Source: Candidatus Eisenbacteria bacterium
GTDB lineage: Bacteria > Eisenbacteria > RBG-16-71-46
Assembly: GCA_013140805.1 (NCBI GenBank)
Contig: JABFRW010000001.1
Coordinates: forward strand, 1 to 35,813
DNA: 35,813 nucleotides
Direction of reading: 5' to 3'
Every line of letters starts with the position of its first letter. Within the stretch, counting starts at the first letter, position 1. Below the pieces are notes generated by a model. The model made no database searches. It was not told where the DNA came from and saw only the letters and a program-made list of their open reading frames with translations. This document shows positions 1 to 35,813 of this stretch, in pieces. The translations under genes were made by a program, and so were the position numbers.

Positions 1-2
1 CG

Positions 3-938
3 GCCGGCCGCTCCGCGAGCGCCGACTCGGTGTTCGACGCGACCGAACACACGCTGCTGCAACACCTCGTGACCTCGAGCGGAGAGGCGCGAGCGCCCGA
101 GTTGTGGCTCGAACTGGCTGAGACGCGCCGCGCCCGTCACCCCGGCGATCCGGAGCCCGTGGCGGCGGCTTTAAGAGGCGCGATCGCCGAGCCTCATATC
201 GGTGCGCGGCGAGCCGCGATCCATCTCGAGCTGGCGCGTCTGGCCGCGCAGGATGGCCGACTCGACAGCGCACGCGTTCACGCGCGGCTCGCGTTCGACG
301 CGCCGAGCAGCTCGGTCTCATTCCAGGCGGCGCAACTCGAGGCGGAGCTGTGGGAGCGCGACGGACGACTCGACTCCGCTGCGGCGAGCTACACTCAGTG
401 GCTCGACGCGCGTCACGGCGTCGCCGGGGCACGACTCGACGCACAGCTCGCACGCGCGCTGCTACTCGAGCGCGAGGGCCGCTGGGAGCAGGCACGCCCC
501 GAGATCCATGCGCTGATCGGCGCCGACCCTTACGCACCGCGCTCGTTTCGCGCGATGCTGCGGCTGGTCGATCATCACCTGGAACTCGATGAGCACGGCC
601 TTGCGGTGATCGAGGGCGAGCGCGCGCTGCGCCGACTCGAACAGACCCTGTCGAGCGTGCGAGACGCCGACGCCCAGCGCCGGGCGCGCCGGACGCGCGC
701 GCTGATCCTCGAGTCGATCGGCCGCGACAGCGCCGCGACCTCGGCGTGGGCCGAGCTGTGGCGGCTCTACCCCGACCAGGCCGAGGGAGTGGAGGGAGCG
801 CTGCGGGGCGGCGACCTGGCGCTGGCGCGCTTGAAGGACCGGGCGCGAGCCGCCACCCTGTGGTCCGAGCTGGCACGACGCGGCAGTCGCGAGGACGATC
901 GCAGGCAGGCGATGACGCGCATCGCGGCGCTTCCCTAA
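3..938 (+). CDS. TPR-repeat protein, C-terminal part (PrsT-like by position)
   Basis: The reading frame is open back to base 3 with no stop, so the gene very likely begins upstream of the window; the first in-window start-like codon is a GTG at 30. The visible ~311 residues are almost entirely Ala/Leu/Arg-rich amphipathic helices in the helix-turn-helix spacing of tetratricopeptide repeats (for example ARLAAQDGRLDSARVHARLA and ALLLEREGRWEQARPEI). No catalytic motif is seen. It ends 15 bases before a PrsK-like kinase gene, in the same orientation. In proteobacterial PEP-CTERM/exosortase loci a TPR protein called PrsT sits beside prsK and prsR, so this may be its counterpart; that is inference from position, because TPR sequence alone is not diagnostic. 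It is probably a periplasmic or lipoprotein scaffold, but the signal region lies outside the window. Confidence 0.75.
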   Translation, partial: AGRSASADSVFDATEHTLLQHLVTSSGEARAPELWLELAETRRARHPGDPEPVAAALRGAIAEPHIGARRAAIHLELARLAAQDGRLDSARVHARLAFDAPSSSVSFQAAQLEAELWERDGRLDSAAASYTQWLDARHGVAGARLDAQLARALLLEREGRWEQARPEIHALIGADPYAPRSFRAMLRLVDHHLELDEHGLAVIEGERALRRLEQTLSSVRDADAQRRARRTRALILESIGRDSAATSAWAELWRLYPDQAEGVEGALRGGDLALARLKDRARAATLWSELARRGSREDDRRQAMTRIAALP

Positions 939-953
939 GGAGTCGCGAATCCC

Positions 954-3122
954 ATGAGTCCGTTGGCCCTTCCGATCCAGGATGCGATGGTCACCGCCAC
1001 CGCGGTGCTGTGCGCCCTGATCGGTGTGTTTGCGACCCTGCGACGCGGACACTGGCTCCAGACCCTGCTGTTCTCGGCCGCGTTCATGGTGGTGGCCGCC
1101 TACGAGGCGGCATTGCTCGGTGTGCTGCGCGCCGACACCAGCGCCGCGGCGCGCACCTGGGCGAGTTCGGTGCTCGGCATCTCGGCGCTCGCCTCGTGGC
1201 TGTGGCTGGGGCTCAGCGTGGTGCTGGCGCGCCCGCAGCCCATGCAGCAGCTGGTGCGCGCCTCCGCCTACCTGGCGCTCGCGCTTGCCGGCTGTGTCGC
1301 GATGTTCTTCCTCGCCGGCACTCCGTACGTGGTGCGCGAGATGGTCGGCGTCGGCGGCAACGCGGTGCTGGTGCTCGGCGACCTCGGCAAGGTCTACCTG
1401 ATCTACCTGGTGGTCGTGCTGGTCGCGATCGTGATGAATCTCGAGGGCACGCTGCGCTCGGCGCCCGCCAGCACCCAGCGTCGCCTGCGTGCGGTGATGG
1501 TCGCGCTGGTGCTCGGTGCGGTCGCCTCGCTGGTGGTGGTGGCGATGGGGCTGCTGAGCGACGGCATCCGCGTGGTGTGGTTGTCGGCCGCGGCGGCTCC
1601 CAAGTTCCTGGTCGGCTCGGTCACCGCGCTGGCGCTCGCGCGGCGGCGACTGTCCGACATGAGCGTGCCGGTGGCCCGACCGGTGATCTACTTCTCGTCG
1701 GTCTCGCTCACGATCGCCGGTGTCTTCCTGCTCGTGATGGCGGGGCTGTCCAAGCTGCTGCCGGCGCTGCCTCCGGAGTGGAAGCGCGGTGCGGTCCTGC
1801 TCCTGATGGTGGGTTTCGCGCTCGCGCTGGTGGTGTTTGCGCTGATCCCGCGTGCGAGCCGCGGCATCCGCCGCTTTATCGATCGGAATTTCTACTCGAA
1901 TCGTTTCGACTACCGGCGCGAGTGGGAGCGGGTGAGCCGTACGCTGGTCCCGTCGGCGCGTCCTCAGGATCTTTACCGGCAGGTCGAATCGCTGGCGAGT
2001 GCCGTGTTCGAGACCGAGCGCATCGTGATCCACCTGCGGGATCCTGTCAGCGGTGAGTACCGCTGTGTTTTCGCGAGCACGGGGCTGGCTCCGGAGCCGC
2101 TCGAGGAACCGCTCCGCCCCGACAATCCGCTGATCCAGCGGCTCGCCGGCGTACGCGAACCGCTGGTGTTCCGAGCCATCCGCGCCGATCTCGATCTGAT
2201 TCCCGCCGCGGCCGAGAATCGCGAGCTGGTGAAGGCGATCGGCGCCGAGCTGTGTGCACCGCTGTTCGCCGGCGACGATCGGGTCGGGTTGCTGTGGCTG
2301 TCCGAGAAGCGCATCGACGAGGACTATTCGGCTGAAGACGTCGAGTTCCTCGGCACCATGGCGCCTCAGCTCGGAGCGGCCCTGCGCTTCGCGCATCTCG
2401 CCGGCGAGCTGGCGGAGACTCGCCAGTTCGAATCCATGCACCGGTTGTCGAGCTACGTGCTGCACGACATCAAGAACCAGGTCTCGGGGCTCTCGCTGAT
2501 GCTCGGCAACGCTCGCCGGCACATCAGCGATCCGGAATTTCAGCGCGACGCGATGCGGGTCGTCGAGCGCACGGTCGGCAACCTGAAGGAGCTGATGACG
2601 CAGATGTCGGCGGTGTCGCGCCCGGTACGGCTGCGACCCGTCGAGAGCCCGGTGCACGCGCTGTTTGCGAGTGCCGCCCAGGCGGCCGGAATGGCGGAGG
2701 GAACGCACGCCGGCATCACGTTCCGCATCGAGTGCGACTCCGAGCTGTGTGCGATGCTGGACACCGAACAGATGGCGCGGGTGCTCACGAATTTGCTCGT
2801 CAATGCGCGCGAAGCACTGGAGGGACCCGGTGTGATCACGCTCGAAGCCGTGCACTCCGTGAAGTCCACCAACGGCGAGCTGCTGCTTCAGGTGCACGAC
2901 GACGGCCGTGGCATGACCGACGAATTCGTGCGAAATTCGCTGTTCCGTCCGTTCTCGACCACCAAGTCGGCGGGGCTCGGCATCGGACTCGCGCACAGCA
3001 AGAGCATTGTCGAAGCGCACGGCGGCACCATCGTGGTGCGCAGTGCGCCGGGACGCGGAACGACGTTCGAAGTCCGGGTCCCGCGCGTCGCGGCGGCCCG
3101 CGTGCTCGGAGGTGAGGCATGA
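954..3122 (+). CDS. prsK: PrsK-like membrane sensor histidine kinase
   Basis: 722 aa. Residues ~10-300 hold about eight to nine hydrophobic segments. A GAF-like region follows (~335-480, including LCAPLFAGDDRVGLLWLSEK), then the dimerisation/phosphoacceptor helix with H504 in LHDIKNQVSGLSLML. The ATPase domain shows an N-box (N613 in NLLVNAREA), DDGRGM (649-654), FRPFSTTK and the GLGIGLA glycine loop. This layout, especially the HD(I/L)KN phosphoacceptor motif after a multi-TM region and GAF, fits the PrsK kinases of XrtA/PEP-CTERM systems. The start is ATG 954 with AAGGAG 10 bases upstream. The stop overlaps the regulator start (ATGA), so the pair is translationally coupled. It should autophosphorylate at the inner membrane and signal to the PrsR-like partner. 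The signal is unknown, and no exosortase or polysaccharide gene lies in this window. Confidence 0.85.
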   Translation: MSPLALPIQDAMVTATAVLCALIGVFATLRRGHWLQTLLFSAAFMVVAAYEAALLGVLRADTSAAARTWASSVLGISALASWLWLGLSVVLARPQPMQQLVRASAYLALALAGCVAMFFLAGTPYVVREMVGVGGNAVLVLGDLGKVYLIYLVVVLVAIVMNLEGTLRSAPASTQRRLRAVMVALVLGAVASLVVVAMGLLSDGIRVVWLSAAAAPKFLVGSVTALALARRRLSDMSVPVARPVIYFSSVSLTIAGVFLLVMAGLSKLLPALPPEWKRGAVLLLMVGFALALVVFALIPRASRGIRRFIDRNFYSNRFDYRREWERVSRTLVPSARPQDLYRQVESLASAVFETERIVIHLRDPVSGEYRCVFASTGLAPEPLEEPLRPDNPLIQRLAGVREPLVFRAIRADLDLIPAAAENRELVKAIGAELCAPLFAGDDRVGLLWLSEKRIDEDYSAEDVEFLGTMAPQLGAALRFAHLAGELAETRQFESMHRLSSYVLHDIKNQVSGLSLMLGNARRHISDPEFQRDAMRVVERTVGNLKELMTQMSAVSRPVRLRPVESPVHALFASAAQAAGMAEGTHAGITFRIECDSELCAMLDTEQMARVLTNLLVNAREALEGPGVITLEAVHSVKSTNGELLLQVHDDGRGMTDEFVRNSLFRPFSTTKSAGLGIGLAHSKSIVEAHGGTIVVRSAPGRGTTFEVRVPRVAAARVLGGEA

Positions 3123-4534
3123 CCGAACGCGCCCGCATCCTGATCGTCGAAGACGAGGAGACGATCCGGAATCAGCTGCGCTGGGGACTCTCCGAGGAGT
3201 ACGAGGTGTTCACGGCCGCGAGTGCAGACGAGGCGCGCCGCGCGCTGCGTGATTCGAAGCCGAGTCTCGTCACGCTCGACGTCACGCTCACCGCCCGCGG
3301 CACCGGCGCCGAGGATGGCATGGTGCTGCTGTCCGAGATCGTCGAGCGGCATCCCCTCACCAAGGTCATCATGGTGACCGGCAACGCCAATCGCGAGAAC
3401 GCGCTGCTCGCGATCGAGCGCGGTGCCGTCGATTGGTACGCCAAGCCGATCGAGCTGGACGAGCTGCGGGTGATCCTGCGGCGCGCCCTGCACGTCCAGC
3501 AGCTCGAGGCCGAGCGCGGACTACCGGCCGGAGGCGCGCGCCGCCGCTATCACCGCCTGGTCGGCGAGTCCGACCCGATGAAGAAGGTGTTCTCGCTCGT
3601 CCAGCGGGTGGCCGGAACCGACGCGACCGTCCTGGTGCTGGGGGAGAACGGCACCGGCAAGGAACTGGTGGCGCACGCGATCCACGAGGCGAGCCCGCGG
3701 CGCGACCGTCCGTTCATCCCGATCAACTGCGGTGCGATCCCCGAGAGCCTGATGGAGAGCGAGCTGTTCGGACACGAGCGCGGCGCATTCACCGACGCGC
3801 ATCGCATGCGCGAGGGCAAGATCGAGCTGGCCGAGGGTGGCACGCTGTTCCTCGACGAGATCGGGGAGGTGCCGGTTCACCTGCAGGTCAAGCTGCTGCG
3901 CTTCCTGCAGGAACGCGTGGTCGAGCGCATCGGCGGTCGCGAGCAGCGTCGCGTGGACGTGCGTGTCGTGGCGGCGACGAATCGCGACCTCAAACACGCG
4001 CTCGCGATCGGCACGTTCCGCGAGGATCTCTACTACCGGTTGAGCGTGGTCACGATCCAGGTGCCGCCGCTGCGCGAGCGGGGCGAGGACGTGCGGCGCC
4101 TGGCGGAGTTCTTCCTCGAGGAATTCGCGCGCTCCCACAAACGCAAGGTGCGAGGCTTCACGCAGTCGGCGCTGCGCTCGATGCTGACGCACGCGTGGCC
4201 GGGCAACGTGCGCGAGCTCGAGAATCGCGTGCAGCGGGGCGTGATCCTGGCGCGCGACGCCTACCTGCGTCCCGAGGATCTCGAGCTCGACGAAGTCGAC
4301 GCTGCGTCCGAGCCCTCGCTGCCGCTTCAGCAGACGCGAGACGAGGCCGAGCGCGGCGCGCTGATCGAAGCCCTCACGCGCAATGCCGGCAACATCACGC
4401 GCGCGGCGCGCGAACTGGACGTGAGCCGGCCGACGCTCCACGACCTGCTGAAGAAGCACACGCTCGATGCCGGTCGCTTCCGCCGCGCGGACGCGTCGGA
4501 TGGCGGCGAGGCCGACGAGCCGGACGCCTCATGA
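3119..4534 (+). CDS. prsR: PrsR-like sigma-54-dependent response regulator
   Basis: 471 aa NtrC-type regulator. The receiver domain (1-125) has acidic residues E11/D12, phosphoacceptor D54 (VTLDVTL), the MVTGN segment and K109. The AAA+ domain (~145-375) has Walker A GENGTGKE (175-182), the sigma-54 contact loop GAFTDA (222-227), Walker B GGTLFLDEIGE (240-250) and the AWPGNVRELENR sensor region. A Fis-type helix-turn-helix lies at ~420-447 (NAGNITRAARELDVSRPTLHDLL). The receiver features (TLDVTL, MVTGNANRENAL, DWYAKPIELD) resemble PrsR of PEP-CTERM loci. When phosphorylated it should remodel sigma-54 polymerase. I found no convincing -24/-12 promoter in the window, so its targets are probably elsewhere, perhaps exopolysaccharide genes. 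The start overlaps the prsK stop by four bases. The charged tail after residue ~455 is low-complexity. Confidence 0.88.
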   Translation: MTERARILIVEDEETIRNQLRWGLSEEYEVFTAASADEARRALRDSKPSLVTLDVTLTARGTGAEDGMVLLSEIVERHPLTKVIMVTGNANRENALLAIERGAVDWYAKPIELDELRVILRRALHVQQLEAERGLPAGGARRRYHRLVGESDPMKKVFSLVQRVAGTDATVLVLGENGTGKELVAHAIHEASPRRDRPFIPINCGAIPESLMESELFGHERGAFTDAHRMREGKIELAEGGTLFLDEIGEVPVHLQVKLLRFLQERVVERIGGREQRRVDVRVVAATNRDLKHALAIGTFREDLYYRLSVVTIQVPPLRERGEDVRRLAEFFLEEFARSHKRKVRGFTQSALRSMLTHAWPGNVRELENRVQRGVILARDAYLRPEDLELDEVDAASEPSLPLQQTRDEAERGALIEALTRNAGNITRAARELDVSRPTLHDLLKKHTLDAGRFRRADASDGGEADEPDAS

Positions 4535-4547
4535 GCCGACGGCTCAT
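4531..4547. repeat. Perfect 8-bp inverted repeat over the prsR stop codon
   Basis: ATGAGCCG-A-CGGCTCAT is a perfect palindrome with a single central base, placed exactly on the prsR stop. It could be an operator half-site pair, or a small cruciform or hairpin affecting readthrough into the next gene. A one-base loop disfavours an RNA hairpin unless the inner pairs open. No function is demonstrated. Confidence 0.5.
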
Positions 4548-4587
4548 CGACCTGCGCGCCGTGGGCGCGTCGGAGGGACGGGCATGA
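4531..4587 (+). CDS. Possible 18-residue coupling ORF between prsR and the kinase gene
   Basis: This is a short frame (MSRRLIDLRAVGASEGRA). Its ATG overlaps the prsR stop as ATGA, and its own TGA overlaps the ATG of the deoxynucleoside kinase gene, again as ATGA. The tiny frame therefore bridges two genes through two four-base overlaps. The Shine-Dalgarno of the downstream gene lies inside it. Its first 17 bases form a perfect inverted repeat. It could be a coupling device rather than a functional peptide, or a chance frame in a 50-base gap. There is no protein-level evidence. Confidence 0.25.
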   Translation: MSRRLIDLRAVGASEGRA

Positions 4588-5231
4588 CTCCCGGATACTT
4601 TCTCGCGATCGCCGGCAACATCGGCGCCGGAAAGACCGAGCTGACCACGCGACTGAGTCAGGAACTCGGGTGGCTCGCCTACTACGAGCCGGTGATCCAG
4701 AACCCGTACCTCGATCCGTTCTACGCCGACATGCCGCGCTGGAGCTTTCACCTGCAGATCTACTTCCTCAGCGAACGCTACAAGGCGCAGGTCGAGATCT
4801 CGAAGAGCTCGCTGCCGTTCATCCAGGATCGCACCATCTACGAGGATGCGGAGATCTTCGCGCGCACGCTGCGTGAACAGGGCTCGATGACCGAGGTCGA
4901 CTATCAGAACTACAGCGCCCTGTTCGAGGTGCTGACGAGCCACCTGCGGCCGCCCGACCTGATCGTGTACCTGCAGGCGAGGCCGGCGACGCTCATGGAG
5001 CGGATCGCCAGGCGCGGCCGCCCGAGCGAGCAGGGCATCGGCATCGACTACATCCAGCGTCTCAATCTCGCCTATGACGGCTGGATGGAGCGCGCACGCG
5101 TGAACCACGAGGTGCTCACGATCGACACCGATGCGGTGGCGTTGCAAGGCGACTCGCCCGCATTTCGCTCGCTGGTCGACGACCTCAAGCAGCGCTATCC
5201 GCGCCAGGCCGAGCTGGACCTGCCGGGTTAG
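4584..5231 (+). CDS. Deoxynucleoside kinase (dNK/dGK-dAK family)
   Basis: 215 aa from ATG 4584, preceded by GGAGGGAC. The P-loop GNIGAGKT is at residues 11-18, followed by the substrate-site glutamate E36 (YEPV), Q58 in a FHLQIYFL helix, and the D82-R83 pair (FIQDRTIYEDAEIF) that replaces the ERS/DRS motif. A lid segment rich in arginine (RIARRGRPSEQ) comes next. These are the hallmarks of the deoxyadenosine/deoxyguanosine kinase family, which phosphorylates salvaged deoxynucleosides in the cytoplasm with ATP. Which base it prefers cannot be told from sequence. It follows the two-component pair through the tiny coupled frame. Its TAG stop interlocks with the TAA of convergent ileS (shared bases 5229-5230), so no space for a terminator remains between the two genes. 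Confidence 0.88.
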   Translation: MTPGYFLAIAGNIGAGKTELTTRLSQELGWLAYYEPVIQNPYLDPFYADMPRWSFHLQIYFLSERYKAQVEISKSSLPFIQDRTIYEDAEIFARTLREQGSMTEVDYQNYSALFEVLTSHLRPPDLIVYLQARPATLMERIARRGRPSEQGIGIDYIQRLNLAYDGWMERARVNHEVLTIDTDAVALQGDSPAFRSLVDDLKQRYPRQAELDLPG

Positions 5232-8023
5232 CTGCGCGCGGCGAGGACCCGGTTGCAGCGACTGCACAGCGCCGCCTGACCGGGCGTGTCATCGACGTCC
5301 GGACGATGGGTCCAGCAGCGTTCACAGCGCGGCAGCGAGGTCTTTTGCACTTCGACTCTCACGTCGGTCGCGTCGAGGTCCTCGATCAGTTCCGCACGCG
5401 CCACGAGCAGGAAGCCGAGCAATTCGCCCCCGAGTTGCGCGAGTCGTGCGATCGTCGGTGGTGCGGCGGTGAGCGTGACCTCGGCTTCTTGAGTGGTCGC
5501 GAGCGTCTTGGCGGCACGCAGCGGCTCGATCGCGGCGTTCACGATTCCGCGGATCTCGAGCAGAAACGCCCAGTCGTCACCCGCGGGTCCTTCGTGGACG
5601 GCCTCGCGTGTGTGTTCGGGCCACTCACTCAGATGGACGCTTTCGCATGTCGCGACCAGCCCCGGGTGGCTCTGCCAGACTTCCTCGGCGGTGAACACCA
5701 GGATCGGTGAGGCCGCGACCGCGAGGTCATGCAATGCGCGCCACAGCACGGTCTGCGCCGAACGGCGGGCGGGATCGTCGGCCGCCAGCGTGTAGAGCCG
5801 ATTCTTCGCAACGTCCAGGAAGACCGCCGAGAGATCGACGGTGCAGACGTCCAGCAGCGCGTCGGTCACGCGATGGAACAGGAAGTTCCGATAGTCCTCG
5901 CGCATCCGCTCGAGTCGCGCCGCGAGGTGACTCGCGAACGCTCGATCGACCGGAGTCAGGCGCGCGAAAGGCACGGCATGCTCGGGACGGAAGTCGTCGA
6001 GATTCCCGAGCAGGAAGCGGAACGTGTTGCGCACCTTCCGATAGGCGTCGGCGACGCGCTGCAGGATCTCGTCGCCGACTCGCACGTCGTTGCGCCAGTC
6101 GGTCGCCAGCGCCCACCACCTCACGATGTCGGCACCGTAGCGCACGATGATCGAGTCGGGCGCGATCACGTTGCCGAGCGACTTGTGCATCGCACGGCCG
6201 TCACGATCCAGCACCCAGCCATGGGTGAGCACGTCGGTGTAGGGCGCATGACCCGTGAGTCCGACGCCGACCATCAGCGACGAGTTGAACCAGCCGCGGT
6301 GCTGGTCGGGACCCTCGAAGTAGACGATGCGACCGGCCTCGCGCACAGCGCGCTGCCACGCTTCGCCGAATTCCGGATGCGTGACCTGAATGGCTCGGTG
6401 CGTCGAGCCGGAGTCGAACCACACGTCGAGGATGTCCGTTTCCTTGCGGAACGGCCCGGCCGCCTCGCATTGCGGGCAACGGAAACCGCTCGGCAGGAAC
6501 GCCTCGACCGGCTGCTCGAACCACGCATCCGAGCCGTGCTCGCGCGTCAGCTCGGCGGCGCGCTTCATGACGCGAGGCTCGAGGAGGGCGGCGTTGCAGC
6601 TCTCGCAATAGAGGGCGGGAATGCCGACCCCCCACGAGCGCTGGCGTGACAGGCACCAGTCGGGGCGCAGCCGCACGGCATCGCGAATGCGATTGCGCGC
6701 GCCCTCGGGCTCCCATTTCACGCGCTCGACCTCCGTCATCGCGCGTTCGCGGTGATCGTGATGGTCGATCATCATGAACCACTGACGGGTGGCGCGGAAG
6801 ATCACCGGCCGTCGGCAGCGCCAGCAATGCGGGTAGCTGTGCGTGAGTGTTCCGCTCGCCAGCAGCCGCCCGCGCTCGCCGAGCCATGTGATCACGTCGG
6901 CATCGACGTCGAGCACGCTGCGACCTACGAAGGGCTCTGCGCCGAGCTCGAAGCGGCCCGCATCGTCGACCGGATTCACGACTCCGAGTCCCTCGCGCAA
7001 TCCGACCGCGAAGTCTTCTTTGCCGTGCCCGGGTGCGGTGTGAACGAGCCCGGTGCCGTCCTGCATGCTGACGAACGGAGTGCCGTCGACGACTCGCGAC
7101 GCATTGCCCCACGGCGCCTCGAACAGCACCCCGAGCAGCTCACGCCCCGCGACACGCCGCACCTCGGGCAGCGCGCTGCCGAGCACCTTCTCGACCGCCT
7201 CGAGGCGCGGTGCCGCGATCAGCAGGTGGCGGTCTCCGTGGCGCACCACGACGTACGGGGCCTCGGGATCCACCATGAGGCCCAGATTCGCAGGCAGCGT
7301 CCAGGGCGTGGTGGTCCAGGCGACGGCCTCGACCGCGGGCGAGAGTCCGGCGAAGACGCCCTGGGCGTCTTCACGAAGCGGGAAGGCGACGTGAATCGAC
7401 GGCGACGGAATGTCCTGATACTCGATCTCGGCTTCGGCCAGCGCCGTGCGATCGGTCGGGCACCAGTGGATCGAGCGCATGCCGCGTTGCACGAAGCCGG
7501 CTTCGGCGAGACCCGCGAAGGTGCGGACGATTTCGGCTTCGAACGCATGCTCCATCGTCAGGTAGGGTTTGCTCCATTCCCCCCAGATTCCGAGGCGTTC
7601 GAATTCCGCACGCTGGACGGCGACCCACTCGGCCGCGTACTCGCGGCAGCGGCGGCGCAACTCGATTCGGTCGGGCTGGAGCTTCTTCTCTCGGAACTCC
7701 TTCGTGACCTGAATTTCGATCGGCATGCCGTGATTGTCCCAGCCCGGCACGTACGGAGAGTCGAATCCGAGCAGCGAACTGCTGCGAACCACGGCGTCCT
7801 TCCACACCTTGTTCGAAGCGGTACCCATGTGGATGTGAGCGTTCGAGTACGGCGGACCATCGTGCAGGATCAGGAGCGGACGCCCGCGCTTCTGCTCACG
7901 CAGTCGCTGATACTCGCCGCGCTCGGCCCACCAGCGCAGCCGCTCCGGCTCACGGCCCGGCAGGTCCGCCTTCATCGGGAAGTCGGTTCGCGGCAGGTTC
8001 AGCGTGTCGCGGTAGCCAGCCAT
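5228..8023 (-). CDS. ileS: Isoleucyl-tRNA synthetase
   Basis: 931 aa class I synthetase charging tRNA-Ile. The start is ATG 8023 with GGGAGG 7 bases upstream; the frame stays open further upstream, but only through the T-box leader. The HIGH-type ATP motif is HIHMGTA (63-69). The CP1 editing domain carries WTTTPWTLPAN (236-246) and HTAPGHGKEDF (328-338, with D337). The KMSKS-type loop is AMHKS (611-615). Cysteine pairs at 483/486 and 516/519, and the C-terminal zinc finger C900-x2-C903 with C920-x2-C923, fit bacterial IleRS. Length and domain order are normal. Transcription is predicted to be controlled by the upstream T-box responding to uncharged tRNA-Ile. The 3' end overlaps the convergent deoxynucleoside kinase stop. 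Confidence 0.97.
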   Translation of the reverse strand: MAGYRDTLNLPRTDFPMKADLPGREPERLRWWAERGEYQRLREQKRGRPLLILHDGPPYSNAHIHMGTASNKVWKDAVVRSSSLLGFDSPYVPGWDNHGMPIEIQVTKEFREKKLQPDRIELRRRCREYAAEWVAVQRAEFERLGIWGEWSKPYLTMEHAFEAEIVRTFAGLAEAGFVQRGMRSIHWCPTDRTALAEAEIEYQDIPSPSIHVAFPLREDAQGVFAGLSPAVEAVAWTTTPWTLPANLGLMVDPEAPYVVVRHGDRHLLIAAPRLEAVEKVLGSALPEVRRVAGRELLGVLFEAPWGNASRVVDGTPFVSMQDGTGLVHTAPGHGKEDFAVGLREGLGVVNPVDDAGRFELGAEPFVGRSVLDVDADVITWLGERGRLLASGTLTHSYPHCWRCRRPVIFRATRQWFMMIDHHDHRERAMTEVERVKWEPEGARNRIRDAVRLRPDWCLSRQRSWGVGIPALYCESCNAALLEPRVMKRAAELTREHGSDAWFEQPVEAFLPSGFRCPQCEAAGPFRKETDILDVWFDSGSTHRAIQVTHPEFGEAWQRAVREAGRIVYFEGPDQHRGWFNSSLMVGVGLTGHAPYTDVLTHGWVLDRDGRAMHKSLGNVIAPDSIIVRYGADIVRWWALATDWRNDVRVGDEILQRVADAYRKVRNTFRFLLGNLDDFRPEHAVPFARLTPVDRAFASHLAARLERMREDYRNFLFHRVTDALLDVCTVDLSAVFLDVAKNRLYTLAADDPARRSAQTVLWRALHDLAVAASPILVFTAEEVWQSHPGLVATCESVHLSEWPEHTREAVHEGPAGDDWAFLLEIRGIVNAAIEPLRAAKTLATTQEAEVTLTAAPPTIARLAQLGGELLGFLLVARAELIEDLDATDVRVEVQKTSLPRCERCWTHRPDVDDTPGQAALCSRCNRVLAARS

Positions 8024-8038
8024 GCATGCCTCCCAAAG

Positions 8039-8074
8039 AAAAACGCCCCCACGGTCGAGAACGACCGTCGGGGC
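8039..8074 (-). terminator. Intrinsic terminator of the ileS T-box
   Basis: The minus strand reads GCCCCGACGGTCG-TTCT-CGACCGTGGGGGC, a 13-position stem with a single G-G mismatch and a four-base loop, followed by GTTTTT. It begins shortly after the T-box core, so it is mutually exclusive with the antiterminator, as in tRNA-sensing attenuators. Confidence 0.88.
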
Positions 8075-8317
8075 GAATCGAGTTCGCGGTACCACCCGAC
8101 TTCACGGCGTCCTCTCGGAGCACCGCCTCATGGGCGAGCCGTGTGGCCCCGCCCTGCCCGCTCTCGGGGGGCACCCGTCCGCACTTGCTCACCCGGTTTC
8201 GAGGCGTGAGTTCGGTGCGGCGGCTCCGGGGTGATCTTCGCGGTGTCCGGTGGCGCCGGGCTCTCACCGCCCCCGGCTCGCTGTGGCGCGGACACCGTTA
8301 CTGTCCCCATCTCAGCC
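8039..8317 (-). promoter_or_regulatory. T-box riboswitch (Ile, AUC specifier) controlling ileS
   Basis: Reading the minus strand, the T-box core GGGTGGTACCGCG lies at 8097-8085, immediately before a terminator and the ileS ribosome site. Stem I can be folded: GGCT (8317-8314) with AGCC (8225-8222), GGGG with CCCC, and an upper helix GGTGTCC/GGACACC capped by a GAGCC...GGTGAGAGCC distal region like the conserved AG-bulge/GNUG loop. Between the lower and upper helices, AGTA on one side faces GAA on the other (the loop-E pattern). The codon ATC (8235-8233, followed by A) sits in the specifier position, matching isoleucine. The layout is the classic transcriptional type: uncharged tRNA-Ile would stabilise the antiterminator and allow ileS transcription. 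Confidence 0.9.
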
Positions 8318-8338
8318 TTGGAATTGCTGTCGCGCGGC

Positions 8339-8367
8339 ACGCTGTCACGGCGCGCCGCTCGCGTCAA
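8339..8367 (-). promoter_or_regulatory. Candidate ileS promoter
   Basis: The minus strand has TTGACG (8367-8362), a 17-base spacer and CAGCGT (8344-8339), placing the start about 8332, some 15 bases before stem I of the T-box. The -35 box overlaps the stop codon of the upstream M23 peptidase gene. The -10 is weak against TATAAT but resembles the TAGCGT boxes at 12503 and 28918. Confidence 0.5.
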
Positions 8368-9557
8368 GGGCTGGCGCGCCGCTCGCGGCCCGCGGGCACC
8401 GGTGCCGGAGTGGAGGCGCCCGGAAGGTTGCGGTCGGCGGGTCGCGATCGCAGTGCCTGCGCGAGGCGATCGAGGCCCCGCACCACGGTGAGTGGAATCG
8501 GCGGTCCGAACATGGAATCGGATCGCGCCGGAGCTGTTTCCAACGCGCGCAACGAAATCGTACGCGACTCGCGAACCGATTCGGTCTCGGGATCCGACTC
8601 GATCGCGCTCGAGGTCTCGGGAGGCGGCGCAAGCGCGTCACGAAGGCTCAGCGCCCGCAGTGCGGATTCCAGCTCCGCCTCGCTGCACGGCGCACCACCG
8701 AGGCGTGCGCCATCGGCGGGCAGGATGCGAGCCTCCTCGAGGCGCCGGCGCGTTTCGAGCGGTCCGCGCGTCGGGTCGATCTCGCTCGCGAGTGCGGCTG
8801 CCAGCATGCGCCACCAGGTGGAACGATCGAGCAGCGCCTCGGGCGCGGTGCCCGATTCGATCGCTGCGATCGATTCGCCCCACGCCAGCAGGCGTGCAAT
8901 GGCGGCCGACTCCATGCGCGGCTCGAGCCTTCGATCGCCGATCCACTCGATGGGATCGACGGGTCGCGCAGCTTCCCAGCGTTCGCCGAGGACGCGGGGC
9001 CGCCGCACCTCGAAATGCAGATGCGGTCCGTAGGCGCGACCGGTCTCACCCACGCGTCCGAGCGTCTGCCCGAGCACAACGCTCTGACCGGGCGCCACGG
9101 TCACGCTGCCGGCGATCAGGTGCCCGTAGACGCTATAGGCGAATTCTCCATTGGGAAGTCGATGGGCCAGTGCCACGTGCCAGCCGAATCCATTTCCGCG
9201 GCGGCCGGGGCCCGCTGCCAGCACCCAGCCGGGTGCCGCGGCCCGGACCACGTCACCGGCGCGACGATTCGAGAGGTCGGCGCCCTGATGGGGTCGATTG
9301 CCACGTCCGCGCGAGACATTGCGGGTGACGCGAAACGGCGGCGCGCCCTGAGAATCGGGCTCGCCCCACGCGGTCGAGTCGCCGACCGGATACGCCCAGC
9401 GAGCCGCCCACGGCCAGCCCGATTCGTTGGGAAGCGACGCCGGCTCAGGCGCGCCGATGATGAGCGGCAACACCGCAGCGAGCGCGACTGGCAACGAGAC
9501 ACGGCGCCTCGCGTGCGCGGTTCGAGGCTCGAAGGGACCACCGAGGAGGACCTGCAT
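8364..9557 (-). CDS. Secreted M23-family metallopeptidase
   Basis: 397 aa. An N-terminal hydrophobic stretch (~20-36) after a basic region looks like a signal peptide or anchor. The LytM/M23 domain shows HxxxD in PHQGADLSN (H90, D94), YGHL (144-147) and HLHFE (H179, H181), which supply the usual zinc ligands (H90, D94, H181) and catalytic histidine. It should cleave peptidoglycan cross-bridge or stem peptides, or act as a regulatory or lysostaphin-like protease outside the inner membrane. The ~210 residues after the domain are helical, Arg/Glu-rich and unrecognised. The start ATG 9557 overlaps the TGA of the upstream M6 protease gene (TGATG), so translation is probably coupled. Confidence 0.87.
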   Translation of the reverse strand: MQVLLGGPFEPRTAHARRRVSLPVALAAVLPLIIGAPEPASLPNESGWPWAARWAYPVGDSTAWGEPDSQGAPPFRVTRNVSRGRGNRPHQGADLSNRRAGDVVRAAAPGWVLAAGPGRRGNGFGWHVALAHRLPNGEFAYSVYGHLIAGSVTVAPGQSVVLGQTLGRVGETGRAYGPHLHFEVRRPRVLGERWEAARPVDPIEWIGDRRLEPRMESAAIARLLAWGESIAAIESGTAPEALLDRSTWWRMLAAALASEIDPTRGPLETRRRLEEARILPADGARLGGAPCSEAELESALRALSLRDALAPPPETSSAIESDPETESVRESRTISLRALETAPARSDSMFGPPIPLTVVRGLDRLAQALRSRPADRNLPGASTPAPVPAGRERRASP

Positions 9558-12397
9558 CAGTGCAGCAGTACCACTCGCTCGGCTCGTGAGCCACCCGCCA
9601 CTCGCACGAAGTAGACGCCGGCGGGCCAGCGTGCGGTCAGCTCGCCCGGAACGTGAGCCTCCCAGACGCCGAGTTCCTTCATGAGCGGTCGCGCGATCAT
9701 GCGGCGGCCGCGCAGATCGACGACCTCGATCTCGGCGTGGAGAGGAGGGATTGAGTCGAGCCAGCGAAGGCGCAGTTCGACGCCGCCGCGCAACGGATTG
9801 GGATGCGCTCGCAGGGCGGCGTGCGGAGGCGCAGGAGCGGGAAGCGGCGCGCTGGTCGGCAGTCGGGTTGCGAATGCGTCACGCGTGCAGGACATCCAGC
9901 GCCCTTCGATCCCGATGCTCGAACCGAACACCAGCGTCACCCGGTCCTCCGACTCCGGTACCGGTTGGATCTGAGTCGCGAATCCATCCTCGGGGCGCGT
10001 GATCCCGGTGCTGCCGAAGTCCCAGACACCGCCGGTCGTGCGATGGCGGTAGCGAACCGTATTCACTCCACCGGTCAGGGCCTCGAAGGTCATGTGCATG
10101 CTGCCCTTGCTGTCGACTTCGAGCGCCAGATTCTGGATCGCCTCGGCGCGGTTTTCGAGCGTCGAATCGGGATTCCCGAGCCCCGAGGTCGGGCCCGGCT
10201 CGGCGTGATAGTGAATCTCGCTACGCCCCGAGACCACGGTCGGCCACACGGCGTGCAGGGTGCCGAACTGATCGACGGCGGCCGCGACCGCCGCTTGCGA
10301 GGAGCCGTCATTCGGGGTGAGCCGCTTGCGCGGGCCGACTCCGCTATCCGGGTCGATGCGCGCGAACCACAAACGGGCGGGAGTCGTGGCCCGCTCCGGC
10401 CACAACACATAGCAGCCGCCCGTGGGAGTCGCGGCGATCGCCGGCGCGTCGGGTCGCGAGCTGTCGGGTGAGACCGGGACAGGTGCCACTGCGGTCTGGC
10501 CCGGCACCACGCGCGCGTAGAGCAGCTGCGGCGTACCCCCCGGCGGCGTGTATTGCCACACCAGGTGCACGTGCCCGAGGCCGTCGGGAACCATCGCCGG
10601 ATATCGAGAACTTCCCGGCAGATCGGTGAGCCGGATTTCGCCCATCCACACGCCCTGGCGACGCACGCGGCAGTAGAGTTCGTTCGATCCGTGCCGGCTG
10701 TCGCTCCAGATCGCGGCCGCATCGTTGCCGCCGATCGCCGCGAGCGTGGGTTCGGTCGCGGCTGCGCCGCCGTTGTTCAGCACCGTGGGGGTCCCCCATG
10801 GCCCGCTCGCCGGCTTCACGCGCACGATCACACGCGCCACACCGAGATTCACCTCGCTCGAAGCCGCGACGATCTCGCCGTTGATCACGCGCGCCGCGCG
10901 CCGAGCCGAGCCCAGCACGCCGGCCGGAGTGCCGCTGACGCCTGGCAACACCTCGAGCGGGCGCCAGCCGAGCGGCCGGGTTCGCACCCGCACTCGCAAC
11001 GAGTCGCCGAGCGGCGTGATGTCCTCGAGTGCGGTGTGCGTGAGCGTCCCGTTGTTGGCGCGAAGGTTCGGAACCGTTCGGTCGTCGACTCGCTCGACGC
11101 CGAGCGGTCCCGGGAAGATGTCCGAAGCGTCTCCACGGCTCCGCCCATCCACCAGATCGCCGAGCCCGTCAGCCTCGACGAGCCGCAGCCCTGGAATCGC
11201 TCCCGCGTTGACCCGATTCACTCCCAACCGAGCACCGATGAGTGCGTCGTCGAGGTGGTAGACGAGCAACCCCTCGCTCGGAAGCGACGAATCGAATCCG
11301 CTCCGATCGCGGTACTCGATCATGAAGTGCTCGGGTCCGTTCTCGCCGCCGAAGAAGAAGGAATGGACGGTTCCCCCCGCGGCGACCGATCGCAGCGTCA
11401 AAACGCTGTCGGTCGTCAGCGTATGGACCGGTGCCCAACCCAGAAAGGCGCTCGCCCATGCGCCGGGGTGCGCGGGGGACTCGGGTGTGACGCCGTCCCC
11501 ACCGTAGGTGCCGGTCGACATCAGCGACCAGTTGCCGGGTCCGAAGTTTCGCGAGTTCCCGGACGTGTCGTAGAGATCCGGCAGCCCGAGCGCATGACCG
11601 AACTCGTGGCAGAACACTCCGATCTCGGCGAGAGCACCCGCATGGTGCGCCGAGAGCTCGGGCAACATCGAGAATCGGTCGATGCGAACTCGCAACCCGC
11701 CACCACCGGGAATCGGATCATTGCTGGTGAACGGTGAGCCCTGCGCCCACGAACTCATCGTCGAGGTCACCGACCACAGGTTGTCCCGTGCCACGGTCGC
11801 CTCGCCGCCGATGCCGGAATGCACCACCCAGAGCATGTCCACCATGCCGTCGTGGTTGAGATCGAACGGCGCCCAGTTGACCGTGGCGTCCGAAGCGCGC
11901 AGGGCTTCGTCGATGACGCCGTAGATGTTGTTCGGGGTCGACAGCACGCCGAGCCCCCAGCTGTTGTTCGCGTAGTAGGTCTTGGGCTGCGGCATGCGGA
12001 TGCGGGCGACGACCCGTCCGCGAACGCGCGCGCGGCCGTTCGATGCCCATCGGAAGTAGTCGTAGACCGAGCCGCGAAGGGTCGCCCCGGTGGTGTCGAA
12101 GAGCGCCGAATCCCAGTGAGCGTTCGTTGAGCCGGCGGCGAAGGCTTGATCGGGGAAGTCGACCAGGACGACCGGAACCAGCCAGTCGGGCTGCGCAAGC
12201 AGCGTGGCACCGCCGCCGCTCGGCGAACTCGAGGGGCCGACGCTCAGCACTCCAGCCTGGGAGGCGAGCTCGATCTGGGCCGGAACCGGCCCGAAACGCG
12301 GCGGCGCAGTGGCGACCGCGGTTCCAAACGTCAGGCTCAGCATGGCGCCGACGAACCACAGGCTTCGTACGGCGTTCGAGATGGGTGGCAACTGCAC
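9557..12397 (-). CDS. Secreted M6-type metalloprotease with FlgD-like C-terminal domain
   Basis: About 946 aa from GTG 12397. A longer frame opens at GTG 12436, but that codon lies upstream of the predicted transcription start, and TTGGAG precedes 12397. A signal peptide follows (AVRSLWFVGAMLSLTFGTAVATA). The catalytic motif is HEFGHALGLPDLYD (H264, E265, H268, D274), typical of M6/immune-inhibitor-A peptidases; DLNHDGMVDMLW nearby looks like a calcium-binding loop. The ~250 residues after ~575 contain repeated strand motifs such as AAIWSDSRHGSNELYCRVR and HLVWQYTP, like a beta-propeller. The last ~85 residues (HPNPLRGGVEL ... AGVYFVRVAGG) match the FlgD-Ig/type-9 sorting-domain pattern. It is likely a cell-surface or exported protease acting on proteins, first in an operon with the M23 peptidase. 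Confidence 0.85.
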   Translation of the reverse strand: MQLPPISNAVRSLWFVGAMLSLTFGTAVATAPPRFGPVPAQIELASQAGVLSVGPSSSPSGGGATLLAQPDWLVPVVLVDFPDQAFAAGSTNAHWDSALFDTTGATLRGSVYDYFRWASNGRARVRGRVVARIRMPQPKTYYANNSWGLGVLSTPNNIYGVIDEALRASDATVNWAPFDLNHDGMVDMLWVVHSGIGGEATVARDNLWSVTSTMSSWAQGSPFTSNDPIPGGGGLRVRIDRFSMLPELSAHHAGALAEIGVFCHEFGHALGLPDLYDTSGNSRNFGPGNWSLMSTGTYGGDGVTPESPAHPGAWASAFLGWAPVHTLTTDSVLTLRSVAAGGTVHSFFFGGENGPEHFMIEYRDRSGFDSSLPSEGLLVYHLDDALIGARLGVNRVNAGAIPGLRLVEADGLGDLVDGRSRGDASDIFPGPLGVERVDDRTVPNLRANNGTLTHTALEDITPLGDSLRVRVRTRPLGWRPLEVLPGVSGTPAGVLGSARRAARVINGEIVAASSEVNLGVARVIVRVKPASGPWGTPTVLNNGGAAATEPTLAAIGGNDAAAIWSDSRHGSNELYCRVRRQGVWMGEIRLTDLPGSSRYPAMVPDGLGHVHLVWQYTPPGGTPQLLYARVVPGQTAVAPVPVSPDSSRPDAPAIAATPTGGCYVLWPERATTPARLWFARIDPDSGVGPRKRLTPNDGSSQAAVAAAVDQFGTLHAVWPTVVSGRSEIHYHAEPGPTSGLGNPDSTLENRAEAIQNLALEVDSKGSMHMTFEALTGGVNTVRYRHRTTGGVWDFGSTGITRPEDGFATQIQPVPESEDRVTLVFGSSIGIEGRWMSCTRDAFATRLPTSAPLPAPAPPHAALRAHPNPLRGGVELRLRWLDSIPPLHAEIEVVDLRGRRMIARPLMKELGVWEAHVPGELTARWPAGVYFVRVAGGSRAERVVLLH

Positions 12398-12439
12398 GCG
12401 CTCCAATTCCCGGTCAGGAATCGCACCCGGCGACACACG

Positions 12440-12468
12440 ACTATGGGATGCGGAAGAGGGCGGGTCAA
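12440..12468 (-). promoter_or_regulatory. Candidate promoter of the M6-M23 protease operon
   Basis: The minus strand has TTGACC (12468-12463), a 17-base spacer and CATAGT (12445-12440), predicting a start near 12433. This excludes the GTG at 12436 as initiator and favours GTG 12397. Confidence 0.6.
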
Positions 12469-12497
12469 GGCCTTCGCGCTGCGCGCGGGTCGCCGCG

Positions 12498-12508
12498 TGT
12501 GCTAGCGT
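12498..12508 (+). promoter_or_regulatory. Extended -10 promoter candidate for the GWxTD gene
   Basis: The sequence TGTGCTAGCGT contains an extended -10 (TGC-TAGCGT, hexamer 12503-12508) with no good -35. Transcription would begin about 12514-12516, at or next to the GTG start at 12516, implying a leaderless message. The same hexamer TAGCGT is the -10 of the mreB promoter. Confidence 0.45.
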
Positions 12509-12515
12509 CGCATGC

Positions 12516-13790
12516 GTGAATCTGCGACCGATTCGACCGCGTGCCCGGATGCTCGCGACGCTGGTGGTGCTCGCCGGAGCCTGGTCCTCGGCCCCCGCTC
12601 GAGCGCTCGATCTGGCGCCGCTGCGACCCGATGCGGCGCCCTACTTTCTCGCCGATCCGGTGATTTCGCTGGACGGCGACGGCAAGCCGACGATGACGGT
12701 CTCGGTCTCCGTGCCGTTCTACGAAGTCCAGTGGGTGAAGGTCGGACCCGCCGACCGCCGCGCGGCGCGCGTCGAATTCACGGTCGTTTTCGATCCCGGC
12801 CGGGGCCGTCGCCAGTTCGGCGACACCTGGGAGCGGCGGGTGGTGGTTCCGACTGCCGCCGCCTCGCGATCGCCGAATTCGAGGGTGGCGGATCGGCGAT
12901 CGTTTCCGATTCCCGCCGGCCGCTACGAGTTGCGAGTCGAGGTTCGCGACTTGAACTCGGGGCTCGGCTCCAATACCCAGACCAAGATCGAAGTCCCCGA
13001 TTACAGCCGCGTACCAGTGGGATTCGCGGACCTGGAACTTGGCACCGTCGACTCGGCGAAGACCTTTACGGCCGAACCCGGCCGGGTCTTCGGCGTCACG
13101 GTCTCCTCGATGGCCGCGCGCGCCACGCTGTTCGACCGCCGGGCCGGCGACTGGCCACGCAAGTATCCATTCCGCTACCGCATCCTCGACGACCTCGGGG
13201 AGGAGGTCGTGAACGGAGCACTCGAAGTGTCGCTCGGGCACTCGGCCGAGCCTGTCCTCCTGCGGCCGGCGCGCTCCGACCTGTTCATCGGCGACTACGT
13301 GTTCGTCGTCGAGCTGGTCGAGGGCAGTTCACGCTGGCGGGTCGAACGTAGCTTCACGGTCGAGCAGAGCGGCCCGCCGCGTGGCCGTGAGTTCGAGACC
13401 ATGCTGGAGCCGCTTGCTTTCATTGCTACCTCGGCCGAGATCGAGGCCCTGAAAGCGCTCGCACCCGACCGCCAGGCGGACGGCTGGAACGAGTTCTGGC
13501 GGCGGCGGGACCCGACCCCCGAGACGCCTCGCAACGAGTCGCTGCTCGAATTCGTGCGCCGCGTGCGCTACTCGGAGCGGCATTTTCAGGGCTTCGGGCC
13601 AGGCTGGCGCAGCGACATGGGGCGCATCTACATTCAGAACGGACCGCCGGATCAGATCGAGAATCGACCGGCGACCTCACAGAGTTCGCAGCTCGAGCTC
13701 TGGTACTACACGAATCCGTACCGCCGATTCGTGTTCGCGGATCGCGATGGTTTCGGGCGCTTCCAGCTGCTGAACACCGTCGGGAGCTGA
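12516..13790 (+). CDS. GWxTD-domain exported protein
   Basis: 424 aa from GTG 12516; the frame is open far upstream, but only this start (VNLRPIRPRARMLATLVVLAGAW...) gives a basic n-region plus hydrophobic core ending ARA, a credible signal peptide. The middle is beta-rich and Ig-like (MTVSVSVPFYEVQWVKV; GRYELRVEVRDLN). The C-terminal ~110 residues hold the GWxTD-domain pattern: FWRRRDPTPETPRNE, a tyrosine-rich helix, FGPGWRSDMGRIYI and NGPPDQIE, then LELWYYTNPYRRFVFADRDGFG. The name-giving motif reads GWRSD rather than GWxTD. The domain occurs in exported proteins of Acidobacteria and FCB-type bacteria and has no established biochemical role. No Shine-Dalgarno is visible. It is followed 9 bases later by the NlpC/P60 gene. 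Confidence 0.8.
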   Translation: MNLRPIRPRARMLATLVVLAGAWSSAPARALDLAPLRPDAAPYFLADPVISLDGDGKPTMTVSVSVPFYEVQWVKVGPADRRAARVEFTVVFDPGRGRRQFGDTWERRVVVPTAAASRSPNSRVADRRSFPIPAGRYELRVEVRDLNSGLGSNTQTKIEVPDYSRVPVGFADLELGTVDSAKTFTAEPGRVFGVTVSSMAARATLFDRRAGDWPRKYPFRYRILDDLGEEVVNGALEVSLGHSAEPVLLRPARSDLFIGDYVFVVELVEGSSRWRVERSFTVEQSGPPRGREFETMLEPLAFIATSAEIEALKALAPDRQADGWNEFWRRRDPTPETPRNESLLEFVRRVRYSERHFQGFGPGWRSDMGRIYIQNGPPDQIENRPATSQSSQLELWYYTNPYRRFVFADRDGFGRFQLLNTVGS

Positions 13791-13799
13791 GAGCCGCTC

Positions 13800-14618
13800 G
13801 TGACCCGCATCACGCATGGAATCGTCGCGAATTCAGCCCTCGACCTGCGTGCACGCGCCGACCATCGCTCCGAGCTGACGAGTCAGTTGCTGTTTGGCGA
13901 AGTGGTGCGCCGTCTGGGCGCAGATCGCGGTGGCGAGTGGTGGCGAGTCGAAAGCGTCTCGGACGGCTATCGGGGCTGGGTTCGGGCATGGGGACTGGTC
14001 GGATGTGACGCCGCGCGAGCGGCCGACTGGAGACGCCGCGCGACCGCGCGGGTCAATCGACTCGAGACGTGGATTCGTGTCACGGCGCCCGAAATGGGCC
14101 CGGCCCGAGTGCGGGCATGGTGGAACTCTCGCCTCGCGCCGCTGGGCGGCCGGGGAGTTCAGCCGACCTTCGAACTGCCGGACGGCCGAGTCGGGACGGC
14201 ACCGCGATCCGCGTTCGGGCCCGCGAGATCGCGGGTTCCGCGCTTCGGACCGCGCGTCGAGTCACTGAGGGGCGTCCCTTATCTGTGGGGGGGACGTACG
14301 CCAGCGGGGCTCGATTGCTCGGGGTTGACGCAACTGCTGTGGCTCGACTGGGGAGTCTCGCTCCCGCGCGACGCCCGCCAACAACTCGCGGCCTGTCGGC
14401 CGGTCGGGGGTGTTTCGCAGGCGAGGCCCGGGGACCTGTTGTTCTTTCGGCGTGGGTCGAGCCCGGTTTCGCATGTCGGTCTGTGGCTCGGGCGAGGCTG
14501 CTTCACGCATGCTCGCGGGACCGTGACGCTGGGCAGCCTTGAACGCTCTAACTCGTTCTACGATAAAAAGTTGGCAGACCAGTTCTTCGCGGTCGGCAGG
14601 TGCCTGGGCGAGGCCTGA
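13800..14618 (+). CDS. SH3-domain NlpC/P60 cysteine peptidase
   Basis: 272 aa from GTG 13800, with GGGAG upstream near the stop of the preceding gene. Residues 1-70 form a bacterial SH3 domain (LDLRARADHRSELTSQLLFGE ... GGEWWRV ... GYRGWVRAWGL). The NlpC/P60 domain begins about 155: PYLWGGRTPAGLDCSGLTQ with catalytic C173, PGDLLFF, SHVGLWLG with H225, and a third polar residue near H237 (CFTHARG). This arrangement matches YkfC-like gamma-D-glutamyl-diamino-acid endopeptidases that trim murein peptides. No signal peptide is evident, so it may work in the cytoplasm on recycled murein peptides; that is inference. It is the second gene of a two-gene unit with the GWxTD protein. Confidence 0.87.
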   Translation: MTRITHGIVANSALDLRARADHRSELTSQLLFGEVVRRLGADRGGEWWRVESVSDGYRGWVRAWGLVGCDAARAADWRRRATARVNRLETWIRVTAPEMGPARVRAWWNSRLAPLGGRGVQPTFELPDGRVGTAPRSAFGPARSRVPRFGPRVESLRGVPYLWGGRTPAGLDCSGLTQLLWLDWGVSLPRDARQQLAACRPVGGVSQARPGDLLFFRRGSSPVSHVGLWLGRGCFTHARGTVTLGSLERSNSFYDKKLADQFFAVGRCLGEA

Positions 14619-14632
14619 TTCGAGGCCTGGAT

Positions 14633-14657
14633 CCACCACCGGGGGAATCCGGGGTGG
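14633..14657 (+). terminator. Weak hairpin after the NlpC/P60 gene
   Basis: CCACC-A-CCGG-GGGAAT-CCGG-GGTGG forms a 9-bp stem with one bulged A, 15 bases past the stop. No T-tract follows, so if it terminates it does so weakly or with a factor. It lies directly before the next promoter. Confidence 0.35.
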
Positions 14658-14669
14658 GCACAATAGGAT

Positions 14670-14698
14670 TTGACTTCGTCAGGGCGGATTCCTACCCT
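14670..14698 (+). promoter_or_regulatory. Promoter of the outer-membrane barrel gene
   Basis: TTGACT (14670-14675), a 17-base spacer and TACCCT (14693-14698), in a locally AT-richer stretch. The predicted start is about 14705, giving a leader of roughly 230 bases before the ATG at 14935. Confidence 0.6.
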
Positions 14699-14704
14699 GC
14701 CGGC

Positions 14705-14934
14705 GGGCGTGTACTAGGGTCCTCCGAGTTTGGGGGTTTCTCTGGTGGACTTTTGGTGCTCCATCACACGGAAGAGATGGGGCTTTTGTCTTGCCCGATT
14801 TTCGAGATGGCTCGAAAGGAGGTGGGTCGCTCTCGGAAACCGCCTTGTAGCTTTCAGGCCACAGAAAATTGGCTTGGTCTGCATCGTGGCTTCACTCTGC
14901 TCTTGCTATCCCTGTCGCCAAGGAGGCTTTTCGA
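14705..14934 (+). promoter_or_regulatory. Long, AT-richer 5' leader of the barrel gene
   Basis: About 230 untranslated bases separate the predicted start from the gene. The stretch is clearly less GC-rich than the rest of the window, with runs such as GGGGTTTCT and CTTTTGTC. It contains a perfect 7-bp hairpin, TTTCGAG-ATGG-CTCGAAA (14800-14817), abutting a decoy Shine-Dalgarno (AAAGGAGG) that has no start codon at a working distance. A TTG-initiated frame through the leader (14730-14942) does not look coding. The length and composition suggest post-transcriptional control, for example by a small RNA, an RNA-binding protein or temperature. No known riboswitch was recognised. Confidence 0.45.
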
Positions 14935-16227
14935 ATGTTTAACCGCTTTAAGAAGGCCGTTGTCGTCCTGGCCGCGCTGGCGATTCTGCCGGCGGTTGCG
15001 AATGCTCAGACGTCTCGAATCGGTGGTATGGCGGTCCCGGGTGACTACGTGAAGGACTGGTCCGGGATCTACACCTACGTCAGCGAAGTCGGAAACGTCG
15101 GGAACCTGGTCTATGGCGAACTCGGTCACGTGGTCTCCCCGGGCTTCACGACTCCCGTCGACCGTGGTGTCGGCGCGGTGCTCGGAAACCTGTGGGACGG
15201 CCGCTACGGAACCTGGGCCATCCACATGCGGGAAGTCTCTCCCGCGCTGGGTCAGGGCATCCGGTTCTCGAACTTCAGCGACGCGAGCTCCAACCCGGGC
15301 CAGTTCGGTTTCGATCCGAACTTCAACGGCACCGAAGCGTTCGACGTCCAGTGGGGCCGCAAGTTCGGCACCACCTCGTTCGGTGTGCGCCTGAACAAGT
15401 CGTACGGCCAGTTCGAGGGTGATCTGTTCACGCTCGGCGGCGGTGCGACGACAAACCTCGAATTCGACGTGGACAATGCCGGTGACCCGAACTTCTTCCG
15501 CAACGTGTTCGGCCTCGGCGCCGGTGTCGGCTTCGACATGGGACCGAACTCGAACCTTCAGGTCAGCGGTCTGTGGCAGAGCCGTACGTTCGAGGTTTCG
15601 GACTCGACGGGCGTCACGAACTACGAGAACGACGGTTCGACGACGTACCAGCTGGCCGCCCGCTGGATGTGGCAGTGGCAGCCGAACGTGCTCGTCGTGC
15701 CGGTGATCAAGATCTACAACTTCGACCTGTCGACGAAGGGTGCCCTGCTGACGACCGAGACCAACACCCTGTCGGGCTGGTCTGCGGGTCTGGCGGGTAA
15801 CTGGGTGTTGGGTTCGAACGACCTGTTCGTGCTCGGCGCCACGTTCGCGAGCAACAAGGTCGAGCAGGAGTCCGGAATCTTCGACGCCGGCTTCGGCAGC
15901 GGCGCGGACCCGGGAACGATTCAGGAGACGATCTACCCGCAGGTGTTCGCGGCGCTCGAGACGCACGTCAACAACTGGCTGACGCTGCGCTTCGGTGCGA
16001 ACAAGGGCGTGTTCCGTGCCGTCGAAGTCGACGACTCGGCCACCCCGGCGAACTACACGGTTCATAACTCGCCGTTCTCGATGGCGCTGGGCGCTGGAGT
16101 CAAGGTCGGCAACCTGCAGCTCGACGGGGTGCTGAACGACAACTTCGCGCACAACGGCCTGTTCTTCTTCAGCGGTGTGAGCCAGGAAGCGGTGGCGAGC
16201 CGGATCACGGCGACCTACGCGTTCTAA
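14935..16227 (+). CDS. Outer-membrane beta-barrel protein (unrecognised family)
   Basis: 430 aa from ATG 14935, preceded by AAGGAGG with 8-base spacing; the longer frame starting upstream runs through the leader. A signal peptide is clear (MFNRFKKAVVVLAALAILPAVANA, cleavage before QTS). The mature part is built of alternating polar/hydrophobic strands rich in Gly, Asn and aromatics (TSFGVRLNKSYGQFEGDLF; YQLAARWMWQW) and ends in ITATYAF, a typical barrel C-terminus with terminal phenylalanine. With its own promoter, leader and strong terminator it looks like a highly expressed major outer-membrane protein or porin. Codons look more uniform (GTC/GTG, AAC, TTC) than in neighbours, also suggesting high expression. 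No family name could be assigned. Confidence 0.78.
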   Translation: MFNRFKKAVVVLAALAILPAVANAQTSRIGGMAVPGDYVKDWSGIYTYVSEVGNVGNLVYGELGHVVSPGFTTPVDRGVGAVLGNLWDGRYGTWAIHMREVSPALGQGIRFSNFSDASSNPGQFGFDPNFNGTEAFDVQWGRKFGTTSFGVRLNKSYGQFEGDLFTLGGGATTNLEFDVDNAGDPNFFRNVFGLGAGVGFDMGPNSNLQVSGLWQSRTFEVSDSTGVTNYENDGSTTYQLAARWMWQWQPNVLVVPVIKIYNFDLSTKGALLTTETNTLSGWSAGLAGNWVLGSNDLFVLGATFASNKVEQESGIFDAGFGSGADPGTIQETIYPQVFAALETHVNNWLTLRFGANKGVFRAVEVDDSATPANYTVHNSPFSMALGAGVKVGNLQLDGVLNDNFAHNGLFFFSGVSQEAVASRITATYAF

Positions 16228-16250
16228 TCAATTCAGCCGTTCGCAGTGTG

Positions 16251-16281
16251 AGAGGGCCCGCTTCGGCGGGCCCTCTTTTTT
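16251..16281 (+). terminator. Strong intrinsic terminator with UUCG loop
   Basis: AGAGGGCCCGC-TTCG-GCGGGCCCTCT is a perfect 11-bp stem closed by a C(UUCG)G tetraloop and followed by five T residues. It ends the monocistronic barrel transcript 24 bases after its stop codon. Confidence 0.93.
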
Positions 16282-16303
16282 GTCGACCGGACTCAAGTCA
16301 GGT

Positions 16304-16332
16304 TTGACAGGTCCGGGACGACGGACCTAACT
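16304..16332 (+). promoter_or_regulatory. Promoter of the TonB-receptor-like/PorV operon
   Basis: A perfect TTGACA -35 (16304-16309), a 17-base spacer and CTAACT (16327-16332) lie just after the preceding terminator. The predicted start, about 16339, leaves a ~180-base leader. That leader includes the hairpin GTTCGC-CTC-GCGAAC (16489-16503), directly before the AAAGGAGAT ribosome site; this could modulate initiation. Confidence 0.65.
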
Positions 16333-16522
16333 TTTCGGTAGCCGACATCCCCTGGTGCTCCAGACCAACGGACGGGGTCCCCTGGCCAGATCGAGGGGGG
16401 ACGGAGGAGACCAGAAAATGCACTGAGATCTGAACCGAGTCTCCCTTCCCACTGGGACCGGCAGTCCTGATGTCGTCGCTATGATCTCGTTCGCCTCGCG
16501 AACGCCGAAAGGAGATCCGCCC

Positions 16523-19342
16523 ATGCTCCGTCGAGCTCCCTGGGCTGCATCGCTCGCTCTTCTACTGGCCCTGTGGCCAGCCCTCGCCCCGCCAATCCAC
16601 GCCGGCACGACCGGCAAGCTGACCGGTCACGCGCGAAACGAGAAGAAGGAGATCCTGGCGGGTGTGAACATCCGCGTCGAAGGACAGCGGCTCGGTGCGG
16701 TGACGGACGAGAACGGGGCGTTCACGATCATCGGAATCCCCGCCGGAACCTACGTTGTGAAGGCGAATCTGCTCGGCTACGCGCCGTATTCGGCGCAGGG
16801 CGTCGACATCACGCCGGACTTCACCACCACTCTCGAGCTCGCACTCAGGTCCGAGGCGGTTCAGATGGACGAGGTGCGCGTGGATGCCGAGCGTCCGCTG
16901 CTTCAGAAAGACGCCACCAGCACCACCCGCGTGATCACGGCGGAGCAGATCAGCCGCCTGCCGACCCGTGGCTACAAGGAAGCGGCGGCGCAGCAGTCGG
17001 GAATCGTCAATTTCCAGCGCCAGATCGACACCGAGAGCGGCAACGGCAGCACCCTGATCATCCGGGGCGGGCGTCCGAATGAGACCGCATTCTTCGTCGA
17101 CGGCTTCTCGCAGCAGGATCCGCTGACCGGCAATGCCACGACCAGCATCAACAACAACGCGATTCAGGAAGTCGTGGTCTTGAACGGCGGCTTCAGCGCG
17201 GAGTACGGTCGCATCATGTCCGGCGTCGTGAACGTCATCACGCGCGAAGGCTCCGACCACTACGGTGGCAGCCTCGAGGTCGTCACCGACAACTTCGGAG
17301 GATTCGGCAACGACGTGCTGGGCGCCAAGGTCTACGACTACAACAACTACGACGGCAGCTTCGGCGGTCCGATCATCCCGGGTCGCGACCTGGGCTCGTT
17401 CTACTACAGCGGCCAGCGCCGCTGGCAGGGTGACCGCGCACCGCGCAGCAACTTCGAAGCGCCGCTTCCGGTCAATTCGCTGAGCGGGTGGAGCCATCAG
17501 GCGAAGCTCGCTTTCCCGCTCGGCTCGCAGATGGGACTGCGATTCGGCGGCCTGTTTTCGAGCGACGACTGGCGCGAGTTCCTGAATACTTACCGCTTCA
17601 ACCTTGCGCATTCGCCGCGCTACGAGGACATCAACAAGTCGGTGACCGGACAGTTCAATCACACCCTGTCCTCGAAGTCGTTCTACACCGTTGGGATGAA
17701 TTGGTTCTTCACCGAACGCAAGCGCGGTGACGGCGTGTACTTCGATCAGATCGAGCGCTACGGCGAGTTCCCGCAGGCCGATCTGAACACGAACATTCCA
17801 TGGTTCTGGCCCGGCTTCTCGGGCGCTCCGGGCGATCCGCTCGGCGACGCGCTTCGTGACGCCGCGATCGCGGCCGGTGGCAGCGGCCATGTTTTCGACG
17901 ACTACCTGCGTCGGCAGTCGCAGTACTGGGGCGCCAAGGCGGACTACACCACTCAGTGGAATCCGTATCACCAGTTCAAGACGGGTGCGCAGTTCGACCA
18001 GCACACGTTGCGGTTCTTCAACGCGTTCTTCCCGGTCAACTTCGCGATCAACACCGTCGACATCAACCGCTACGGCTTCAGCGAGAACGGTCGTGACGCG
18101 GTGGACGGTGGGCTGGACGGACCGCGGCAGCCGGTCACGGCGTCGTACTACCTGCAGGACAAGTACGAGCGTTCGGGCGTCGTCGTGAATGCCGGCATTC
18201 GTTACGACTACATCAACGTCGACACCGAGGCGCTCGCCAGCGAGGAGCTGCCGCTGGGTCTGGATGGATCGCTCGATGACGACGATCTCCAGTCCAACAA
18301 GACCTACAACCGGCTGAGCCCGCGACTCGGCATCGGATTCCCGGTCACCGACCGCACGGTGCTGCACGTCAACTACGGGCAGTTCTTCCAGCAGCCGAAC
18401 CTGCAGGATCTGTACGTGTCGTACCGCTTCCTCGAGCACAAGATCCAGACCGGTGGCTACTTCGTCGGCTTCGGCAACCCGAATCTGAAGCCCGAGCAGA
18501 CCACCGCCTACGAGGTGGGGATCGCGCATCAGATCAACGAGTTCTCGAAGTTCGACATCACCGCCTACTACAAGGACGTCAAGGACCTGGTGCAGATCGC
18601 GACGATCGCGTCGTTCCCGAACAACTTCTCGTCGTATCGCAACAAGGACTTCGCGACCATCAAGGGCGTCGACCTGGGCTACACGATGCGGCGGGTGAAT
18701 CACGTCGCCACGAACATCGCCTACAGCCTGTCGTTCGCGCTCGGAACCGGATCGGTCTCGAACACGCAGCGCAACATCGCGTGGACCGCGGGCGATCCTC
18801 CCAAGCAGACGGCGCCGCTCGACTTCGACCAGCGACACAAGTTCTCGGTCAACCTCGACTACGCGCTCGCCAAGGGCGAGGGGCTCAAGTGGGGCGCCTC
18901 CACTCCGTTCGAGAACGTCAACGTCAACGTGCTCTACAACGTCGCGAGCGGCACGCCGTACACGCCGACGATCCTGTACGACGAGGTCACGCTGGCGGCG
19001 GTGTCGTCTCAGCCGGTCGGCCCGCTCAACTCTCGCTACGGGCCGTGGACTCAGTCGGTCGACTTCAAGGCCAACAAGGGCTTCCGGTGGAGCGGACTCG
19101 ACATGAGCGCATACCTCTGGATGCTGAATGCATTCGATACCGAAAACTCGATCACGGTCTACACCTCGACCGGCTCGCCATTCACCACCAACTACCTCAA
19201 CACCCCCGCCGGTCGCGAAGCCGCAGCTGCGCTGCGCGATCAGGGCATCGATCCCGCGGCGGCCTACGGCCTCGCGCTCCAGAATCAGGCGTTGTTCAGC
19301 AATCCGCGGACGGTCCGATTCGGCCTTCGCGTGGGGTTCTGA
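16523..19342 (+). CDS. TonB-dependent-receptor-like outer-membrane protein
   Basis: 939 aa from ATG 16523 (AAAGGAG upstream), with a signal peptide ending about IHA-G. Residues ~30-115 are a carboxypeptidase-regulatory-like domain (GKLTGHARNEKKEILAGVNI ... GIPAGTYVVKANLLGY). A plug domain follows (EVRVDAERPLLQKDAT ... LIIRGGRPNETAFFVDGF ... FSAEYGRIMSGVVNVITREG). A long barrel with Tyr/Asn-rich strands ends in TVRFGLRVGF. SusC-like proteins and Oar-type receptors share this architecture; the Asn-rich plug and lack of an obvious TonB box fit an Oar-like OmpA-related receptor. The substrate is unknown. It heads a three-gene operon with a large exported protein and a PorV-like protein, suggesting a surface-assembly or secretion role rather than simple metal uptake. 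Confidence 0.87.
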   Translation: MLRRAPWAASLALLLALWPALAPPIHAGTTGKLTGHARNEKKEILAGVNIRVEGQRLGAVTDENGAFTIIGIPAGTYVVKANLLGYAPYSAQGVDITPDFTTTLELALRSEAVQMDEVRVDAERPLLQKDATSTTRVITAEQISRLPTRGYKEAAAQQSGIVNFQRQIDTESGNGSTLIIRGGRPNETAFFVDGFSQQDPLTGNATTSINNNAIQEVVVLNGGFSAEYGRIMSGVVNVITREGSDHYGGSLEVVTDNFGGFGNDVLGAKVYDYNNYDGSFGGPIIPGRDLGSFYYSGQRRWQGDRAPRSNFEAPLPVNSLSGWSHQAKLAFPLGSQMGLRFGGLFSSDDWREFLNTYRFNLAHSPRYEDINKSVTGQFNHTLSSKSFYTVGMNWFFTERKRGDGVYFDQIERYGEFPQADLNTNIPWFWPGFSGAPGDPLGDALRDAAIAAGGSGHVFDDYLRRQSQYWGAKADYTTQWNPYHQFKTGAQFDQHTLRFFNAFFPVNFAINTVDINRYGFSENGRDAVDGGLDGPRQPVTASYYLQDKYERSGVVVNAGIRYDYINVDTEALASEELPLGLDGSLDDDDLQSNKTYNRLSPRLGIGFPVTDRTVLHVNYGQFFQQPNLQDLYVSYRFLEHKIQTGGYFVGFGNPNLKPEQTTAYEVGIAHQINEFSKFDITAYYKDVKDLVQIATIASFPNNFSSYRNKDFATIKGVDLGYTMRRVNHVATNIAYSLSFALGTGSVSNTQRNIAWTAGDPPKQTAPLDFDQRHKFSVNLDYALAKGEGLKWGASTPFENVNVNVLYNVASGTPYTPTILYDEVTLAAVSSQPVGPLNSRYGPWTQSVDFKANKGFRWSGLDMSAYLWMLNAFDTENSITVYTSTGSPFTTNYLNTPAGREAAAALRDQGIDPAAAYGLALQNQALFSNPRTVRFGLRVGF

Positions 19343-19381
19343 TCCATGCGTCCGACACGAGGTCATACCGGGAGGAACTCC

Positions 19382-22309
19382 ATGCGATTCGTTCGCATGA
19401 TCGCCGCACTGTCCGTCGCCGCCGCGTGCATCCACGCGGCGGCCTCGGCCGCTCCGCAGAGCGGCCGACGTCCGCGGCCGGCCAGCCCGCAGGTGGTCGA
19501 CAACTCGCAGACGCTCGACATCAACAACATCTCCATGTTCGTGACCAACACGGGCTCGTTCGCCTACGACAAGGGCACCGGTAACTCGGGGCTCGAATTC
19601 CCGAAGGGCACCGGCAAGACCGCAGTCTTCGCGGCGGGTCTGTGGATCGGCGGGAAGGTCCTGGGTGTGACGCGTATGGCGGTCTCGGAATACTCGGACG
19701 AGTTCACGCCGGGCGCCGCACTCGGCGGAGTCGCCGCCGATCCCGATCGCGCCGACTTCAAGGTCTACAAGCTCAACCGTACGTATACGCTCACCGCGGA
19801 TCGCGACGCGGCGCTCGCCGACTACGAGGCCGGGGCCGAGGTCTGGGGAGCTCCGAACGTGTCCGTGCTGCCCGACGGTTCACTCGACATCCTGGGTGAC
19901 CAGATGGCGTGGGCGGTCTACAACGACTTCGATCCCACCGCACACACCAACCGCGCCGGCACCACCGCGCCGCTCGGCATCGAGATCAAGCAGACCTCGT
20001 TCGCGTTCAATCGCCAGGGTGCGCTCGGGAACGTCGTTTTCCTCAAGTACAACATCATCAATCGCGGCACCAACAACCTCACGAACATGTTCGTTTCGCA
20101 GTGGTCGGATCCGGATCTCGGCGGAGCCGCAGACGACCTGGTCGCCAGCGATACGACGCTCGACCTGGGTTACGTCTACAACGCGACCAACAACGACGAG
20201 CAGTACGGCGGGCAGCCGCCCGCAGTCGGCTACGACTTTTTCCTGGGGCCGACGGTCGGCGGCACGCCGCTCGGTCTGTCGTCATTCAACAAGTACATCA
20301 ACGGTACCGACCCGAACACCGCCGAGAAGTCCTACAACTACATGCAGGGTCTGAACGCGGACGGCAGCCCGGTGATCAATCCGGTCACGGGGCTCGTCAC
20401 CAAGTATCAGGTGAGCGGAGATCCGGTCACCGGAAACGGCTGGCTCGACACCAATCCCGCGGATCGCCGACTGATGCTCTCCAGCGGACCGTTCACGCTC
20501 GCTCCCGGAGACAGCCAGGAAGTGGTGTGCGCGATCATCGTCGGCCAGAGCAAGAATCGGCTCGCGAGCATTTCGCTCATGAAGTTCTACGACACGTTCG
20601 CGCAGTCGGCGTTCAATGCAGATTTCGATCTGCCTTCGCCGCCACTCTCGCCGACCGTCACGGCCACTCCACTCGACGGAGGAGTGCGGCTGTCATGGGA
20701 GACGAACGCCGAGTCGTACAACGCTGCGCCGTACAACTTTGAGGGCTACGTCGTCTACCAGGGCGCCTCGATCGCGGGACCGTTCACGCGGCTCGCGACC
20801 TACGATCTGGCCAACGGCATCACCACGGTGCTGGATCCCGACTTCAACGAGGATCAGGGCCTGATCCTGCCGCAGGGCAAGGCGTTCGGTCAGGATGCCG
20901 GACTGCGCTACTCGATCGAGCTGGATGAGGACGCCGTTCGGGGCGGGCCGCTCGCGAACGCGCAGCGGTACTACTACACGGTGAATGCCTACGGCGTCGG
21001 TCTCGGCCAGTTCCCGCAGGTGCTGGAGTCGGCGAACAATGTGATCACGGTGATTCCGCAGACGCCGCCGGCCGGGGTCGACATCGCGAGCGCCGGCGTG
21101 GTCGGATTCACGCAGTCGCAGCGAACTCCCGGACCGGATCCGAGCACCGATGTCGTGGTGATCGACGTGGTGGATCCGCTGGTCGCGATCGATGCGAACT
21201 GGGTGCTGGGCTTCAAGCCGGCCTGCGCCTCGTGCGACAGCCTCGTCTGGTACCTGGTCAGGACGGTCGGGGCCGCAGTCGACACCGTGATCAACAACGC
21301 AACCAACTTCGGTGGCGGCGACACCAATCCGATCATCAACGGGATCCGTCCGAGCGTGCTGAGCTTCCCGCTCGGCGAACTCGCGAACATCGCCTACGTC
21401 GACACGGCGGGCGGCTCACCCGCTGCTCTCGGCGGGGCGGCCGGTCGAGGCCTGCACTTCTTCGACGGTGCGGGTGACTACGGTGCGAACTATCCGGGAT
21501 CGTCGATGCCCGCGGGCGGCTCGTATCACACCTGCATGATTCGCTTCGGCCCGCCCGGACAGCTCGCGTATCAATACATCCGTGGCGACGTCGGCGACCT
21601 CTACACCGCATTCGTGCCGATTCCGTTCACGGCGTGGGATCTCGAGCTCAATCAGCAGATCAACGTCGCGTTCCGAGAGAGCGACGGCGCCGAGGACGGG
21701 ACCTGGAACCCGACATCGGCGAGCAACGGCGGCGCCGAGCCGGTGTGGCTGCTGGGATCCGCGTACACGGGCGTCGAGGATCCTGCTTATTCGCTCGCTC
21801 CGATGAACGACATGCTGTCCGCAGAAGTCGACCTCCGCTATCACATCTACCCGCGCCTGACGAGTGCATCCGCCGTCGCCGATCCGGGCGACAAGGTCAT
21901 GTTCTCGGCCAGCACGCCCTCGACGACGAACGACTACTTCACGTTCTCGACCGAAGCGGCAGATCGCATGAACACGTCGCTCGCGCAGCAGGAGATGACT
22001 CGAATCAAGGCGGTGCCGAATCCGTATTTCACGCATTCGAGCTACGAGACGAGCCAGTTCAATCGCGAACTCAAGTTCACGCACCTGCCGGCGAGCTGCA
22101 CCCTCCGCATCTACAACCTGGCGGGAGATCTGGTCCGAACGCTGCAGAAGAACGACGCGACGTCGCAGCTGACCTGGAACCTCGAGACCAATCGCGGCCT
22201 GCCAGTCGGCAGTGGGATCTACGTTTTCCACGTCGATGCGCCCGGAATCGGGTCCCACGTGGGCAAGGTGGCGGTCTTCATGGAGAAGGAGCGCCTGAAC
22301 AACTTCTGA
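19382..22309 (+). CDS. Large exported protein with Fn3-like and FlgD/type-9-like C-terminal domains
   Basis: 975 aa from ATG 19382 (CGGGAGGAACTCC upstream; an ATG 12 codons earlier is in frame but lacks a site). The signal peptide is MRFVRMIAALSVAAACIHAAASA. The N-terminal half is beta-rich with many Asn and Gly (TLDINNISMFVTNTGSFAYD; FLKYNIINRGTNNLTNMFV). A fibronectin-III-like unit appears near 430-515 (PTVTATPLDGGVRLSWETNAES). The last ~100 residues (IKAVPNPYFTHSSYE ... LRIYNLAGDLVRTLQK ... GSGIYVFHVDAPG) have the FlgD-Ig/type-9 sorting pattern: NPY, YNLAGDLVR and the GIYVFHV strand. This predicts transit across the outer membrane or surface attachment, perhaps through the barrels encoded on either side. 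There are 39 bases to the preceding gene. The family is otherwise unrecognised. Confidence 0.78.
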   Translation: MRFVRMIAALSVAAACIHAAASAAPQSGRRPRPASPQVVDNSQTLDINNISMFVTNTGSFAYDKGTGNSGLEFPKGTGKTAVFAAGLWIGGKVLGVTRMAVSEYSDEFTPGAALGGVAADPDRADFKVYKLNRTYTLTADRDAALADYEAGAEVWGAPNVSVLPDGSLDILGDQMAWAVYNDFDPTAHTNRAGTTAPLGIEIKQTSFAFNRQGALGNVVFLKYNIINRGTNNLTNMFVSQWSDPDLGGAADDLVASDTTLDLGYVYNATNNDEQYGGQPPAVGYDFFLGPTVGGTPLGLSSFNKYINGTDPNTAEKSYNYMQGLNADGSPVINPVTGLVTKYQVSGDPVTGNGWLDTNPADRRLMLSSGPFTLAPGDSQEVVCAIIVGQSKNRLASISLMKFYDTFAQSAFNADFDLPSPPLSPTVTATPLDGGVRLSWETNAESYNAAPYNFEGYVVYQGASIAGPFTRLATYDLANGITTVLDPDFNEDQGLILPQGKAFGQDAGLRYSIELDEDAVRGGPLANAQRYYYTVNAYGVGLGQFPQVLESANNVITVIPQTPPAGVDIASAGVVGFTQSQRTPGPDPSTDVVVIDVVDPLVAIDANWVLGFKPACASCDSLVWYLVRTVGAAVDTVINNATNFGGGDTNPIINGIRPSVLSFPLGELANIAYVDTAGGSPAALGGAAGRGLHFFDGAGDYGANYPGSSMPAGGSYHTCMIRFGPPGQLAYQYIRGDVGDLYTAFVPIPFTAWDLELNQQINVAFRESDGAEDGTWNPTSASNGGAEPVWLLGSAYTGVEDPAYSLAPMNDMLSAEVDLRYHIYPRLTSASAVADPGDKVMFSASTPSTTNDYFTFSTEAADRMNTSLAQQEMTRIKAVPNPYFTHSSYETSQFNRELKFTHLPASCTLRIYNLAGDLVRTLQKNDATSQLTWNLETNRGLPVGSGIYVFHVDAPGIGSHVGKVAVFMEKERLNNF

Positions 22310-22364
22310 GCGGGCGAAACGAACCATGAACCGACCCCTTTGCGAACGAGAGGAGACTTCCGTG

Positions 22365-23390
22365 ATGAAGGCGAATCGAACCATCGCGCTCGCTGCGGTG
22401 CTGCTGGCGCTCGGCGCCGGTGCTGCATGGGCGGGATCCGAGAATCGAGTGGGAACCGGCGGACTTCACGAACTGCGACTTCCGGTCGGAGCGCGCTCGA
22501 CGGCGCTCGCGGGTGCGGATATCGGAAGCGTTTCCGGAGCCGAGGCGTTGTTCTACAACCCCTCGGGCATCGCCGGGACCGACCGCGGGACCGAGCTGAT
22601 GTTCAGCAACACCTCGTACATTGCCGGCACCGACGTGAATTTCGTCGGCGTGACGCAGAGCCTCGGTGACCTTGGCATGATCGGAATCAGTGCAAAGGTC
22701 TTCAGCGTCGGAGAGATCGAGCGCACCACCGAGACGAGCCCCGACGGAACCGGCGAGTTCTTCTCGCCGACCACGACCGTGATCGGGCTCGGCTACGGCA
22801 AGCGCATGACCGATCGGGTGAATTTCGGAGGCGCGTTCTACTTCGCGTCCGAACGCATCCTGCAGGAGACCGCGTCGGGCGTTTCGTTCGACTTCGGCTT
22901 CCAGTACGACACCGGATACCGCGGGCTCAAGCTCGGCATGGCGATGAAGAATTTCGGGCCCAACTCGGAGTTCTCAGGCGCCGATTTCGAGCGCAACATC
23001 CGCTACGACGAGGACGACCCGCAGTCCGGCAATCGCACCGTGACGAACAACTCGTCGCTGTTCGAACTGCCGTCGCTGTTCCAACTCGGACTCTCGATGC
23101 CGCTGGTTCAGGGGCCCACGAACCTGAACGCGCACGCCCTGTTCCAGAGCAATAGCTTCGGACGGGACGAGGGGCGCTTCGGCATGGAGCTGGCGGTGCG
23201 CAACCTGGCTGCGCTGCGCGCCGGATACGTCTACAACGGCGACGATGAATCGCTGTTCGGGCTGTCGTACGGCGTCGGAGTGAACGTGCCGCTCGGCAGT
23301 ACCCGGTTGGCGATCGACTATGCCGGACAGACGATCAACGACGGGATCTTCGACGACATCCAGCACGTCGCGGTGAGCCTGCTGTTCTGA
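22365..23390 (+). CDS. PorV/PorQ-family outer-membrane protein
   Basis: 341 aa from ATG 22365 (GAGAGGAGACTTCCGTG upstream), with signal peptide MKANRTIALAAVLLALGAGAAWA. The family hallmark follows: LRLPVGARSTALAGADIGSVSGAEALFYNPSGIAG, the conserved N-terminal strand and NP(S/A)G turn of PorV/PorQ (FadL-like) barrels. Repeated barrel strands come after it (GMIGISAKVFSVGEIERT; GGAFYFASERI; RAGYVYNGDDESLFGLSYGVG), and it ends HVAVSLLF. In Bacteroidetes PorV shuttles type-9 cargo at the outer membrane; here it directly follows a protein with a type-9-like tail, which supports a cargo/carrier relationship by inference. It is the last gene of the operon begun at 16523. Confidence 0.85.
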   Translation: MKANRTIALAAVLLALGAGAAWAGSENRVGTGGLHELRLPVGARSTALAGADIGSVSGAEALFYNPSGIAGTDRGTELMFSNTSYIAGTDVNFVGVTQSLGDLGMIGISAKVFSVGEIERTTETSPDGTGEFFSPTTTVIGLGYGKRMTDRVNFGGAFYFASERILQETASGVSFDFGFQYDTGYRGLKLGMAMKNFGPNSEFSGADFERNIRYDEDDPQSGNRTVTNNSSLFELPSLFQLGLSMPLVQGPTNLNAHALFQSNSFGRDEGRFGMELAVRNLAALRAGYVYNGDDESLFGLSYGVGVNVPLGSTRLAIDYAGQTINDGIFDDIQHVAVSLLF

Positions 23391-23406
23391 TCGAGGACCG
23401 AAGTCT

Positions 23407-23438
23407 CGGGCCCGTGGAGCGGTCGCTCCGCGGGCCCG
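23407..23438. terminator. Convergent-region hairpin 1
   Basis: A 14-bp stem (one G-T pair) starting CGGGCCCG with loop GGTC, 16 bases after the PorV-like gene stop. No T-tract follows on either strand, so any termination would rely on the stem, on Rho or on the second hairpin. Confidence 0.6.
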
Positions 23439-23447
23439 TTCGTACGA

Positions 23448-23480
23448 ACGGCCCGGCCCCTGAGTCAGGGACCGGGCCGT
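23448..23480. terminator. Convergent-region hairpin 2 (gdhA side)
   Basis: ACGGCCCGG paired with CCGGGCCGT, continued after one C-A mismatch by CCCTG/CAGGG. It lies 28 bases past the glutamate dehydrogenase stop on the minus strand. Between the two hairpins sits the perfect palindrome CGTTCGTACGAACG (23437-23450). The pair probably insulates the two converging transcripts. Confidence 0.6.
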
Positions 23481-23508
23481 CGACTTGCCACTCGAGGGCG
23501 ACGTCGCG

Positions 23509-24777
23509 CTACGCGTACACCCCGCGCAGCATGATGACCTTGACCACGCGCTCGATGGCGACGAGGAACGCGGCCATGCGCAGCGAGACCTTCTGCTCGA
23601 CCGACTTGGCGAGCACTCCGTTGAACGCGTCGACCATGTACTGCTCGAGGCGTGAGTTCACCTCGGCTTCGGTCCAGTAGAAGCCCATGCGGTTCTGGAC
23701 CCACTCGAAGTAACTCACCGTGACGCCGCCCGAATTGCACAGGATATCGGGAATCACCTGCACGCCATTGCGCTCGAGAATCGTGTCGGCATCGGGTGTC
23801 GTCGGGCCGTTCGCGCCTTCCGCGACGATGCGAGCCTTCACGCGGCCCGCGTTCTCCGCCGTGATCTGGTTCTCGAGCGCGGCGGGGATCAGGATGTCGC
23901 AGTCGTACTCGATGATCGATCTGTCCAGCGGCTTGCTGCCCGGGAAGCCCTTGACGCCGCGATGATCCGCGACCCACTTGATCAACGCCGGAATGTCGAG
24001 CCCGTCGGGGTTGTGGATCGCGCCGGTGACGTCGGAAACCGCGAGGATGCGAGCACCCTGCTTGGCGAGCAGATCCGCGGAAACCGAGCCCACATTGCCG
24101 AAGCCCTGCACCGCGACGCGCACGCCCTGCAGCGAAACGTTCAGGTGCTTGCACAGCTCCCGCACGCACAGCATCACGCCGCGCCCGGTCGCCTCGCGCC
24201 GGCCCAGCGAGCCACCGACTTCGATCGGCTTGCCGGTCACGACCGCGTACTCGGTGCGGCGCTCGTGCATGGAGTAGGTGTCGACGATCCACGCCATCAC
24301 CTGCTCATTGGTGTTCACGTCCGGCGCCGGAATGTCGCTCTCGGGGCCGAACAGGTCGGAGAGATCCGCAGCGTAGCGGCGCGTGAGGCGTTCGATCTCG
24401 CCCTTCGACATCTTGGACGGATCGCACTGCACGCCGCCCTTGCCGCCGCCGTACGGAATGTTCACCACCGCGCACTTCCAGGTCATCCACGCCGCCAGCG
24501 CTTCGACTTCCTCGAGCGTCACGTCGGGGTGGTAACGGATTCCGCCCTTGGCCGGGCCGCGCACGATCGAGTGCTGGACGCGGTAACCGGTGAAGACCTT
24601 GATGTTGCCATCGTCCATCTGGACCGGCAGCGAGACGATCGTGGCGCGACGCGGCTTCTTCAGCAGCTCGCGGATGCCTTCGGGCAGATTGAGCCTCGCG
24701 GCCGCCTCGTCGAACTGACGCTCGGCGTTCGCGAGCGGGTTGAGTTCCTTCTGCTGATTGGTGTTTTGAACTGCCAT
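23509..24777 (-). CDS. gdhA: Glutamate dehydrogenase (Glu/Leu/Phe/Val family)
   Basis: 422 aa from ATG 24777 with GGAGGA 4 bases upstream; the frame is open further but has no site. Conserved features: the GPAKGGIRYHP substrate loop with K77, the WKCAVVNIPYGGGKGGV active-site segment (K101, catalytic-type K113), the PAPDVNTN loop, RREATGRGV, the dinucleotide-binding GFGNVG turn, and the EGANGPTTPDAD and NSGGVTVSYFEWVQN C-terminal motifs. The family interconverts glutamate with 2-oxoglutarate and ammonium in the cytoplasm. The length and RREATGRGV/QGFGNVGS pattern fit the hexameric small GDH group, often NAD-linked; coenzyme preference is not certain. It is a single-gene unit with a -10-like box upstream. 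Confidence 0.95.
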   Translation of the reverse strand: MAVQNTNQQKELNPLANAERQFDEAAARLNLPEGIRELLKKPRRATIVSLPVQMDDGNIKVFTGYRVQHSIVRGPAKGGIRYHPDVTLEEVEALAAWMTWKCAVVNIPYGGGKGGVQCDPSKMSKGEIERLTRRYAADLSDLFGPESDIPAPDVNTNEQVMAWIVDTYSMHERRTEYAVVTGKPIEVGGSLGRREATGRGVMLCVRELCKHLNVSLQGVRVAVQGFGNVGSVSADLLAKQGARILAVSDVTGAIHNPDGLDIPALIKWVADHRGVKGFPGSKPLDRSIIEYDCDILIPAALENQITAENAGRVKARIVAEGANGPTTPDADTILERNGVQVIPDILCNSGGVTVSYFEWVQNRMGFYWTEAEVNSRLEQYMVDAFNGVLAKSVEQKVSLRMAAFLVAIERVVKVIMLRGVYA

Positions 24778-24869
24778 GGGTTCCTCCGGCGGATGCACGG
24801 CCGCGCCGAACGGGGGGCAAGGTGGGTGGCGCCGGGTCGCCCGGCAGAAACATCCCTGAAACGGCGCGC

Positions 24870-24875
24870 AGTATA
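24870..24875 (-). promoter_or_regulatory. gdhA -10 element
   Basis: TATACT on the minus strand is the best -10 match in the window, 93 bases before the gdhA start. No convincing -35 is seen at 16-18 bases. Transcription would begin near 24863, with a leader of about 85 bases. Confidence 0.45.
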
Positions 24876-24919
24876 GCCGCGCGGAGCGGCCCACGCGACC
24901 CGGCGCGACGCGGCGAGCG

Positions 24920-25708
24920 CTAGCGGTAGAACCGCTTGAGCAGGCCCCAGGTCGCGTTGTAGACGTCGGCCCGACCACGCCTCGCCGGTAACTCCGCAAC
25001 CGAGAGGGTGGCGCCCGGCGTCGCGATCGGGTCCGCGCGGGTGGCCGAGCTCGCGGACGCCATGAGGGAGGAGGGCGTGGTCTGGTCTTCCCATCGGTTG
25101 ATGTACCAGCGGCTCGCACTCGGCTCGAGGCCGAGGCCCTCGGGAATCCTGGCGGAGTCACCGCGCACGAGATAGAACAGCGCCTGTCCGGAGACATTCG
25201 TCTGAACGCCGTCGACGTCGGTGATGTTGAGCGTGACCGAGGTGCGGATCGACACGAAGTGCTCGAGGTCGGGATTCAGCGGATCGCGACGCGAGTCGGG
25301 AAAAGTCTGAAACGTGTTGTCGAGCACCAGCGTGATCGAGGACGCCGGCTGGAGTCCGTCGCCGCCCTGGAACAGGTGGCGCGAGTACTCGTTCTCGTCG
25401 CCATAGGTCCACGGCACCGCGGTATAAGCGCGCCCGGCCGTGTCGTTGGCCGCGAAGACGAAGCGGTAGTCCTCGGTGAAGAGCTTTCGGTAGACCTCGT
25501 AGTCGCGCTGGTTGTAGGCCCATGCGAACAATTTGAGCAGGCCCTCGGGGGTGCTCGGCTCCGGCGGCTTCTCGGACCGGGCGCGCCCCAGGATCAGCGG
25601 TGAGAACGGGTTGAAGCAGCCCGGCACCATGAACAGCGCGAGCCCCAGTGCCGCCAGGACGACGAGCCGTCGAATCGGCGATGGCGAGCGTGTGGCCGAG
25701 CGCTTCAT
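24920..25708 (-). CDS. Unrecognised lipoprotein A
   Basis: 262 aa. A basic N-terminus and hydrophobic core lead to a lipobox (MVPG-C31), so it is predicted to be lipidated and membrane-attached. The body begins with a short helical segment (STPEGLLKLFAWAYNQRDYEVYRKLFTEDYRFVFA) resembling the SnoaL/NTF2-like fold often found in lipoproteins. Strands follow (ASSITLVLDNTFQTF; VSIRTSVTLNITDVDG; NVSGQALFYLVRGDSARI ... SRWYINRWEDQT); the pattern of an early aromatic helix and late RWYINRWED strand supports that fold but does not prove it. Its ATG overlaps the TGA of lipoprotein B (TGATG). It is last in a three-gene unit with a barrel protein. No enzyme activity can be inferred. Confidence 0.72.
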   Translation of the reverse strand: MKRSATRSPSPIRRLVVLAALGLALFMVPGCFNPFSPLILGRARSEKPPEPSTPEGLLKLFAWAYNQRDYEVYRKLFTEDYRFVFAANDTAGRAYTAVPWTYGDENEYSRHLFQGGDGLQPASSITLVLDNTFQTFPDSRRDPLNPDLEHFVSIRTSVTLNITDVDGVQTNVSGQALFYLVRGDSARIPEGLGLEPSASRWYINRWEDQTTPSSLMASASSATRADPIATPGATLSVAELPARRGRADVYNATWGLLKRFYR

Positions 25709-26367
25709 CAGAACTCCAATCGGCGGCGGCCCAGTGTGACCGGCGTCAGGGTGGGGTCCAGCTCCGGTTCGGGATCGACCCGATCACTCCAGCGCGTGAT
25801 CTTCCAGTCCGAGTTCGCGAGCTGAGTGATCGTCAGGTCGGCGAAGCCCTTGGCGACCAGATACGCGACATTTCCGGCCTGATCCACCGCGACGATTCGA
25901 TAGCGTTGATGGTACACGAAGAATCCGTTGCCCTCTTCGCGAGGGTTTCCGTCCTCGGGCGTCCAGGTCATCACGTAGTTCTCGGGCCGAAGGCTGATCA
26001 GCGAACGTGCTCCGTTCGCGAAGAAGTCACGTTCGTCCGAGGCCTGCCAGTCGCTCGGCACCGACCGCCCTTCCAGCACCCACTGGTTCGCATCGGTGAG
26101 CGAAAAGAACTGATGGAACTCGGGCGTGGTGGTGATGGTCGACTCCGCGAATGCGAGGGCGTAAGCGGTCGGCCCACCCCGCAGCGCCTTCGCCTCGACC
26201 GCCAGGCGCACGGTCTCGAGCGTCCGGTCGGGATCCGTGAAGTCGGGCACGATCGGAACGGCGCCGGAGGGCGGAAGCGGCGGTTCGTCGGGCTCGAAAA
26301 AGTCGCACCCTGTCGCGAGCGGCAGGGCGACCAGCAACGCGATCATCCAGCCGTGACGGCGCCTCAT
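25708..26367 (-). CDS. Unrecognised lipoprotein B
   Basis: 219 aa from ATG 26367, which overlaps the barrel gene's TGA (ATGA); a GTG nine bases earlier is in frame but lacks a ribosome site. The signal MRRRHGWMIALLVALPLATG-C21 is a clear lipobox, with Asp at +2. The rest resembles lipoprotein A in layout: an acidic/proline linker, a helical region (TLETVRLAVEAKALRGGPTAYALAFAES), TPEFHQFFSLTDANQW, and late strands (YRIVAVDQAGNVAYLVAKGFADLTI ... SDWKITRWSDRV). The ending W-x-I-x-R-W matches lipoprotein A (RWYINRWED), suggesting two paralogous NTF2-like lipoproteins. Function unknown; probably works with the barrel. Confidence 0.72.
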   Translation of the reverse strand: MRRRHGWMIALLVALPLATGCDFFEPDEPPLPPSGAVPIVPDFTDPDRTLETVRLAVEAKALRGGPTAYALAFAESTITTTPEFHQFFSLTDANQWVLEGRSVPSDWQASDERDFFANGARSLISLRPENYVMTWTPEDGNPREEGNGFFVYHQRYRIVAVDQAGNVAYLVAKGFADLTITQLANSDWKITRWSDRVDPEPELDPTLTPVTLGRRRLEF

Positions 26368-28514
26368 AGCTCCCACGTGAATTGGAAGTTTGCGTTCCAG
26401 CGATCGTCGCCCGATCGCACCGATTCGCCCGGCACTCCGGCCGTGAAGCCGATGTCGCGGTTCCCGCTGTATTGACGAACGATGCTACCCGTGAGGCGTC
26501 CGTGAGTTCCGACCGGCGTGTTGAGCACCAGGCTGCCCGAAAAGGTCAGATTCTCGTTACGCCTCTGCGGCACGACCACGCCATTGAGCGTGCCTTCGCG
26601 CGCCGTCCAGCCGTAGCGGGGCTCGACCGTGAAGGAGACTCGCGGGGTCGGGTTGTAGGAGCTCCGGATCAGGATCGCGTAGTTCTGCTGTTCGTCGGAG
26701 GGGCGGAAGTACGACAGCCCGTCGTCGGCATTGAACACGTAGCCGCCGCTCGGCTGGATGCGCGCGGTGTGGGTCAGGTCCATGGAGAAGCGCGGCGTGA
26801 GCGCGGCATTCAGGGTCGAGGTGTTGTTGTACTCGAGGACCAGGCGATTGCCGGCTTCGTTGAACGGATAGGAGGGATAGTTGGCTGACAGCACGTTGCT
26901 TTGAGTGGCGGTGAGGCCGGTGATCAGGCGATACGTCCAGTTCCAGCTGGCGCGGTAGGTACGCGTGAGCGAGTTCGACGACACCGAGGAGCTGGCCAGA
27001 TTGACGAGGCGGGAGCGTGAGACGTCGAGCCCGGTCGCGGTCGTGAAGTCGCGCGAGAAGGTGTAGGACGCATCGACGCGATACGACTGCGCCGCCTGGT
27101 CGCGCGGCACCGGCAGACTGGTGTAGCGCCCGAGGCTGTAGTAGCGCGAGCGGTCGAGGCTGATGCGGCCGGTGAGTTTCGTGTTGAGCCGTCCCCTCAG
27201 GAACGGTCGGCTCGCCGAGCCTTCGAGGCGTCGATTCTCGCGGTCCTCGCGATAGCCGCCCGAGTCGGTCACGGCGGGCTGATCGGTGAGGCCGGTTCCA
27301 TAGCTGAAGCGCATCTCGATGGCGCTCGACAGCAGTCGCGAACGCAGCTCGGCGTCGATGCTCTTTCCGCGCCCGATCGAGCGGGCGTCGGCAGTGCCGA
27401 GCGGAACGTCCGAGTGACTGAGTGCTCCCGAGACCGTGATCCCGTGGTCATCGGAGAGCTGCGCGCGCACCGCCGCGGTTAGATCCGCGTTCGAGTTGAC
27501 GCGCTCCCGCACCAGTCCGGTGTCGTTCGGTTCCTCGACCGCGAAGTTTCGCAGCGAGAGCGTGCTGGTGAAGTTCACCGGTGCATTCGAGAACAGCGCG
27601 ATCGTGCTGCGCAGGTCCTTGCTCAGATCGCGCGTCTGCTGGCGCACCAGGGTGCGCGCCGGGAGCAGGCGCGCGAACGTGCTCTTGATCTGCCCGCTCC
27701 ATTCGTTGAGCAACCAGTCCCCGCGCTCGATCGAGGCGGTGCCGTCGAGCTGGCCGTTGAATCCGCGCTTGATGAACTGTTGCCGATCCTCGCTGATGTA
27801 CCCCGCCGACAGATTGAGATCGCTGCGAATGCCCGGGCGCGGCGCGAGTCGCGTGCGCAGCGAACTCTGGAACTCGTTGGTCTCGTCGTTGATCGGCCGC
27901 ACCGCGGCCGGATCGTCGGTATCGAAACGCCCCAGCACGGCGCGGCCGCCGATCGAGGTGGTGGGAGAGAGCAGCCAGTCGAGCTGATTGGTGGCGCGAC
28001 GTTCCTGCCGAATGGTCGTGAACCTCCCGCTGGTGTAGCGGGTGAGGCCGACCGAGGTGTTCTGCGTGAAGAACAGCGAGTTGCGAGCGAAGCGCGTGTC
28101 GAGCAGGTTGGTCCAGCCGTTCTGGGAGCGGCCCAGCGTGTAGCCGGTGGTGTACTGCATCTCGGTGATTTGCTCGCCGGAGTTCGCGAGCGGGTTGTAG
28201 CGCTCGCGCTCGAGCACCGCCCCGACGCTGTCGACGCGCACGCGCATGCTGTCCGCCATCTCGACCAGCCGGTAGGGCGGGAACCCGAAGCGGATGCTCA
28301 GCGCTCGCAGCGTGTCGGGCAGCAGCTCGAGGCTGTCGGCGAACTCGAACAGGCGCTCGAATCGCAATCCCAGCGTGTCGCGCAGCAGCGTGGTATCGGC
28401 AAACGCAAAGCGCGCGTCGGCGGCTTGCTGAGCACGACCGGGCAACACGGCCGAAGCCAGACCGCAGACGACCAGAGGGAGAATCGGAAGCGCGAGGCGT
28501 CGAATGGCGCTCAT
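26364..28514 (-). CDS. Putative outer-membrane beta-barrel, family not recognised
   Basis: 716 aa from ATG 28514, where a signal peptide begins (MSAIRRLALPILPLVVCGLASAVLPGRAQQ); the frame runs 70 codons further upstream, but only through the promoter region. Residues ~35-105 are helical and acidic (LRFERLFEFADSLELLPDTLRALSIRFG). From ~115 on the protein is a long series of alternating strands of barrel type (LLDTRFARNSLFFTQNTSVGLTRY; ATNQLDWLLSPTTSIGGRAVLGRF; RYYSLGRYTSLPV), ending NANFQFTWEL. No plug, TonB box or enzymatic motif is seen. It is first of three overlapping genes with two lipoproteins, resembling outer-membrane complexes built of a barrel plus lipoproteins. Confidence 0.72.
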   Translation of the reverse strand: MSAIRRLALPILPLVVCGLASAVLPGRAQQAADARFAFADTTLLRDTLGLRFERLFEFADSLELLPDTLRALSIRFGFPPYRLVEMADSMRVRVDSVGAVLERERYNPLANSGEQITEMQYTTGYTLGRSQNGWTNLLDTRFARNSLFFTQNTSVGLTRYTSGRFTTIRQERRATNQLDWLLSPTTSIGGRAVLGRFDTDDPAAVRPINDETNEFQSSLRTRLAPRPGIRSDLNLSAGYISEDRQQFIKRGFNGQLDGTASIERGDWLLNEWSGQIKSTFARLLPARTLVRQQTRDLSKDLRSTIALFSNAPVNFTSTLSLRNFAVEEPNDTGLVRERVNSNADLTAAVRAQLSDDHGITVSGALSHSDVPLGTADARSIGRGKSIDAELRSRLLSSAIEMRFSYGTGLTDQPAVTDSGGYREDRENRRLEGSASRPFLRGRLNTKLTGRISLDRSRYYSLGRYTSLPVPRDQAAQSYRVDASYTFSRDFTTATGLDVSRSRLVNLASSSVSSNSLTRTYRASWNWTYRLITGLTATQSNVLSANYPSYPFNEAGNRLVLEYNNTSTLNAALTPRFSMDLTHTARIQPSGGYVFNADDGLSYFRPSDEQQNYAILIRSSYNPTPRVSFTVEPRYGWTAREGTLNGVVVPQRRNENLTFSGSLVLNTPVGTHGRLTGSIVRQYSGNRDIGFTAGVPGESVRSGDDRWNANFQFTWEL

Positions 28515-28549
28515 GCGTGGCGTCGAATACGGTGTCGCAAGGCGTGCGC

Positions 28550-28555
28550 AGTCTA
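28550..28555 (-). promoter_or_regulatory. -10 element of the barrel/lipoprotein operon
   Basis: TAGACT on the minus strand, 36 bases before the ATG at 28514. The -35 position (28578-28573, TGGCCG) is poor and overlaps a hairpin arm. The predicted start is about 28543, with a short leader that has no obvious ribosome site. Confidence 0.4.
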
Positions 28556-28571
28556 TCAGCCCGCTCGACCC

Positions 28572-28858
28572 GCGGCCACCCGAGTGGCCGCCTTGCGCCG
28601 CAAATGCCAACGGCACCCCGAGAACGGGGTGCCGAGGCTGCGTGCCTGGAGAGCCCTGGAGGCACACGCGACGCGTCGTCCGAGCACGGACTCGGGGCGA
28701 CGGATGCACCCGATGAACCCGCAAGGAGCGGTCCAGTCGGGCGCCGATTCATGACGCGCTTCCCAAGCGCCGTCACGCCAACGCGCTACGTCGCGACGTC
28801 GACGCCACTGCCGGCGCGGTGCGGCGAGACGTCGCGTGGAACTGTCGGAACCTCCGAC
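28572..28858. other. Noncoding hairpin cluster between divergent promoters
   Basis: No gene is supported here. At least seven hairpins follow one another: GCGGCCAC-CCGA-GTGGCCGC (28572-28591), CGGCACCCCG-AGAA-CGGGGTGCCG (28611-28634), GTGCCT...AGGCAC (28642-28665), a two-part stem CGTCG/CGACG plus CCGAG/CTCGG (28674-28702), CCCGA...TCGGG (28709-28741), a 10-bp stem with loop CCC and one bulge (28752-28775), and GTCGGA-ACC-TCCGAC (28844-28858); the palindrome ACGTCGCGACGT lies at 28788-28799. The cluster lies outside both predicted leaders. It could be an unannotated structured RNA on either strand, or a protein-binding/nucleoid region. Conserved motifs of RNase P RNA, tmRNA and SRP RNA were not found. 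Confidence 0.45.
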
Positions 28859-28894
28859 GCCGCGGTGTCCAGGCCCGCCTCATGTCCCGGTTTC

Positions 28895-28923
28895 TTGCGG
28901 CATGCGCGGCATGGTGTTAGCGT
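28895..28923 (+). promoter_or_regulatory. mreB operon promoter
   Basis: TTGCGG (28895-28900), a 17-base spacer and TAGCGT (28918-28923). Transcription would start near 28930, leaving a ~100-base leader that ends in the CCGGAGAGGCAGGG region before the mreB ATG at 29031. Confidence 0.55.
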
Positions 28924-29030
28924 GGCCGGCCGATGCGAGGGAATGGACGCCCTTCGCGCTTCGACCTCCTCGACTCGACTCCCCATCGTCCTGACCACGC
29001 CCTAACGCGCAACGGACCGGAGAGGCAGGG

Positions 29031-30071
<1,041 letters not shown>

Positions 30072-30075
30072 TCGA

Positions 30076-30942
30076 ATGGCGGGCATCCTGCCCCCGACCG
30101 AGCGACGCACCCAGTGGTTGCTCGCGACCTACGTGCTCGTCTCGTTGCTGCTCCTGCTGGTCGGTGAGCGGCTGCCCCTCTCGGGTCTGCGGGGCGTCGG
30201 CGCGTGGCTGTTCTCGCCGCTCGATCGCGTGGTGCTGCTCGGAGATCGCGTCGCTTCGTCGTGGCGCGAGAACGAGGCGCTGCACATGCGGCTCACCCAG
30301 CTCGAGCTGGAGAACGCGCGCCTCAAGGACGCCGGGATCGAGAACCGCGAACTGCGCGAGGCGCTTCGCCTTCCCGTATCGGGCACGCCGACGCTGCGTC
30401 CCACCGAGTTGATCGCGCTGTCGGGCGAAGCGGTTCCGGCCAGTGCGACGCTCGCGGCCGGCGCTCGTCAGGGCGTTCACGTCGGCGACGTGGTGGTGAC
30501 CCATGAGGGACTGGTGGGTCGTGTGATCGAATCGTGGAGCAACCTCTCGCGTGCCGCACTGCTGACCGATCCAAACGCGCCGGTCGCGGCCGAGGTCGAG
30601 AGCACCGGCGTGCTGGGAATCGTTCACTTCACCGGCGCGCCGGCGCCGCGCCTGCTGTTCACCGGCGTGCCGTTCACCGACACGGTGCGGATCGGACAGC
30701 GCGTGGTGACCTCTCAGTTGTCGAGACGCTTCCCGCGCGGCATTCGCGTCGGCGTGATCCGCCGCATCGGCATCGACCCGAGTGGGTTGATGCAGGAGAT
30801 CGAGCTCACCCCGGCCGCGCGCATGACGCGCCTGCGTCACGTCTTCGTGACCGCGGCGCCGCCGGCGCTCGTGGCCGACGGCCCTCCTGTCTCGCCACCG
30901 GTCGCCCGACCGCGCCGCACCGCCGGGGAGACGGCTCGATGA
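30076..30942 (+). CDS. mreC: Rod shape-determining protein MreC
   Basis: 288 aa bitopic protein linking MreB to the periplasmic synthases. One membrane segment lies near residues 14-30 (WLLATYVLVSLLLLLVGE), followed by a coiled coil (WRENEALHMRLTQLELENARLKDAG ... ENRELREAL, ~60-100). The two-barrel beta domain comes next: ASATLAAGARQGVHVGDVVV, GLVGRVIESWSNLSRAALLTD, VESTGVLGIVHFTG, VGVIRRIGIDPSGLMQEIELTPAA. The C-terminus is a Pro/Arg-rich tail after ~270. Its stop overlaps the mreD start (ATGA). Confidence 0.93.
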   Translation: MAGILPPTERRTQWLLATYVLVSLLLLLVGERLPLSGLRGVGAWLFSPLDRVVLLGDRVASSWRENEALHMRLTQLELENARLKDAGIENRELREALRLPVSGTPTLRPTELIALSGEAVPASATLAAGARQGVHVGDVVVTHEGLVGRVIESWSNLSRAALLTDPNAPVAAEVESTGVLGIVHFTGAPAPRLLFTGVPFTDTVRIGQRVVTSQLSRRFPRGIRVGVIRRIGIDPSGLMQEIELTPAARMTRLRHVFVTAAPPALVADGPPVSPPVARPRRTAGETAR

Positions 30943-31451
30943 GGGGGCTCGGGGGACTGCTGCTCGGGCTCGTCGTGGTGCTGTTGTTGCGCTCGACCGC
31001 GTTGTCGGCATTCGCCGCGCGCGGACTCGTGATCGACGTGCTGGTGTTCGCGGTGGTGGTCGATGCATTGCGCAATGGTCCGGCCCGCGGCTCGACGTTC
31101 GGCTTCCTGCTCGGCATCGCTGCAGATCTCGACGCCGCGCACTGGCTGGGCCGGCATGCGCTGGCCTTGACCTTGATCGGATACGTGGTGGGTCGCCTGT
31201 CGAGTACGCTGGTTCGCGACAGTCCGCGAACCCAGATGGTCCTGCTGCTGGTCGCGACCGGAGTGCATCAGTTCTGGAGCGCCGCTTTCGAGCTGTCGGA
31301 TCGCGCCGCCTGGCCGTACGTGCTGTTCCGCACGCTGATCGGAACCGCGGTCACTGCCGTCCTCGGCACGCTGCTGCTGGGGATCGGGCGCAGACTTCTC
31401 GGAGGTTGGCTCTTCCATCATGCCCCGACCGCTGGCGACACGCTTCGATAG
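30939..31451 (+). CDS. mreD: Rod shape-determining protein MreD
   Basis: 170 aa from ATG 30939, which overlaps the mreC stop by four bases; the frame is open for 135 codons upstream, but only as an alternate frame inside mreC. It has about five hydrophobic segments (GGLLLGLVVVLLLRSTALSAF, LVIDVLVFAVVVDAL, STFGFLLGIAADL, ALALTLIGYVVGRLS, PYVLFRTLIGTAVTAVLGTLLLG), typical of the poorly conserved MreD inner-membrane partner of MreC. The assignment rests mainly on topology and position between mreC and mrdA. Its 3' end overlaps mrdA by 32 bases. Confidence 0.85.
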   Translation: MRGLGGLLLGLVVVLLLRSTALSAFAARGLVIDVLVFAVVVDALRNGPARGSTFGFLLGIAADLDAAHWLGRHALALTLIGYVVGRLSSTLVRDSPRTQMVLLLVATGVHQFWSAAFELSDRAAWPYVLFRTLIGTAVTAVLGTLLLGIGRRLLGGWLFHHAPTAGDTLR

Positions 31452-33282
31452 GGACGGCCGCCTCGGGGTGGTGGCCGCGATCGGATTCGCGGGCTTCACC
31501 GCGCTGACGATCGCGCTGCTGCGCCTTCAGGTGGTGGAGCACGACGAGTACCGGCGGCTCGCGCAGGAGAATCGCGTACGCCTCGAGGTGCTGCGCGCTC
31601 CGCGCGGCGCGATCTTCGATCGCAACGGCCTGCTGCTCGCCGACAATCGACCCAGCTTCAACATCGTGTTCAAGCCGTTCCCGGCCGAGAGCGTCGAGCG
31701 CGTCCGCACGGTGGTCGGCGGCGACTGGCTGGAGCGCGTGAGCGAGGCGGCCGGCGTCGACACCGGTCGGGTGCGTGCGCTGGTCCGGTTCGCGAACCGC
31801 AGCGGCCAGAGCGCGCTGATTCGTCGCGCAGCGCCGTTCCACGTGGTGGCGGCGGTCGAGGAGGGACGCGCCGACCTGCCGGGGCTCGAGGTGGTGATCG
31901 AACCCGCGCGCCACTATCCGAACGGCACGCTTGCCGCGCACCTGCTCGGATACGCCGGCCAGATCGGCGAGACCGAACTCGACTCGCTGTCGGATCAGGG
32001 CTACCGCAGCGGCGATCTGATCGGGCGCTCGGGCGTCGAGCGCAGCTTCGAGTCCTCGCTGCGCGGCCGCGACGGCGCCGAGTACGTGATCGTGAACGCG
32101 ATGGGCAAGCGGGTCTCGACGCTCTCCGAAGGACCGCCGCAACCGCCCGAGCGTGGCCGCGACCTTCAGCTGACGCTCGACCTGAAGGTGCAGCGCGCGA
32201 TGGAGGACGCGATGGCGAACGTCGAGCGCGGCGCGGCGGTGGCGCTCGATCCGCGCGACGGCAGCGTGCTCGCGATGGTGAGCCGGCCGACTTTCGATCC
32301 GAACGAATTCGCGAGCGGCATTTCGTTCGCGCGCTGGCGCGAGATGTCGGCCGGTGGGGCCTTCCCGCTGCTCAATCGCGCGATTCAGGGCGCCTATCCA
32401 CCCGGCTCGACGTTCAAGATCGTCACCATGCTGGCGGCGCTCGAAGCCGGTGTTGCCGAACCCGGAACGCACTTCGCGCCGTGTCACGGAGGCATCGAGT
32501 TCGGCGGGCGCTGGTTCGGATGCTGGAACAAGCGCGGCCACGGCTCGCTCGATTTCGTCGGCGCGCTGCAGCACTCGTGCGATGTCTACTACTACCAGGT
32601 CGGACCCTCGCTGGGCCTCGAGCGCCTCGGCGCGATGGCGCGCGCGTTCGGGCTCGGCGATCGCACCGGCATCGACCTGCCGCAGGAGCGGCGCGGGCTG
32701 GTGCCGAATTCCGCGTGGTACGTGCGGCGGCTGGGCAAGGGCGGCGAGTCGAAGGGTGTGATGCTGAACCTCGCGATCGGGCAGGGCGAACTGCTGGTCT
32801 CGCCGCTGCAACTCGCGCTCATGGCGGCGCTCACTTCGACGCGCGGCCGCGCGGTTCGCCCCCACGTCGTCCGCCAGGTGGTGGGAGAGCCGGCGCTCAG
32901 CATCGCGAAACCGGTCGGCAGTGGCCCGGTGGGATCGGTGACTCACTGGGACGCGGTCCAACGCGGCCTCGAGCTGGTCGTCTCCTCCGGCACCGGCACC
33001 GCCGCACGCGTGACCGGGATCACGGTCGCCGGCAAGACCGGTACGGCGCAGAATCCGCACGGCGAGGACCACGCGCTGTTCGTGTGCTACGCACCGGCCG
33101 ACCATCCCGAGATCGCGATGGCGTTCGTGATCGAGAACAGCGGACACGGCGGGAGTGTCGCGGCCCCGCTGGCGGGCTCGATCCTGCGGATGCTCTATGC
33201 ACCCGACAGCGTGCGCGTCGGACCGCCGGCTCGCCCGTTGATCGTGGTGCCGGACTCGCTGCGGGGACTCGATGGCGACTAG
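31420..33282 (+). CDS. mrdA: Penicillin-binding protein 2 (elongasome transpeptidase)
   Basis: 620 aa class B PBP, D,D-transpeptidase partner of RodA. An N-terminal anchor lies at ~15-37. The pedestal domain has RAPRGAIFDRNG and LLADNRPSFNI, the GYAGQI and GRSGVERSFE linker motifs, then the transpeptidase: S330-T-F-K333 (AYPPGSTFKIV), S386-C-D388 and K539-T-G541 (VAGKTGTAQN). Cysteines C355 and C368 with H374 and C387 surround the active site at spacings like the zinc site reported for Acinetobacter PBP2. The start ATG 31420 lies inside mreD; GGAGG is present but ~15 bases away, so translation is probably coupled. The 3' end overlaps rodA by 11 bases. Confidence 0.95.
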   Translation: MPRPLATRFDRDGRLGVVAAIGFAGFTALTIALLRLQVVEHDEYRRLAQENRVRLEVLRAPRGAIFDRNGLLLADNRPSFNIVFKPFPAESVERVRTVVGGDWLERVSEAAGVDTGRVRALVRFANRSGQSALIRRAAPFHVVAAVEEGRADLPGLEVVIEPARHYPNGTLAAHLLGYAGQIGETELDSLSDQGYRSGDLIGRSGVERSFESSLRGRDGAEYVIVNAMGKRVSTLSEGPPQPPERGRDLQLTLDLKVQRAMEDAMANVERGAAVALDPRDGSVLAMVSRPTFDPNEFASGISFARWREMSAGGAFPLLNRAIQGAYPPGSTFKIVTMLAALEAGVAEPGTHFAPCHGGIEFGGRWFGCWNKRGHGSLDFVGALQHSCDVYYYQVGPSLGLERLGAMARAFGLGDRTGIDLPQERRGLVPNSAWYVRRLGKGGESKGVMLNLAIGQGELLVSPLQLALMAALTSTRGRAVRPHVVRQVVGEPALSIAKPVGSGPVGSVTHWDAVQRGLELVVSSGTGTAARVTGITVAGKTGTAQNPHGEDHALFVCYAPADHPEIAMAFVIENSGHGGSVAAPLAGSILRMLYAPDSVRVGPPARPLIVVPDSLRGLDGD

Positions 33283-34495
33283 TCGCTTCCGGCTGCCGCC
33301 GCTCGACATGCCGTTGCTGATCGCCGCACTCGGACTGCTCGCGATCGGAATCGCCACGGTCTACAGCGCCACGACCGTCCCCGGCATGCACGAAGGGCTG
33401 TGGACTCGCCAGCTGGTATGGCTCGCGGTCGCGTTGGTGGCGGCATGGCTCGCGGCCTCGGTGCACTATCGCGTCTACGATTCGCTCGCGTACCCGCTCT
33501 ATGCGGTCGCGATCCTGATGCTGATCGCGGTCATGTTCGTCGGTACCAGCGCGATGGGTGCGAAGCGTTGGATCGAACTCGGGCCGATGCGCTTCCAGCC
33601 GTCGGAGATCGCCAAGATCGCGACCGCGTTCGTGCTGGCGCGCCGTTTCGACGACGCGCGCGTCGACCTGCGAAAGATCAAGCACTGGTTACCGCCGCTG
33701 CTCATCACCCTGATTCCATTCCTGCTCGTCGCCGAGGAGCCCGACCTCGGCACCTCGCTGGCGTTTCCGGTGATGCTGATCTTCACCTACTACTGGGCAG
33801 GCATGCCGGTCGGCAATCTGCTGCTCGGACTGTCGCCGGTGATGAACGTGGCGTTGTTCTTCCTGACCGGTTCGCTGTGGTGGTTCGCCGGGCTCTTCAC
33901 CGGCCTGCTCGCGATCTTCCGTCCGCGACTCACCACGCTGGTGGTGCTGCTGCTCCTCAACGGGGCGGTGGCGATCACGGTGCCCCGCATGTGGGACAAG
34001 CTCCACGACTACCAGAAACGGCGCATCGAGACGTTTCTCAATCCCGGCAACGATCCGTACGGCGCGGGCTATCAGATCATTCAGTCCCGCATCGCGATCG
34101 GCTCGGGTGGCGCGATCGGCAAGGGCTACCTGCGCGGCACCCAGAAGGGTCTCGCGTTCCTGCCCATGCGACATACCGACTTCATCTTCTCGGTGGTCGG
34201 GGAGGAGTTCGGCCTGCTGGGCGCTTTGACGGTGGTGATACTGTACGCCGTCGTGATTCTGCGGGGGTTCTGGATCGCTCACGCTGCGCGCAACACCTTC
34301 GCGAGCATGATGGCGATCGGCATGACCGCCGCGTTGTTCTACCACGTCATGGTGAACCTGCTCATGACCGTGGGCTGGGCGCCGGTGACGGGGCTGCCGT
34401 TGCCGCTGCTGTCGTACGGCGGCACGGCGCTGATCGTGAACTGCGTCCAGCTCGGCCTGCTGCAAAACGTCGCGCTGCGGCGCCAGGAGTACTGA
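33272..34495 (+). CDS. rodA: RodA, SEDS peptidoglycan glycosyltransferase
   Basis: 407 aa with about ten membrane segments. It polymerises lipid II together with PBP2. SEDS signatures: the early GIATVYSAT segment, MGAKRWIELGPMRFQPSEIAK, EEPDLGTSL, the loop YQKRRIETFLNPGNDPYGAGYQIIQS, GSGGAIGKGYLRGTQK, LPMRHTDFIFSVVGEEFGLLG and the final LPLPLLSYGGTALI. It is slightly longer than many RodA proteins; the extra length is in the middle loops around 180-230. The start ATG 33272 overlaps mrdA by 11 bases, and its stop overlaps the lgt start (TGATG). Confidence 0.96.
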   Translation: MATSRFRLPPLDMPLLIAALGLLAIGIATVYSATTVPGMHEGLWTRQLVWLAVALVAAWLAASVHYRVYDSLAYPLYAVAILMLIAVMFVGTSAMGAKRWIELGPMRFQPSEIAKIATAFVLARRFDDARVDLRKIKHWLPPLLITLIPFLLVAEEPDLGTSLAFPVMLIFTYYWAGMPVGNLLLGLSPVMNVALFFLTGSLWWFAGLFTGLLAIFRPRLTTLVVLLLLNGAVAITVPRMWDKLHDYQKRRIETFLNPGNDPYGAGYQIIQSRIAIGSGGAIGKGYLRGTQKGLAFLPMRHTDFIFSVVGEEFGLLGALTVVILYAVVILRGFWIAHAARNTFASMMAIGMTAALFYHVMVNLLMTVGWAPVTGLPLPLLSYGGTALIVNCVQLGLLQNVALRRQEY

Positions 34496-35283
34496 TGTAT
34501 CCCGAGATCCTGCACTGGGGACCGCTTCACATTCGCAGCTACGGCCTGATGCTGGCGATCGCATTTCTGGTCGGCACGGGTCTGGCGCTGCGCGAGGCGA
34601 AGCGTCGAGGACTCGACGAGGACCGCCTGGTCTCGGTGATCCTGGTGGTGCTGATCGCCTCGGTGCTCGGCGCGCGGGCGCTCTACGTGATGGAACACAT
34701 CGGCGAGTTCCGTCGCGAGTGGACCAGCATGTTCGCGTTGTGGCAGGGCGGGCTCACGCTCTACGGCGGCATCGTGGCAGGAGCGGTCGCCGGGTTGGTG
34801 GCGGCGCGGCGCTTCGGGCTCCCGATGTGGACGGTGGCGGACGTGCTCACGCCCGGACTGGCGCTCGGCACCGCGATCGGTCGCGTCGGATGCTATCTGA
34901 ACGGATGCTGTTACGGGCGCCCGACGTTGCTGCCGTGGGGCGTCAAGTTCCCGCCCGATTCGTTCGCCGGTCTCGAGTTCGGCAACGCGCTGCTGCATCC
35001 CTCTCAGCTCTACTTCTCGGTGGTCGGGCTGGTGCTGTTCGCGCTCGCATGGGGCTTGCGCCGTCGCTTCACGGTGCCGGGTACCTTGTTCTGGTCGTTC
35101 CTTCTCGTGTTCGGGCTGGCACGCGTGCCGCTCGATCTGACGCGCGCCTACGAGAAGGACGCGATCGTGCTCCCGATGGGCGCGACCGGGGTGACCGAGA
35201 GTCAGGTCATGAGCGTCGCGCTCGCACTGTTCGCGGTGCTGATGCTGGTGCGACTGCGACGTGGCGCCGCGGCGCAGCCGTGA
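34495..35283 (+). CDS. lgt: Prolipoprotein diacylglyceryl transferase
   Basis: 262 aa inner-membrane enzyme that transfers diacylglycerol from phosphatidylglycerol to the lipobox cysteine of prolipoproteins, the first step for the lipoproteins encoded at 24920-26367. Features: HIRSYGLML (12-20), WQGGLTLYGGI, the Lgt signature region GRVGCYLNGCCYG (129-141) with R130 and N136, and HPSQLYFSVVGL. The signature carries cysteines (133, 138, 139) where the E. coli form GRLGNFINGELWG has Asn and Glu; this cysteine form is known to me from other non-proteobacterial Lgt proteins. There are about seven membrane segments. The start ATG 34495 overlaps the rodA stop, and the stop overlaps the aroE GTG. 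Confidence 0.95.
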   Translation: MYPEILHWGPLHIRSYGLMLAIAFLVGTGLALREAKRRGLDEDRLVSVILVVLIASVLGARALYVMEHIGEFRREWTSMFALWQGGLTLYGGIVAGAVAGLVAARRFGLPMWTVADVLTPGLALGTAIGRVGCYLNGCCYGRPTLLPWGVKFPPDSFAGLEFGNALLHPSQLYFSVVGLVLFALAWGLRRRFTVPGTLFWSFLLVFGLARVPLDLTRAYEKDAIVLPMGATGVTESQVMSVALALFAVLMLVRLRRGAAAQP

Positions 35284-35813
35284 GCGCCCACGATCCTCGC
35301 CCGCGGGGCTGGGATCTGGCGGTGCTCGGCGATCCGCTCGCGTACACGCTGTCCCCGCTGCTCTACGCGGTGGGGCACCGCCTGCTCGGAGCGAGCGGAA
35401 GCGCCGACGCGCTCCGAACGCCAACCGCGGCGCTGGCGGCGAGACTTTCGGAACTTCGTGATCGGGGATATCGCGGCGCCAACATCACGCACCCGCTCAA
35501 GCAGGCTGCGCTCGGGTGGGTGGATCGAGCCAGTGAGCGTGCCCGACGGTCGCGCTCCGTGAACACGGTGGGCTTCGAAGCGGACCACACCTGGGGCGAT
35601 ACGACCGACGGCGCGGGGTTCCTCGACTGGCTCGTGGCGCTCGGTCGCGTCGTCGCTCGCGAACGAGTGGTGGTGCTGGGGGCGGGTGGGGCCGCGCGCA
35701 GCGTGGCGCTTGCACTCGCCGAGGCGCAGGTCGGCGGGCTCCAGATCGCGGCGCGGCGTCCCGATGAGCTCGTCGCCGAGTGGTCGGACATTCCCTCGGC
35801 ACGGCTGGTGAAG
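35280..35813 (+). CDS. aroE: Shikimate dehydrogenase, N-terminal part (cut by window end)
   Basis: The frame opens at GTG 35280, overlapping the lgt stop as GTGA, and runs without a stop to the last base (178 codons). The translation begins MSAHDPRPRGWDLAVLGDPL. It contains the substrate-site motif AYTLSPLLY (20-30), GANITHPLKQAAL with catalytic K74, VNTV (94-97) and GDTTDGAGF with D110; family members usually have NTD here, so the Asn is Thr. The NADP-binding glycine loop is VVVLGAGGAARSVALAL. It reduces 3-dehydroshikimate to shikimate in the cytoplasm. Its place behind lgt in a cell-shape operon is unusual but fits a run of overlapped housekeeping genes. Confidence 0.9.
   Translation, partial: MSAHDPRPRGWDLAVLGDPLAYTLSPLLYAVGHRLLGASGSADALRTPTAALAARLSELRDRGYRGANITHPLKQAALGWVDRASERARRSRSVNTVGFEADHTWGDTTDGAGFLDWLVALGRVVARERVVVLGAGGAARSVALALAEAQVGGLQIAARRPDELVAEWSDIPSARLVK

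Follow-up and report, generated by a model that had tools for sequence, protein, structure and literature searches.

A class I T-box riboswitch predicted to control ileS in a family of Candidatus Eisenbacteria, with a likely lateral origin shared with the gene

Surveys of T-box riboswitches name the Firmicutes, Actinobacteria, Chloroflexi, Deinococcus-Thermus, and a few delta-proteobacteria (PMC2494555; PMC3766115). In the window studied here, which is the whole 35,813-nt stretch of contig JABFRW010000001.1, the original prediction placed a complete, isoleucine-specific T-box upstream of ileS in a non-Firmicute, FCB-like genome; the host family does indeed belong to Candidatus Eisenbacteria. 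Is this leader a T-box of a known kind, is it maintained in the relatives of the host, and how did it reach this phylum? The analysis points to a true T-box that is conserved and of the known transcriptional type, ordinary in its principle: its interest lies in its distribution, its joint history with ileS, and its changed discriminator. A literature search gave no earlier report joining T-boxes with Eisenbacteria, although TBDB, which lay outside the search, may hold such sequences unnamed in papers; the same search gave no report joining Armatimonadetes with riboswitches.

On the minus strand, the leader covers about 8367 to 8023, where ileS starts, and the T-box (8322-8039, minus strand; 72% G+C) lies 42 bases upstream of ileS. 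The covariance-model search of the minus strand matched RF00230 at 8322-8066 over the full model (model positions 1-219) with 56.7 bits (E = 8.3e-12 in a 501-base stretch and 1.5e-11 in the whole genome), and this single match at E <= 10 is the only T-box in the host genome. The score is below the Rfam gathering score of 93, which is a curation threshold and not a structural definition, and the Rfam scan at the default cut-off accordingly listed no match. This cut-off is strict: only two of the five control genomes matching RF00230 (including Thermus, Deinobacterium, and Corynebacterium) pass it. The range first proposed, 8039-8317, was essentially correct. Elements from stem I (8317) to the terminator (8044) were located, and the core, stem I with its AGTA/GAA loop E, the AUC specifier, and the terminator with its T-tract were all found in the window. 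The parts of the leader and the gene are as follows.

8339..8367, minus strand: probable promoter, with -35 TTGACG at 8367-8362, a 17-nt spacer, and a -10-like CAGCGT at 8344-8339 (inferred from the sequence)
8222..8317, minus strand: stem I, domain recognizing the tRNA anticodon and elbow (RF00230 alignment; conserved in 13 family genomes)
8299..8302, minus strand: 5' part of loop E, AGTA (Rfam alignment), with its partner GAA at 8239-8237
8278..8282, minus strand: AG bulge of stem I, AGCGA, invariant in 13 genomes
8262..8268, minus strand: distal loop of stem I, GGUGAGA, forming with the AG bulge the tRNA elbow-binding module (13-genome alignment)
8233..8235, minus strand: specifier codon AUC (Ile), in the context GAA-G-AUC-A-C (sequence)
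8179..8220, minus strand: stem II with an S-turn-like GAA/AGCAA (94% of cells paired, 13 genomes)
8156..8177, minus strand: stem IIA/B pseudoknot, CGG/CCG and GCCC/GGGC (IIA 95% and IIB 83% of cells paired, 13 genomes)
8101..8155, minus strand: linker hairpin and stem III, preceding the antiterminator (single-sequence folds)
8097-8085, minus strand: core GGGTGGTACCGCG (sequence)
8068..8099, minus strand: antiterminator, helices A1 and A2 enclosing the 7-nt bulge UGGUACC (fold of -14.2 kcal/mol in the window)
8091..8094, minus strand: UGGU, expected partner of the tRNA-Ile 3' end ACCA (sequence; predicted pairing)
8044..8075, minus strand: intrinsic terminator hairpin, the 5' arm of which is the 3' arm of the antiterminator (fold of -29.4 kcal/mol)
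8035..8043, minus strand: terminator U-tract TTTTTCTTT (sequence)
8029..8034, minus strand: Shine-Dalgarno sequence GGGAGG of ileS, outside the terminator hairpin (sequence)
5228..8023, minus strand: ileS, type 1 IleRS of 931 aa, predicted to be under T-box control (TIGR00392, 778 bits, over the cut-off; without DUF5915)

The start of ileS is the ATG at 8023; the listed ORF start, GTG at 8095, falls inside the T-box. A strict sigma-70 consensus scan of the leader did not list the TTGACG/CAGCGT promoter; in the family relatives, the corresponding place again has a TTGAC with a CANNNT-like hexamer 17-18 nt further on. By analogy with the known T-box family, on which the proposed tRNA binding, aminoacylation sensing, and switching are modelled, RNA polymerase would use the promoter at about 8367-8339 to transcribe the leader, stem I would show AUC to the anticodon GAU of tRNA-Ile, and the AG bulge and distal loop would hold the tRNA elbow. 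The 3' ACCA of an uncharged tRNA would pair with UGGU (8094-8091), stabilizing the antiterminator and allowing transcription into ileS; with a charged tRNA, the 3' half of the antiterminator would refold into the terminator (8075-8044), and transcription would end before ileS. The two hairpins are mutually exclusive because they share the strand 8075-8068, and the terminator scan gave one site where 0.1 was expected. Since the Shine-Dalgarno sequence is free of the hairpin, the switch should act on transcription.

The T-box was found in 14 genomes of the host family and in no other family of the phylum. RF00230 matches 11 of the 20 family genomes and none of the 27 other genomes of the phylum; a stem I model built for the family detected a single clear copy per genome in 13 family members, located at ileS every time, and gave no convincing match in the rest of the phylum. 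The fourteenth genome (G022) keeps the T-box core at a contig end. In the structure over the 13 sequences, 94% of the cells are paired, versus 38-53% when it is slid, and 13 pairs show changes on both sides, versus 6.6 in shuffles, a number reached by none of 500 shuffles. Stem I alone shows seven such pairs in these genomes, again reached by none of 500 shuffles. The GTA and GAA of loop E are invariant, as is the GGUG of the distal loop, the whole of which is nearly so (13 genomes). The specifier is AUC in 12 of the 13 family genomes with that part assembled, the exception being AAC in G028. All ten antiterminator pairs are present in at least 12 of the 13 genomes (four with changes on both sides), 98-100% of the cells of helices A1 and A2 are paired, and the bulge of the window, UGGUACC, fits UGGNACC. 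The original prediction was borne out in its T-box, its Ile specificity, and its non-Firmicute, FCB-like host. The full-model RF00230 match, albeit below the gathering score, the AUC specifier, and the TIGR00392 gene agree with a complete Ile T-box before ileS, and stem I and the specifier are conserved among relatives, with covariation in the former. Chance is excluded as an explanation, since 14 genomes have the terminator, the core, and stem I all together in one place ahead of ileS.

Compared with the class I Ile T-boxes of Firmicutes ileS (RF00230), the Eisenbacteria element has the same long stem I with loop E, AG bulge, and distal loop, the same AUC specifier, stem II with S-turn, IIA/B pseudoknot, stem III, and UGGN bulge, and the same competition between antiterminator and intrinsic terminator before the same gene. 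It differs in its 72% G+C, in the replacement of CCGUUA, in a G-C instead of a purine-U pair at the base of A2, and in being the sole T-box of its genome, outside the phyla named in the surveys (PMC2494555; PMC3766115). The class II translational ileS T-boxes of Mycobacterium and Nocardia share the Ile specificity, stem II and pseudoknot, and discriminator core, but their stem I is short and their action translational, whereas the Eisenbacteria element has a long stem I and a terminator: none of the class II features (truncated stem I, sequestered Shine-Dalgarno sequence, lack of a terminator) is present in the window. The ileS T-boxes of Deinococcus and Dehalococcoides (PMC2494555) are likewise lone or rare cases outside the Firmicutes, in different phyla, the likeness being drawn from their published description. 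In view of the sequence elements, the covarying helices, the mutually exclusive hairpins, the specifier fitting the gene, and the family-wide conservation, it is very probable that the ileS leader element is a class I (transcriptional) T-box of known kind controlling ileS, which we infer to have a lateral origin together with the gene.

The charge-sensing part shows changes common to the lineage. Helix A2 commonly, though not universally, has a purine-U pair at its base, the usual steric sieve for the amino acid; all 13 aligned family members have a G-C pair at this place, while purine-U occurs in 28 of the 30 other ileS T-boxes of the comparison set and in all four ileS T-boxes of Armatimonadota. 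As a G-U wobble, this pair plays a role in rejecting the amino acid (PMC7583486). The fact that 13 of 150 listed Bacillota cores, counted by hand, have a C at this position means that G-C does not exclude an element from the T-box class. The canonical F-box CCGUUA, carried by 25 of the 30 other ileS T-boxes of the set and by all four of Armatimonadota, is absent in all 14 family members (CCGAGA in the window), and, judging by eye from the alignment, the purine string before stem III seems to be changed in most members (AYGAG instead of RRRxG). Since the F-box is absent and the base of A2 is G-C, the discrimination of charging might differ. That the whole lineage has reworked its charge-sensing part, with a changed steric sieve or a response more to total tRNA than to charging, is nevertheless a tentative idea to which we give quite a low probability.

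The usual discriminator base of tRNA-Ile is A73, which the fourth bulge base of the window (UGGU) would fit; the cognate tRNA-Ile was not recovered in these draft assemblies. Anticodon-loop patterns gave no convincing tRNA-Ile in the host and family assemblies, and a BLAST search with bacterial tRNA-Ile recovered tRNA-Val from most genomes; its one tRNA-Ile match, which is truncated, lies in the rRNA operon of G028. The gene therefore probably sits in the rRNA operon spacer, a region that these draft assemblies mostly miss. Several leaders depart from the common pattern. The bulge is UGGC in L025 (G023), L023 (G024), L019 (G026), and L021 (G030), a sequence that would fail to pair with A73, the usual discriminator of tRNA-Ile. 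In L021 (G030) and L024 (G031), the bulge is UGGNAAC instead of UGGNACC, stem II has an insert, and a long terminator hairpin lacks a T-tract; these leaders may switch in another way. The leader of G028 (L027) has AAC at the specifier position, and the tRNA-Ile in its rRNA operon spacer (L186, 1501-1561) looks truncated, which might reflect decay, an assembly error, or a real change.

In three family members (G025, G035, and G037), the body of the T-box is missing before ileS and a hairpin resembling the old terminator has been kept, lying between the promoter and ileS (L014, L156, and L026, respectively). In G025, part of stem I also survives on its 5' side, as the remnant GACGGGGACGAGCAGG. 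In the IleRS tree, G037 pairs with the genome of the window and G025 with G034; since both partners have the T-box, at least two of the losses were independent.

These losses, together with the odd specifier in G028 and the off-consensus F-box and A2 base pair, are what might be expected if the T-box were a decaying relic that had lost its regulatory role. However, compensatory changes preserve the helices, most genomes share the same bulge and stem I loops, and terminators followed by T-tracts are still found. Such a pattern points to selection and not to decay, so that a relic seems very improbable. It is also very improbable that the element acts on translation by hiding the ribosome-binding site, as the ileS T-boxes of actinobacteria do (PMC7583486). 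The hairpins of G030 and G031, which have no T-tract, would be compatible with such a mode of action, but the window shows a strong hairpin followed by TTTTTCTTT, its GGGAGG lies outside this hairpin, and its stem I is long, not short.

As regards the origin of the element, the original prediction had left a choice between old retention and a joint lateral acquisition with ileS. The C-terminal domain differs between type 1 and type 2 IleRS (PMC10485003). DUF5915, the C-terminal domain of type 2, is present in both of the other Eisenbacteria IleRS scanned and absent from those of the family, which are 64-74% identical to each other and 29-35% identical to most other Eisenbacteria IleRS (42% in one exception). 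In the IleRS tree (59 rows), the family is sister to four IleRS of Armatimonadota (support 93/97), which group together (100/99) and each have a T-box in front. The proposed comparison of the IleRS phylogeny with the host phylum thus places the family enzymes beside T-box-bearing Armatimonadota; by identity they are distant from those of most other Eisenbacteria. No T-box core was found before ileS in the 16 other rows of the Armatimonadota branch, a contrast which is partly due to choice, since three of the four sister genes entered the tree on account of the T-box seen beside ileS in their genomes; the grouping of the four genes with the Eisenbacteria family is independent of that choice. 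Grouping the family IleRS with Firmicutes was rejected (p-AU 0.003), while keeping Armatimonadota together without the family (p-AU 0.30) and joining the family to WOR-3/TA06 (p-AU 0.38) were not. The sequence of the T-box was also considered as a marker of descent and set aside: the stem I scores overlap (70, 58, and 56 in Armatimonadota, up to 64 in Firmicutes), so the T-box sequence cannot decide on the donor.

The ileS T-boxes of Armatimonadota (L044, L153, L154, and L155) resemble the Eisenbacteria one in preceding a type 1 ileS. L153-L155 have a full stem I, an AUC specifier, and a stem I base nearly the same as that of Eisenbacteria (GACGGGGACGAGTAG and GAAGATCACCCC); a terminator with a T-tract is present in each of the four, L044 being cut by the contig end. 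They differ in keeping CCGUUA and purine-U and in helix A1, GAG/CUC instead of GGG/CCC. As to the enzyme, the HMGT and AMHKS motifs, first noted as departing from the E. coli type, are not special to this gene: among 124 type 1 IleRS (the window ileS, 8023-5228, and loci L013-L152), the fourth HIGH position is Thr in 40 and Gln in 2, and AMHKS occurs in 45. Changes in HIGH and KMSKS, being common in the type 1 IleRS of that branch, were discarded as a sign of an odd enzyme. In a published survey of 158 type 1 enzymes, HXGH was found in all (PMC10485003).

Vertical inheritance of the T-box from an ancient common ancestor, with loss elsewhere in the phylum, would agree with the scattering of T-boxes over many phyla, with the 86 of 121 Armatimonadota genomes that have a match, and with the losses in three family members; an ancestral origin was also left open in published work (PMC3766115). 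Yet the T-box is missing from all 27 genomes outside the family, whose IleRS mostly differs as well, and one replacement of ileS together with its leader explains both facts, which makes vertical inheritance unlikely. Lateral arrival of the T-box and ileS together is the likely course of events, favoured by the restriction of the T-box to a single family, the type 1 IleRS, and the tree; of the two origins originally proposed, retention is the less favoured. Both would have reached the ancestor of the Eisenbacteria family in a single unit and taken the place of a type 2 IleRS. Our best guess for the donor, not a proven one, is an Armatimonadota-like source.

Two further loci may be mentioned. 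L030 (G006), from another Eisenbacteria family, has its own type 1 IleRS, which stood near Acidobacteria in the first tree and has no T-box; it appears to be a second, separate replacement. L061 (JAGUVT010000121.1), from a metagenome-assembled genome named Deltaproteobacteria, carries a T-box ileS falling inside Bacillota in the IleRS tree, with seven T-boxes in the genome: this is probably a misnamed Bacillota bin.

T-boxes are common in Armatimonadota (G048 and G095-G211), where 86 of the 121 genomes have at least one match at E <= 0.001, with up to five each. The present findings add Candidatus Eisenbacteria, and the frequent occurrence in Armatimonadota, to the phyla with T-boxes. The case is well sampled, and shows what seems to be the joint entry into a phylum of an essential gene and the RNA switch preceding it, at the expense of another enzyme, followed by several deletions of the switch that left the terminator behind. 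If the charge-sensing part has indeed been reworked, the G-C pair, the AYGAG string, and the lost F-box would mark altered sensing in a lineage whose closest T-box-bearing relatives keep the canonical forms. The G-C pair found throughout the lineage is in any case a natural variant of the amino acid sieve.
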